Shown: in pieces, positions 1 to 62,767 of the stretch | Layout: the number at the start of each line of letters is the position of its first letter | Numbering within the stretch: position 1 is the first letter of the stretch | DNA from: Sulfurimonas sp. endosymbiont of Alviniconcha boucheti | GTDB lineage: Bacteria; Campylobacterota; Campylobacteria; Campylobacterales; Sulfurimonadaceae | Reading direction: 5' to 3' | Assembly: GCA_021766785.1 (NCBI GenBank) | Contig: JAICBP010000083.1 | Coordinates: 349,016-411,782 of the forward strand | DNA length: 62,767 nt | Notes under the pieces: generated by a model | What the model saw: only the letters and a program-made list of their open reading frames with translations | Told to the model about the DNA's origin: nothing | The model's database searches: none | Translations under genes and position numbers: made by a program

Positions 1-1188
1 TTACATGATGAACTAGATAATTTAGAACTTCCTATACAGACTACAAATGGAAATATATTTAAGGTTTTTAGTGATGAGTATAGAGATAAATATGAAAAAT
101 ATTATTATAAAAAACGGGAATACCTACTCAATGATGCACCAAATGGTCTAGGGATAGAGAGTATTTGGAAGGGAGAGAAACCTTCAGACACACCACTATG
201 TACTATCTATAGACATTTTGACTCAGCATCTGTACACAAAGGGATATTAGGAAAAGAGCCACGCACACTATGGGTAATAGATTATGCACAGCTTGAGCGT
301 ATCTACTATACTCTTGTTGCTGGTTATAATGTCTTTGGAAATGTAACACATCAGACAAATGTACGTAGATATATGGATTTTTTACGAGGGGAAGGGGAGC
401 TTAACTTCCTTGATTATCTTCCTCAAAAGAAGAGAATCTCTATCATGAAATCTTGGTATATTAATGATAATGAGAAAATAGATGAGAAAGTTTTCCCTTT
501 TTTAAGTAACTATCCTACAAAAATTAACTATAAAACAGAGTATCCAAAAGATGAGTTTATAAATCTTGTTGTGAAGAAACAGATTTTAAAAACAACAGGG
601 ATAAGATTTGATAAAATCAACTATATAAAACCAGGAGAAAAAGTACCTCTCTTGCCAAAGACATTTCAAAATACTTCAGATTTTTATGAGGGTGCTCGTG
701 CTGCTTCTCAAGCTGGAAGTGGTTTTATCTCTAGTATTACAGAAAAATCTGTCAACAATATCTTTTTAAGAATTGACTTTGCAGATGGTTCGCATATGGT
801 AAAAAACCTTGTTGTCAACAGATGGCATAACAACGTAAACTCTCTTTTTAATGGTGATGATAATCTTGACTCCTCTAAGGATACTATAGATATACTCGAC
901 TTTAGTATAGGCTCTTATCCAAATGTGTTTGTCATTGTCAAGGCAAAAGATATGCCAGACTTTTTGTATATGATGAAAAATATGAAACGAACAAAAGAAG
1001 ATATTGTAAAATTGAAAAAATATTTTATAGGGAGAGGAGACAAAAACTTCTGGGAAGTATATGATTGGTTTCAAGCATACTTTTATAAGAAAGATCCCAT
1101 TAATGCAGGTCTCTACGATCTAAATCGTTATGCTCCAATGGCATGGAGTAAGAAGAATATAGATGAGTTGTTTGATAACTCTAAATAA
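1..1188 (+). CDS. cti: Fatty acid cis/trans isomerase (CTI), 3' part only
   Basis: The frame is open from the first base of the window to the stop at 1186-1188, so this is the C-terminal 395 residues of a longer protein whose start lies upstream; the ATG at 373 is internal. The stretch MDFLRGEGELNFLDYLP and the arginine-rich, tryptophan-containing context match the CTI family known from Pseudomonas, a periplasmic haem-c enzyme of about 750 residues that turns cis unsaturated phospholipid acyl chains into trans chains in place, stiffening the membrane under solvent or heat stress. The haem CXXCH motif and the signal peptide belong to the missing N-terminal half and cannot be checked. No gene follows it closely on the same strand apart from relics. 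Confidence 0.82.
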   Translation, partial: LHDELDNLELPIQTTNGNIFKVFSDEYRDKYEKYYYKKREYLLNDAPNGLGIESIWKGEKPSDTPLCTIYRHFDSASVHKGILGKEPRTLWVIDYAQLERIYYTLVAGYNVFGNVTHQTNVRRYMDFLRGEGELNFLDYLPQKKRISIMKSWYINDNEKIDEKVFPFLSNYPTKINYKTEYPKDEFINLVVKKQILKTTGIRFDKINYIKPGEKVPLLPKTFQNTSDFYEGARAASQAGSGFISSITEKSVNNIFLRIDFADGSHMVKNLVVNRWHNNVNSLFNGDDNLDSSKDTIDILDFSIGSYPNVFVIVKAKDMPDFLYMMKNMKRTKEDIVKLKKYFIGRGDKNFWEVYDWFQAYFYKKDPINAGLYDLNRYAPMAWSKKNIDELFDNSK

Positions 1189-1224
1189 TAAAGCATAATC
1201 AAATTTGGTATAAAATTATTAGGG

Positions 1225-1230
1225 TATAAT
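1225..1230 (+). promoter_or_regulatory. Candidate -10 box ahead of the cas9 relic
   Basis: A perfect TATAAT sits 28 bases before the ATG at 1259, inside the 70-base gap after the isomerase gene. A weak TTGGTA at 1205-1210 is too close (14 bases) to be a convincing -35. Epsilonproteobacterial promoters often lack a good -35, so this may be what remains of the promoter of the lost gene. Confidence 0.4.
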
Positions 1231-1258
1231 AAAATGAACTAAAACCAAGAGAGTAAAA

Positions 1259-1330
1259 ATGAAAAAGCTATCGATCTCCATAGACATGGGTGCTAAGAAC
1301 AATGGTCTGTTTATTGCAAAAACAGACTGA
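1259..1330 (+). pseudogene. Relic of a type II-B cas9 start (RuvC-I motif only)
   Basis: A 23-codon ORF begins with ATG at 1259 and ends with TGA at 1328-1330. Its product reads MKKLSISIDMGAKNNGLFIA, then KTD. The piece SISIDMGAKNNGLF matches, as I recall them, the first RuvC motif at the extreme N-terminus of type II-B Cas9 (Csx12) proteins, for example IDMGAKYTGVF in Sutterella, IDLGVKNTGVF in Francisella and VDLGGKNTGFF in Wolinella, including the catalytic aspartate. The rest of a protein of more than 1,300 residues is gone; from about 1317 the sequence reads as IS30 transposase in another frame. No cas1, cas2, cas4 or repeat array is present. The match is short, so a chance resemblance is possible. 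Confidence 0.6.
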
Positions 1331-1463
1331 TTTTACTCAGGTCAAAAGAAAGCAGATTAGATTTATTCAAGACAGACTCAACAACAGACCGAGAAAATCT
1401 CTTGGCTTTAAAACTCCTGCTCAAGTTTTTTATGCTAGAGTTTCAAAAGTAATGGCTGCTTAG
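1317..1463 (+). mobile_element. IS30-family transposase 3' remnant
   Basis: Forty-eight codons in the frame of 1317 end with TAG at 1461-1463 and read TQVKRKQIRFIQDRLNNRPR followed by KSLGFKTPAQVF, the typical C-terminus of IS30-type DDE transposases. Nothing upstream belongs to a transposase: the N-terminal helix-turn-helix, the first two acidic residues and the left end are missing. The AT-rich stretch to about 1500 (TGCATTTATTGGTTGAATG) probably contains the right terminal repeat of the element. The insertion has therefore suffered a deletion that also took most of the neighbouring cas9-like gene; the two relics meet within 1317-1328. Confidence 0.78.
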
Positions 1464-1506
1464 TTAGGTGGAAATTGCATTTATTGGTTGAATGGGCGTT
1501 ATAATA

Positions 1507-2778
1507 TTAGATTTCTGCCGCCCATTTCAGAGTATCTATCCCATACTTTTCTCTGAGTTTTTGTGTTTTTTCTGTGAGCAAACGCATTCTTTGATCTTCT
1601 GCAAAGCCTATAAGTGAGAGTTCTTTTTTTGAATCTCTAGTGAAACTTGAACAGTTTATACTGAGTCGTATGACATGTAAACGCCGTTGTGAGTCTGCTG
1701 CAAGAAAGAGTTCTTGGCAAAGAGCATTGAACTTAGGCTCTGTAAAAACTTCAGCAAGAGAGATATTTTTGTGGCTAGATTGATTGAGTTCATAAGAGAT
1801 ACTTAGATGAAAGAGAGTAGGAATGACATTGAGTTTGAGTATAGCAAATGCGAGATGACGAGCTAGAACTCGTACTCGGCGTTTGAGTTCTACTCTATCA
1901 TAGAGTGCATCAAAGGTTCTACTTATACCGATAGACTTTCTTTTGTGAGTTGTGATGATGGGTGCATCGCTCTCTCCATTTACACGGTGGTAGAGATCTT
2001 TAGCATAAGGACCCCATGACTCTACTATACCTCTTCTTTTACGAAGATCACCAAGTGTAAATATTTGTACACTATGAAGTTTTGTTTGCATACTTTTCCC
2101 AATACCTGCAAAATTTTCAACTTTGATGGGGTTTATAAAAGTGTTAAAATTGTACTTATCTATTATCTTTGATCCAAAAGGTTTGGCATAGGTCGTAGCA
2201 AGTTTTGCAATATACCTTGTGGGTGCCGCACCTATGGAGACTGGAAGTTTTAGTTTTGCTTTTATCTCATGGCGTAGTGTATCTAAAAAAGAAGGAAGTG
2301 CCTCTTCACTTACCCAACCTGTTAAATCTCCATAAAATTCATCAATACTTGCCTGTTCTACTAAGGGAATCCTTTCGCATAAAAATTCATGGAGCTGATG
2401 TGAAAGCTCTTGGTAAAGGGACATATTCGGTGCTTTGATGATGAGATGTGGGCAGAGCTGTAAAGCTTCTCGAATAGTCATGGCTGTTTTTATTCCATAG
2501 GATCGTGCTTCATAGCTAGAGGTTGTCACTATTCCACGTATCTTGCCATTTTTGTCTATAAAAGAAGCTATATTGTCATCTCTCTCTTCATACTCCTTAT
2601 AAAAAGTAGGTACAAAACTTCCAGAATTTTTAAAGCTAACTGTCTGTTTTTTTGCACCTGTATCAAAAATTTTCATATCACTTCTTCCACCAATGGCTAC
2701 AGGAAGATGCTCTAGTGAGGGCTCTTTTATACGAGCGGCACTAACAAAAAAACAATCTATATCTATATGTATTTTCAT
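1507..2778 (-). CDS. dinB: Y-family DNA polymerase (DinB/UmuC type)
   Basis: A 423-residue error-prone translesion polymerase. The N-terminus MKIHIDIDCFF carries the first metal-binding aspartates (residues 6 and 8), and SIDEF at 144-148 holds the catalytic D/E pair; YEARSYGI at 89-96 is the conserved nucleotide-binding piece, and a helix-hairpin-helix FAGIGKSM and little-finger domain follow. Between VAIGG (27-31) and RGIVTTSSYEAR there is an insertion of about 45 residues compared with E. coli DinB; Campylobacter homologues have a similar insertion, so this is a lineage feature. No umuD or lexA neighbour is present. It abuts the IS30 relic at its 3' end. Confidence 0.9.
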   Translation of the reverse strand: MKIHIDIDCFFVSAARIKEPSLEHLPVAIGGRSDMKIFDTGAKKQTVSFKNSGSFVPTFYKEYEERDDNIASFIDKNGKIRGIVTTSSYEARSYGIKTAMTIREALQLCPHLIIKAPNMSLYQELSHQLHEFLCERIPLVEQASIDEFYGDLTGWVSEEALPSFLDTLRHEIKAKLKLPVSIGAAPTRYIAKLATTYAKPFGSKIIDKYNFNTFINPIKVENFAGIGKSMQTKLHSVQIFTLGDLRKRRGIVESWGPYAKDLYHRVNGESDAPIITTHKRKSIGISRTFDALYDRVELKRRVRVLARHLAFAILKLNVIPTLFHLSISYELNQSSHKNISLAEVFTEPKFNALCQELFLAADSQRRLHVIRLSINCSSFTRDSKKELSLIGFAEDQRMRLLTEKTQKLREKYGIDTLKWAAEI

Positions 2779-2853
2779 GCTCTAAGGATATATTATTTTT
2801 GTTAATAAGCATAAAAAATTTGCAAAAAGTAAACATTTTACTATAATACCACT

Positions 2854-3174
2854 ATGCAAACAATAGAAAATATAAATAAAACCATAAAAAAGAACTTAGC
2901 TGTGATGGTCTATTTTTCTGCACCTACATGTAGTGTCTGTCATGCTCTTAAGCCAAAACTTTTTGAAGAGTTAGAGAAGAATTTTCCTAACTTTATAATA
3001 GAAGATGTAGATATATCTATAGAAGAAGAGATAGCACCATATTTTGGTGTCTATGCTATTCCTAGCGTACTTATCTTTTTAGATGGGTATGAGTTTATTA
3101 GAAAGTCTCGCTATATATCTGTAAGTGAGGTGATAGAGGCGACACGTCGTCCTTATGAAATGATGATATCTTAG
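2854..3174 (+). CDS. Thioredoxin-fold protein with a CSVC active site
   Basis: A 106-residue thioredoxin-like protein with the redox pair in APTCSVCH (Cys26 and Cys29) and the cis-proline segment AIPSVLIFLDG near residue 70. The active site is CSVC rather than the WCGPC of classical thioredoxins, and there is no signal peptide, so it is a cytoplasmic thioredoxin-like protein whose substrates cannot be named from sequence. It is transcribed away from dinB and its stop codon touches the stop of the methyltransferase gene on the other strand. Confidence 0.8.
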   Translation: MQTIENINKTIKKNLAVMVYFSAPTCSVCHALKPKLFEELEKNFPNFIIEDVDISIEEEIAPYFGVYAIPSVLIFLDGYEFIRKSRYISVSEVIEATRRPYEMMIS

Positions 3175-3924
3175 TTATTTCATAAATGCAATAAGTGAAG
3201 CAGTCACTGCTACATTGAGAGACTCTACACCTCGTTGCATAGGAATAGAGATAGAGTTGTTACATAGCCTTTTTATCTCTGGACTTACTCCATCACTTTC
3301 ACTGCCTAAAATATATATACTTTTTTTTGCTGGACTTACATTATATATATCATTGGTAGCATGGGAAGAGAGAGCATATATCTTTGTATCTTTAAGAGAT
3401 GGGAGTATATCTTCTAATGTATTACAGAAGTAGATAGGGAGCTTAAAGAGTGTACCTGCACTTGCTTTAATAACCAGTGGTGAAATTTTTGCAGAGTTTT
3501 TTTTGGGAAGAATGATACCATCTATATTGCCTGCGGCACAGCTTCTAATAATCATACCAAGATTTTGAGGGTTTTGTATGCCATCAAGTGCTAGAAGCTT
3601 AAATTGTGATATATTTTGTAACTCTTTGGCATTTTGATAACTTTTTGCAATAATATCTATAGCGACACCTTGATCTTGTTTTGCATTTTTAGAGATACGT
3701 GAGAGAGAGTTCTTTTCATGATAAGTTACTTCTATCTTACGACTTTTTGCTAGGGAGAGGATGGTCTTTATCGCTCCATCTGTTTTATTTGTTGTTGCCA
3801 TATGGAGTTTATGAATTGTAATACTTTTATCTTGAAGTACTTCTATAAGGACATTTCGTCCATAAAGTGTAATTATTTTCTCAAAAAAAGCTTTTTTTTC
3901 TTTGTATTCCTGTGAATCCTGCAT
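3175..3924 (-). CDS. TrmH/SpoU-family RNA 2'-O-ribose methyltransferase
   Basis: A 249-residue SPOUT methyltransferase. The C-terminal knot domain carries the family motifs in order: DGIQNPQNLGMIIRSC (motif 1), IYILGSESDGVSP (motif 2) and SIPMQRGVESLNVAVTASL (motif 3), which bind S-adenosylmethionine and the RNA; a short N-terminal substrate-binding domain precedes them. By domain layout it is closest to the RlmB group acting on 23S rRNA, but a tRNA target is possible, so no symbol is given. It lies two bases downstream of yaaA on the same strand and is probably co-transcribed with it. Confidence 0.85.
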   Translation of the reverse strand: MQDSQEYKEKKAFFEKIITLYGRNVLIEVLQDKSITIHKLHMATTNKTDGAIKTILSLAKSRKIEVTYHEKNSLSRISKNAKQDQGVAIDIIAKSYQNAKELQNISQFKLLALDGIQNPQNLGMIIRSCAAGNIDGIILPKKNSAKISPLVIKASAGTLFKLPIYFCNTLEDILPSLKDTKIYALSSHATNDIYNVSPAKKSIYILGSESDGVSPEIKRLCNNSISIPMQRGVESLNVAVTASLIAFMK

Positions 3925-3926
3925 AT

Positions 3927-4658
3927 TTATCCTTCTACTATATCATAGACTATTTCACACTTGTCTTTTATCTTTTTGATCTCTTTTACTTGTAATCCCT
4001 CAATCTCTAACGCCATAAACTCTTGAAGTGAATCTACCTGATGCATAGCTAATTCACGAAGAACTATGCCTCTATAGGCTTTTGCCCAGTGACTAATACT
4101 CTTGCCATCTTTTAAAAACTTGAGTGTAGTGTATGGCTGTTTAAGCTTGTAAAATTTATGATAGTATCCAGCACGTAGGTCTAAAATCTCAGCCTTATTA
4201 AGAAAGAGATCTAGCTGGTGGCTAAATCTCTCTTTATAATACTTGTCGGGTATTATTTCGCCAATATTGTTTCCCTGTTTTACTTTGTAGTTTGGAATGA
4301 GATTTTCACCTAAAATTGGACCAAAGAGATTAGAAAAAATGAGAGTATTTTTTTGAAGATACTCTTGCGCATGCTTATTGAGTTGGCTATATTTGAGATA
4401 GTCATAGGCAACTCCTTGGTAGCGTTCTATCGCTTTGAGTGTTGGTGCTGTTAAAATATCATTTATATATGGTGTACAATCTTTATAATTTTTTATACCA
4501 AAGAGTGCTTTGATACTCTCCTCATCTTCTGAAAGAACAATTTTATTATAAGCATGAAGTATATCTTTTCGTGTAGAAGAGTCTCCAAAAAGCTCTTTTT
4601 GTTTAGGAGTACCTCCACTGTTTTTTCCCTCTGATGGTGAAAAAAGTATTTTTAACAT
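3927..4658 (-). CDS. yaaA: YaaA (DUF328/UPF0246) peroxide-stress protein
   Basis: The product, 243 residues from MLKILFSPSEGK, belongs to the YaaA family; in E. coli YaaA limits free iron and so lowers DNA damage by hydrogen peroxide. Conserved pieces include LFSPSEGK at the N-terminus, SNLFGPI, LDLRAGYY and the C-terminal KAYRGIVLRELA. The start at 4658 is preferred over the upstream ATG at 4706 because AAGGAG stands nine bases before it and the extra 16 residues do not belong to the family. It is the first gene of a two-gene unit with the methyltransferase. Confidence 0.85.
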   Translation of the reverse strand: MLKILFSPSEGKNSGGTPKQKELFGDSSTRKDILHAYNKIVLSEDEESIKALFGIKNYKDCTPYINDILTAPTLKAIERYQGVAYDYLKYSQLNKHAQEYLQKNTLIFSNLFGPILGENLIPNYKVKQGNNIGEIIPDKYYKERFSHQLDLFLNKAEILDLRAGYYHKFYKLKQPYTTLKFLKDGKSISHWAKAYRGIVLRELAMHQVDSLQEFMALEIEGLQVKEIKKIKDKCEIVYDIVEG

Positions 4659-4801
4659 AATAGTAAACTCCTTAGTTATCATGCAATTGTAGCAACTAAA
4701 TGACAAAATTTGCTTAAGAGGAGCAGAAATGTGAAGCGATAGAACAATGTAGGCAAAAAAGCTAAAAAGGTGAAAATTTTATATATTTTTTGTAAAAATC
4801 C

Positions 4802-4830
4802 TTGACATTAAAAATGAAAAGGACTATAAT
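4802..4830 (+). promoter_or_regulatory. Consensus sigma-70 promoter of the tRNA cluster
   Basis: TTGACA at 4802-4807 and TATAAT at 4825-4830 are both perfect consensus boxes with the ideal 17-base spacer. Transcription would start near 4837, about ten bases before the first tRNA. Perfect -35 boxes are unusual in this group, where most promoters rely on an extended -10, so this is expected to be very strong. Confidence 0.9.
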
Positions 4831-4847
4831 TCTGTCTCAATTTCGAT

Positions 4848-4924
4848 GCCGACATAGCTCAGTTGGCTAGAGCAGCTGATTTGTAATCAGCAGGCCCGGG
4901 GTTCAAATCCTCGTGTCGGCACCA
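4848..4924 (+). tRNA. tRNA-Thr (anticodon TGT)
   Basis: A full cloverleaf: acceptor GCCGACA pairs with TGTCGGC, discriminator A, encoded CCA (4922-4924), D-loop AGTTGGC, anticodon loop TTTGTAA giving TGT, T-loop GTTCAAATC. First RNA of the cluster behind the consensus promoter. Confidence 0.95.
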
Positions 4925-4986
4925 TTGAAATTTGAATATTAGAAACAGTGTTAGACCAGAATAGATATAAATTATTTATATTTTGT

Positions 4987-5071
4987 GGTGAGATAGTCAA
5001 GTGGCCAACGACGGCGGACTGTAAATCCGCTCCCTACGGGTTCAGAGGTTCGACTCCTCTTCTCACCACCA
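4987..5071 (+). tRNA. tRNA-Tyr (anticodon GTA)
   Basis: Class II tRNA of 85 nt with a long variable arm (TCCCTACGGGTTC region). Acceptor GGTGAGA pairs with TCTCACC, encoded CCA at 5069-5071, anticodon stem GCGGA/TCCGC around loop CTGTAAA, anticodon GTA. Confidence 0.95.
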
Positions 5072-5081
5072 TCAGTTTAAT

Positions 5082-5157
<76 letters not shown>

Positions 5158-5279
5158 TAAATATGAAACTTCTGGAAGCTGAAGTACAATTTCGTCCTTT
5201 ACTTCATAATTATATGATATGATTAGCATATCTATATAAAATTCTAAACACAAAAACTAAATATTTAAAATAAAGAATT

Positions 5280-5412
<133 letters not shown>

Positions 5413-5422
5413 GATTTTTGGA

Positions 5423-5428
5423 TATAAT
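5423..5428 (+). promoter_or_regulatory. Candidate -10 box of tuf
   Basis: TATAAT preceded by a T-run and TG (TTTTTGGA), the layout of Campylobacter-type promoters, which use a T-rich stretch in place of a -35. It lies 37 bases before the tuf start, after tRNA-Thr. Confidence 0.6.
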
Positions 5429-5464
5429 TCCATTTCAATTCACAAACTAATGTAGGAGAACACA

Positions 5465-6667
5465 ATGGCAAAAGAAAAATTTGAACGTGGTACGAAGCCC
5501 CACGTAAACATCGGTACGATTGGACATGTTGACCACGGTAAAACAACATTAACAGCTGCGATCACAGCAGTACTAGCAGTAACTAATGGTGCTGCACTTA
5601 TGGATTATGATCAGATCGATAATGCTCCAGAAGAGAGAGAGCGTGGTATTACTATCGCTACTTCACATGTTGAGTACGAAACTGATAAACGTCACTATGC
5701 ACACGTTGACTGTCCAGGTCACGCGGATTATGTTAAAAATATGATTACTGGTGCTGCTCAAATGGATGGTGCTATTCTTGTTGTTTCTGCGGCAGATGGT
5801 CCAATGCCACAAACTCGTGAGCATATTCTTCTCTCTAAGCAAGTTGGTGTTCCTTACATCGCTGTTTTCATGAACAAAGAAGATATGGTTGATGATGAAG
5901 AGTTAATGGAATTAGTAGAGATGGAAATTCGTGAACTACTTGATATGTATGATTTCCCAGGTGATGATACTCCAATCACTGCAGGTTCTGCACTCAAAGC
6001 ACTTGAAGAAGCAAAAACTGGTACTTTAGGTGAGTGGTCAGATAAGATTATTGCTCTTATGGCTTCTGTTGATGAGTGGATTCCTGATCCAGTTCGTGAA
6101 ACTGATAAAGATTTCTTAATGCCTGTTGAAGATGTATTCTCAATCTCTGGTCGTGGTACAGTTGTTACTGGTAAAATCGATCGTGGTACAATCACAGTGG
6201 GTGAAGAGGTAGAAATTGTAGGAATCAAAGATACTCAAAAAACTACTGTAACTGGTGTTGAAATGTTCCGTAAAGAGATGGATCAAGGTATGGCTGGTGA
6301 TAACTGTGGTATCCTAGTTCGTGGTATCGCTAAAGAAGAGGTACAACGTGGACAAGTACTTTGTAAGCCAGGTTCAATTACACCACATACAACATTTACT
6401 GCAGAAATTTATGTTCTAAGTAAAGATGAGGGTGGTCGTCATACTCCATTCTTCTCAAACTACCGTCCTCAGTTCTATGTACGTACTACTGATGTTACTG
6501 GTGCTATTACATTACCAGAAGGTACTGAGATGGTTATGCCAGGTGATAATGTAAGCATTACTGCTGAATTAATTCATCCAATCGCAATGGAAGAAGGTAC
6601 TAACTTCGCTATTCGTGAAGGTGGTAGAACTGTTGGTGCTGGTGTTGTTGCATCAATTATCAAGTAA
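5465..6667 (+). CDS. tuf: Elongation factor Tu
   Basis: EF-Tu, 400 residues, the GTPase that delivers aminoacyl-tRNA to the ribosomal A site. The P-loop GHVDHGKT is at 20-27, followed by [13 protein letters not shown] and the guanine-specifying MNKEDMV (NKxD). TAGGAGAA lies just before the ATG. Codon use is strongly biased to favoured codons, as for a very highly expressed gene. It opens the large translation/transcription cluster and is followed by a long hairpin that covers its stop codon. Confidence 0.99.
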
Positions 6668-6692
6668 TTCGCTAAAGCGAATTACTTGATAA
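6657..6692 (+). terminator. 17-bp hairpin over the tuf stop codon
   Basis: Bases 6657-6673 pair perfectly with 6676-6692, leaving a two-base gap (realistically a four-base loop). The stem includes the last tuf codons and the TAA at 6665-6667. No T-run follows, so it is more likely an attenuator, an RNase processing site or an mRNA-stabilising 3' structure than a classical terminator. Confidence 0.6.
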
Positions 6693-6711
6693 GTATTAAA
6701 GGTAAGTTAAG

Positions 6712-6864
6712 ATGAGAGAAGCAATTCACTTAGGTTGTGAGAAATGTACAAGACGTAATTATCACACAACAAAAAATAAGAAGACTCATACAGAAAAATT
6801 TTCAGTGCGCAAGTATTGTAAATGGTGTCGTGAGCATACACAACATAAAGAGATGAAACTATAA
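6712..6864 (+). CDS. rpmG: 50S ribosomal protein L33 (bL33)
   Basis: A 50-residue protein beginning MREAIHLGCEKCTRRNY and ending HKEMKL. Cysteines in CEKC and CKWC form the zinc ribbon of the C+ form of L33, part of the large subunit near the tRNA exit site. It lies between tuf and tRNA-Trp, its usual place in this phylum, with AAAGGTAAG before the ATG. Confidence 0.95.
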   Translation: MREAIHLGCEKCTRRNYHTTKNKKTHTEKFSVRKYCKWCREHTQHKEMKL

Positions 6865-6900
6865 TTTTTTAATTTTTATAGTTTCTTTGTGAGTAGTGAG

Positions 6901-6921
6901 CCAGAAATATCTGGTTCTTTT
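6901..6921 (+). terminator. Small hairpin with T-rich tail after rpmG
   Basis: CCAGA/TCTGG around AATA at 6901-6914, followed by TTCTTTT. The stem is only five pairs, so termination would be partial; it lies just before tRNA-Trp and may simply help define the end of the rpmG message. Confidence 0.35.
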
Positions 6922-6923
6922 AT

Positions 6924-6999
6924 AGGCGCATAGCTCCAATGGTAGAGCACCGGATTCCAAATCCGGGTGTTGCGGGTTCGAGTCCCCCTGTGCCTGCCA
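6924..6999 (+). tRNA. tRNA-Trp (anticodon CCA)
   Basis: Acceptor AGGCGCA pairs with TGTGCCT with one G-U pair, discriminator G, encoded CCA at 6997-6999; anticodon stem CCGGA/TCCGG around TTCCAAA, anticodon CCA. Its place between rpmG and secE is typical of the phylum. Confidence 0.96.
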
Positions 7000-7067
7000 C
7001 TATTTATTATAAGTCAAACTTTAGAGTTTCACTTATAATAGATAATAATTGAATTTTAAAATGGAAA

Positions 7068-7253
7068 ATGATTATGAACTTAGGTAAACATATTAGACAA
7101 GCGAAAAATGAGTTAGACAAGGTAATCTTTCCAACATCTGGACAAGTAAAGCAAGCATATATATCAGTAATCATAGTGGTGAGTGTTATTGCTGCATTTT
7201 TAGCTGTAGTTGATTTATTAATGTCATCAGTGATGACAACAATTTTAGGATAG
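7068..7253 (+). CDS. secE: Preprotein translocase subunit SecE
   Basis: A 61-residue inner-membrane protein with a short amphipathic N-terminus containing the family signature QAKNELDKVIFPTSGQV and a single membrane span (about residues 32-55). SecE clamps SecY in the Sec channel. Two in-frame ATGs, at 7068 and 7074, are possible; the second (MNLGKHIRQ) has better spacing from GGAAA and may be the real start. The nusG start follows eight bases after the stop. Confidence 0.95.
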   Translation: MIMNLGKHIRQAKNELDKVIFPTSGQVKQAYISVIIVVSVIAAFLAVVDLLMSSVMTTILG

Positions 7254-7261
7254 GAAAGAAA

Positions 7262-7789
7262 ATGGCACAGCAATGGTACTCTATCCAAACTTACGGTAGT
7301 GATAGACAAGTAAGAGATGCGATCTTTAATATGATTGAGGAGATGGGACTTCAAGAAGCTATTACTGAAGTAATCGTTCCTACTGAAGATGTAATTGAAG
7401 TGAAAGATGGAAAGAAGAAAGTAAGTGAACGTTCACTCTATTCTGGATATGTTTTTGCAAAATTAGAGCTTACTACAGAGATTCAGCACCTTATTCAATC
7501 TATTCCAAAAGTTTCAGGATTTATTGGTGAGTCAAATGTACCAACACCTTTAAGTGAACATGATATTAATGTTATTCTTGATCGTGTCAATAATCGTGCT
7601 GCACCAAAACCAAAAGTATTTTTTGATAATGGTGAAACAGTTCGTATTATAGATGGACCATTTGCAAACTTTACAGCAACAGTAGATGAATATGACCTAG
7701 AGCATGGGACACTTAAACTAAATGTTTCTATCTTTGGTCGTGCTACCCCTGTTGACATCTCTTACACTCAAGTAGAGAAAATCATTTAA
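7262..7789 (+). CDS. nusG: Transcription termination/antitermination factor NusG
   Basis: A 175-residue NusG with the N-terminal NGN domain ([24 protein letters not shown]) that binds RNA polymerase and a C-terminal KOW domain ([44 protein letters not shown]) that contacts Rho or ribosomal S10. Standard place between secE and rplK. Confidence 0.98.
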
Positions 7790-7795
7790 TACCCT

Positions 7796-7847
7796 TTAAC
7801 TGTGCTAAATTTAGGTTTTTTAAGAGACTTAAGTTTAACACAGTTAA
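7796..7847 (+). promoter_or_regulatory. Hairpin leader of rplK (candidate L1-binding site)
   Basis: TTAACTGTG at 7796-7804 pairs exactly with CACAGTTAA at 7839-7847, and TAAA/TTTA extends the stem inwards. The structure fills the space between nusG and rplK. In E. coli the L11-L1 operon is shut off when L1 binds a leader hairpin just before rplK; position fits that role, but I cannot show the L1 recognition bulge here. Confidence 0.45.
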
Positions 7848-7876
7848 GCGAATAAAATAAACACAAAGGACATATC

Positions 7877-8302
7877 ATGGCAAAAAAAGTTATGGATTAT
7901 ATAAAGCTACATATTGATGCTGGTAAAGCAAACCCAGCTCCACCAGTTGGACCAGCATTAGGACAACGTGGTGTTAACATCATGGAATTTACAAAAGCAT
8001 TCAATGAAAAGACTAAAGATAAGATGGGCTTTAAAGTTCCAGTTGTCATTACAGTTTATACTGATAGAAGTTTCTCTTTTATCACTAAAGAGCCACCAGC
8101 ATCTGCTTTACTTATGAAAGCTGCTAATCTTAAAAAAGGTACAGATAATCCACTTAAAAACAAAGTTGGAAAAATTACTCGTGCACAGCTTATGGAAGTA
8201 GTTGAAGCAAAAATTGCAGACTTAAATACTGATGATAAAGATATGGCTGCTAACACTTTAGCAGGCACAGCACGTTCAATGGGTATCGAAATAGTAGATT
8301 AA
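7877..8302 (+). CDS. rplK: 50S ribosomal protein L11 (uL11)
   Basis: Full-length 141-residue L11, part of the GTPase-associated centre on 23S rRNA. The N-terminal [25 protein letters not shown] region and the C-terminal rRNA-binding domain ending [11 protein letters not shown] are both intact. AAAGGA lies upstream of the ATG. Followed by rplA after 80 bases. Confidence 0.98.
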
Positions 8303-8382
8303 TCACTTTTAAAGTATTAATGTATAATCATAAACCACAATGATTTAAAATATGTGGAAGAATTTAGATGGAGAATTTGACT

Positions 8383-9075
8383 ATGAGTAAAAGATATAAA
8401 CAATTAGTAGAAAAAATAGATACTAGTAAGGCTTACAGTGTAACTGAAGCTGCCGCTACTGTAAAAGATTTAATAAGTGCAAAATTTGATGAGACTGTTG
8501 AAATTGCTATGAATTTAAATGTAGATCCCCGTCATGCTGATCAGATGGTTCGTGGTGCACTTGTCCTTCCACATGGTACTGGTAAGAGTGTTCGTGTCGC
8601 AGTATTTGCAAAAGGTGTTAAGGCTGATGAAGCTAAAGCTGCTGGTGCTGATATTGTCGGAACTGATGATTTAGTTGCTGATATTAAAGCGGGAATATTT
8701 AACTTTGATGTAGTTGTTGCTGCACCAGACTGTATGGGTCTTGTTGGACAAATCGGTCGTATTTTAGGACCAAAAGGTCTTATGCCTAACCCTAAAACAG
8801 GAACTGTAACTCCTGATGTTGCAACTGCTGTTAAAAATGTTAAAGGTGGTCAAGTAAACTTTCGTGTTGATAAAAAAGGTAATATCCATGCTGGTATAGG
8901 TAAAGCAAGTTTTACAGCAGAGCAAATTGCTGAGAATATCAACTCATTTGTTGTTGCAATTAATAAACAGAAACCAGCTTCTGCAAAGGGTCGTTATATT
9001 AAAAATGCTGCTCTTAGTTTAACAATGAGTCCAGCTGTAAAATTTGATTTAGTTGAATTAGCAGATATTAAATAA
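8383..9075 (+). CDS. rplA: 50S ribosomal protein L1 (uL1)
   Basis: A 230-residue L1 of the ribosomal L1 stalk. [15 protein letters not shown] is the signature loop. The ATG at 8383 (MSKRYKQL) is chosen over the upstream ATG at 8368 because relatives start here and GGAG at 8370-8373 is well spaced; the upstream site also has a GGAAG, so a five-residue longer form cannot be excluded. Likely co-transcribed with rplK and likely to repress it. Confidence 0.97.
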
Positions 9076-9080
9076 ACTAA

Positions 9081-9095
9081 ACGCCATTATGGCGT
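9081..9095 (+). terminator. Short hairpin after rplA
   Basis: ACGCCA pairs with TGGCGT around TTA just after the rplA stop. No T-run follows. The stem contains one copy of the over-represented YGGCGTTTR word (on the minus strand, 9079-9085). Confidence 0.4.
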
Positions 9096-9099
9096 ATGG

Positions 9100-9331
9100 T
9101 TGGTAAGAAATTTTTATTGTTAGATATATAAAACTCTTAAAAGTTTGAGATATTTTAGTCTCTGATGTTAAATAGATTTTATCTATTTTGACAAATATCT
9201 AATAGTAAAGATTTTCAAATTTTGGAAATCTGAATTTACTTGGACTAAAGATAGTTGGGGGTATATGCCGTGTTGGTAGTGAGCTTAATCGAGCCTTTCT
9301 CGCCCCTCTTGAAGTTATGTCTGGAAAGGAG
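9100..9331 (+). promoter_or_regulatory. Ribosomal protein L10 leader (autoregulatory mRNA)
   Basis: The roughly 230 bases before rplJ form the long structured leader expected for the L10-L7/L12 operon. Its hallmark near the end is visible: TTGGGGGTATATGCCGTG, then GTGAGCTTAATCGAGC and the run leading to the ribosome-binding site, resembling the kink-turn region to which L10(L12)4 binds to stop translation. Several nested stems occur in the AT-rich first half (for example TAGATTTTATCTA). Confidence 0.75.
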
Positions 9332-9337
9332 AATTAT

Positions 9338-9817
9338 ATGTTAAAGTCTAAAAAAGTTGAAGTAATTGCTGATCTTACATCTGCGTTTGAAAACACAACT
9401 GCTGTAGTTATATGTGACTACAAAGGTTTAACTGTTGGTAAACTAGAAGCATTAAGAAAAGCTGCTAAAGCAAAAGACACAAGTGTTCAGGTTGTAAAGA
9501 ATACTTTAGCTACAATCGCATTAAGTAATGCGGGTATGAGTGGCGTTGAGATTAAGGATACAAATATTTTTATTTGGTCTGATGATGTTATCTCTGCTGC
9601 GAAAATATCTGCAGATTTTGCTAAAGATAATGAACAATTTGTTATAAAAGCTGGTTATTTAGATAAAGAACCTGCAGACATAGCTAAAATTGAAGCGTTT
9701 GCTAAACTTCCTGGTCGTGAAGAACTCCTTGGTATGCTTGCAGCTACTTGGATGGCTCCAGTCACGAATATGGCTATTGGAATTGACGCTCTTAGAAAGA
9801 AGTTAGAAGAAGCATAG
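9338..9817 (+). CDS. rplJ: 50S ribosomal protein L10 (uL10)
   Basis: A 159-residue L10, the base of the L7/L12 stalk. The start at 9338 (MLKSKKVEVIADL) follows a strong AAAGGAG at 9325-9331; the longer frame beginning at 9317 would place this site inside the coding region and is rejected. The N-terminal domain has DYKGLTVGKLEALRKAAK and VVKNTLA; the C-terminal helix that binds L7/L12 dimers follows. Regulated by the leader in front of it. Confidence 0.97.
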   Translation: MLKSKKVEVIADLTSAFENTTAVVICDYKGLTVGKLEALRKAAKAKDTSVQVVKNTLATIALSNAGMSGVEIKDTNIFIWSDDVISAAKISADFAKDNEQFVIKAGYLDKEPADIAKIEAFAKLPGREELLGMLAATWMAPVTNMAIGIDALRKKLEEA

Positions 9818-9847
9818 GCTATTTGCATGTGCCATTGAGGCACTTTA

Positions 9848-9869
9848 AAAATTAACAAAAGTTAATTTT
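9848..9869 (+). promoter_or_regulatory. Intergenic hairpin between rplJ and rplL
   Basis: AAATTAAC-type arms of nine pairs (9848-9856 with 9861-9869) close an AAAA loop. It probably stabilises or sets the ratio of the rplL message, of which four copies per ribosome are needed; there is no strong T-run after it. Confidence 0.4.
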
Positions 9870-9922
9870 AGTTTCAGAGTGTTTTAATACACTTAAAATA
9901 AAATATTATTAAAGGATTACAC

Positions 9923-10291
9923 ATGGCTGTAACAAAAGAAGACGTATTAGAGTTTATTTCAGGACTTTCTGTTCTTGAGCTTTCTGAGCTTGTAAAAGAG
10001 TTTGAAGAAAAATTTGGTGTATCTGCACAACCTGTTGCTGTTGCTGGTGGAGCTGTTGCTGGTGAAGCTGCTGCTGAAAAAACTGAATTTGATGTTGTAC
10101 TTACTGATGCAGGTGCTAAGAAAATTGGTGTTATTAAAGCTGTTCGTGCTCTTACTGGTCTTGGACTTAAAGAGGCAAAAGAGGCTTGTGAATCACTACC
10201 ATCTACAATCAAAGAGGGTGTAGATAAAGATGCTGCTGAAGAAGCAAAAGCTGCTTTAGAAGAAGCTGGTGCAGTAGTAGAAGTTAAGTAA
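9923..10291 (+). CDS. rplL: 50S ribosomal protein L7/L12 (bL12)
   Basis: A 122-residue L7/L12: N-terminal dimerisation domain ([26 protein letters not shown]), alanine-rich hinge ([16 protein letters not shown]) and C-terminal factor-binding domain ([33 protein letters not shown]). It forms the flexible stalk that recruits EF-Tu and EF-G. Codon use is strongly biased. Confidence 0.98.
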
Positions 10292-10337
10292 AACTTTTAT
10301 TAGCACTACTGGAGAGTTCTTGTGACTCTTCACCTTT

Positions 10338-10380
10338 GGGCGCTTTTACAAAGAGATAGAGTCTCTTCGTAAAAGTGCCC
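10338..10380 (+). terminator. Attenuator/processing hairpin between rplL and rpoB
   Basis: GGGC-CTTTTAC and AGAGA on the left pair with TCTCT and GTAAAAG-GCCC on the right, with small internal loops, to give a long stem of about 16 pairs. No T-run follows, so a partial attenuator or RNase III cut site is likely, as known between rplL and rpoB in E. coli, which lowers polymerase relative to ribosomal protein output. Confidence 0.6.
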
Positions 10381-10491
10381 TTATGTCGTTTATAAGCACT
10401 GTAACACATCGAGTCATTTTGTATGGCTCAAAATCTATTTAGAGACGTCTAAATATGATACGCTTAATCCCAATATTAAGCCCTTAATTAA

Positions 10492-19171
<8,680 letters not shown>

Positions 19172-19185
19172 ATCCTCTTTTTTCT

Positions 19186-19207
19186 TATACGGGCATTTGC
19201 TCGTATA
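19186..19207 (+). terminator. Hairpin after rpoC
   Basis: TATACGGGCA pairs with TGCTCGTATA (one G-U pair) around two bases, within T-rich flanks (a T-run ahead of it and another about ten bases behind). It probably ends the rplK-to-rpoC transcript before the separate rpsL promoter. Confidence 0.6.
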
Positions 19208-19287
19208 GTTCCCATCTCCTTTTTTAAAATTAATTTCTACTTAAATTAAAGCAAACTTTAATGACAATTTTTGTACTATTTCGTGTC

Positions 19288-19315
19288 TATAATACTCTAC
19301 AAATTTTAGAGTATT
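19288..19315 (+). promoter_or_regulatory. rpsL promoter -10 overlapping a palindrome
   Basis: TATAAT at 19288-19293 is preceded by TG and a T-rich stretch. Overlapping it, AATACTCTA at 19291-19299 pairs exactly with TAGAGTATT at 19307-19315. The palindrome covers the expected start point, so it may be an operator or a 5' hairpin on the rpsL message. Confidence 0.5.
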
Positions 19316-19348
19316 ACATTCTACTGGAAAATTATATAAAGGAATTGT

Positions 19349-19722
19349 ATGCCTACAATCAATCAATTGATTCGTTCTGAGCGTAAACGTGTGATTAAAA
19401 AGTCAAAATCACCGGCTCTTGTTTCATGTCCACAGCGTCGTGGTGTATGTACACGTGTCTATACAACTACACCAAAAAAACCTAACTCGGCTTTAAGAAA
19501 AGTTGCTAAAGTAAGATTAACATCTGGGTTTGAGGTTATTTCATATATCGGTGGTGAGGGTCACAACCTTCAAGAACACTCTATTGTACTTGTTCGTGGT
19601 GGTCGTATTAAAGATTTACCTGGTGTGAAGTATCATATTGTTCGTGGTGCGCTTGATACTGCTGGTGTTGCTAACAGAACTGTTGCAAGATCTAAGTACG
19701 GAACAAAGCGCCCTAAAAAGTA

Positions 19723-19723
<1 letters not shown>
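19349..19723 (+). CDS. rpsL: 30S ribosomal protein S12 (uS12)
   Basis: A 124-residue S12 of the decoding centre. The conserved block [15 protein letters not shown] and [29 protein letters not shown], the sites where streptomycin resistance mutations fall, are intact with the usual lysines (KKPNSALRK and GRIKDLPG). AAAGGA precedes the ATG. Starts the str-type unit rpsL-rpsG-fusA. Confidence 0.98.
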
Positions 19724-20460
<737 letters not shown>

Positions 20461-20653
20461 GTGTAATGTAACGGCTTGGGAAGGTAATATATTTAGTAAA
20501 ATTTTTTCCTTCTCTGCGTTCATAATGGTTTTATTTAGAGTAAGACTCAGTTAACAGATTTTTAAAACCGTAAAAAGGGCATTAGTCTCTTTACAACTTA
20601 TATTTATTGACAAAAGAGCTTATCTCTCAACTTAATTAACAAGGTACATAACT

Positions 20654-22744
20654 ATGGCAAGAAGTCACAAATTAAACGACGTAAGAAATATTGGTATTGC
20701 TGCACACATTGATGCAGGTAAAACTACAACTACAGAGAGAATTCTTTTCTATACTGGTGTTGAGCACAAAATTGGTGAGGTTCATGATGGTGCTGCTACT
20801 ATGGACTGGATGGAACAAGAGCAGGAGCGCGGTATTACTATTACTTCAGCTGCAACTACTTGTGAGTGGGCTGGAAAGCAGATTAACATTATAGATACTC
20901 CGGGGCACGTTGATTTCACTATTGAAGTTGAACGTTCTATGCGTGTTCTTGATGGTGCTGTTTCAGTGTTTTGTGCAGTTGGTGGTGTTCAGCCTCAATC
21001 TGAAACTGTATGGAGACAACGTAATCGTTATAAGGTTCCTTCTATTGTTTTTGTAAACAAAATGGATAGAACAGGTGCAGATTTTTATGAAGTTGAACGC
21101 CAAATCCGTGATCGTCTTAAGGGTAATCCAATGCCTATCCAACTTCCTATCGGTGCAGAAGCTGAGTTTGAGGGTGTTGTTGATTTAGTAACTATGAAAG
21201 AGATCGTTTGGGATCAAGATGCAGCTATGGGTTCTAACTATCATGTTCAAGATATTCGTCCTGAACTTCAAGAGATCGCTCAAGAGTATAAAGAGAAGAT
21301 GCTTGAAACTTTAGCTGAAGTTGAAGGCAATGATGATTTTGCTGAAAAATTCCTAGAGGGTGAAGAGATCCCTGAAGAAGAGATTGCAGCTGCTATTAAG
21401 TCTGCAACTCTTGGAATGGCTGTTGTTCCGATGACTCCAGGTACTGCATTTAAAAATAAAGGTGTTCAAACACTTCTTGATGCAGTTGTTGCATACCTAC
21501 CATCTCCTGTTGAAGCGGAAGCTATTCGTGGTACACTTATGGATGATGAGGAGCAAGAAGTAATCGTAGATTCTACTGATGATGGTGATTTTGCTGCATT
21601 AGCATTTAAGATTATGACTGATCCATTTGTCGGCGTTCTTACTTTTATTCGTGTTTACCGTGGTTCACTAGAAGCTGGTTCTTTTGTTCATAACTCTACA
21701 AAAGATAAAAAAGAGAGAATTGGGCGTATTGTAAAAATGCATGCAATCAAGCGTGAAGAGGTAAAAGAGATCTATGCTGGTGAGATAGGTGCAGTTGTTG
21801 GTCTTAAGTCAACTACTACTGGTGATACTTTATGCACAGGTGAAGAAAAAGTTGTACTAGAGCGTATGGATTTTCCAGAACCAGTTATCTCTGTTGCCGT
21901 TGAGCCAAAAACAAAAGCTGACCAAGAAAAGATGGGTATAGCTTTAGGAAAACTTGCAGCAGAAGATCCATCTTTTAGAGTAAATACTGATGAAGAGACA
22001 GGTCAGACTATTATTGCTGGTATGGGTGAGTTGCATCTTGAAATTCTTGTTGATCGTATGAGACGTGAATTTAATGTTGATGCGGAAGTTGGTGCTCCAC
22101 AGGTCTCTTATCGTGAGTCTATCAAAGATGAAGTGCAACAAGAGTATAAGTATGCGAAACAGTCAGGTGGTCGCGGTCAGTTTGGTCATGTTTATCTTAC
22201 TGTTAAGCCAGGTGAACCTGATACTGGTTTTGTATTTCACAATGAGATTAAGGGTGGAACTGTTCCAAAAGAGTATATTCCAGCTGTTCAAAAAGGTTGT
22301 GAAGAAGCGATGCAAACAGGTGTTCTTGCTGGATATCCGATGGAAGATGTAGATGTAACACTTTATGATGGTTCTTATCATGATGTCGATTCAAATGAGA
22401 TGGCGTTTAAGCTTGCAGCTTCTATGGGATTTAAAGAGGCTTGTCGTAAGGCAAACCCTTCTATCCTAGAGCCAATGATGAAGGTTGAAGTTGAAGTACC
22501 AGAAGAGAATATGGGTGATGTTATTGGTGACCTTAACCGTCGTCGTGGGCAAGTGAACTCTATGGGTGATCGTGCTGGTAACAAAATTGTTGATGCATTT
22601 GTTCCTCTATCTGAAATGTTTGGTTATTCAACAGATCTTCGTTCAGCTACTCAAGGTCGTGCAACATATGCTATGGAATTTGATCACTACTCTGAAGTTC
22701 CAAAAGCTGTATCTGAAGAGATTCAGAAAAAACGTAACGGATAA
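20654..22744 (+). CDS. fusA: Elongation factor G
   Basis: A 696-residue EF-G, the translocation GTPase. P-loop [16 protein letters not shown] near residues 14-29, [18 protein letters not shown] and the NKMD box ([12 protein letters not shown]) are all intact, followed by domains III-V ([23 protein letters not shown]). The upstream 193 bases hold no gene. Last gene of the str-type unit; a strong terminator follows. Confidence 0.99.
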
Positions 22745-22781
22745 TTTTATTTAAAGAGAGTATTTTTCTCTATCTCTTCCT

Positions 22782-22812
22782 TAGAGGGAGAGGTGCTCTC
22801 CCTCTATATTTT
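22782..22812 (+). terminator. Intrinsic terminator after fusA
   Basis: TAGAGGGAGAG at 22782-22792 pairs exactly with CTCTCCCTCTA at 22796-22806 around GTG, followed by TATATTTTCT. Eleven uninterrupted pairs make this the clearest terminator in the window; it separates fusA from the convergent prfB gene. Confidence 0.85.
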
Positions 22813-22850
22813 CTACTCCTATAATCTTATACTCATTTGATAGAACTGAA

Positions 22851-23948
22851 TTATTGTCTATTTTGTACTATTAAAACATCTTCTATTAGTTTATCTATAT
22901 CTCCATCTAATATGCCAGAAATATTTGAGTATGCTTCATTTGAACGAGTATCTTTGACCTGTTGATAGGGTTGCATAACATAAGAACGGATTTGGTGTCC
23001 CCAGCCTATTTCACTTTTACAGACTCCTTCTTGTTCTGCTTTTTGTTCTTCTAACTTTAGTTCATAGAGACGGGATTTTAGCATTTTCATAGCAGTAGCC
23101 CTATTTTTATGCTGACTTCTATCATTTTGACACTGTACGACAACACCAGTTTCTATATGTGTGATGCGAATAGCTGATTCAGTCTTATTGACATGTTGTC
23201 CACCTGCACCACTAGAGCGATAGGTATCTACTCGTATCTCTTTATCTTCTATGACAATGTTAATAGCATCATCTATTTCTGGTGAGACCATAACAGAACT
23301 AAAAGAGGTATGGCGTTTGGCGTTTGAGTCAAAAGGTGAGATACGGACAAGTCTATGTATGCCATTTTCTACTTTAAGATAGCCATAAGCATTTTCACCT
23401 TTTACGATAAATGAAACATCTTTTATACCAGCTTCATCACCATTTTGATAATCAAGAATTTCTATGCCAAAACCACGGCGTTCAGCCCAGCGCTTATACA
23501 TACGAAGAAGCATCTCTGCCCAGTCTTGGCTCTCAGTTCCTCCAGCTCCTGGGTGTATAGATACGATGGCATTATTTGCATCACTCTCTCCATCGAGAAG
23601 GACTTCTATCTCCATACTTCGTATCTGCTTAAGAAGTATAGGAGCATCTGCATAAAGAGACTCTAGGGACTCCTCATCTCTCTCCTCTTTTGCCATTTCA
23701 TAAAGTTCTTTCGCATCTTCTACTGCCTCTTTTGCTACAGTGTATTTTTCGAGTTTTCTCTCAAGTTGTCTCTTCTCTTTTTGGATTTTAGCGGCATTTG
23801 CAGAGTCACTCCAAAACTCTTGCTCATTTTCAAGTGCTTCAATCTCTTGGAGTCTCTTTTGAATCTTGTTAGGCTCTACAACATTAGTGATATTGCTCAT
23901 TTTTAGTGTAATGCTTTTTAGTAGTTCTGTATATTCATAATTGTCCAT
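22851..23948 (-). CDS. prfB: Peptide chain release factor 2
   Basis: RF2 of 365 residues, which ends translation at UGA and UAA. The stop-codon-reading tripeptide SPF (in [15 protein letters not shown]) and the catalytic GGQ ([12 protein letters not shown], near residue 250) are present. The gene is one open frame: the programmed +1 frameshift of E. coli prfB is absent. ATG at 23948 (MDNYEY) is preferred because GAGG sits seven bases upstream; that GAGG lies within the alternative start codon region at 23960. Confidence 0.97.
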
Positions 23949-23999
23949 TATTAGCCTCATATTTGTTATAATTGTGATTATATTATATATGGACTTAAA

Positions 24000-24821
24000 A
24001 TGAAGATTTTCTCAGATGCTTTAGAGTTGAAAACTTATCTTAAAGCTATTACAAAAAGTATAGGATTTGTTCCTACTATGGGTGCTCTTCATGATGGGCA
24101 TCTCTCACTCATAAAGGCAGCAAAAAAAGAGTGTGAGTTTGTTGTAGTATCTATCTTTGTAAACCCTACACAGTTTTTAGAGGGAGAGGATTTACAGAAG
24201 TATCCCTCAAATAATGAAGCTGATAAAAGAGTTTGTACTTATGCTGGTGTAGATGTTCTCTTTCTCCCCAAAGCAGAAGATATTTATGAGAGTGATGAGA
24301 TAACTCTTATAGCACCACCTATAAGAGGGTATGTTTTAGAAGGTGCTACAAGACCAGGGCATTTTAATGGTGTCCTAACAGTAGTAAATAAACTCTTTAA
24401 TATAGTAAATCCAGATTATGCCTATTTTGGTAAAAAAGATGCTCAACAACTTCATCTTATTGCTCTTATGGTTAAGCAACTCTTTATGAGTGTTAAAATT
24501 GTACCAATTGATACAGTAAGAGAAATCGATGGTTTGGCATTAAGTAGTCGTAATATATACTTGAGTAAAGAGGAGCATAAAGAAGCCCTAAAAATCTCAC
24601 GCTCACTTTATGAGGCATCAAATATGTTACGTAGTGGAGAGTTAGAAGTTCAGAAGATAAAAGAGGTTATGAAGAAGATTTTAGAGCCATTAGAAATCGG
24701 TTATATTGAGATTCTTAATTATGAATTTGAGGTAATTGATGAGATTGAGATTGGTAATACTATCATATTAGTGGAGGTCATTGTTGGCAAGACTAGGTTA
24801 CTTGACAATATTTGGCTTTAA
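24000..24821 (+). CDS. panC: Pantothenate synthetase
   Basis: A 273-residue enzyme that joins pantoate and beta-alanine using ATP, the last step to vitamin B5. [19 protein letters not shown] carries the HIGH-like nucleotide motif (HDGH), [11 protein letters not shown] binds pantoate, and FGKKDAQQL plus LSSRNIYLS are the KMSKS-like region. It is divergent from prfB with only 51 bases between them and its 3' end overlaps ftsI on the other strand by 24 bases. Confidence 0.97.
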
Positions 24822-26555
24822 ATACCCATCTTCTATCATTATCTCTATAGCCTTTTTAAATACTGGTACCGCAGTTTGTGAAGCATAGTGACTCTTTTGA
24901 GGTTGCACTACAATAACACCTATAGAGTATTTTCTTTTTGCATCATTTGCAAAACCTATAAATGCAGTGTTATACTTATGTACATACTCCCCTTTTTCTA
25001 CTATATGAGCAGTTCCAGTTTTCCCGCCGATGACTAAACCAGGTGTTAGTGCTTTTTTCCCAGTTCCTTTATTGACAGTTTTTATAAGGATTTTTTGTAC
25101 TTTTTTTGCTGTAGTACTACTGATAGCTTGTAGTTGCTCTTTGTAAGGGAGTTTGCTCTCTCTATGATACTCATCTATAAAGCTCTCAACGAGTTTTGGA
25201 TAGACCATTCGACCATTGTTGTTAAAGGCTGAGTAAGCACGAAGTAATTGCATAAGATTTGCTCGCATTCCATAACCATAAGAACAGGTTGCCTTATATA
25301 TCTTATTTTCTAACCGTTTAGGAGTAGGGATAGAACCTCTCTTCTCATAAATAAGATCAGGAGTAGATTTTTCTGTAAAACCAAATCTTTTGAGTCCCTC
25401 ATAAAACTCATATCCAGAAAGTTTTTGTGATAACTGTGCCATACCTATGTTTGAAGAGTACACAATGACATTCTCTGCACTAAGCCAATTAAATTTATGC
25501 TCATCTGTAATAACTTTTCGTCCCATTTTATAGCGTCCATTATGTCCATTAATAAGGTCATAAGGGTTGATAAGTTTTTTTTCTAAAAGAAGAGAAAAGG
25601 TAATGGGTTTAATAACACTACCTGGTTCAAAACTATACTCTATCATTCCAGAGTTTAAAGATGGATAGTCACTACGTTTAATATTTTTTGGCAGATAGCG
25701 GTTAGAGCTTGCCATAGTATAGATCTCTCCAGTTGTAGAGTTCATAATAACAAGCATAATCTCTTTTGCAGTTAAGTTTTTTTTCATCTTGTCTAGCATA
25801 CGTTCCATCTTGATTTGTAATGCTACTGGAATAGTGAGTTTTATATCAAGTCCATTGATTTTTGCTTTTGTAAAACTATCTTTGTTGAGAATAATGTAAG
25901 AGTTCACATCTCGTTTTCCACGGCTAAAGCTATTTTGTTGTGCAGAGAGTTCATTGTCAAAGCGCTTTTCTAAACCTTTAACACCCTGTATAGATGTGTA
26001 GCCATTATTTTCAATTTTATGGGGATAGCCGATAATGGGAGTGAGTAGATTACCATAAGGATACGTTCTACTCTCTCCACTCTCTATAATACTTAATCCC
26101 TGTATAGAGCGCAGACCTGTTCTTGCATTTTTTAACTCTAAAAAGACTTTAAATTTATGAAGTTCTCGTGCAAGTTTTTTGAGGTAGTGTGCTTGAATCT
26201 CTGCTATATTGTAACTTAGTACAACAACACCTTTATGTCCTGCTAAACGTTTTTTGATCGCTTGGGGTTGCATACCTGAGTAGATACTAAATAGCGCTAC
26301 AAAAAGCTCTTTTTTTTCGGGATCGATATAGCGTGTGTTGACTACAGCTTTGTAGAGTTTTTTTGTAGTAGCAAGATGAAATCCATCTGCACTGATGATG
26401 CTACCACGCTGGGCACGAGAACTCTCTTTTGTGTAGAGAGAGGGGAGATGTCTCGGTTTGATGATATTTAAAAACATAACAGAGAGAAAAATAAAAAAAC
26501 CGAAGCTTATTAGGGCATATAGTGAGAGAACCTTTTTACTATTGTTATTTACCAT
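24798..26555 (-). CDS. ftsI: Peptidoglycan D,D-transpeptidase FtsI (class B PBP)
   Basis: A 585-residue septal penicillin-binding protein. A short cytoplasmic tail precedes one membrane anchor (about 11-32), then the dimerisation domain and the transpeptidase domain with SVIK (catalytic Ser313, Lys316), SSN (367-369) and KTG (512-514). It cross-links new wall at the division site with FtsW. It follows fliE after six bases, the order flgB-flgC-fliE-ftsI also seen in Helicobacter, so division and flagellar rod genes share a transcript. Confidence 0.95.
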   Translation of the reverse strand: MVNNNSKKVLSLYALISFGFFIFLSVMFLNIIKPRHLPSLYTKESSRAQRGSIISADGFHLATTKKLYKAVVNTRYIDPEKKELFVALFSIYSGMQPQAIKKRLAGHKGVVVLSYNIAEIQAHYLKKLARELHKFKVFLELKNARTGLRSIQGLSIIESGESRTYPYGNLLTPIIGYPHKIENNGYTSIQGVKGLEKRFDNELSAQQNSFSRGKRDVNSYIILNKDSFTKAKINGLDIKLTIPVALQIKMERMLDKMKKNLTAKEIMLVIMNSTTGEIYTMASSNRYLPKNIKRSDYPSLNSGMIEYSFEPGSVIKPITFSLLLEKKLINPYDLINGHNGRYKMGRKVITDEHKFNWLSAENVIVYSSNIGMAQLSQKLSGYEFYEGLKRFGFTEKSTPDLIYEKRGSIPTPKRLENKIYKATCSYGYGMRANLMQLLRAYSAFNNNGRMVYPKLVESFIDEYHRESKLPYKEQLQAISSTTAKKVQKILIKTVNKGTGKKALTPGLVIGGKTGTAHIVEKGEYVHKYNTAFIGFANDAKRKYSIGVIVVQPQKSHYASQTAVPVFKKAIEIMIEDGYLKPNIVK

Positions 26556-26561
26556 AAATGA

Positions 26562-26864
26562 CTAAAGTTGTGTTCTACCTAGCTCTTTGTATGCATTTAA
26601 AGCCTTATTTCTTATCTCAAGCATAAGTTTCATATTGAGTTCTGCTTTATCTATAGCTATTGCAGCTTGATGCAGATCTTTTACCTGTCCTGTGGCAAGA
26701 TCAGCTACAGCAATTTCTTTCTCTTCTTGCAGTTCATTCACTTCATTGAGAGCAGATTTGAGATGCTCCATAAATGCTGAGTTACCTGTAGGTTTTACAG
26801 AAGATTTTCCTTTTAAAAGGTCAGAAGTTGAGCCTATACTTGAAAGATCTTTAATAGTATTCAT
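26562..26864 (-). CDS. fliE: Flagellar hook-basal body protein FliE
   Basis: A 100-residue FliE that links the MS ring to the rod. The C-terminal half, DLHQAAIAIDKAELNMKLMLEIRNKALNAYKEL, is the family signature. Start ATG follows AAGGAG. Twenty bases downstream of flgC. Confidence 0.96.
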   Translation of the reverse strand: MNTIKDLSSIGSTSDLLKGKSSVKPTGNSAFMEHLKSALNEVNELQEEKEIAVADLATGQVKDLHQAAIAIDKAELNMKLMLEIRNKALNAYKELGRTQL

Positions 26865-26884
26865 AAGTACTCTCCTTGTTAAAA

Positions 26885-27379
26885 TTATTGAAGTAAAGAG
26901 ATAGCAGAGGATGCCATATCTTTACTACTTTGAAATGCGGCCACATTTGCTTGGTACGATCGTGTTGCCTCTACCAAATCGGCCATTTCGATGACAGGAT
27001 TAATATTTGGATACGCAACATAGCCTTTTGCATCAGCATCAGGGTGGTTTGGTTCAAACTTCATCTTCGGTTTACTATCATCTCTAGCTATTTTATCAAC
27101 TATTACACTCATGATAGCAGGATTTACTCTTTTTCCAAAATCTCCTTCATCGAGAGGATCTCCATAAGAAGCACTCTTTGTCATACTATTGAGTGTTTTA
27201 TTAAATTGATCATTAAAGTTTATGGCGCGAAAGAGAACCTCTTTTCGACGATAGGGTCCACCTTCTTTAGTACGTGTTGTTTGTGCATTAGCAATATTGC
27301 TTGATATAGTATTTACTCGTACACGCTGAGCAGAGAGTCCATACCCTGCAATATCAAAACTACTTAAAAAATTACTCAT
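26885..27379 (-). CDS. flgC: Flagellar basal-body rod protein FlgC
   Basis: A 164-residue proximal rod protein. The N-terminal SSNIANAQTTRTKEGGPYRRKEVLF and the C-terminal NPVIEMADLVEATRSYQANVAAFQSSKDM are the conserved coiled-coil ends by which axial proteins stack. Exported by the flagellar type III apparatus without a cleaved signal. Confidence 0.97.
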   Translation of the reverse strand: MSNFLSSFDIAGYGLSAQRVRVNTISSNIANAQTTRTKEGGPYRRKEVLFRAINFNDQFNKTLNSMTKSASYGDPLDEGDFGKRVNPAIMSVIVDKIARDDSKPKMKFEPNHPDADAKGYVAYPNINPVIEMADLVEATRSYQANVAAFQSSKDMASSAISLLQ

Positions 27380-27399
27380 TTTTTTATCCTTAAGCTACT

Positions 27400-27828
27400 T
27401 TAGTTTATCTTCTGTGATGCTTCTATGACACTTCTAAAAATAGCACTATCTTTTTTCATAGCACCGATGAGAGCATTATACATGATAGAGTTTTTACTCA
27501 TCTCTGTAGTCTCTACATCTATATCCACACTATTACCATCATTACGAGCCATATGCCCATCTCTAAAGAAGAGAGTAGGTTTGTAAGAGCTGGTTTTTAT
27601 TTTTGGTTTTATATGTTTAGTATCTGTAAGCATCATTTGAAGTTGCTGTTTATCTTGAAGAAGGTCTGCTTTTTTTGCAATAAGTGCTTTTTCAAAGCTT
27701 ATATCACGAGGTTTGTAAAAAGGAGTATCAGCATTAGCAATGTTCGATGCTATCATGTCTTGACGCATAGAACGGTAGTCTAAAGCATTCTCTAAAAGTA
27801 GAGCCGTTTTTGAAATTTGAATACTCAT
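27400..27828 (-). CDS. flgB: Flagellar basal-body rod protein FlgB
   Basis: A 142-residue rod protein with the axial signature MIASNIANADTPFYKPRDISFE and a C-terminal helix. The start at 27828 (MSIQISK) follows AAGGAG eight to nine bases upstream; the longer frame to 27864 would bury this site. First gene of the flgB-flgC-fliE-ftsI unit, 30 bases downstream of a sigma-54 promoter. Confidence 0.96.
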   Translation of the reverse strand: MSIQISKTALLLENALDYRSMRQDMIASNIANADTPFYKPRDISFEKALIAKKADLLQDKQQLQMMLTDTKHIKPKIKTSSYKPTLFFRDGHMARNDGNSVDIDVETTEMSKNSIMYNALIGAMKKDSAIFRSVIEASQKIN

Positions 27829-27857
27829 AATCACTCCTTTTCGCATATATAAAATAA

Positions 27858-27878
27858 CAAGCAAAATTTATTCCAAAA
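27858..27878 (-). promoter_or_regulatory. Sigma-54 (RpoN) promoter of flgB
   Basis: On the minus strand the site reads TTTTTGGAATAAATTTTGCT, with the invariant GG and GC separated by exactly ten bases (complement of 27873-27874 and 27861-27862). Rod genes are RpoN-dependent (FlgSR two-component system) in Campylobacter and Helicobacter, so the site fits both spacing and biology. Confidence 0.78.
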
Positions 27879-28024
27879 ATGCTTAATTTTAAGATTTTTG
27901 AGCAAATTTATAATAAAAAGTAATAAAAAGTGCATTTTTTAAGCAAAATTTAAGATAATTGAGCTTATAGTTCGCCTTAAGGTTACAAGTGTAATCCAAA
28001 TTTTTTATTTACAAAGGAGTTCTT

Positions 28025-28471
28025 ATGAAAAGAACTGGTTTTACAATGATCGAATTGATCTTCGTTATCGTTATTTTAGGTATTTTAGCAGCAGTTGCTA
28101 TTCCAAAGCTTTCAGCTACACGTACAGATGCTAAGGTCTCTACATATGCTTCTGATGTTGCAACAGCACTTTCAGATATGGGTTCATATTATACGGCACA
28201 TGGTGAATTTGGGACAGTTGAAGAGATGACGAATGTTAAGTTTTATAAACGAGATAATAGTTCTAGTGCTGTTACTCTGGATCCAAGTAATGATTATGTC
28301 TATTTTAATGATTCTGCAGATACATCTTGTTTAAGCTTTAAAGGAGGATTAGATGGAAACATAACTATAAAAAGTGAATCAAATACTTCATCTGAGTGTA
28401 AAGGCTTAAATCTTGCTGTGGCTAATCTTACTAAAACCCATTCATTTGGTGGGTCTTCAGTAGAGTACTAA
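28025..28471 (+). CDS. Type II/IV pseudopilin-like protein
   Basis: A 148-residue protein with a classical prepilin leader: MKRTG|FTMIELIFVIVILGILAAVAIPKL, cleaved after Gly5 with Glu at +5 of the mature form, then a hydrophobic helix and a globular domain with two cysteines (near DTSCLSF and SECKGL) that could form a disulphide. It is likely a minor pilin or secretion pseudopilin; no assembly ATPase or peptidase gene is nearby. AAAGGAG precedes the ATG. Confidence 0.85.
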   Translation: MKRTGFTMIELIFVIVILGILAAVAIPKLSATRTDAKVSTYASDVATALSDMGSYYTAHGEFGTVEEMTNVKFYKRDNSSSAVTLDPSNDYVYFNDSADTSCLSFKGGLDGNITIKSESNTSSECKGLNLAVANLTKTHSFGGSSVEY

Positions 28472-28781
28472 GCTACTAACTTCATCTTTTAGTTCCCATG
28501 GTCTCCATGGGAATGCATATATAACGCAACCTAACTCTTTACTCTTTCTCATATATCCTTGAAAATCAATTTTTTCTACTACAATAATTTCATACCAAAT
28601 TAGACAACAAGCTGACTTAGGCGGATTCGACTCATAATGGAAGAGTTATTTAAAAAAAGATGGACTTTTATGAATTTGGAGCTCTCTTGATTGTTATAGA
28701 ATAATTTGGGTTTTAAATCAAAATAATGTAATTTATGATATTATCATATAATCTACTTATTTATATGAAAGAGGTTTTTTT
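28472..28781 (+). other. 310-base gap between the two pseudopilin genes
   Basis: It holds one clear hairpin (28493-28513) and otherwise AT-rich sequence. Short open stretches in the middle (for example MEELFKKRWTFMNLELS from 28637) hint at a decayed gene or insertion, but I recognise nothing. A possible ribosome-binding AAGAGG lies just before the second pseudopilin. Confidence 0.4.
28493..28513 (+). terminator. Hairpin after the first pseudopilin gene
   Basis: TTCCCATGG pairs exactly with CCATGGGAA around TCT, 22 bases after the stop codon. There is no T-run behind it, so it may protect the 3' end as much as terminate. Confidence 0.55.
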
Positions 28782-29213
28782 ATGAGAAATGCATTTACGA
28801 TGATAGAACTCGTTTTTGTCATAATAGTTATAGGTATCTTATCTGCAATAGTTATTCCGAAGTTTACAGCAACAAGAGAAGATGCTCAGATAAGCAAAGG
28901 TCGAGCTGATATATCTTCCATACGTTCGGCGATTATTACTGAACGCCAAAGCCGACTTATTACTGGTGATAGTAGTTTTATTACAGGTTTAAAGATAAAT
29001 GGAACGAAGCTGTTTGATGGAGTTTTAACATATGGAATTACAGATAATGCATCAGCTGGACACTGGACAAGCATAGGTACAGATAGTGTTGCCTCTGCTC
29101 ACTATAGATATAAAATAGGCAATAGTAATTGTGACTTTACATATACGAGCTCAGATGGTACACTAGTACTAGATGTAGCTCAAGCGTCTATATGCAGTAA
29201 ACTAGTAGAGTAA
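28782..29213 (+). CDS. Type II/IV pseudopilin-like protein with Ala at -1
   Basis: A 143-residue paralogue of the upstream pseudopilin: MRNA|FTMIELVFVIIVIGILSAIVIPKF. The residue before the cleavage site is alanine instead of the near-universal glycine, which prepilin peptidases tolerate less well. The globular part contains a C-terminal cysteine pair (SNCDFTY and ASICSKL). Probably an accessory subunit; it runs into priA after 14 bases. Confidence 0.82.
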   Translation: MRNAFTMIELVFVIIVIGILSAIVIPKFTATREDAQISKGRADISSIRSAIITERQSRLITGDSSFITGLKINGTKLFDGVLTYGITDNASAGHWTSIGTDSVASAHYRYKIGNSNCDFTYTSSDGTLVLDVAQASICSKLVE

Positions 29214-29227
29214 ATGTCTATAAATAG

Positions 29228-31087
29228 ATGGAAGATCTGAAGTACTTCACTCTTGCTATAATAGGTTCGCCACTAGGTGAGTTTACTTATGAGTCATCAC
29301 AAACTATAAACATAGGCACAGAAGTAACAGTGGAGTTTAACACAAGAGTGAAACGTGCTGTTGTCCTCTCTTTGTGTAAGCAACCTGACTTTGAGACAAA
29401 AGAGATTTTAGAAGTTACTAAAAGTTTTTACTCCTCCCAACAGATGGCATTGGCACACTTTATCTCTACCTACTATATTTGCTCTTTAGGGGATGCTTAT
29501 TCTCTAATGATGGCGTTTGATGGTGAAAAGAGTGCATTGTACTCTAAAAGTGATAAAGTGGAGATAGAATCTAAAATAACACTTTCTAAAAAACAGACAC
29601 AAGCCTTAGCATTTTTACAAAAACAAAAAGTTGGACTGCTCTTTGGCGATACAGGAAGTGGAAAGACTGAGATATATATGAAGTATTTTGAGAAGATGAT
29701 AGAAGAGGGTAAACGCAGTATCTTTTTGATGCCAGAAATATCTTTAACACCACAAATGAGTATTCGTTTACAAGAGCATTTTGGTGAGTCTGTTGTGATG
29801 TGGCACTCAAAACTCTCTACACAACAGAAAAAATTAGCACTAAAGAAGATACATAGTGGTGAAGCGAAGATAGTAGCAGGTCCACGCTCGGCACTCTTTT
29901 TACCTATTTATGATTTAGGAGTCATAGTTGTTGATGAAGAACACGATGATAGCTATAAGTCCTCATCACGACCAAGATACAATGCTAGAGATTTAGCGAT
30001 CTATATGGGAAAACTCTGTAATATAAATGTAATCTTAGGAAGTGCTACTCCCTCTTTGAGCTCTTATGTAAAGTTCCCTTTTATAAGACTCAAAGGTGGA
30101 TACTTTAACTCAAGTAAAAAGTTTGTTTATGAGAAGAGTATAGAGAGACTTTCACCTATGATACTCTCCTCTTTAGAGAAAACACAGCAGGCAAAAGAGC
30201 AGTCGATACTCTTCTTGCCAACTCGGGCAAATTTTAAGTATCTTATTTGTGCTGATTGTGGGTATACTGATGAGTGTACCTTTTGTAGTGTTGGTTTAAG
30301 TATTCATCAAAAGAGTAGAGCGATGAAGTGCCACTACTGTAACTTTACTCAGCCTATTCCTAAGGTCTGTAGCAAATGTTTTAGTCCAAATCTTACAAGC
30401 ACACGTTTAGGAACGGCAGAAGTAGTAAAAGATATTTCAGAAGCAATTCCTAATGCAAATATAGAGCAGTTTGATCGTGATACCATCACCACACCTACTA
30501 AACTTAAAAAAGCACTTAAGAGATTTAACGAACATGAGAGCGACATACTCGTAGGTACACAGATGCTCTCAAAAGGGCATGATTATCATGATGTAACCTT
30601 AGCTGTTATAATGGGTATGGATAATATACTCAATATGGGAGATTATAGAGCAAGGGAAAAGGCACTCTCTTCTCTTATTCAAGTCTCTGGAAGAAGTGGT
30701 CGTAAAAAAGATGCTCTTGTTCTTGTACAGAGTTTTAACGAGCCGTTTTTTTCTGCTTATTTAGAAGAGTATGAAGCCTTTTTAGAAGAGGAGAAAGCAT
30801 ATAGAAAAGAGCTCTATCCCCCTTATAAAAAACTTTGTCGTGTACTTTTTTCACATAAAAATGGATTGAAAGCTCAAGAAGAGATGAGAAAAATGAGTGA
30901 TGCTCTTATGGCGTTTAGTGATGTAGAGATAGTAGGATCTGGTAAATGTATCATTGAGCGAGTTGCAAATAAGTACCGTTTTGAGATACTTCTACGTTCA
31001 GATAAGAGTACTTCTATCATCAGAGCTATACATGCGACGAGAGTTACCTTAGCTGAAATAGATATGGATCCTATAGATTTTGCATAG
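29228..31087 (+). CDS. priA: Primosomal protein N' (replication restart helicase PriA)
   Basis: A 619-residue superfamily 2 helicase that reloads the replisome at stalled forks. GDTGSGKTEIYM (140-151) is Walker A and VDEEHDDSYKS the DEEH box. Eight cysteines in CADCGYTDECTFC and CHYCNFTQPIPKVCSKC form the two zinc sites. At 619 residues it is shorter than the 732 of E. coli, mainly in the 3'-DNA-binding N-terminus, as usual in this phylum. Confidence 0.95.
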   Translation: MEDLKYFTLAIIGSPLGEFTYESSQTINIGTEVTVEFNTRVKRAVVLSLCKQPDFETKEILEVTKSFYSSQQMALAHFISTYYICSLGDAYSLMMAFDGEKSALYSKSDKVEIESKITLSKKQTQALAFLQKQKVGLLFGDTGSGKTEIYMKYFEKMIEEGKRSIFLMPEISLTPQMSIRLQEHFGESVVMWHSKLSTQQKKLALKKIHSGEAKIVAGPRSALFLPIYDLGVIVVDEEHDDSYKSSSRPRYNARDLAIYMGKLCNINVILGSATPSLSSYVKFPFIRLKGGYFNSSKKFVYEKSIERLSPMILSSLEKTQQAKEQSILFLPTRANFKYLICADCGYTDECTFCSVGLSIHQKSRAMKCHYCNFTQPIPKVCSKCFSPNLTSTRLGTAEVVKDISEAIPNANIEQFDRDTITTPTKLKKALKRFNEHESDILVGTQMLSKGHDYHDVTLAVIMGMDNILNMGDYRAREKALSSLIQVSGRSGRKKDALVLVQSFNEPFFSAYLEEYEAFLEEEKAYRKELYPPYKKLCRVLFSHKNGLKAQEEMRKMSDALMAFSDVEIVGSGKCIIERVANKYRFEILLRSDKSTSIIRAIHATRVTLAEIDMDPIDFA

Positions 31088-31152
31088 GTGCTTGTGAGAG
31101 AGTGATTAATCCTCTCTTTTAACCTGTTTTAGAGTTAATATTGTAAATATTG

Positions 31153-32325
31153 TTACATTAAATGAATATAACATATACCTTCAAATTTACTCATTCTTTT
31201 AAATTTGGTTTGATTTTGTAAATGGAGTGCAATAGTCGCATCATAATCTTTCTTAAGCTTTATAAAAGCTTTATACTGCTTACCTTTAAGCTTTTTCGTG
31301 GTGACCTGAACTACTCTCAGTGGGTTGAGGGCACGACTATGTTTACGGAGTTCAAAGTGTAGATGTGGTCCAGTTGAACGACCTGTTGTGCCTACATAAC
31401 CGATAATTTGTCCCTTTTTTACATGTTTACCTCTGTAGATACCCCGACGAATGGATTTCATGTGAGCATAGCGTGTCTCATAGCCATCTGTATGACGAAT
31501 TTTAACGAGATTGCCATAAGTTCCCATACGAGCAGCCCAGACAATAGTACCACTTCCTGCAGCATATATGGGAGTACCTCTTCTTGCTACGTAATCTATG
31601 CCTAGATGTGCTTTCCATTTATGGAGTATGGGGTGCCATCTACGTTTGGTAAAATAAGAGGATATCCTAGCTCCTCTTACAGGGCGTGCAAGTAAAAATC
31701 CTTCGACTTCATGTCCTCTCTCATCATAGTAGCGTTTGTCATCATTAAGATAGATATAGTGTTTTTTGTGTCGCATCTCTATCATAGCAGCATGTAAGAT
31801 AGGCATAGAAAAAACTTGATTTAATCTATACTTTTGTTCATAAATCATCACAAGATTATCGCCAGTACGGATATCATTTTTAAAGTTCAAAGAGTTTCTA
31901 AAATTTGCTACAAATATCTGTGCAAGTTTACGAGAACCTGTTTTTTTCATAATAGTATAGTTTGGCGAGCTTACTATCTTAGTGGCAAAGGCTTCTATCT
32001 TTGTTGTACAAATGATAGGAATGGCTTCAAATCTGTAAGTATCATTTTCTTTATATATATGGATTTGGAGTTGATCATTTAATGGGAGGAGCATCTGGAG
32101 TATTTCTCCCTCTGTACTTTTTAGAATCTGCCCATGAACTCCAGCTCTTATCTCTTCTGTAAGTCGTTGGTCATCTTTGTCAAGATTATAATAAAGAGGT
32201 ACTACGGGAAGTCTGTTCTTTTCTAAAAAAACAAGATATGTCTCACCATCTTTCCAGCGAAAACGCTCTACCTGGGATGCAAACATTGTTGTTGTAAATA
32301 AGAGGAGTAAGAAAATTCGTATCAC
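31153..32325 (-). CDS. Periplasmic M23 (LytM) peptidoglycan endopeptidase, Csd3/HdpA type
   Basis: A 390-residue exported protein with a signal peptide (MIRIFLLLLFTTTMFAS). The C-terminal LytM domain has HLGIDYVARRGTPIYAAGSG and GPHLHFELRKHSRALNPL, giving the zinc ligands H and D of the first and HxH of the second. The layout resembles Helicobacter Csd3/HdpA, a D,D-endopeptidase and carboxypeptidase controlling helical cell shape. Orphan on its strand. Confidence 0.85.
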   Translation of the reverse strand: MIRIFLLLLFTTTMFASQVERFRWKDGETYLVFLEKNRLPVVPLYYNLDKDDQRLTEEIRAGVHGQILKSTEGEILQMLLPLNDQLQIHIYKENDTYRFEAIPIICTTKIEAFATKIVSSPNYTIMKKTGSRKLAQIFVANFRNSLNFKNDIRTGDNLVMIYEQKYRLNQVFSMPILHAAMIEMRHKKHYIYLNDDKRYYDERGHEVEGFLLARPVRGARISSYFTKRRWHPILHKWKAHLGIDYVARRGTPIYAAGSGTIVWAARMGTYGNLVKIRHTDGYETRYAHMKSIRRGIYRGKHVKKGQIIGYVGTTGRSTGPHLHFELRKHSRALNPLRVVQVTTKKLKGKQYKAFIKLKKDYDATIALHLQNQTKFKRMSKFEGICYIHLM

Positions 32326-32429
32326 TAATATATGCCTAAAATAAAAAATTGTAAAACATTAGCAAATTTTTGCTTAGTCTGAGGTTTGTTTGATATAATC
32401 GCATTCAATCTATTATAAAAAGAAGAGAT

Positions 32430-33227
32430 ATGAAACAGATAATTTTAGTATTACTTATGAGCTTTGAACTTTTTGCCACTATGATTAAAGCTCCTATAGT
32501 AGGTATAAATGAAGAAGATGGGACAGCTACTGTTAAGCTTGATCATATAGATGTGGGCGTGAGTGGATTTATAGTCCATAAAATTACAGAACAACATACA
32601 ACAATTCTTAAAAATGTATATGTTGTGAGTTATGATCTAAAGACAAAGATAGCTACATTAAAGATGACTCCCTTTAATGCATTGAGAAATAACTCTTTGC
32701 CAACAGGCAAATGGAAAGTGCAAGTAGGTGATGAGGCTCAGTTGGCGTTTGGCTATACTAGAGCAGTTCTAATCGCTCCAAATGAAGAGATCTATCACCG
32801 TATCACCAAAAGTGTGAAGATTCAGTGGGTGCATATAGACTTTTTTGCTACAGTACTCTCCTATCGTGGACATCCAACCCCTCTTAAAGAAGATTTTGAA
32901 GCAATGAGTATAGCCTCTGGTATTGGTTTGGTTTTCTTCTACTTAGATCAAAAAGTTTATACTGTAGATATAAAAAGTTTTGCTATCTTGAGTATTAACG
33001 ATGCAGTATTTAAGCAAGATAGTGTTAAGTTGCCATTTTACTCACGTGTAGAGAAGATAGAGGCTAACTTTTGGGGTGCAGGAAGTGATAAGCTCACTGA
33101 ATATGCACTACACTATTATGAGCTTTTAGTAAAATATAATCCAAAAAATAGAGAACTGTATGAGATTATAAAAAATGGCGATGAAAAATTACATTTTTTG
33201 CTTGATAGATTTGAGATAGGAGAGTAG
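32430..33227 (+). CDS. PgbA-N-like exported protein
   Basis: A 265-residue protein with a signal peptide (MKQIILVLLMSFELFAT) resembling the N-terminal domain of Helicobacter plasminogen-binding proteins PgbA/PgbB (GFIVHKITEQHTTILKNVYVVSYD; AVLIAPNEEIYHRI). The lysine-rich tail that binds plasminogen in Helicobacter is absent, so in a free-living relative the domain must serve another envelope role. It runs into the oxidase gene three bases later. Confidence 0.7.
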   Translation: MKQIILVLLMSFELFATMIKAPIVGINEEDGTATVKLDHIDVGVSGFIVHKITEQHTTILKNVYVVSYDLKTKIATLKMTPFNALRNNSLPTGKWKVQVGDEAQLAFGYTRAVLIAPNEEIYHRITKSVKIQWVHIDFFATVLSYRGHPTPLKEDFEAMSIASGIGLVFFYLDQKVYTVDIKSFAILSINDAVFKQDSVKLPFYSRVEKIEANFWGAGSDKLTEYALHYYELLVKYNPKNRELYEIIKNGDEKLHFLLDRFEIGE

Positions 33228-33230
33228 ATC

Positions 33231-34616
33231 ATGATTGATAAAAAAGATATAGAATTTTTTACATCTATAGTGGGTGATGAAAATATTTATAGTGATAAAG
33301 CACACCTTATAGCATACTCTTATGATGCTACAAGAACAAAGTTTGAGCCAGACGCTGTAATTTTTCCTCGAAATGAAGAGGATGTGAGTAGAATTCTTAA
33401 GTACTGCAATGAGTATAAAATAGTGATCGTTCCTCGTGGAGCAGGATCAGGGTTTACAGGTGGTGCACTCCCAAGTAATGGTGGTATTATTCTTGGTTTT
33501 GAGAAACATATGAACAAGATACTAGAGATAGATATGAAAAATATGGTAGCCATAGTACAACCAGGAGTTATCAATATGGATCTCCAACGAGCTGTAGAAG
33601 CTGTAGGGTTATTCTATCCACCAGATCCAGCATCGCAAGACTACTCTACCATAGGTGGCAATGTCAGTGAAAATGCAGGTGGTATGCGTGCCGCAAAGTA
33701 CGGCATTACTAAAGACTATGTGATGGCAACTCGTGCAGTTTTGCCAAATGGAGATATTATAAAGGCTGGTAAACGCACTATTAAAGATGTAGCAGGGTAT
33801 AACATTAGTGGCATACTCATCGCTAGTGAGGGAACATTAGCAGTTCTTACAGAGATAACTCTTCGCTTAATCCCAAAACCAAAGATGACAAAAACGGCAG
33901 TTGGTGTTTTCCCAACAGTAAGTGAAGCTATGGAGTCAGTCTATAAAACGATGGCAAGTGGTATAACGCCAGTTGCTATGGAGTTTTTAGATAATCTTAC
34001 TATCCGTGCAGTTGAAAAGACATTTAACAAAGGACTTCCTATAGATGCAGGAGCACTTCTTATAACAGATGTAGATGGAAACCTAGAAGATGATCTTAAC
34101 TTTCAACTCGCTCAAATAGAGAGAGTTTTTAAGGAAAATGGCTGTAGTGATTTCAAAATTGCTAAGGATGAGAAAGAGGCCGCTGATATCTGGTTTGCTA
34201 GAAGAAATGCCTCGCCAGCACTTAGCGTTTATGGAAGTAAAAAGCTTAACGAAGATGTTACCGTTCCTCGTGCAGTACTGCCTGAACTTCTTGAAAAGTT
34301 TTATGCCATAGCTGATAAGTATAAGATAAACATTCCATGTTTTGGACATACTGGCGATGGAAATGTTCATACAAATGTTATGGTAGATGGCAGTGACCCA
34401 CAACAGGTCAAGATAGCGTATAAAGCAATAGAAGAGGTTTTTCAGGCAACAGTAGATCTAGGTGGTACACTTAGTGGTGAGCATGGTATAGGTCTTGCAA
34501 AAGCCCCTTACATGAATATGGCGTTTAGTGAAGAGGAGATGAACCTTTTTAAGTCCATAAAGATGGCGTTTGATCCGAACAATATTTTAAACCCTGCAAA
34601 AATGGGTTTAGATTAA
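33231..34616 (+). CDS. glcD: FAD-linked oxidase, GlcD/lactate dehydrogenase type
   Basis: A 461-residue flavoprotein. The FAD-binding fold is seen in VPRGAGSGFTGGALPSNGGIIL and GGNVSENAGGMRAAKYG, and the C-terminal cap ends in FGHTGDGNVHTNV and LGGTLSGEHGIGLAK. Such enzymes oxidise glycolate or D-lactate. The partner subunits GlcE and GlcF are not adjacent, so the exact substrate is open. Starts three bases after the PgbA-like gene. Confidence 0.85.
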   Translation: MIDKKDIEFFTSIVGDENIYSDKAHLIAYSYDATRTKFEPDAVIFPRNEEDVSRILKYCNEYKIVIVPRGAGSGFTGGALPSNGGIILGFEKHMNKILEIDMKNMVAIVQPGVINMDLQRAVEAVGLFYPPDPASQDYSTIGGNVSENAGGMRAAKYGITKDYVMATRAVLPNGDIIKAGKRTIKDVAGYNISGILIASEGTLAVLTEITLRLIPKPKMTKTAVGVFPTVSEAMESVYKTMASGITPVAMEFLDNLTIRAVEKTFNKGLPIDAGALLITDVDGNLEDDLNFQLAQIERVFKENGCSDFKIAKDEKEAADIWFARRNASPALSVYGSKKLNEDVTVPRAVLPELLEKFYAIADKYKINIPCFGHTGDGNVHTNVMVDGSDPQQVKIAYKAIEEVFQATVDLGGTLSGEHGIGLAKAPYMNMAFSEEEMNLFKSIKMAFDPNNILNPAKMGLD

Positions 34617-34755
34617 AAGGAATTTTTCAGTTTTATCATAGAAGCACTACTCAAAATTTACTAGGATTTAGGTGCAAAAGTTAAGTATTACTAGACAAAG
34701 AGTTTTCAAATTTTTTTATGATATAATCATCTTATAGATAAACTATGGGATTTTT

Positions 34756-35469
34756 ATGAACTTTATACTACAAGAACCACCGATAAATAGTGGCGAGGCA
34801 ATTAGTGTCAAATCTTTTGAGATGATTCATGCTGAAGCTGTGACATATAAGGGTTTTGAGAGATTTGATGCAAATGAGAGAGCCTTAGTTGAACGCCTTA
34901 TTCACACCACTACCTGTTTTGAGCAGGTGATAGAGAATATCTACTTTAGCCCTAATGCCATACTAAAACTCAAAGAGTTACTAGAGAGAAAAGCAAAACT
35001 TATAGTAGATACAAATATGATACGTTCAGGATTGAGTAAATTTTATCTTGATAAATATGAAAATGAGGTTATCTGCTATGTAAATGAACCAGAAGCTTTT
35101 GAGCTGGCAAAACAGAATGAAACAACTAGATCTTATGCTGCAGTAGAACTTGCTATAGAAAAGTTTAAAGATGAACCTATGGTACTTGCATGCGGCAATG
35201 CTCCGACATATATCTATGCTGCTATAAATGCACTTATAAAACATAAAATAAATCTTGATAATATTATACTTCTCCTTTTTCCTGTTGGTTTTGTCAATGT
35301 GATAGAGTCCAAAGAGTATGGACGAGCATTCATAGAACAATTTGGTTGTGAAGGGATTATATTAGAGGGGCGTTATGGCGCATCAACTATGGTTGTTGCC
35401 TCACTGCATGCTGCATACAGACTTATAAAAGATTATGATAGTGAATTTGGGAAGTACAATGGTAAGTAG
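34756..35469 (+). CDS. cbiC: Precorrin-8X methylmutase (CbiC/CobH)
   Basis: A 237-residue enzyme that moves the methyl group from C-11 to C-12 of the corrin ring to give (cobalto)hydrogenobyrinate. LIHTTTCFEQVIENIYFSP carries the catalytic histidine; IVDTNMIRSGLSK and GNAPTYIYAAINAL are family motifs. No other cobalamin gene lies in the window. Confidence 0.9.
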   Translation: MNFILQEPPINSGEAISVKSFEMIHAEAVTYKGFERFDANERALVERLIHTTTCFEQVIENIYFSPNAILKLKELLERKAKLIVDTNMIRSGLSKFYLDKYENEVICYVNEPEAFELAKQNETTRSYAAVELAIEKFKDEPMVLACGNAPTYIYAAINALIKHKINLDNIILLLFPVGFVNVIESKEYGRAFIEQFGCEGIILEGRYGASTMVVASLHAAYRLIKDYDSEFGKYNGK

Positions 35470-35570
35470 TCTTTTGTAGAAACTATTTGACTCTTAGAAT
35501 TTTTCCAAAAGAGAAGTCGTACTTCTTTTTAGGTATAATTTCACTAATAAAGAATTAGAGGAGCCTTATT

Positions 35571-36311
35571 TTGAATTTTAAAGAGATGTTTATGAACTAT
35601 GGTGAAGAGGTACCTGGTTATGATATTCGTGTTATAAATGAAAGAGAGGCGAGAGCTGCTGCCGGAATTTTGGGTATGCTTGGTACTATTGTTATCTTTG
35701 TTGGCATAGGTTTTAACCATATTATAGTAGCTAAAGTTTATCTCTCATTTTTATTTTTAGATTTTGTTGCAAGAGTGTTTGCTCCGAGTTACTCACCTTC
35801 TCTTCTAATAGGAAGATTTATAGTCCGTGATCAGAAACCTGAATATGTGGGAGCAGCGCAAAAGCGTTTTGCATGGGCACTTGGATGGATGATCTCTTTT
35901 CCTATGGTCTGGTGGTTTGTACTTCACTGGGATATTACTTTTTATAAAGTTTTAATCTGTGTTCTTTGTATCTCACTTATGTTTATGGAGAGTGCTTTTG
36001 CTATCTGTGTAGGGTGTATCGTATATAAATGGGTTATGAAAAATGCTCCCCAATACTGTCCTGGTGGCGTTTGTGAAATGAGGATAAAAGAGCCTATACA
36101 AATGTTTAATCCTCTGCAAGCATTTATCGCTACTATAACATTTATCTCTTTACTTATTGGAATATATCTCTTTTTGGCGAAGACAGAATCAAAAACATTT
36201 TTTGGTCAGTTTTTACATGAAGCAGTACTCACAAAAACAGAATTTAAAAAAGAACAAGAGGAAAAATACCAACGAGAACTTGACAAAGAGTTTGAGGATG
36301 ATGATTTTTAG
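35571..36311 (+). CDS. DUF4395 integral membrane protein
   Basis: A 246-residue protein with about five hydrophobic segments (near 33-53, 55-70, 105-125, 128-155 and 178-203) and the conserved CVGC before the fourth loop plus CPGGVC, which together suggest a thiol or metal site in the membrane. Start is a TTG with a perfect GAGGAG seven bases ahead; the next ATG is too far from it. The C-terminal tail is very charged (coiled KKEQEEKYQRELDKEFEDDDF). Function unknown. Confidence 0.75.
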   Translation: MNFKEMFMNYGEEVPGYDIRVINEREARAAAGILGMLGTIVIFVGIGFNHIIVAKVYLSFLFLDFVARVFAPSYSPSLLIGRFIVRDQKPEYVGAAQKRFAWALGWMISFPMVWWFVLHWDITFYKVLICVLCISLMFMESAFAICVGCIVYKWVMKNAPQYCPGGVCEMRIKEPIQMFNPLQAFIATITFISLLIGIYLFLAKTESKTFFGQFLHEAVLTKTEFKKEQEEKYQRELDKEFEDDDF

Positions 36312-36348
36312 AGTGCATATATCTAGTTAAGTGCTGGATCCTCTAGGA

Positions 36349-37704
36349 TCATAAAATCCAAACACTAAACCTTTTGCCTTTAATTTTTCCTCGTTGAAGG
36401 GCTGCATGAGCGTCATCTATAAATTTAGCCTCTATAGCTACATAAGCTTGTCTATCATAGATATCTATCTTGCCTATACTGCTTCCCATTAGAGCTGCAT
36501 CACCTGTTAAAGCACCTAATAAATCTCCTGCACGTAACTTATCTTTTTTCCCGCCCTCTATGACAAGTGTCACAAAGTGTGATTTGAGTTTATAGGTAAT
36601 GCTTCCTTTTAGGTCTGCATCTTCTATAAAATCTCTTTTGCCATCTCTATACTTATTAGCCCTCTCTTGCTCATATGAGGAGTAAAGAGTAATAGCTATA
36701 CCCTCAGCACCTGCACGAGCAGTTCTACCTATTCTATGTGTATAAGTCTCTATTGCATGAGGAGTGTCATAGTTTACAACCATAGAGAGCTCTTTTATAT
36801 CAAGTCCACGAGCAGCTACGTCTGTTGCTACTAAGATAGGAGAAGATTTGTTAGCAAACTGTACTAGTACATCATTTCTCTCATACTGCTCTAAATCACC
36901 ATGAATAGCTATAGCATCAATTCCTCTTCTTTGAAGATTCTCTGCTAGCTCCTTGGACTCTATCTTTGTGTTTGTAAAGAGTATGACATTTGTAGGTTTA
37001 TATTCTGAGAGGATTTTTACGAAACTATCTTCTTTATTTTGTGTAGCGATGAACTGCTCTTTTATCTTATTTGCCGCTTCTATCTCTGTTGTTTTTACAC
37101 ACACTGCATCTTTTTGTATATGCCTGCTAACAGCTAATACTTCATCATTATAAGTAGCAGAAAAAAGTAATATTTGCTTCTCTTTTGGAGTAAACGCCAT
37201 CACGGATTCTACTTCTTCAATAAATCCCATATCAAGCATTCTATCAGCTTCATCTAACACGAACATTTTTAAATTTGTTAATTCTAAACTCTTTTTGTTT
37301 AGGTGCTTGAGTACTCTACCTGGTGTTCCTACAACAATATGAGCTTGATGCGAAAGAGATCCTAACTGTTTGCCAAAACTTTCTCCACCTGTGAGCATCA
37401 ATATCTTAATATTATGTTTAAACCTTGCAATACGGCGAAGCTCTTTTGCTACTTGGTCAGCTAATTCACGAGTAGGGCAGAGCACTAAAGATTGGACACG
37501 AAACTTTTTTACATCAAGTTTAGAGAGTAACCCTATTCCAAATGCGGCACTCTTCCCACTTCCAGTTTTAGCCTCAGCTATAATATCTTTTCCCTCTAAT
37601 ATAAGCGGTAATGTCTCTGCTTGAATAGGTGTTGCATTTTTATAGCCAAGAGCATCTAATGTAGTAAGCATCTGCGATTCAAGTGGGAGGTCTTTAAAAT
37701 TCAT
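36349..37704 (-). CDS. dbpA: DEAD-box RNA helicase DbpA
   Basis: A 451-residue helicase: Q motif (TPIQAETLPL), AKTGSGKSAAFG (Walker A), DEADRMLD, SAT, and HRIGRTARAG, followed by a C-terminal DbpA RNA-binding domain (LRAGDLLGALTGD; GKIDIYDRQAYVAIEAKF), which in E. coli recognises hairpin 92 of 23S rRNA during large-subunit assembly. Stands alone on its strand. Confidence 0.92.
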   Translation of the reverse strand: MNFKDLPLESQMLTTLDALGYKNATPIQAETLPLILEGKDIIAEAKTGSGKSAAFGIGLLSKLDVKKFRVQSLVLCPTRELADQVAKELRRIARFKHNIKILMLTGGESFGKQLGSLSHQAHIVVGTPGRVLKHLNKKSLELTNLKMFVLDEADRMLDMGFIEEVESVMAFTPKEKQILLFSATYNDEVLAVSRHIQKDAVCVKTTEIEAANKIKEQFIATQNKEDSFVKILSEYKPTNVILFTNTKIESKELAENLQRRGIDAIAIHGDLEQYERNDVLVQFANKSSPILVATDVAARGLDIKELSMVVNYDTPHAIETYTHRIGRTARAGAEGIAITLYSSYEQERANKYRDGKRDFIEDADLKGSITYKLKSHFVTLVIEGGKKDKLRAGDLLGALTGDAALMGSSIGKIDIYDRQAYVAIEAKFIDDAHAALQRGKIKGKRFSVWIL

Positions 37705-37845
37705 ACTCTTCTCTTTTTTTGAAATTATATCTTTTTTTATTTATGATATACATTTGCTTATTTACAAACTTTGCTTTAAAAGTTACAAAATTTGCTATAA
37801 TTGCACTTATAATTTAGGATTAGTTAAAATCACCAAAGGACAAAA

Positions 37846-38910
37846 ATGGCTTTTTCAGCAAAAAATAGAAAAGGTACGATCTCTGGTATCATATTTGTTG
37901 CAATTTTTGCAGCGGCAGCAACTATGATAGCAGGTTTAGCACCAGTAAAAGCACTTGGAATTTCTCCACTTGTTATAGGTATAGTTATGGGTATATTTTA
38001 TGCAAATACCCTTCATCAACATATTCCTAGTGAATGGGGAACAGGTATTACTTTTTCTGGGAAGAAAATTTTACGTTTTGCAATTGTCTTTTACGGTTTT
38101 CGCATTACATTTCAGCAGATTATGGAAGTTGGTATGAGTGGTTTTATGGTTTCGCTTATTATGCTCTCTACAACATTTATACTAGGGACATATCTTGGTA
38201 CAAAAATATTTAAGATGGATAGAGATACATCTATGCTAACAGCAGCAGGTGCTTCAGTGTGTGGTGCAGCAGCAGTTTTAGCAACCGAACCAGTTCTTAA
38301 AGCAGAAGGTCACAAGACAGCAGTTGCTGTCTCTATGGTTGTTCTCTTTGGCACTATCTCTATGTTTTTATACCCAGTTCTTTATGCATCTATCATTGAA
38401 TCTGCAACAGGATTTTTACATATGTCTCCTGAGCAATTTGGTATCTATGTTGGTGGTACTATCCATGAAGTCGCACAAGTAGTAGCTGTTCCAGCTTCAG
38501 TTCAAGGCTCACCTGAAATAATGGCAAACTCTGCAGTAATTGTGAAAATGACTCGTGTCATTATGATTGCTCCTATGCTTATTGTTCTTGGTCTTTATCT
38601 CTCTATTCAAGCAAAAAAAGCTGGTGGAACAGGAAATGGACTAACTTTGAGTATTCCTTGGTTTGCAGTATATTTCGTTGGTATGGCAGGTTTTAATTCG
38701 TTAGACTTAGTACCACATAATATCGTTGCTACCATTAATCAAATAGATACATTTTTGCTTACAATGGCTATGACAGCACTTGGGATGGGGACAATTTTTG
38801 CGAAATTTAAGGGTCTTGGTCTTGCACCACTTTATACTGCAGGCAGTATGTTTGTATGGCTTGTTGTTGGTGGATTTGTAGTTACTAAAGTTATTACTTC
38901 TATCTTTTAG
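37846..38910 (+). CDS. YeiH/UPF0324-family membrane transporter
   Basis: A 354-residue protein with about ten membrane spans and the family hallmarks LRFAIVFYGFRITFQQI, TAAGASVCGAAAVLATEPVLKAEGHKTAVAVSMVVLFGTISMFLYP and GGTIHEVAQVVA. Members are annotated as putative sulfate exporters, which would suit a sulfur oxidiser, but direct evidence for the substrate is thin. Confidence 0.88.
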   Translation: MAFSAKNRKGTISGIIFVAIFAAAATMIAGLAPVKALGISPLVIGIVMGIFYANTLHQHIPSEWGTGITFSGKKILRFAIVFYGFRITFQQIMEVGMSGFMVSLIMLSTTFILGTYLGTKIFKMDRDTSMLTAAGASVCGAAAVLATEPVLKAEGHKTAVAVSMVVLFGTISMFLYPVLYASIIESATGFLHMSPEQFGIYVGGTIHEVAQVVAVPASVQGSPEIMANSAVIVKMTRVIMIAPMLIVLGLYLSIQAKKAGGTGNGLTLSIPWFAVYFVGMAGFNSLDLVPHNIVATINQIDTFLLTMAMTALGMGTIFAKFKGLGLAPLYTAGSMFVWLVVGGFVVTKVITSIF

Positions 38911-38985
38911 CAAACTCTTTAAGTCTTGTCTGACAAAAAAGAGTATATAATCTTATAAGATTAATTTCTCAAGGAGTAAAAAGTT

Positions 38986-39138
38986 ATGTCACACTTATCA
39001 AGTACTTTTAACTCTTTGTGGCTCTGGAGAGAGATCTCCTTAAAATTCGGCGTTTTAAATTTAGTATGTAGATACTGGAAAAATTCTTTTATACAATTTG
39101 AGAAACTTAAAGACAACTATGCAGCAATGGTTTACTAG
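38986..39138 (+). CDS. Small 50-residue protein of unknown function
   Basis: MSHLSSTFNSLWLWREISLK and ending FEKLKDNYAAMVY. A near-perfect AAGGAG lies nine bases before the ATG, and its stop is followed after two bases by the start of the TPR gene, so it is very likely translated and in operon with it. Tryptophan and aromatic residues are frequent, with no clear membrane span. I do not recognise the family. Confidence 0.65.
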   Translation: MSHLSSTFNSLWLWREISLKFGVLNLVCRYWKNSFIQFEKLKDNYAAMVY

Positions 39139-39140
39139 GA

Positions 39141-40187
39141 ATGAACTCTTTTTTTATTGAGTATAGGGATCCACTATTTTCTATAATAATCTTTTTTGTT
39201 ATTATCTTTATGATAGCTTTTTTTTCCTATTGGTGGAATAAATACCGTTTTAATAGGGATACGGAGTGTTTAACAAATTTTCTTAACCAATTTTCAACAT
39301 CTACATCGCAATCAGAATTATATACTCTAACTAGCAGTGGAGAACTTTCTGAGGGGTCATGGTTACTTCTGGCAAACTTTTATTATAAAAATGGTGATTA
39401 TGAAAAAAGTATCGAAATTTATAATGAACTTCTAAAAATTTGTACCTATAAAAATAGACTAGATATAATGAATTTACTTGGAACTACTTATTTCAAAGCT
39501 GGTTTTTTAGAGCGTTCGAAACAGATATTTTTAGAGATTCTCAAAACTATGCCTCGTAACCAAGAAGTACTGAACTACTTACTTTTAGTGTATGAATATA
39601 TGAGAGATTATGAGTCTGCTTTAGAAGTTTTAGAACCTTTAGAAGAGCTTGGCAGTGATGTAACGCTAGATCGTGCATATTTAGAAATTTTAGCTCTTTT
39701 ATGTGAACCTAAATACTCTATACAAGAGAAGACAACATTTTTGTTAGCATCTTATAAGAAACATCATCAGCTCTCTTATATGATTTTTGAGTATCTTTTT
39801 AGAGTAAATCCAGTACTTGCATGGGAACATCTTGATAGTTCAAAAAGTGAGTTATTAAGTGATATCTTTTGGCGCATAGATGAAAAAGATTTGAATTTAG
39901 ATATAATTTCAAAAAATGGCTATTTACGAGAACTATTTAGTGCACGTGGAGATATTGATCTTGCTAAAGGAAGTTCTTTATTTGAACTTGATGTATTAAT
40001 TAAGCTACAAAATAAAGCAAACGCCACACTAAATTTTGAATATATTTGTGAAAATTGTAAAAGAAGATATCCTTTCGCATTTAATAGATGTGCCTCATGC
40101 CATAAGCTAGATACAAACCGTGTTGAGTGGAGCTTAGTGAAGAATTACCATCAAAATATTGGAGAAGAGCATAACTCTTTTCAATAA
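39141..40187 (+). CDS. LapB/YciM-like TPR protein with membrane anchor and zinc ribbon
   Basis: A 348-residue protein with one N-terminal membrane anchor (about 13-33), tetratricopeptide repeats (for example WLLLANFYYKNGDYEKSIEIYNELL and LLGTTYFKAGFLERSKQIFLEIL) and a C-terminal rubredoxin-like zinc ribbon with Cys303, Cys306, Cys317 and Cys320. That layout is LapB of E. coli, which controls LPS synthesis through FtsH and LpxC. Helicobacter has the like-placed HP0660. The rnhA gene that follows it there is absent here; rnc comes next. Confidence 0.78.
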   Translation: MNSFFIEYRDPLFSIIIFFVIIFMIAFFSYWWNKYRFNRDTECLTNFLNQFSTSTSQSELYTLTSSGELSEGSWLLLANFYYKNGDYEKSIEIYNELLKICTYKNRLDIMNLLGTTYFKAGFLERSKQIFLEILKTMPRNQEVLNYLLLVYEYMRDYESALEVLEPLEELGSDVTLDRAYLEILALLCEPKYSIQEKTTFLLASYKKHHQLSYMIFEYLFRVNPVLAWEHLDSSKSELLSDIFWRIDEKDLNLDIISKNGYLRELFSARGDIDLAKGSSLFELDVLIKLQNKANATLNFEYICENCKRRYPFAFNRCASCHKLDTNRVEWSLVKNYHQNIGEEHNSFQ

Positions 40188-40204
40188 AGAATAAAAGAGG
40201 TTTT

Positions 40205-40888
40205 ATGAATAAGAATATAAAAATATTACAAGAGCAACTTGGCTATGAATTTCAAGATAAGTCACTAATTGTAGAAGCACTGACACATAAAAGTTACAAA
40301 CAGCCCTATGATAATGAGCGTTTAGAGTTTCTTGGTGATGCGGTGCTAGATCTTGTTGTAGGTGAGTATCTGTTCTTCAAATTTAGAAAATCTGATGAGG
40401 GGAAACTCTCAAAGATCAGAGCATCCCTTGTCAATGAAACAGGCTTTGAAAAATTAGCACGTGCTCTAAATTTGGGTGACTACATACTTCTGTCTAATGC
40501 AGAAGAAAATAATGGTGGCAGAGAAAAGTCTTCACTTCTCTCTAATGCTTTTGAAGCAGTAATGGGTGCAATTTATCTTGAGGCTGGACTTGAGGTAGTG
40601 AGTAAAATTGCCATAACTCTTATAGAGTCTAACCATGATGAAATATCACTTGATTCACTCTTTCGTGACTTTAAGACTATACTTCAAGAACTTACACAGG
40701 CTCGTTTTGGTATTACTCCTGAATATAAAGTACTCTCAAGCAGTGGACCTGATCATTTAAAAGAGTTTGAAGTGGGTGTATTTATTGAAGGAAAAGAGTA
40801 TGCTCGTGCTATAGGGAAAAGTAAAAAGATAGCACAACAAGAGTCCGCTAAAATTGCAGTACAGATACTTAAAGAGGAGAAGCAGTAG
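40205..40888 (+). CDS. rnc: Ribonuclease III
   Basis: A 227-residue double-strand-specific endonuclease that processes rRNA and mRNA. The signature ERLEFLGDAVLDLV (38-51) contains the catalytic acid residues, the second acidic site is in LLSNAFEAVMGAIYLEAG, and a dsRNA-binding domain forms the C-terminus. Its TAG stop shares one base with the GTG start of aroC. Confidence 0.97.
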   Translation: MNKNIKILQEQLGYEFQDKSLIVEALTHKSYKQPYDNERLEFLGDAVLDLVVGEYLFFKFRKSDEGKLSKIRASLVNETGFEKLARALNLGDYILLSNAEENNGGREKSSLLSNAFEAVMGAIYLEAGLEVVSKIAITLIESNHDEISLDSLFRDFKTILQELTQARFGITPEYKVLSSSGPDHLKEFEVGVFIEGKEYARAIGKSKKIAQQESAKIAVQILKEEKQ

Positions 40889-41961
40889 TGAACAGTTTTG
40901 GTAATAAGCTACGTTTTAGTACATTTGGTGAGTCACATGGCAAAGCACTAGGATGTCTCCTTGATGGCGTTCCTGCTGGATTAGAGATAGATGAAGTTTA
41001 TATTCAGAGTGAACTTGATCGTCGTAAACCAGGGAAGAGTGAGTTTGAAACTGCGAGAAAAGAGGCTGATAAAGTAGAAATTTTAAGTGGTGTTTTTGAG
41101 GGTATAAGTACTGGTACTCCAATAGCTATGATTATTTTCAACACAAATCAAAAATCAAAAGATTATAAAAATATCAAAGATATTTTTCGCCCTGGTCATG
41201 CTGACTTCACTTATTTTCATAAGTATGGCATAAGAGATTATCGTGGTGGTGGGCGAAGTTCAGCTAGAGAGACTGCTGCTCGTGTTGCTGCTGGAGCTAT
41301 CGCAAAATTAATGCTCAAAGAGTTGGGTATATCTTTAAAGAGTGGTATTAGTGAGGTTGCTGGTATTAAGAGTAAGGAGTTCAACTATGAATATGCAAAA
41401 AGTAGTATTATCTATGCACTTGATAGTAAGGTTGAAATTATTCAAAAAGAGGCTATACTAAAAGCAAAAAATGAACATGATTCTGTAGGTGGTGTTTCTC
41501 GTATAGTTATAGAGGGTGTCCCTATTGGTCTAGGACAACCCCTCTACTATAAACTTGATGGTGTCCTAGCCGATGCCATGATGGGCTTAAATGCTGTAAA
41601 AGCAGTAGAAGTAGGTGATGGAATTTTAAGTGCACGTGCTAAGGGATCTACCAATAATGATGCTATCTGTTTAGATGGGTTTGAGTCAAACCATGCAGGC
41701 GGTATATTAGGTGGTATAAGTAATGGCGAAGATATAATCCTCAATGTTTACTTTAAGCCTACTCCTTCTATCTTTCAAGAGCAACATACAGTGACGACAA
41801 ATAATGAAGAGCTTGAGTTCTCTCTCAAGGGAAGACATGATCCTTGTGTAGCGATTAGAGGGAGTGTAGTGTGTGAATCAATGGCTGCACTTGTTATAGC
41901 AGATATGATACTGCTTAATATGGGATCAAATATGAAAGGCTTGTTGAAATACTATACTTAA
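40888..41961 (+). CDS. aroC: Chorismate synthase
   Basis: A 357-residue FMN-dependent enzyme making chorismate from EPSP. Hallmarks: FSTFGESHGKALGCLLDGVPAG, RPGHADFTYFHKYGIRDYRGGGRSSARETAARVAAGAIAK and GRHDPCVAIRG. GTG start (in TAGTG overlap with rnc). The order rnc-aroC is shared with Helicobacter. Confidence 0.97.
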   Translation: MNSFGNKLRFSTFGESHGKALGCLLDGVPAGLEIDEVYIQSELDRRKPGKSEFETARKEADKVEILSGVFEGISTGTPIAMIIFNTNQKSKDYKNIKDIFRPGHADFTYFHKYGIRDYRGGGRSSARETAARVAAGAIAKLMLKELGISLKSGISEVAGIKSKEFNYEYAKSSIIYALDSKVEIIQKEAILKAKNEHDSVGGVSRIVIEGVPIGLGQPLYYKLDGVLADAMMGLNAVKAVEVGDGILSARAKGSTNNDAICLDGFESNHAGGILGGISNGEDIILNVYFKPTPSIFQEQHTVTTNNEELEFSLKGRHDPCVAIRGSVVCESMAALVIADMILLNMGSNMKGLLKYYT

Positions 41962-41979
41962 GCAGTTCTCTTTATAGTA

Positions 41980-42417
41980 TTAATCAAGGATTTTTACTTC
42001 ATCTCCAATATGTATTTCACACTCTTTATTGATAACTTTTGCAAATATTCCTCTGTCGTTTTTTAAAAGTTTAGGAAGATGCGTATTAATATTTGAGAGT
42101 CCCTTACAAAGTGTACAATTTTGTGTTATTTCTAAGAGGACTTTTCCGATTTTTATTCTATCTCCTGACTTTAGATGGTATGGGTTTATATCCATTAAAA
42201 TATTTTCCCCTAAAGATCCTTTAGAGAGATTGATAGCATGCTCTTCTGCAAGTTTATAGCTTTCAAGAGAGGTTAGTAATACAGAACGCATAAGGTCTTT
42301 ATTATAAAATTTATCATCTTTTATACCAAATTTATCAAGAAAAATCTTATCTACCGTAAGTCTAGTTTTATTTGTATCACCTTTTGTTACAAAAAGTTCT
42401 AATACCTTTCCTGTCAT
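41980..42417 (-). CDS. MOSC-domain protein
   Basis: A 145-residue single-domain MOSC protein with the conserved cysteine in ITQNCTLCKGL and GSLGENILMD. MOSC domains bind the molybdenum cofactor or carry sulfur. The gene lies downstream of soxZ on the same strand; given that SoxC is a molybdoenzyme, a link with cofactor handling is plausible but unproven. Confidence 0.78.
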   Translation of the reverse strand: MTGKVLELFVTKGDTNKTRLTVDKIFLDKFGIKDDKFYNKDLMRSVLLTSLESYKLAEEHAINLSKGSLGENILMDINPYHLKSGDRIKIGKVLLEITQNCTLCKGLSNINTHLPKLLKNDRGIFAKVINKECEIHIGDEVKILD

Positions 42418-42483
42418 ATTTTGCTCTTATATTGAAATATTTTATGTAAGTTATAGAGAGTGGAACGGAGTATATGGAGTAGT

Positions 42484-42519
42484 AAGAAGGTAGTGTATAT
42501 CTTACAACACTACTTTCTT
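42484..42519. terminator. Hairpin between soxZ and the MOSC gene
   Basis: AAGAAGGTAGTGT at 42484-42496 pairs with 42507-42519, with one G-U or A-C position depending on strand. It would close the sox transcript on the minus strand; there is no good T-run on that side. Confidence 0.4.
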
Positions 42520-42529
42520 TATAAAATCA

Positions 42530-42838
42530 TTATTTGATTTTTGCTTTACCTTTACCAGTTTTCCCTTTGCGATCAACCCAACTCATAAGGAATTTGTCAC
42601 CTTTTTTAAAGCCATCAGCTTTGATTTCAAATTTAAAGATAGGGTTTTTAGATAAAAACTGTGAAGTTGAAAAATCGATAACTTGTGTACCATTGATTTC
42701 ACCATTCATATGAACGATAAAATTTGCATCTTCTCTGTTTCCAGTTTTCTTTTTCATCATATCGTATGTAGTCATACCATGTTTAGCCATCGCTTTAACT
42801 TTTATAACACCGTTTTTTAGTTTTGCTTTTATTTTCAT
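42530..42838 (-). CDS. soxZ: Sulfur-carrier subunit SoxZ
   Basis: A 102-residue immunoglobulin-like subunit that pairs with SoxY to hold sulfur intermediates in the periplasm. The family pieces AMAKHGMTTYDMMKKKTG and FIVHMNGEINGTQVIDF are clear. No signal peptide: SoxZ is exported bound to SoxY. Last gene of soxCDYZ, 43 bases after soxY. Confidence 0.93.
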   Translation of the reverse strand: MKIKAKLKNGVIKVKAMAKHGMTTYDMMKKKTGNREDANFIVHMNGEINGTQVIDFSTSQFLSKNPIFKFEIKADGFKKGDKFLMSWVDRKGKTGKGKAKIK

Positions 42839-42881
42839 AATATACCTTTTTTAATTAATTTTTTGTAAAAAGAGGAAGGGA

Positions 42882-43334
42882 TTAACCTTCACAACCACCA
42901 AGTGCAACATCTAAAGTTTTCTTAGCGGCATATAGCTTACCATCTTTACCTTTAGCAACAACAATAATACCACCTGATTTTCCCATTTTAATTTTTATAG
43001 AGTATTTGTTTACACTATACTTATTTGTTGTAATAGCCATTACTGCTGACTCTGGGTTAGCATCTTGAAGTACTAGAATACTTTCAACATCTTTATCAAT
43101 TGAGAAATCAACAGGAATTGCACCACCATTACTCGCTACATCTGGTGCTTTTAGTTTAACACCCTCCATCACTAACTTACTACTACCATACATTGCTTTT
43201 ATAGCATCATCAACAGTGTGTGCAGACCATACCGCTGGCTTACTTTTTCTATAGTCTTCTGCCTTTACACTAGCAGGTACAGTAGCTAAAGCTAATGCAC
43301 CAAGAGTTAAGTTTAAAAAATTTCTTCTTTCCAT
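42882..43334 (-). CDS. soxY: Sulfur-carrier subunit SoxY
   Basis: A 150-residue carrier with a twin-arginine type signal (MERRNFLNLTLGALALATVPASVKA) and the swinging arm at the very C-terminus, GGCEG, in which Cys148 carries the growing sulfur chain. The canonical arm is GGCGG; here a glutamate replaces a glycine next to the last. Pairs with SoxZ. Confidence 0.93.
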   Translation of the reverse strand: MERRNFLNLTLGALALATVPASVKAEDYRKSKPAVWSAHTVDDAIKAMYGSSKLVMEGVKLKAPDVASNGGAIPVDFSIDKDVESILVLQDANPESAVMAITTNKYSVNKYSIKIKMGKSGGIIVVAKGKDGKLYAAKKTLDVALGGCEG

Positions 43335-43354
43335 AATTATTCCTTTTGTTAAGT

Positions 43355-44518
43355 TTATTTGCCGTTGATTAAATAATCAACTACCATTTTGAAGTCTGCA
43401 TCAGAGAGTGAAGAACCACCCTTTGCTGGCATACCACTATTTGTACCTTTGATACCTTTATCATAGACACTATCTTTTCCATCAGCAAGATAGGGAGCCC
43501 ACTCAGATTTAGAACCTGGAGCAGGACCAGAACCATTGCTGTGGCACATTGCACAACTATTCTCATAAGCTGCAGCAACATCTAAAGAACCCTTCTTCTC
43601 AGCAGGAAGATCTCTTACATCACTTAGTGGTGGCAAGAAGTCTTTAATTCCCCCATTTTTAATACGGATAGTTCTTGCTGTCTTCTCTTGACAGTTTTTC
43701 ATACAACGTTCATTTGCTTTTACTTTCTGTCCACCAAAATTTGCAGGATTTGCATAATATGCACGCACATCATCTAATGCATGTGGACCAGCTATATTTG
43801 GCTCAAAACCATCTCTATTTGGCATCTTGATTTTTAAGAATTTCTCACGATCAAGAACATAATTATCATCAACTTCAACGCCATCAATTTTCATCTCATT
43901 GACATTTAAGATATATGCAACCAAAGCGTAAACCTCATCATCAGTTAAAGATTTACTAAATGGGTGAGGCATACCATCTTGAATATACCAAAAAAGTGTA
44001 CTAACTTGTGGCCAGTAAGAGCCAAAGACGCGTACAGGTCCATCAGCTTCTGGATCCTTCCATCTATTGTTTTTTAAGGTCTTATGGACTTCATAAGCAT
44101 TACCTTTTGAGAGTGCAGGATATGTACCAGAACCAGAACCAAAATCACCATGACAAGAAGCACACTTCTCATCATAAATATCACTACCCTCTTCAGCAGT
44201 ACCACTCCCTTCTGGTAAACCTGTACCATCAGCCATAACATCTTTATCCCACGCAGCTAATTCATTAGCAGTTGGAATTCTACCATTGTAGAGTTTTGGT
44301 GCGATTGCCTTTACCTGAGGGTTAACATAGTATGGACCTGTTTTACCATTAATAACCGGATATATATTTCCACCATCTATAGTTGCTTTACCATTGACTT
44401 GGTTAGTAGCTAATATTACTTTATCAGTTGATGTATTACCCATACAGCCAACAGTTAGTATTGCTAATGCAGCCGCTGTAGAAGTACTAAGAATGAGTTT
44501 ACTATTGAACTTAAGCAT
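43355..44518 (-). CDS. soxD: SoxD-type dihaem cytochrome c
   Basis: A 387-residue cytochrome with two haem motifs, CASCH (119-123) and CAMCH (322-326), and a putative lipoprotein signal with Cys25 (LTVGC). It is the electron-accepting partner of SoxC in the sulfane dehydrogenase, which oxidises SoxY-bound sulfane sulfur in six electrons. The start overlaps the end of soxC by eight bases, so the two are made together. Confidence 0.9.
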   Translation of the reverse strand: MLKFNSKLILSTSTAAALAILTVGCMGNTSTDKVILATNQVNGKATIDGGNIYPVINGKTGPYYVNPQVKAIAPKLYNGRIPTANELAAWDKDVMADGTGLPEGSGTAEEGSDIYDEKCASCHGDFGSGSGTYPALSKGNAYEVHKTLKNNRWKDPEADGPVRVFGSYWPQVSTLFWYIQDGMPHPFSKSLTDDEVYALVAYILNVNEMKIDGVEVDDNYVLDREKFLKIKMPNRDGFEPNIAGPHALDDVRAYYANPANFGGQKVKANERCMKNCQEKTARTIRIKNGGIKDFLPPLSDVRDLPAEKKGSLDVAAAYENSCAMCHSNGSGPAPGSKSEWAPYLADGKDSVYDKGIKGTNSGMPAKGGSSLSDADFKMVVDYLINGK

Positions 44519-45824
44519 CTTTTACCTCTTTCATTGTTCTAATTTCAACGTGGTTCACTTGACCGCTTTGTGTCACTTCCCAAGTCTCTACAGCATTTCT
44601 ATGGTAAACTGCTTCAACACCCATTACACTTACCTCTTGATCGATTGTAGGCTGAATATATCCAGCATCATCCATAGCTCTTGAAGTAAGAAGAAGTCTC
44701 TCTCCTTTTTTGTATGTGTGTATATAAGACCAACGGGTCCATGATTTTGGAAGTACTAAGCCTTTTAATTTCGCCTCAACATAGTTACGACCACCATCAA
44801 ATGATAAATCTACGCCTGTTATTGTTCCCATTCCAGACCAAGCAAGTCCTTCAATCTCTACAATATCACCATCTTTTAATGAAGTCCAATCGATTTCAGG
44901 AGATGGGGAGGTTACTGTTGAGTTTACCTCATTTGCATAGAAGTGTTGAATTGCTTTTCCTGTTGGCTTGAGATCTGTATATTTTGAGGTTTCCTCTTTA
45001 CAGTACCAAGGTTCAGTAGCAAACTCTAAACGCTTCAACCATTTAACACATAAATTACCTTCCCAACCAGGAAGTAAAATACGGACTGGATAACCTTGCT
45101 CTGGACGAAGAGCCTCACCATTTTGACCCCAAACAAGCATAGCATCATCTAGTACTTTATCAACAGGAATAGTTCTCCCCATCTCTGAGTTGTCAGAACC
45201 CTCTGCTAGCATCCAGAGTGCCTCTTTTTTAAGTCCTAAATCAGCAAGAATAGTCTTTAGATATACACCTGTCCATTCAGCAGAAGACATAAAGCCTTTT
45301 GCAAATTGTACAGAGTTAAACTGTGGTCCACGCCACTCTTGTCCACCATTAGCTGGACACTCAATAAAGTGAGTACGTGTTACTGATGGATACTTCTTAA
45401 GCTGCTCTAGTGTAAGTACTATAGGTTTCTCTACTAAGCCATGTATCATTAGACGATACTGATTAGGATCTACATGAGCCGTACCACCATGTGAACGAGA
45501 GAAGAAGAGACCATTTGGTGTAATGATCCCCATTGACTCTTGAATTGGTGTTACAGCGATAGAGGCTCTATAGTTACCAGAAGCGAGTAATGCGGTATTT
45601 CTTCTTAATACATTATGCTCATATTTTGATGGCACACCGTATCTATCTTTAGTAACTGGATCACCCCAAGTCTGTCCCCATGGGACATGTTTCATAATGG
45701 CTGGATCGTCAGCTCTAGCATTTGATGAGATAAGAGATGTTCCAGCAATAGCAGTCACAGATGCAGCCGCTTTTTTGAAAAAATCTCGTCTATCAATATT
45801 TTGATTAGATTTTTTATTATCCAA
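44511..45824 (-). CDS. soxC: Sulfane dehydrogenase molybdenum subunit SoxC
   Basis: A 437-residue molybdopterin enzyme of the sulfite oxidase fold with a Tat signal (RRDFFKKAAASVTAIAG). The molybdenum ligand is the cysteine in THFIECPANGGQEW, near residue 153. With SoxD it removes electrons from SoxY-bound sulfur. Strains with SoxCD oxidise thiosulfate fully to sulfate. AAAGGAG precedes the ATG; the ~190 bases upstream hold no gene but a 14-base palindrome. Confidence 0.93.
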   Translation of the reverse strand: MDNKKSNQNIDRRDFFKKAAASVTAIAGTSLISSNARADDPAIMKHVPWGQTWGDPVTKDRYGVPSKYEHNVLRRNTALLASGNYRASIAVTPIQESMGIITPNGLFFSRSHGGTAHVDPNQYRLMIHGLVEKPIVLTLEQLKKYPSVTRTHFIECPANGGQEWRGPQFNSVQFAKGFMSSAEWTGVYLKTILADLGLKKEALWMLAEGSDNSEMGRTIPVDKVLDDAMLVWGQNGEALRPEQGYPVRILLPGWEGNLCVKWLKRLEFATEPWYCKEETSKYTDLKPTGKAIQHFYANEVNSTVTSPSPEIDWTSLKDGDIVEIEGLAWSGMGTITGVDLSFDGGRNYVEAKLKGLVLPKSWTRWSYIHTYKKGERLLLTSRAMDDAGYIQPTIDQEVSVMGVEAVYHRNAVETWEVTQSGQVNHVEIRTMKEVKDA

Positions 45825-46017
45825 ACTTACTCCTTTATAATATAAGGTTGTTTTTGCTTATTTTAAAATCATAAAGCTTTTCACTCTCAAATTATGCCAT
45901 TTTATACTTAAGTATATATTTATGCTTAAGGCTACATCTGACCTTTTGAGATAAAAGCATAATATTGATGAATTTTTAGGCAAATAATGCTACAAAATGT
46001 AACATCCTGAAAAAATT
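45825..46017 (-). promoter_or_regulatory. Upstream region of soxC with a 14-base palindrome
   Basis: TATACTTAAGTATA at 45903-45916 is a perfect palindrome, with a second CTTAAG at 45925-45930. Such a site about 80 bases before the soxC start could be an operator for sox control. A TATATT-like -10 lies close to the ribosome-binding site, but no -35 is evident. Confidence 0.4.
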
Positions 46018-46287
46018 CTATTTTTCTAAAATTCCTAGTATGAGATAATTATTGTTAGCTTTATCCTCATAAAATATTACATTATATGATTCATGTGGAA
46101 TTTCTTTAATATTTTCGTCATTGAAGAGTGGTGAGCATTTATACTTATGTGCTTTTGTTGGAATATTAATCAAGATGGTATCGAGATATAACTTGAATTT
46201 TTTTGTTGCTTCAAAATCTTCTAAAATGAATTTTTTTAGGATTTTTTTGAGCTGTGTTTCATAAGTTGGAGTGCAGAGTATTTGCAT
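46018..46287 (-). CDS. RelE/ParE-type toxin
   Basis: An 89-residue small basic protein with the RelE/ParE fold signatures YETQLKKILKKF and the C-terminal YNVIFYEDKANNNYLILGILEK. Family members cut mRNA on the ribosome or poison gyrase. Its ATG overlaps the antitoxin stop (TAATG), the classical toxin-second arrangement. Confidence 0.8.
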   Translation of the reverse strand: MQILCTPTYETQLKKILKKFILEDFEATKKFKLYLDTILINIPTKAHKYKCSPLFNDENIKEIPHESYNVIFYEDKANNNYLILGILEK

Positions 46288-46418
46288 TATTTTCTCTGCG
46301 TTTTAAGCCAGTCTGAAATCTCTTTCATACTGACAAAAAGTTGTTTTGCACTGCTACTACTTGCCTTATAGGCTTCTAAATCTTTCTGCATAGCCTTGAG
46401 AAACTTTTCTTGTTGCAT
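46287..46418 (-). CDS. Putative antitoxin (43 residues)
   Basis: MQQEKFLKAMQKDLEAYKAS followed by SSSAKQLFVSMKEISDWLKTQRK. It is short, charged and helical, with no obvious DNA-binding domain, which would make it a minimal antitoxin. The start at 46418 is one base after the stop of the DUF2231 gene, with an AAGAG inside the end of that gene; the frame going further upstream lies in DUF2231 and is not used. No promoter is visible. Confidence 0.7.
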   Translation of the reverse strand: MQQEKFLKAMQKDLEAYKASSSSAKQLFVSMKEISDWLKTQRK

Positions 46419-46419
46419 T

Positions 46420-47016
46420 TTACTCTTCTTCCTCAGTATCTGCTGGTTTTGGGTTACCAAGCACTTCATCTACTTCTTCACTAAGCGACATGATATTATC
46501 AATAGTATCTTGATATATCTCAACTTGTGTATCAGCATCATCTTCCTCATCAGCAGCACTATTGGCTTTGTTAAGTGCATTTAATATCTTCGCTGCTTTA
46601 AAAGGCATACCATGCTTATATACTATCTCTCCACCCTCTTTTCCTTGATGAAGAGTCGCTGCAGTAGCACCTAACAATAAGAGAACAGATAGGGCTTGAA
46701 GTGCAAAGCTATTTATTCTACATCCAATAACTTTAATAAGTGCGATAAGAGCCATAGCTATAGCAAGATAGAGACCTAAAGTTTTATGTTCTATTAGTGT
46801 TGCTTGTCCTGCTTGAGTGAGATGTTTATAGATCTCGGCTCCTGCTTGACTTCCTGTGTACCATACCACTCCAGTGGCAATAGCACTTATAATAAAAGCA
46901 AATGAAGAGATCTTTTTAAAAACCTCTGATTTAGTATATAGGTATATTCCGCCAAAAACTGAGGCAACAATTGGTAAAACCATAGCAAAATGTGCTGTAG
47001 CTGGGTGTATCATCAT
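46420..47016 (-). CDS. DUF2231 membrane protein
   Basis: A 198-residue protein with four hydrophobic helices (about 5-27, 34-52, 79-98, 104-122) and the family start MIHPATAHFAMVLPIVAS. The C-terminal 60 residues are very acidic (ADEEDDADTQ; KPADTEEEE). Some DUF2231 proteins carry haem; the conserved histidines His3 and His8 are present. Role unknown. Confidence 0.75.
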   Translation of the reverse strand: MMIHPATAHFAMVLPIVASVFGGIYLYTKSEVFKKISSFAFIISAIATGVVWYTGSQAGAEIYKHLTQAGQATLIEHKTLGLYLAIAMALIALIKVIGCRINSFALQALSVLLLLGATAATLHQGKEGGEIVYKHGMPFKAAKILNALNKANSAADEEDDADTQVEIYQDTIDNIMSLSEEVDEVLGNPKPADTEEEE

Positions 47017-47040
47017 AAAGAATCCTTTGTATTGTGTGTT

Positions 47041-48081
47041 TTATTTTTTATCTATTACATCTTTTGCAGACTTGAGTGCTGTTCCAAGTGCTTTGCATGC
47101 AACACCTAGGGCTTGAATACCCATGTGCTTTGCCTCTTTTGCTTTAGATGAGTTCATTGCAATATCTGCTTTTTTCATAGCTATTTTTGCTAGCGATGAA
47201 AATTTTGCTTTCATAACATCGGCTGTCTCTTTAGAAATCTGAATAAGTTCTTGAAGATCATATGCCATTGCTTTGTTAAGGTCAATAAGAATTTTTCTTA
47301 TTTCACTTGAACTCTCAGAAGCTTGCGTTGTTACAACTTGAGAGAAGAGTGCATCAGTCTGATTAAGATCTTCTATAATTATATCATAATCTTCTATAAG
47401 AATATGTTTTGCTTCGACTGGCATAAACTCAAGGCGTTTTTTAAACCTGTCAATAGAGTTTACAAGACCTCGTCGCATACCATGTAGTGTTGATTTTAAG
47501 ATTTTTTCTGCTCTATTTGGTGATGCTTCTGCAACATCAATAGCTGTTGTAAGTATAGTTGAGAGAATCTTACGGATACGAATTGTATTGAGTGAACCCT
47601 CTTTAATCACTTCAAAAGTAATCTCTTTAATGACTTCAGTATTGGATTCAACTATATTACTGCCTGTATCTTTCTCAAGAGCTGAAATGATGGCAGACTC
47701 TACCATTTCACTTAAGATATCATAGAGATCAATAGATTGGAGTTTCACTTGATGCAGTTTTACTAAAACATTTTCATTTTCAGTAAATTCATCTTCAAGT
47801 GCATTAAATATCTCATACTTTGTACTTTGAAGAGCCTCTGCGGCTCTCTCAAGTTCACGTTCTATAGCCTCTTTTTTGGCTAAAAGAGCTTGTACATCTG
47901 CTTGAAGCGTCACTGTCTCTAGCTCTATTATAGTAGTTGTTACTTGGCGAACTTCATTGAGAGAGAGTTTTTCTATATCAAGTTCACTCTCTTTGAGAAC
48001 GGCTGAAACACGCTTACCAATACTTCTGAATTTTTTCGAGTAGTTAGCTTGTAGGTTTTCATGTAGCTTAGTGTTGTTCAT
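47041..48081 (-). CDS. Uncharacterised all-helical 346-residue protein
   Basis: I do not recognise it with confidence (it may belong to a DUF found in Sulfurimonas/Sulfurovum). It is soluble, almost wholly helical, with heptad-like coiled-coil stretches (AKKEAIERELERAAEALQST; RAEKILKSTLHGMRRGLV) and a small alanine/lysine-rich C-terminus (SSKAKEAKHMGIQALGVACK) reminiscent of phasins. It lies nine bases after DUF493 and 24 bases before DUF2231. A phasin-like or membrane-associated scaffold role is only inference. Confidence 0.6.
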   Translation of the reverse strand: MNNTKLHENLQANYSKKFRSIGKRVSAVLKESELDIEKLSLNEVRQVTTTIIELETVTLQADVQALLAKKEAIERELERAAEALQSTKYEIFNALEDEFTENENVLVKLHQVKLQSIDLYDILSEMVESAIISALEKDTGSNIVESNTEVIKEITFEVIKEGSLNTIRIRKILSTILTTAIDVAEASPNRAEKILKSTLHGMRRGLVNSIDRFKKRLEFMPVEAKHILIEDYDIIIEDLNQTDALFSQVVTTQASESSSEIRKILIDLNKAMAYDLQELIQISKETADVMKAKFSSLAKIAMKKADIAMNSSKAKEAKHMGIQALGVACKALGTALKSAKDVIDKK

Positions 48082-48090
48082 CTTATCTCC

Positions 48091-48399
48091 TTAGAGTACC
48101 ATTTTTATATTTTGATGCCTTTTAAGTGCATCAAATAAAAAGGTTCGGTCATTTTCGTTATGTACAAGTATATCTAAATTCATACTCACATATTTGCCAG
48201 TTTTAGATTGATTTGAGTGTTCAAGTTTGTAGCCTGAAGTACTCTCTCTATCTTTGGCATTTGTTTTCTGTTCTCTCTCATCTATAACATCAGTAATAGC
48301 TTGTTTGAGAGCTTCCTCTTCAGTTGCTATTACTTTATAGCACCAGTTACAGGGATACTCTAAAACAATTTTTTGTTTACTATCGTTTATAATCTCCAC
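48091..48399 (-). CDS. DUF493 (YbeD-like) protein
   Basis: A 102-residue small ferredoxin-like alpha/beta protein, [23 protein letters not shown] at the N-terminus and the family's typical C-terminus [23 protein letters not shown]. The CNWC pair is notable. YbeD of E. coli has been tied to lipoate and stress; function here is open. It overlaps moaC by 20 bases. Confidence 0.75.
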
Positions 48400-48850
48400 T
48401 TTTACCTCCTGACTTAGTTTCTAGCTGTATATTACGAATAATCATTCCCTTATCGATGGCTTTGACCATATCATAGATGGTAAGTAAGCCAATAGTAGTC
48501 CCTGTAAGAGCTTCCATCTCAACACCAGTCTGTCCTGTAAGTTTAGCTGTGACTATAAGTTTAAATCCAGGGAGTTCTGCTAACTCATTGACATCACAGT
48601 TAATACCACTAAGGTTAAGTGGATGACACATAGGAATAAGTTCACTAGTCTTTTTTGCTCCCATAATAGCAGCAATAACTGCAGTTTGTAGAACTGGTCC
48701 CTTTTTTGTCTTTTCACTTACTATTGCCTGAAAAGCTTCTTTACTCATCTCAATAATACCACTAGCAACAGCTACTCTAGTTGTACTATTTTTATCACTG
48801 ACATCAACCATCTTTGGTCTCTGATTTTCATCTAAGTGTGTTAGGTTCAT
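48380..48850 (-). CDS. moaC: Cyclic pyranopterin monophosphate synthase MoaC
   Basis: A 156-residue enzyme which with MoaA turns GTP into cyclic pyranopterin monophosphate, the first step to molybdopterin. Hallmarks [43 protein letters not shown] and KSGGKSGDY are all present. Part of the leuC-mobA-moaC run. Confidence 0.95.
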
Positions 48851-48878
48851 AAGTTTATCTTTTATTTTATTTTTATCA

Positions 48879-49463
48879 TTATAGCAAAGTGCTGTTAATA
48901 ATTCGTAGTGCTTTTTTGTATTCGTAAGGATGATTGAGGTTTAAAAACTTTTCTTTCTCTTTAAAATTTATAAATTGAGTCTTTGAGTTTTTGAGTAAAA
49001 GTCCTAGTTTGTGCTGTTTCTTCATAAGCATTTTTTGAAAATGTAAATGCAAAGATGGATGGTAAACGCCACAAAGAGGCTCTATTCCTTCTATAGTTTT
49101 AGCAACTGTTGCATCATCATTTTTTCTATCCATCTTTAATAATTTCTTTATAATCTCTTCATCAACAAAGGGAGAGTCAACACTTAAGGCAAAAAAACTC
49201 TCTCCAAGAGACTCAAACGCCGAGATAAAACCTAAAGTGGGAGCATAGGTATTAGAGATTTTACTATCTTCTATAAACTCTGCATTAAAAGGAAATTTAC
49301 TTTTGTCTTTACAGGAGATATAAATATGAGAAAATATTTTAGAGAGTCTAACATATTGAAATTCAGCAAGAGTTTCAAAGCCACCAAAGGGAAGCAGTGA
49401 CTTATCTGTACCCATTCGGGAACTTCTTCCACCAGCAAAGAGCACACATGGCGTTTGAAGCAT
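48879..49463 (-). CDS. mobA: Molybdenum cofactor guanylyltransferase MobA
   Basis: A 194-residue nucleotidyltransferase that joins GMP to molybdopterin. [21 protein letters not shown] is the GTP-binding signature and SVDSPFV the metal site. The start at 49463 ([12 protein letters not shown]) lies one base after the leuC stop; the longer frame runs back into leuC. SoxC-type enzymes use unmodified Moco, so MobA must serve another DMSO-reductase-family enzyme elsewhere in the genome. Confidence 0.9.
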
Positions 49464-49464
49464 A

Positions 49465-50724
49465 CTATCTTGGATCTGTAATGTAACCAGTAATAGCCGA
49501 GATCGCAGCAACTGCAGAGTTAGCAAGATAGACTTCAGATGTACGACTTCCCATGCGACCTACAAAATTGCGATTTGTAGTACTTATAGCTTTTTCTCCA
49601 TCACCTAAGATACCCATATAACCACCTAAACAAGCACCACATGTAGGGTTAGAAACAACACCGCCCGCATCAATGATAATATCCATATAGCCAAGTCTAT
49701 AAGCCTCTTTAAGAATTTTTTGAGTCCCTGGAGTAACGATAAGGCGTACATCTTCATGTACTTTTTTGCCTTTTAGTATCTCAGCCGCAGTTTTAAGATC
49801 GCTTAGACGTCCATTTGTACATGAACCAATGAATGCTTGGTCTATTTTGATTTTATCTGCTACTGCTTGAGATATAGAGTGTCCATTTGATGGTAAAAAT
49901 GGATATGCGATTACTGGTTCTAATGCAGTTACATCTATATCTAACTTCATACAGTATGTAGCGTCTTCATCTGAGTAATGGATTCTAGGTTCACGAGCAA
50001 GATTTTTATCTGCTAAAAACTCTTTTGTAATATCATCGTAAGCTACTATTCCAGACTTTGCACCCGCTTCAATAGCCATGTTACACATAGAAAATCTATC
50101 ATCCATAGTAAGGTGTTTAATTGTAGAACCTGTAAACTCTAAAGTTCTATAAAGTGCACCATCAACGCCGATCATACGGATAATTTCCAAGATAATATCT
50201 TTTCCTGTAGTATGTTTATTAGGTTTTCCACTAAGATTTACCTTAATAGACTCAGGTACTTTAAACCAGTTCTCACCACTTATCATCGCAAATGCAAGGT
50301 CAGTGGATCCCATACCTGTTGAGAATGCTCCAAGAGCACCATGTGTACATGTATGTGAGTCTGCACCGATGATAACATCACCTGGGACGACAAGCCCTTT
50401 TTCAGGGAGGAGTGCATGCTCAATCCCCATATCTTTTTCATCAAAAAAGTTTTTCATTTTATGCTTTTTTGCGAAATCACGTGATATTCTCGCTTGGTTT
50501 GCCGATGCTATATCTTTTGCAGGAATAAAGTGATCAAGAACAATAGAAAATCCATCAGGATTAGCAAGTTTAGTAGCTCCACTTAGGTTAAACGCCGAGA
50601 TAGAGATAGGTGTAGTAATATCATTACCGATAACCATGTCAATGTTACTACGGATGATTTCTCCAGCGAAAACATCGTGACCTACATGTTGTGAGAATAT
50701 TTTTTCAGTTATTGTTTGAGCCAT
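49465..50724 (-). CDS. leuC: 3-isopropylmalate dehydratase large subunit (LeuC)
   Basis: A 419-residue aconitase-fold [4Fe-4S] enzyme of leucine biosynthesis. GADSHTCTHGALGAFSTGMGSTD, IGSCTNGR and NPTCGACLGGYMG supply the cluster cysteines. The length fits the bacterial-archaeal LeuC type that works with a separate small subunit; leuD is not adjacent. Starts a run of seven or more genes ending in the toxin-antitoxin pair. Confidence 0.93.
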   Translation of the reverse strand: MAQTITEKIFSQHVGHDVFAGEIIRSNIDMVIGNDITTPISISAFNLSGATKLANPDGFSIVLDHFIPAKDIASANQARISRDFAKKHKMKNFFDEKDMGIEHALLPEKGLVVPGDVIIGADSHTCTHGALGAFSTGMGSTDLAFAMISGENWFKVPESIKVNLSGKPNKHTTGKDIILEIIRMIGVDGALYRTLEFTGSTIKHLTMDDRFSMCNMAIEAGAKSGIVAYDDITKEFLADKNLAREPRIHYSDEDATYCMKLDIDVTALEPVIAYPFLPSNGHSISQAVADKIKIDQAFIGSCTNGRLSDLKTAAEILKGKKVHEDVRLIVTPGTQKILKEAYRLGYMDIIIDAGGVVSNPTCGACLGGYMGILGDGEKAISTTNRNFVGRMGSRTSEVYLANSAVAAISAITGYITDPR

Positions 50725-50775
50725 AATGTATGAACCTCTTAAGTGTTTTATGAGTAGGATTATAGCATAAGAGAA

Positions 50776-51276
50776 TTAATTGTATTTGAGTGCTTTTTTT
50801 GTAAACTCAGCAGAGCAGAAAAATATCGCTATGAAGATAGGGTTTAATTTGACATTTTCTTTTGCAATAGTATCAAATATCTTAAAACTAAAACCACTAC
50901 CATCATTTTTATTTTGTGGTGTTACTACAAACTCTACAGGAGAGAGAGCACAAATAGCATTCATAATATTTTTTTTCATTTTTGTATTTTCTATAGTAAG
51001 TATGTTAAAATCAGGATCTTCAGAATTTCTATGCATAGCTAAAATCTTTTCGATAAGATCCACTTTATCTTTAAAAATAACCTTGTTCCATTTTATTATA
51101 GTGTTGTTTGATGCAACTTGCTTCACTCCAAGTGTAAGAGCATTTGGCTTGTTAGCCTTGATTGCTTCTATAAGTGCTAGTAAGTAATTTATTCCACCAA
51201 CATTTTCTGCCGCTTTTTTCATGAAGAGATGGATAAACTCTTTTGTCTCTTTATTCTGTTTGTTAAAATTACACAT
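50776..51276 (-). CDS. Uncharacterised 166-residue protein
   Basis: I recognise no family. It is soluble and lysine-rich (MCNFNKQNKETKEFIHLFMK; FVVTPQNKNDGSGFSFKIFD) with no membrane span or signal. ATG at 51276 is chosen because GGAG lies nine bases ahead; the longer frame would use a TTG inside that site. It is transcribed from the palindromic promoter at 51296-51332 and lies 51 bases ahead of leuC, so may lead the leuC run. Confidence 0.6.
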   Translation of the reverse strand: MCNFNKQNKETKEFIHLFMKKAAENVGGINYLLALIEAIKANKPNALTLGVKQVASNNTIIKWNKVIFKDKVDLIEKILAMHRNSEDPDFNILTIENTKMKKNIMNAICALSPVEFVVTPQNKNDGSGFSFKIFDTIAKENVKLNPIFIAIFFCSAEFTKKALKYN

Positions 51277-51295
51277 ATATGGTAACTCCTTTGTC

Positions 51296-51332
51296 AATAA
51301 TGTAATTATAACATTATTTAAGAGCTACCCAA
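51296..51332 (-). promoter_or_regulatory. Promoter with a palindromic operator
   Basis: On the minus strand TATAAT (51310-51305) follows TTGGGT (51332-51327) after 16 bases. AATAATGT at 51296-51303 and ACATTATT at 51311-51318 form an 8-7-8 palindrome straddling the -10. The shape recalls Fur/PerR boxes, so iron- or peroxide-linked repression is possible. Confidence 0.5.
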
Positions 51333-51437
51333 TTGAGTAACTTTTCAATTCTTAAAGTAAATTGGCAGTCAGTTTTATTTAAGCTAATCATAATAACAAA
51401 GCTATTATTATGTTGTTAGATGAAAAGAGGACAAAAA

Positions 51438-51473
51438 ATGTCTTATTTCAATAAGAGTGATAATTATTCTTAA
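51438..51473 (+). CDS. Short upstream ORF before nifS (11 residues)
   Basis: MSYFNKSDNYS, with GAGG eight bases before the ATG, ending 13 bases before the nifS start and just ahead of its AAGGAAG. It may be a leader peptide that couples translation to nifS or the remnant of a gene. It is small enough that chance cannot be excluded. Confidence 0.35.
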   Translation: MSYFNKSDNYS

Positions 51474-51486
51474 AAAAGGAAGTTAG

Positions 51487-52695
<1,209 letters not shown>

Positions 52696-52727
52696 TAAAT
52701 AAAAGAAATAAATATAAGGAAAATATT

Positions 52728-53708
52728 ATGGCAAAAGCAGATATATTAGGCGATTCACTTTGGGATGCATACTCTGATAAAGTAACAACACTTATGAATA
52801 ATCCTCTTCATCAAGGAGAGCTTTTTCAAGGTGAAGTAGAGAAACGTGGGCACACACTTATAGTAGCAGATTTTGGTGCTGAGTCTTGTGGGGATGCGGT
52901 GCGTTTGTACTGGGAGATTGACCCTGAGACAGATAAGATTATAGACTCTAAGTTTAAATCTTTTGGATGTGGTACAGCTATCGCATCTTCTGATGTTATG
53001 ACTGAGCTTTGTATTGGTAAAACAGTACAAGAAGCTGTAAAAATTACAAATATTGATGTTGAATTGGCACTACGTGATACTCCTGATGTTCCAGCTGTCC
53101 CACCTCAAAAAATGCACTGTTCTGTGATGGCTTATGATGTTATCAAAAAAGCCGCTGCTCTTTATATGGGTGTTGAGGTAGAGAGCTTTGAAGAGGAGAT
53201 CATTGTATGTGAGTGTGCTCGTGTAAGTCTTGGAACACTTCAAGAAGTTATTAAACTCAATGATCTTAAAACTATTGAAGAGATCACAGATTATACAAAA
53301 GCTGGAGGTTTTTGTAAGTCATGTATTAAACCTGGTGGACATGAGGCTCGTGAGTACTACTTAGTTGATATTTTAGCTGATACACGTAGAGAGATGGATG
53401 AAGAGAAGATGAAAGCTGCTGCAGATGCACAGGCCGCTGGTGGTAGTAATTTTGAAGAGATGACTTTAGTGCAACAGATTAAAGCTGTTGATGCTATTAT
53501 CGATGAAAATGTACGTCAGTTCTTAATCATGGATGGTGGTGATATGGAGATTATTGATATTAAAAAATCTGATGAGTATATCGATATTTATATTCGCTAT
53601 CTTGGTGCTTGTAGCTCATGCTCTACTAGTGCAACTGGTACACTCTATGCGATTGAGTCCACTTTAAAAGAGAAACTCTCTTCTAATATCCGTGTTTTAC
53701 CTATCTAA
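52728..53708 (+). CDS. nifU: Fe-S cluster scaffold NifU
   Basis: A 326-residue three-part scaffold: N-terminal IscU-like domain (cysteines in AESCGDAVRLYWEID, KSFGCGTAIASSDVM and MHCSVMAYD), a central [2Fe-2S] domain (CECARVSLGTL and GGFCKSCIKPGG) and a C-terminal Nfu domain with YLGACSSCSTS. Works with NifS 32 bases upstream. Confidence 0.95.
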   Translation: MAKADILGDSLWDAYSDKVTTLMNNPLHQGELFQGEVEKRGHTLIVADFGAESCGDAVRLYWEIDPETDKIIDSKFKSFGCGTAIASSDVMTELCIGKTVQEAVKITNIDVELALRDTPDVPAVPPQKMHCSVMAYDVIKKAAALYMGVEVESFEEEIIVCECARVSLGTLQEVIKLNDLKTIEEITDYTKAGGFCKSCIKPGGHEAREYYLVDILADTRREMDEEKMKAAADAQAAGGSNFEEMTLVQQIKAVDAIIDENVRQFLIMDGGDMEIIDIKKSDEYIDIYIRYLGACSSCSTSATGTLYAIESTLKEKLSSNIRVLPI

Positions 53709-53758
53709 TGTTTTTATATTACTTGACACTTTTAGGGGTGTCATAGTACAATATCTTT

Positions 53759-54352
53759 ATGAATGAAGAACTCTATGCAAAAATTATTGATGCTCTTGTT
53801 GATGATGGCTATATTCTCTTAGAAGAAGCACTCCCCCAAGAGCTACTAAGCAGACTCACTCATTATGCTACTACAAGCACAAACTACAAAAGTGCAGGTA
53901 TCTCAAATGCACAAAACTTTCATATAGATACTACTAAACGCCGTGATAAAACAGAGTGGATAGATGAAGATGGTTCATTATTCAGTCAATATCTCAGCTT
54001 TTGTGAAGGACTTCGTGTCTCTCTTAACCGTTCTTTGTATCTTGGATTGACCTACTATGAGGCACACTTTGCTCGGTATGAGAAAGGTGATTTTTATGAG
54101 AAACATTTAGATGCTTTTTTTGGGAGTAAAAATCGTGTAGTTACAACAGTACTCTATCTTAATGAAGCATGGCAAGAAGATAATGGTGGTGAGTTATTAC
54201 TCTATGAAGAAGATACAAAAGTCATAGAGAGAGTAGTGCCAAAGGCAGGAACATTAGTTGTTTTTTTAAGTGATAAGTTTCCTCATGAAGTCCTTCCAGC
54301 AAAAGTTAGACGCCACTCAATAGCTGGGTGGTTTCGCGTCGATAGAAGATAA
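53759..54352 (+). CDS. 2-oxoglutarate/Fe(II)-dependent oxygenase, prolyl-4-hydroxylase-like
   Basis: A 197-residue single-domain oxygenase with the HxD iron site in EKHLDAFF, the distal histidine in KFPHEVLP and the 2-oxoglutarate arginine in RRHSIAGWFR. Such proteins (SM-20/EGL-9-like) hydroxylate prolyl residues, for example in EF-Tu of Pseudomonas. The substrate here is unknown. Confidence 0.8.
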   Translation: MNEELYAKIIDALVDDGYILLEEALPQELLSRLTHYATTSTNYKSAGISNAQNFHIDTTKRRDKTEWIDEDGSLFSQYLSFCEGLRVSLNRSLYLGLTYYEAHFARYEKGDFYEKHLDAFFGSKNRVVTTVLYLNEAWQEDNGGELLLYEEDTKVIERVVPKAGTLVVFLSDKFPHEVLPAKVRRHSIAGWFRVDRR

Positions 54353-54414
54353 AAAAGTCTATGCTACAAAAGAAAATAGTTGTACCCTAAGTAAATAGTC
54401 TGTATAATATCTCT

Positions 54415-55695
54415 ATGAAAAATTTCGATAAACAACATCTGCTCCACCCCTATGCTCCTTCTGTTCCCGCAAGTGATATGCAATTTGTAAAGTCTGCTGT
54501 TGGCGTTTACTTAGAGCTTGAAGATGGTGAGAGAGTAATTGATGGAATGAGCTCTTGGTGGTCTGCTATTCATGGTTATAATGTCGCTGAGTTAAATGCA
54601 GCTGCTAAGAGACAACTCTCAAAGATGAGTCATGTAATGTTTGGGGGGCTTACACATGAACCAGCGATCAAACTTGCGCAAACACTTCTTAGTATTACAG
54701 ATGAGAGCTTAGTACATATCTTCTTTAGTGATAGTGGCAGTGTGAGTGTTGAGGTAGCTCTTAAGATGGCGTTTGAATATTATAGTTCGCAAAATATTCC
54801 AAATAAAACAAAAATATTGGCGTTTAGAAATGGCTATCATGGTGATACTTTTGGAGCGATGAGTGTTTGTGATCCAGTGACTGGAATGCATACGGCGTTT
54901 GAGGGAATTTTGCATAAAAATATCTTTGCAGATGCTCCTGTTTGTATGTTTACTGATAAGTGGGATGAGAAGTATATAGAGGACTTTAAGAGAAAATTAC
55001 AAGCAAATCATAGTGAGATTGCTGCCGTTATTTTAGAGCCAGTTGTCCAAGGTGCTGGGGGTATGAACATCTATTCACCTGAGTTTGTTCGGCGTGTAGC
55101 TGAATTATGTAGAGAGTATGAGGTACTTTTTATTCTCGATGAGATAGCAACAGGTTTTGGACGAACAGGAAAACTTTTTGCTTATGAGTATGCAGGGATT
55201 GCGCCAGATATCCTCTGTGTAGGAAAAGCTCTCACTGGTGGTTATATCTCTCTTGCTGCAACACTTACGAGTAAAAAAGTGATGCAAGGAGTAGAAGCTA
55301 ATCATAATATACTTATGCATGGACCAACTTTTATGGCAAATCCTCTTGCATGTGCTGTGGCAAATGCAAGCTTAGAACTTCTACTAGCTTCACCATGGCA
55401 AGAGAGAGTAAATAAAATAGAGAGACAACTAGAGTATGAACTGAGCCGATGCCAAGAGCTAGAGATAGTCAAAGAGGTAAGGGTGCTTGGTGCTATAGGT
55501 GTGGTAGAACTCTATAAAGATGTTGATTTAGTTTGGATGACACCTGAGTTTATCAAACGTGGCGTTTGGGTGCGGCCATTTTTACGATTAGTCTATATTA
55601 TGCCACCATTTGTGATAAAAGAGAGTGAGCTTACACATCTCACTAACGCTATTTATGAAGTTATAGAAGCTTTTGCAACCTCTCTTGAGGTGTAA
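54415..55695 (+). CDS. bioA: Adenosylmethionine-8-amino-7-oxononanoate aminotransferase BioA
   Basis: A 426-residue PLP aminotransferase of biotin synthesis. MSSWWSAIHGYN is the BioA-specific piece; IFFSDSGSVSVEVALKMA, YHGDTFGAMSVCDP and DEIATGFGRTG follow, with the PLP lysine in CVGKALTGGYISLAATL. bioB, bioD and bioF are not adjacent. The region carries five copies of the YGGCGTTTR word. Confidence 0.93.
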   Translation: MKNFDKQHLLHPYAPSVPASDMQFVKSAVGVYLELEDGERVIDGMSSWWSAIHGYNVAELNAAAKRQLSKMSHVMFGGLTHEPAIKLAQTLLSITDESLVHIFFSDSGSVSVEVALKMAFEYYSSQNIPNKTKILAFRNGYHGDTFGAMSVCDPVTGMHTAFEGILHKNIFADAPVCMFTDKWDEKYIEDFKRKLQANHSEIAAVILEPVVQGAGGMNIYSPEFVRRVAELCREYEVLFILDEIATGFGRTGKLFAYEYAGIAPDILCVGKALTGGYISLAATLTSKKVMQGVEANHNILMHGPTFMANPLACAVANASLELLLASPWQERVNKIERQLEYELSRCQELEIVKEVRVLGAIGVVELYKDVDLVWMTPEFIKRGVWVRPFLRLVYIMPPFVIKESELTHLTNAIYEVIEAFATSLEV

Positions 55696-55728
55696 CAAAA
55701 AAAATTTAGATATTTAAGGGGAGCAATT

Positions 55729-56622
55729 ATGCAGTACCAATCACTACCAAATGCTACACTACAAGAGGCAGATATTATTATCCTTCCTATTCCTTATGAG
55801 AAAACAGTCTCAGGAAAATTAGGAACTGCTGGAGGTCCTAAGGCTATTTTAGAGATAGGTGATGATCTTGAGTTTTATGAAGAGGATGCAAAATGGTCAC
55901 CTACTAAGTATATGAAGATTCGTGTTGAAAATCCAGTAAGTGAATATAATGCTATTACTAATGTTATTGATACATTGGATATAACAGATTACAAAAAGCT
56001 ACTTATTTCACTTGGTGGTGAGCACTCTATAACGCCACAGATTACCGCAAGTGTGTTAGATAAAAGGGCTACTATCCTCTTCCTTGATGCTCATGCGGAT
56101 ATGAGGGAGAGTTATCAAGGTTTTAGCTACTCTCATGCCACACCAACACACCATCTACTTGAACAGGGGCATAAGATTATTTTAGTTGGGGTACGTTCTC
56201 TCTTTGAGAGTGAGGCAAGACGTATAGAGGAGGATCAAAATATCACATTTTTCTCTGATCGTATTCTACAACGCCCTCAAGCACAAGCTGAACTTTTACA
56301 ACAGATAAAAGAGTTAGAGGGAGATGTTTATCTAAGTATAGATATGGATGTTTTTAATCCTGCCTCTGTTCCAAGTGTAGGAACGCCACAGCCAGGTGGT
56401 ATAGATTGGTTCTTGGCATTAGATATTTTAGAGACTCTTTTTAGAAACAAAAATATAGAGATAAAAGGTACCGATATTGTGGAACTCATTCCAGAATCTT
56501 CTCATGTCTCTCAAATCTTTGCTGCAAAACTTCTACAAAAAATTATTTCTTTTTGGGGAAAGTCCAAAGGCTTTGATAAAGGCAAGATGAATGGTTCGCA
56601 GATGCAAGTAGAGTATCAATAG
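55729..56622 (+). CDS. speB: Agmatinase/ureohydrolase-family enzyme
   Basis: A 297-residue ureohydrolase with the two-manganese site intact: LGGEHSITPQI, FLDAHADMRESY, SIDMDVFNPASVPSVGTPQPGG and GTDIVELIP. Most likely agmatinase, making putrescine and urea; other guanidino substrates are possible. Its TAG overlaps the GTG of the next gene by one base, tying it to a polyamine or peptide ligase. Confidence 0.85.
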   Translation: MQYQSLPNATLQEADIIILPIPYEKTVSGKLGTAGGPKAILEIGDDLEFYEEDAKWSPTKYMKIRVENPVSEYNAITNVIDTLDITDYKKLLISLGGEHSITPQITASVLDKRATILFLDAHADMRESYQGFSYSHATPTHHLLEQGHKIILVGVRSLFESEARRIEEDQNITFFSDRILQRPQAQAELLQQIKELEGDVYLSIDMDVFNPASVPSVGTPQPGGIDWFLALDILETLFRNKNIEIKGTDIVELIPESSHVSQIFAAKLLQKIISFWGKSKGFDKGKMNGSQMQVEYQ

Positions 56623-57719
56623 TGCCAAAATTTACAAAAATCGCTCCCATCGAAGATGAACTTTTAGAACAAGTAGGCTTTAGTTGGCATCATGATGGTG
56701 AACTAGAGTATCTTGTAAAAGAGCGACTCATAGAGATTACAAAAGAGGAAGCTGAAGCTTATGCTCAAGCGAGTGAAGAGCTTTATGCTATGTATGAAAA
56801 GGGCGCTGAGTTTGTTATAGAAAATGAGCTTTTTGATCTACTAGAGATTCCTCAAACACTTATTTCTCAGATAAAAAAGTCGTGGATAGAAGATAGAGAT
56901 AAACATATTTATGGACGTTTTGATCTCTCTGGAGGTATAGATGATAAGCCTATAAAACTTATAGAGTTTAATGCTGATACAGCGACACTTCTTTTTGAGA
57001 GTTGTGTTATTCAAGCGATGCTTTTTGAGTATAATCATTTGCAACAGTATGAGCAGTTTAATAGTATTTATGAAGCTATTTCTACAAAGTTTCACAAAAT
57101 AGCAAAAAGAAAAAAAGGTGATTTTAGTCCTTTTGTATTTGCAAGTGTTGAGGGTATAGATGAGGAGGAGGTAACAACAAAACTTCTCAAGAGTATGGCA
57201 AGTGATGCAGGAGTTCCTACAATTTACTCTAGCTTAGAAGATATAGATCTAAACGCCAGATATGATTTCTTTTTTAAACTTTATCCTTGGGAAGATATGC
57301 AGGAGTTTAAACCAAACGCCAACACTACTATGCTCAATCCTGCGTACACGCTACTCTATCAATCAAAAGGCATGTTAGCTATTCTTTACAAACTTTTTCC
57401 AGATTCACCATATCTTTTAGAGACAAGTTTTGAACCCATAAAGCAGAAGTATGTCCGTAAAAGAATGTTTGGTCGTGAGGGTGCAAATATTGAGATAGTT
57501 GAAGATAATAAAGCTCTTTTTGCAACAGAGGGAGAGTACGATCACTATAAGTCTGTCTATCAAGAGTATATACCTTTTGTGCGTGATGAAGAGGGACTCT
57601 ACTATCAAGCAGGTGTTTTTTATAGCGACTATGCATGTGGATTAGGCTTTCGCAGAGGGAAAGAGATATTAGACAATATGAGTCAATATATTGGGCATAT
57701 TATTATACCACCTCAATAA
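56622..57719 (+). CDS. Glutathionylspermidine synthase-like ATP-grasp ligase
   Basis: A 365-residue protein of the glutathionylspermidine synthase C-terminal family (Gsp/YgiC type): DLSGGIDDKPIKLIEFNADTATLLFE in the middle, LNPAYTLLYQSKGMLAILYKLFPDSPYLLETSF and the ATP-binding VRKRMFGREGANIEIVED. No amidase domain. GTG start by overlap with speB. Its product is probably a peptide-amine conjugate, but the acid partner (glutathione or other) is unknown. Confidence 0.82.
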   Translation: MPKFTKIAPIEDELLEQVGFSWHHDGELEYLVKERLIEITKEEAEAYAQASEELYAMYEKGAEFVIENELFDLLEIPQTLISQIKKSWIEDRDKHIYGRFDLSGGIDDKPIKLIEFNADTATLLFESCVIQAMLFEYNHLQQYEQFNSIYEAISTKFHKIAKRKKGDFSPFVFASVEGIDEEEVTTKLLKSMASDAGVPTIYSSLEDIDLNARYDFFFKLYPWEDMQEFKPNANTTMLNPAYTLLYQSKGMLAILYKLFPDSPYLLETSFEPIKQKYVRKRMFGREGANIEIVEDNKALFATEGEYDHYKSVYQEYIPFVRDEEGLYYQAGVFYSDYACGLGFRRGKEILDNMSQYIGHIIIPPQ

Positions 57720-57750
57720 GTCAAGACAACTTTTTTGAAAATAGATTTAC

Positions 57751-60471
57751 CTAAAAATGATTACTAAAATTTCTAAAGTTATCGGACTGAACAAGCTTCA
57801 CTTCAGTTGAAATCTCTTCAAAGTGCTTTTTAGCACAAGCTATTTTTGATGACTCACTTGTCTTTATATCTAAGCCTAAATCACTTCCTTTACTCTCTAC
57901 TACAAAGTAAAGTTTTTCTTGATTTTGCTGTTCTATCACTACAGCCCAATCTGGATTGTATGAGCCTAATGGAGTATTTATCTTAAACCAATTTGGTAGT
58001 TTTGTAAAGAGCTTGACTCTCTCATTTTGGTTAAACGCCAAGGCAAAGTTTTTCTCAACATTAGAGTCATAAACAGTATGAGTATATATAGATTTGTCTG
58101 TTTCATTTTTTACCATATTTGATGATAGGTAGCCATAGAGTTCTTGATTTTCAAAACACTCTTGAGCATAGTAAAACTCATCTCCTAACTTCTGATATTT
58201 TATACCATCAATGACAAACATACTCATCACTTTTTTTATGATTTTTATCGCACCATCTATGAACCTTTGAGGGTTGTTTTGAAACCCTTGTAGTTTGTCA
58301 CTTTTTATCAAAATATCTACAATAACTCTTCTTGTAAGATTTGTTTCATTTTGGATATAAGTTACAATATCAGGTAAAGTAAAATCTATAATCTCACTAT
58401 TTAATGGGTCATTTTTAATTGTATCTTCTACTATTTCTACACCAGCTTTTGTAATCTTATTTGTAGCTTTTGAGTAAATATACTTTATCTTTCCAACTGT
58501 CAAATCATTTTGTATATGCTTCACACACTCATCTATAAGTTTAGCTTCATCAAACTCTACTCTATAAGTGGTTTTATATTTTATCTGCTCCCATAGTGCT
58601 TTAAAATCGTCACTAAGATAGACCTCTTTGTTTAGAGTGATAAGTTTTTTATCATCTGCGTTTTTTATATTTATGATATCAAACTTGATTCCCTCTTCAT
58701 CCTCTATCTCTTTTTGTAAGGCTCGTGCAAAATCTTCATAACTCTCATTTGCCATTACTGTTAAAGTATTTACATCAAAGCCACGAACTCTTTGCCCATC
58801 TTGATCTACACATATACGAAGTCCTCGACCTATCTCCTGTCTTTTTTTCATAACAGAGTTAGTTTCGTTTAGAGTACAGATTTGAAATACATTTGGATTA
58901 TCCCAACCCTCTTTTAAAGCACTATGAGAAAATATAAATCTCAAAGGCTCTTCAAAGCTAAGTAGTCTCTCTTTGTTTTTCATAATCTTATCAAAAGCAC
59001 TCTCATCATCTTTATTTTTACCTGTGCTATCTTTAGCGCGACCTTTGCTGTCTTGTGCAAAATATCCATCGTGAACACTCTCTACATCATCATTATCAAT
59101 TTTCGTAAAAAGAGTTTGGTATTTTGGTCTCTTAGAGATAGTTTTAAACTCCTCTTCAAACCATAATGCAAACTTGCCTTTTATAGGGTTGTTCTGCTCA
59201 TCATAAGCTCTATAGTTAGCTACTTTATCTATAAAAAAGAGGCTTAAAACTTTTATACCTTTTTGTTTAAGTCGTAGCTCTTTATCCAAATGCTCCTCTA
59301 TTGTTTTTCTGATTTGTAGTCGTTTTATAGAGTCACTCTCTGCATCACCAATACTCTCACCAAGTTTTACAATCTCCCCATTTAAAAACTCTATATATTC
59401 ACTTTCTTTTTCTATGTAGATGTCATTTATAATATAGCCATCATAAACATCACGACCTTTTGACTTTTCGTAAAGGTCATCACCATTTTTTAGTGTTAGC
59501 ACTTTTCTCGTAGTTCTTCCACTTTGGTTCAGGTCTATCTCTACTTTTGCACTTCTAGGATTTGTTTTTACACTTACTACTCTTATGTATGCTTTGTTTG
59601 AGGTGTCTTCTAGTTGCACATTTGCTACTTCTATCTGTTTTACAAGTTGTTGCTCATAAGCATCTATAGAATCAAGTTTATACATCAGGTTAAACTTTTG
59701 TGAGTGTGTAGCACTATATCGAAGCCTACAGAGAGGATTAAGAGTCTCTATAGCCTCTTTTGCTTTTGAGGTGTTATCAACACTCTGAGGCTCATCTATG
59801 ATAAGTATAGGATTAGTCGAGGCGATAAACTCTATAGGCTTCTGCCCACCCAGTCTATCGTTTTGTCTATGTATAATATTTGCTTTTGTCTCTTTGGACG
59901 GGTCACTAAAACTTTTTCTAAAGGCATCTATATTTATAACCATAATTCTTATATCGCTACTTGTAGCAAAGTCTCTTACTTGTTCTAAGTTTGAACTATC
60001 ATATACAAAGTAATCATAAGGAGTGTTGTCAAATAGAGTTTTAAAATGCTCACTTGTTATCTCCAGAGTTTTTTTCGTTCCCTCTTTGATAGCAATAGAT
60101 GGCACAACGATTATGAATTTTGTAAAACCATAGCGTCTGTTTAACTCAAATATAGATTTTAGATAAACATAGGTCTTACCAGTTCCAGTCTCCATCTCTA
60201 TACTAAAGTCCATAGAACCTAGTTTTTTAGACTGAGGGAGTCCATTTCGTAGTTGTATCTTTTGAACATTTGCTAAAATCTCATCATCTAGTAGTTCAAG
60301 ACGATTTCCGATACCTAAGTCATCATAATCACCCATAGTTTTTTGACCTTTGCTATGCTCTCTAACAATACTAAAATTACTTTGACAAATCTCTTGCCCT
60401 TCAAATATATCTACTATGGAGCTTATTGCTCTGTCTTGATACTCTAGGTTGTTTTCAAATTGTATCTTCAT
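57751..60471 (-). CDS. res: Type III restriction enzyme R subunit (Res)
   Basis: A 906-residue, apparently intact Res: METGTGKTYVY (Walker A, 93-103), DEPQ (226-229), SAT (253-255), then the helicase core with SHSALKEGWDNPNVFQI and QEIGRGLRI, and a C-terminal PD-(D/E)xK nuclease (Asp841, Glu859, Lys861 in ESKG). Normally it needs Mod for site recognition, but no mod gene is in the window. Its ATG overlaps the abi stop (TAATG). Codons 1-18 and 329-353 are duplicated upstream. Confidence 0.9.
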   Translation of the reverse strand: MKIQFENNLEYQDRAISSIVDIFEGQEICQSNFSIVREHSKGQKTMGDYDDLGIGNRLELLDDEILANVQKIQLRNGLPQSKKLGSMDFSIEMETGTGKTYVYLKSIFELNRRYGFTKFIIVVPSIAIKEGTKKTLEITSEHFKTLFDNTPYDYFVYDSSNLEQVRDFATSSDIRIMVINIDAFRKSFSDPSKETKANIIHRQNDRLGGQKPIEFIASTNPILIIDEPQSVDNTSKAKEAIETLNPLCRLRYSATHSQKFNLMYKLDSIDAYEQQLVKQIEVANVQLEDTSNKAYIRVVSVKTNPRSAKVEIDLNQSGRTTRKVLTLKNGDDLYEKSKGRDVYDGYIINDIYIEKESEYIEFLNGEIVKLGESIGDAESDSIKRLQIRKTIEEHLDKELRLKQKGIKVLSLFFIDKVANYRAYDEQNNPIKGKFALWFEEEFKTISKRPKYQTLFTKIDNDDVESVHDGYFAQDSKGRAKDSTGKNKDDESAFDKIMKNKERLLSFEEPLRFIFSHSALKEGWDNPNVFQICTLNETNSVMKKRQEIGRGLRICVDQDGQRVRGFDVNTLTVMANESYEDFARALQKEIEDEEGIKFDIINIKNADDKKLITLNKEVYLSDDFKALWEQIKYKTTYRVEFDEAKLIDECVKHIQNDLTVGKIKYIYSKATNKITKAGVEIVEDTIKNDPLNSEIIDFTLPDIVTYIQNETNLTRRVIVDILIKSDKLQGFQNNPQRFIDGAIKIIKKVMSMFVIDGIKYQKLGDEFYYAQECFENQELYGYLSSNMVKNETDKSIYTHTVYDSNVEKNFALAFNQNERVKLFTKLPNWFKINTPLGSYNPDWAVVIEQQNQEKLYFVVESKGSDLGLDIKTSESSKIACAKKHFEEISTEVKLVQSDNFRNFSNHF
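59413..59487. repeat. 75-bp repeat R2, internal res copy
   Basis: Matches 61577-61651 with one mismatch (59470 against 61634) and covers res codons 329-353. Its partner lies in the scar ORF ahead of abi. Confidence 0.95.
60417..60471. repeat. 55-bp direct repeat R1, copy at the intact res start
   Basis: Identical to 61651-61705. It covers the first 18 codons of res; the identity ends exactly at the start codon on one side and in codon 19 on the other. Confidence 0.95.
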
Positions 60472-61325
60472 TATTTATACCCCATCATTGTTCTATCTAT
60501 ATTATATTTTACGATTAGTTTTTCTAGCCTATTTTTCCAAACATTATCTGTATCTATTATATCCATCAGATGTTCACACATAACTATCGTATTGTAAATA
60601 TTTTGCTTATTGTCAACATTCATTTTTGTATGTAAAAATTTTGGATAGGTAAAAGGGATAGGTAGTTTTCTATTCCATAGTCTTGAGTGGTGTGCTGATA
60701 TGTTTCTAATGACTGTAAGGTTGTGTAAAAAAGAGAGCAATACTTTTTCATCTAAGTTATAGTGCTTGGCTATGCTCTGTCTGTCTTTTCTTGCTTTTAT
60801 ATTATTTAGCCAGTTAGATACTTGCCCCATTGTCATAAGTTCTGCACTTATCCATAGTGGAGGCAACTCTTCTTTATACTTGGTCTTAAAATGTTTTGAA
60901 AATAGTTCTTTAGATCGTTTAAAATCTTCTTTTAGTTTTTCAATAAGAAAAGAGTGTCGTTGCTCATTATGAAAAACGGTAGTATCTAAGTGAGCAAATA
61001 ATCCATATTTACTAGATAGTTCAGTGATAAATCTATTGCGTATAGAGATTTCAATCCTCTCTATTGCATTTAACATATGAAGTCTAAACTCTCTATCAAA
61101 ATTATAAATGTTAAGTATATCTTCAAAGTAGATATTGTCTTGAAATTTACCATCTTTTTTGAAGATAAACCATACACCACTAAGTCTATAAAAGTTTATA
61201 TTTTCAAGTGTGTTTTTGGCTTTTTCTTCATTTTTAAATAGCATGCCTAATGCTTTTAAGTTTAGCATTTGCTCGTTAATAGTTAAAAATGATTTGTTAA
61301 AGGATTGTTTTTGTGAAGTTTTCAT
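60471..61325 (-). CDS. Abi_2 (AbiD/AbiF-type) HEPN abortive infection protein
   Basis: A 284-residue Abi_2-family protein. INFYRLSGVWFIFKK, DREFRLHMLNAIERIEISIRNR and LPPLWISAELMTMGQVSNWL are family pieces, and RNISAH (207-212) fits the R-X4-H site of HEPN ribonucleases. Members stop phage growth by RNA cleavage. ATG at 61325 is chosen: GAGAGG sits seven bases ahead. A hairpin hides that site, and a TATAAT lies ~55 bases ahead. Both ends are stop-start coupled with neighbours. Confidence 0.85.
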   Translation of the reverse strand: MKTSQKQSFNKSFLTINEQMLNLKALGMLFKNEEKAKNTLENINFYRLSGVWFIFKKDGKFQDNIYFEDILNIYNFDREFRLHMLNAIERIEISIRNRFITELSSKYGLFAHLDTTVFHNEQRHSFLIEKLKEDFKRSKELFSKHFKTKYKEELPPLWISAELMTMGQVSNWLNNIKARKDRQSIAKHYNLDEKVLLSFLHNLTVIRNISAHHSRLWNRKLPIPFTYPKFLHTKMNVDNKQNIYNTIVMCEHLMDIIDTDNVWKNRLEKLIVKYNIDRTMMGYK

Positions 61326-61331
61326 TAAACG

Positions 61332-61369
61332 ACCTCTCGGGGTGAGCATTGTAAAGAGGCTTGAGAGGT
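61332..61369 (-). promoter_or_regulatory. Hairpin hiding the abi ribosome-binding site
   Basis: On the minus strand ACCTCTC (61369-61363) can pair exactly with GAGAGGT (61338-61332), which contains the GAGAGG ribosome-binding site of abi. A second CCTCT lies in the loop and could pair instead. Ribosomes finishing the upstream scar ORF would open the stem. Confidence 0.55.
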
Positions 61370-61381
61370 ACTGTTAAGAGT

Positions 61382-61387
61382 ATTATA
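61382..61387 (-). promoter_or_regulatory. Candidate -10 box of an internal abi promoter
   Basis: Minus-strand TATAAT, overlapped by TATACT just upstream, about 55 bases before the abi start. No good -35 is seen. It would give an abi-res transcript whose leader is the hairpin above. Confidence 0.4.
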
Positions 61388-61576
61388 GTATAAAATTTCT
61401 AAATTGTTGCTTTGTTTTATAAATAATAACTTCATGCTCTTTCCTCCAAGTAAACTACTATCATCTTTTAATTCATCCGTTAATTTAAAAATTAGATTGT
61501 ATCTTGTCGCATTAAAAGAGGCACTATCTGGAATATCTATCGCTGATGATTCAAGATCAATTTCAAATACTTTTTT

Positions 61577-61651
61577 TATGTAGATGTCATTTATAATATA
61601 GCCATCATAAACATCACGACCTTTTGACTTTTCATAAAGGTCATCACCATT
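61577..61651. repeat. 75-bp repeat R2, copy in the scar ORF
   Basis: Copy of res codons 329-353 directly joined to R1 at 61651. The two source segments share a single base at the join, so the deletion was illegitimate. Confidence 0.95.
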
Positions 61652-61705
61652 GGAGCTTATTGCTCTGTCTTGATACTCTAGGTTGTTTTCAAATTGTATC
61701 TTCAT
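61651..61705. repeat. 55-bp direct repeat R1, copy at the scar ORF start
   Basis: Identical to 60417-60471. This is probably the original location of the res start, since it overlaps the end of DUF1016 by 17 bases in a coupled manner. Confidence 0.95.
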
Positions 61706-62663
61706 CTATAATCTCCAACTCATTTTTCAACTCTTCTAATGATGGAAGATAGAGTTTGTACTTGCTTGCAAATATCTGCTCATTATCTTGGGGCAATGTA
61801 TATTTCACAACACTATCATTTTTCTCACTACATAGTAAAATACCTATGGTTTTATTATCATCATCATTTTTTACTTCTCTATCAAAATAGTTTACATACA
61901 TCTGCAACTGTCCCAAATCTTGATGTTTGAGTTTTCTTGTCTTTAGCTCTATAACTACATAACATTTTAAAGGAATATTGTAAAAAACTAAGTCTGCATA
62001 AAAGTTATCTTCACTTAAAGTAAGTCTGTATTGTCTTTTTACAAATGCAAATCCACGACCAAGTTCAAGTAAAAACTTCTCTAAATGCTCAATGAGCTTA
62101 GATTCTAAAAGTTTCTCATCCCCTTGTTTGACTTCATCTAACCCTAAAAAGTCTAAAATATAGGGGTCTTTTACAATCTCTTTTGGTTTGAGAGGTGTTG
62201 TAGCTAACTTTTTTGGCTCATTCTCAACTCTAATCATAGTGTTGTTTTGAACTGCTTTTTGCAACTCTCTTACACTTAAATGTTGCTCTATGGCATAGCG
62301 TTCATAAAATTTAAACTCTTTGTCATCAAGTCGTATTAAGTAGGTGTAGTGTGTAAAAGAGAGTTTAAAATTTAATTGGTCAGTCAGTGATTGGCTTTTT
62401 ATATAAAACTTCCTACAATCTTTTAAAGTCGATAAAGAAAACCCTTTTCCATACTTCAAAGTAAGCTCTTTAGAGAGATTTTCAAGAACTTTTTTACCAT
62501 ACTTTGCTTTAACGTCACCATGTTGCTCATCTTCCACTATAAGCTTACCAAGAAGATAGTAACTCTTTGTAGATTCATTGTATATAGCCTCTACTATATT
62601 TTTTCTACCATTGTCTATGATAGAAATGGCTTTGTTTAGTAAATCACTATTTTGTAACTGCAT
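61689..62663 (-). CDS. DUF1016 (YhcG-type) PD-(D/E)xK nuclease-family protein
   Basis: A 324-residue protein: N-terminal DUF1016 helical domain (YYLLGKLIVEDEQHGDVKAKYGKKVLENLSKEL; FSLSTLKDCRKFY) and a C-terminal nuclease domain LELGRGFAFVKRQYRLTL...YADLVFYN...VVIELK with Asp224, Glu239 and Lys241. The family is often found inside restriction-modification loci. ATG at 62663 is preferred; a TTG at 62678 overlapping the upstream stop (TTGA) is an alternative that adds five residues. Confidence 0.85.
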   Translation of the reverse strand: MQLQNSDLLNKAISIIDNGRKNIVEAIYNESTKSYYLLGKLIVEDEQHGDVKAKYGKKVLENLSKELTLKYGKGFSLSTLKDCRKFYIKSQSLTDQLNFKLSFTHYTYLIRLDDKEFKFYERYAIEQHLSVRELQKAVQNNTMIRVENEPKKLATTPLKPKEIVKDPYILDFLGLDEVKQGDEKLLESKLIEHLEKFLLELGRGFAFVKRQYRLTLSEDNFYADLVFYNIPLKCYVVIELKTRKLKHQDLGQLQMYVNYFDREVKNDDDNKTIGILLCSEKNDSVVKYTLPQDNEQIFASKYKLYLPSLEELKNELEIIDEDTI

Positions 62664-62674
62664 TTTTAAACCCG

Positions 62675-62767
62675 TCAAATTCGATAGTTTGTATGTGGCA
62701 TATTTACCATAATAAAGTAATATTTTATCTCATTTACATCTATATCTGTATGGCAATTTGGGCATTT
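62675..62767 (-). CDS. 3' end of an unknown protein with CPNC zinc-knuckle, cut by the window edge
   Basis: The minus-strand frame is open from the edge and gives 30 residues beginning KCPNCHTDIDVNEIKYYF, then TGA at 62677-62675, eleven bases before the DUF1016 ATG. CPNCH suggests half of a zinc ribbon. It could be the end of the gene before DUF1016 in the same operon; too short to name. Confidence 0.4.
   Translation of the reverse strand, partial: KCPNCHTDIDVNEIKYYFIMVNMPHTNYRI

Follow-up and report, generated by a model that had tools for sequence, protein, structure and literature searches.

The window, by which we mean the whole stretch of 62,767 nucleotides that was analyzed, lies on contig C81 of a draft genome of 83 contigs, and carries on its minus strand, in order of transcription, a DUF1016 gene, a 126-codon ORF, abi and res (Table 1). 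The helicase and PD-(D/E)XK domains of the res product are those of a type III system, and the Res of a 96%-identical relative matches EcoP15I Res (4zcf). The mod gene of the operon was located beyond the window on the same contig (L004:4138-6030, minus strand); it is partly N-masked, and its readable ends match the mod of G026 at 98% and 91%. Just past the end of the window is a partly masked GmrSD/DUF262-like gene, which was named by its resemblance to the homologue in G118. A transposase-like gene, split into two ORFs of 203 and 127 aa, was also seen close to the contig end, on the upstream side of mod (L004 6980-8070).

Table 1. Positions of the genes, RNA motif and res-derived segments in the window.
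Feature	Positions	Strand	Remarks
res, type III restriction subunit, 906 aa	57751..60471	-	Pfam PF04851, PF19778
abiF toxin gene, abi (Abi_2, HEPN RNase)	60471..61325	-	Pfam PF07751, E 1.8e-50; PADLOC AbiD
126-codon remnant ORF	61325..61705	-	ends TAATG at abi start
Probable native leader ORF of AbiF module	61325..61435	-	ATG at 61435 after GGAGG; ends TAATG at abi start
abiF antitoxin RNA motif	61332..61368	-	Rfam RF03085, 47.1 bits (gathering cut-off 37)
TATAAT, -10-like hexamer	61382..61387	-	14-19 nt upstream of abiF RNA; spotted by eye
Stretch of untraced origin, ~140 bp	61436..61576	-	open in remnant-ORF frame
Scar, internal res piece (codons 329-353)	61577..61651	-	vs 59413-59487, 1 mismatch; fused in frame to 55-bp copy
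Scar, upstream copy of first 55 bp of res	61651..61705	-	shares 17 bases with DUF1016 3' end (61689-61705)
DUF1016/YhcG-type PD-(D/E)XK gene, first cassette	61689..62663	-	Pfam PF06250 + PF17761; PADLOC PDC-S02

An earlier note on this DNA had described an RNase-type gene placed in front of an unbroken res. A HEPN RNase toxin gene does stand there, but res is intact only in part: its frame is open but is short by 81 aa (243 bp) after residue ~600 (window ~58670), between the helicase and nuclease domains, and the absent segment occurs in Res relatives of 93-97% identity. Because G233 (L128) and G073 (L132) are likewise without the region of this segment, with different junctions, the short form of Res may be functional. 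The loss is an event separate from the res remnant described below.

The abi protein aligned to PDB 8vz6 (E 2.6e-34) with RNISAH opposite RNSCCH and both catalytic residues preserved, and this R and H (R215 and H220, spaced as R-x4-H) were invariant across four aligned proteins. The ~200 bp that the earlier note left as of unknown origin could be explained in part, as the abiF RNA lies inside them, directly upstream of the toxin gene as in AbiF systems, and abi is therefore the toxin of an AbiF RNA-toxin module; the remaining ~140 bp are still untraced. The true start of abi is probably 61325 rather than 61349, because codons 1-8 would fall within or just past the RNA. No terminator was found between the RNA and the toxin gene at this locus. 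In C. difficile an abiF-family RNA neutralises the toxin through direct binding (PMC12373285), and the module here is probably a type III-like RNA-toxin system, in which the RNA would bind and silence a HEPN RNase whose action halts the cell upon phage disturbance. It shares with the characterized systems, RCd22-AbiFCd of C. difficile (PMC12373285) and PbAbiF (PDB 8vz6), the protein family, the catalytic R and H, and an RNA of the same family directly upstream of the toxin. It differs from RCd22 in having one RNA motif and not two, and further from the characterized systems in the lack of a recognizable terminator behind the RNA, in an RNA stem that holds the putative Shine-Dalgarno sequence of the toxin and in an ORF that traverses the RNA up to the toxin start.

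The duplicated start of res

The first 55 bp of res occur as an exact direct repeat around abi (60417-60471 and 61651-61705, spacing 1234), far exceeding chance. This duplication had been reported in the earlier note, as had the 17-base overlap of the upstream copy with DUF1016 and the 75-bp res piece behind it, and all three were confirmed. The junction of the 55-bp copy to the codon-329 piece amounts to an in-frame deletion of 930 bp, at which 1 bp is common to both sides, and the second junction, past res codon 353, sits in an A-run (CATAAAAAAAG vs CATAGAAAAAG). Both junctions are in frame, and the resulting remnant ORF is open across them to the abi start. Pfam, PADLOC and NCBIfam assigned it to no family; a Cas3fv match (E 0.015) was discounted, and a 40% match to the res of relatives past codon 353 was judged to be spill-over from a 27-residue match. 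The ~140-bp stretch had no DNA match in the family or in any fetched locus, and a protein search of the family gave a best E of 0.006, which we did not count as a match.

The remnant differs from res at 1 of ~131 positions in total (none in 55 bp and one in ~76 bp), while res is ~5% diverged from its nearest relatives (L181 and G026). At 5% divergence ~6 differences would be expected, with a probability of one or none near 0.01, barring gene conversion. By this comparison the event is young on the scale of res divergence, as the earlier note had implied. That note had also named an arrangement with diverged repeats in relatives as the sign of an old, stable gene order; we looked for such an arrangement and found none, as no relative had res fragments in the mod-res interval, these being confined to this genome, and no other genome had copies of the res 5' end around abi. 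A crossover between the two 55-bp copies would excise 1234 bp and make DUF1016 lead straight into res again.

Between the repeats there are only the res piece, the untraced stretch, the abiF RNA and abi. Insertion of a mobile element with target-site duplication was rejected, given that the insert contains neither a recombinase ORF nor terminal repeats. A repeat of 55 bp also exceeds the usual length of target duplications.

Cargo between mod and res in related operons

Relatives of res were sought in 228 genomes of the family and 27 loci from a genome collection, and the best were taken with their surroundings; the named relatives are Sulfurimonas and other Campylobacterales, mostly MAGs. The defence cargo between mod and res differed in nearly every one of them. 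It consisted of SIR2-HerA in G026, GmrSD-type/NsnAB with PDC-S39 in G032, a PtuA-like AAA with PIN in G004 (and, by ORF sequence, in the same gene order in L181), AlbA_2 in G038 (with a partial relative in G233), AAA_13 with DUF2130 and RhuM or KilA-N in G215 and G197 (and L183 by ORF sequence), PemK in G188 (and G165 by the same ORF sequence) and a PifA-like KAP protein in G155. In G147 and G118 the cargo is AbiF, directly before res and without any copy of res, and in the distant homologue L179 the mod-res gap is only 33 bp. The last cargo gene often stops no more than a few bases from the res start codon; that of G038 overlaps res by 17 bases, equal to the overlap of DUF1016 with the res copy here. 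On these gene orders, the mod-res interval in this family is a place where defence genes turn over. A view of abi as a unique intruder into one gene start was accordingly not supported, since the whole interval is a cargo site and AbiF precedes res without duplication in G147 and G118.

In the limited collection of literature searched, we found no description of such a site between the mod and res genes of type III operons. In Campylobacter, of the same phylum, the rlo genes are variable defence-like genes between the subunit genes of hsd loci, which are of type I, whereas the cargo here lies in a type III mod-res interval. RNase genes inside restriction operons are also known, as in EcoprrI, where a type IC restriction-modification operon contains the gene of the anticodon nuclease PrrC (PMC3874165, PMC12707154). 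The present locus resembles EcoprrI-PrrC in having a suicidal RNase gene within a restriction-modification operon, but the operon is of type III and not type I, and its toxin, an Abi_2 HEPN RNase, comes with a dedicated antitoxin RNA, whereas PrrC is a nuclease known to be kept in check by the restriction enzyme. The present locus marks the interval between mod and res in a type III operon as a place in which to seek new defence genes.

Scars of a comparable kind were identified in two relatives. In G215 (L119, gap positions 1352-1399), a 48-bp copy of the mod 3' end lies between two cargo genes, and is closest to the mod allele of G032 (89.6%, vs 83% to its own mod). In G173, an abiF RNA and the first codons of abi are stranded between DUF2130 and RhuM.

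Origin of the res remnant

In L181, which has the order mod-DUF1016-AAA-PIN-res, the DUF1016 protein is 91% identical to that of the window. The last ~60 nt of the two genes are identical, and the DNA sequences part precisely at the ATGA of the gene that follows, namely the res copy in the window and AAA in L181. This boundary bears out the suggestion of the earlier note that DUF1016 once ran directly into res. Together with the AbiF-res adjacency in G147 and G118, it makes both cargos look like cassettes that each abut res, and the remnant is what would be expected where two such loci had merged. We therefore consider it probable that recombination left the duplicated res start as a scar, marking the seam between the DUF262-DUF1016 and AbiF cargo cassettes in a type III operon. 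The earlier state would have been mod-DUF262-DUF1016-res, to which a second module, the abiF RNA and AbiF toxin, itself adjoining res, was then added. Most likely one side of the module was joined by homologous exchange in res and the other by illegitimate joining in the old res, at the A-run near codon 353. Codons 1-353 of the old res would thereby have been stranded upstream of abiF, and a later in-frame deletion of 930 bp would have cut this stretch to 55 + 75 bp. While the parts, their identity, the variability of the cargo and the cassette boundaries can be read directly, we infer from them the order of the steps, the donor and the function.

No genome was found that had either of the proposed parental arrangements together with this res allele. 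Mosaicism of res was considered as a trace of the crossover and rejected, as identity to G026 showed no step (~87-99% in every 50-codon window, mean ~95%). A donor would consequently need to have carried a near-identical res, a result that also fits duplication in place, and the donor cannot be named because ~140 bp are untraced. Under duplication in place, the 5' part of res would have been doubled within one genome, abiF acquired between the two and the first of them left to decay, with no abi-res donor required. The remnant pieces, at 100% and ~99% identity, are indeed closer to the res of this genome than to any other allele. We nevertheless think this account rather unlikely, in that AbiF already adjoins res in G147 and G118, and abi, had it been inserted between two copies, would have had to form anew by chance the TAATG overlap of its stop with the res start seen here.

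An assembly artefact, in which two coexisting strains, one with DUF1016-res and the other with abiF-abi-res, were merged into one contig via the 55-bp repeat, appears very improbable. The genome is a draft of 83 contigs and the length of the repeat is that of a common assembler k-mer, yet the junctions with the codon-329 piece and with abiF are outside the repeat, cannot stem from it and must have been read; the usual reads are also longer than 55 bp. Interpreted as a seam of two cassettes, the locus is a readable trace of the stacking of defence genes in a restriction operon, and the traces left in such operons include cassette joints that are precise to the gene start, as well as scars from anchor genes (res 5' and mod 3') and from an antitoxin RNA.

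A probable leader ORF through the antitoxin RNA

The 3' stem of the abiF RNA contains GAGAGG (61333-61338), a few bases 5' of the toxin start, which is likely the Shine-Dalgarno sequence of abi. In predicted folds of several loci CCUCUC pairs with GAGAGG, with folding energies that are unexceptional relative to shuffles. Fourteen Campylobacterota abiF loci (window 61325-61435, L115, L117, L118, L155-L160 and L189-L192), which represent ~7 lineages and are not fully independent, were examined. Their RNAs have a 3' stem with a Shine-Dalgarno-like sequence (GAGAGG and similar), and in every locus an ORF coming from upstream extends across the antitoxin RNA as far as the start of the toxin gene. 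The frame that stops there (at ATGA, TTGA, TAATG or TGATG) was the longest of the three upstream frames in all 14. Shuffle values for its length at single loci ranged from 0.004 to 0.2, and its openness is weakened as a coding signal by the abiF motif itself, which has few stops in any frame. The evidence that the leader ORF is coding is thus good but not conclusive. Outside the phylum, five plasmid AbiF loci from other phyla were compared; three of the five had a sub-threshold abiF match, in none was the hairpin immediately before the annotated toxin start, and the Rhizobium plasmid locus had a T-run behind the stem. Hexamers resembling TATAAT were seen by eye upstream of the abiF RNA in most relatives as well as in the window, where the hexamer is absent from the list returned by a consensus promoter scan.

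Since the antitoxin hairpin includes the putative toxin Shine-Dalgarno sequence and the upstream ORF stops at the toxin start, translation of the toxin would likely be low from its own promoter and raised by ribosomes arriving from the upstream operon. We tentatively propose that the Campylobacterota abiF RNA may also serve as the ribosome-binding site of the toxin and the tail of the leader ORF, such that upstream translation would open the antitoxin and turn the toxin on, and that at this locus the leader would have been extended to the duplicated res start, wiring the toxin to translation of the restriction operon. The layout makes coupling of the AbiF toxin to upstream translation a testable proposal.

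It is more doubtful that the remnant was itself selected as a functional leader, with the res start providing an ORF that would be translated from DUF1016 across the abiF RNA up to the toxin gene and would tie the toxin to operon translation. Such selection would address why the scar has persisted and is compatible with its origin as a cassette seam, and in its favor are the 126-codon frame, open over both junctions and ending in TAATG, and the ORF, longest of three frames each time, that ends at the toxin start in the 14 loci. Against it, the native leader start with GGAGG is already present at 61435, so that the res part may contribute nothing, and a 930-bp deletion would be in frame one time in three by chance.

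Among the relatives, two abiF RNAs are orphans that retain no more of abi than its first codons (up to 28), one being the stranded RNA in the mod-res interval of G173 (L117, 1080-1179) and the other lying beside an RHS-type locus in G215 (L118, 2477-2610). These orphan RNAs could act as stand-alone antitoxins.
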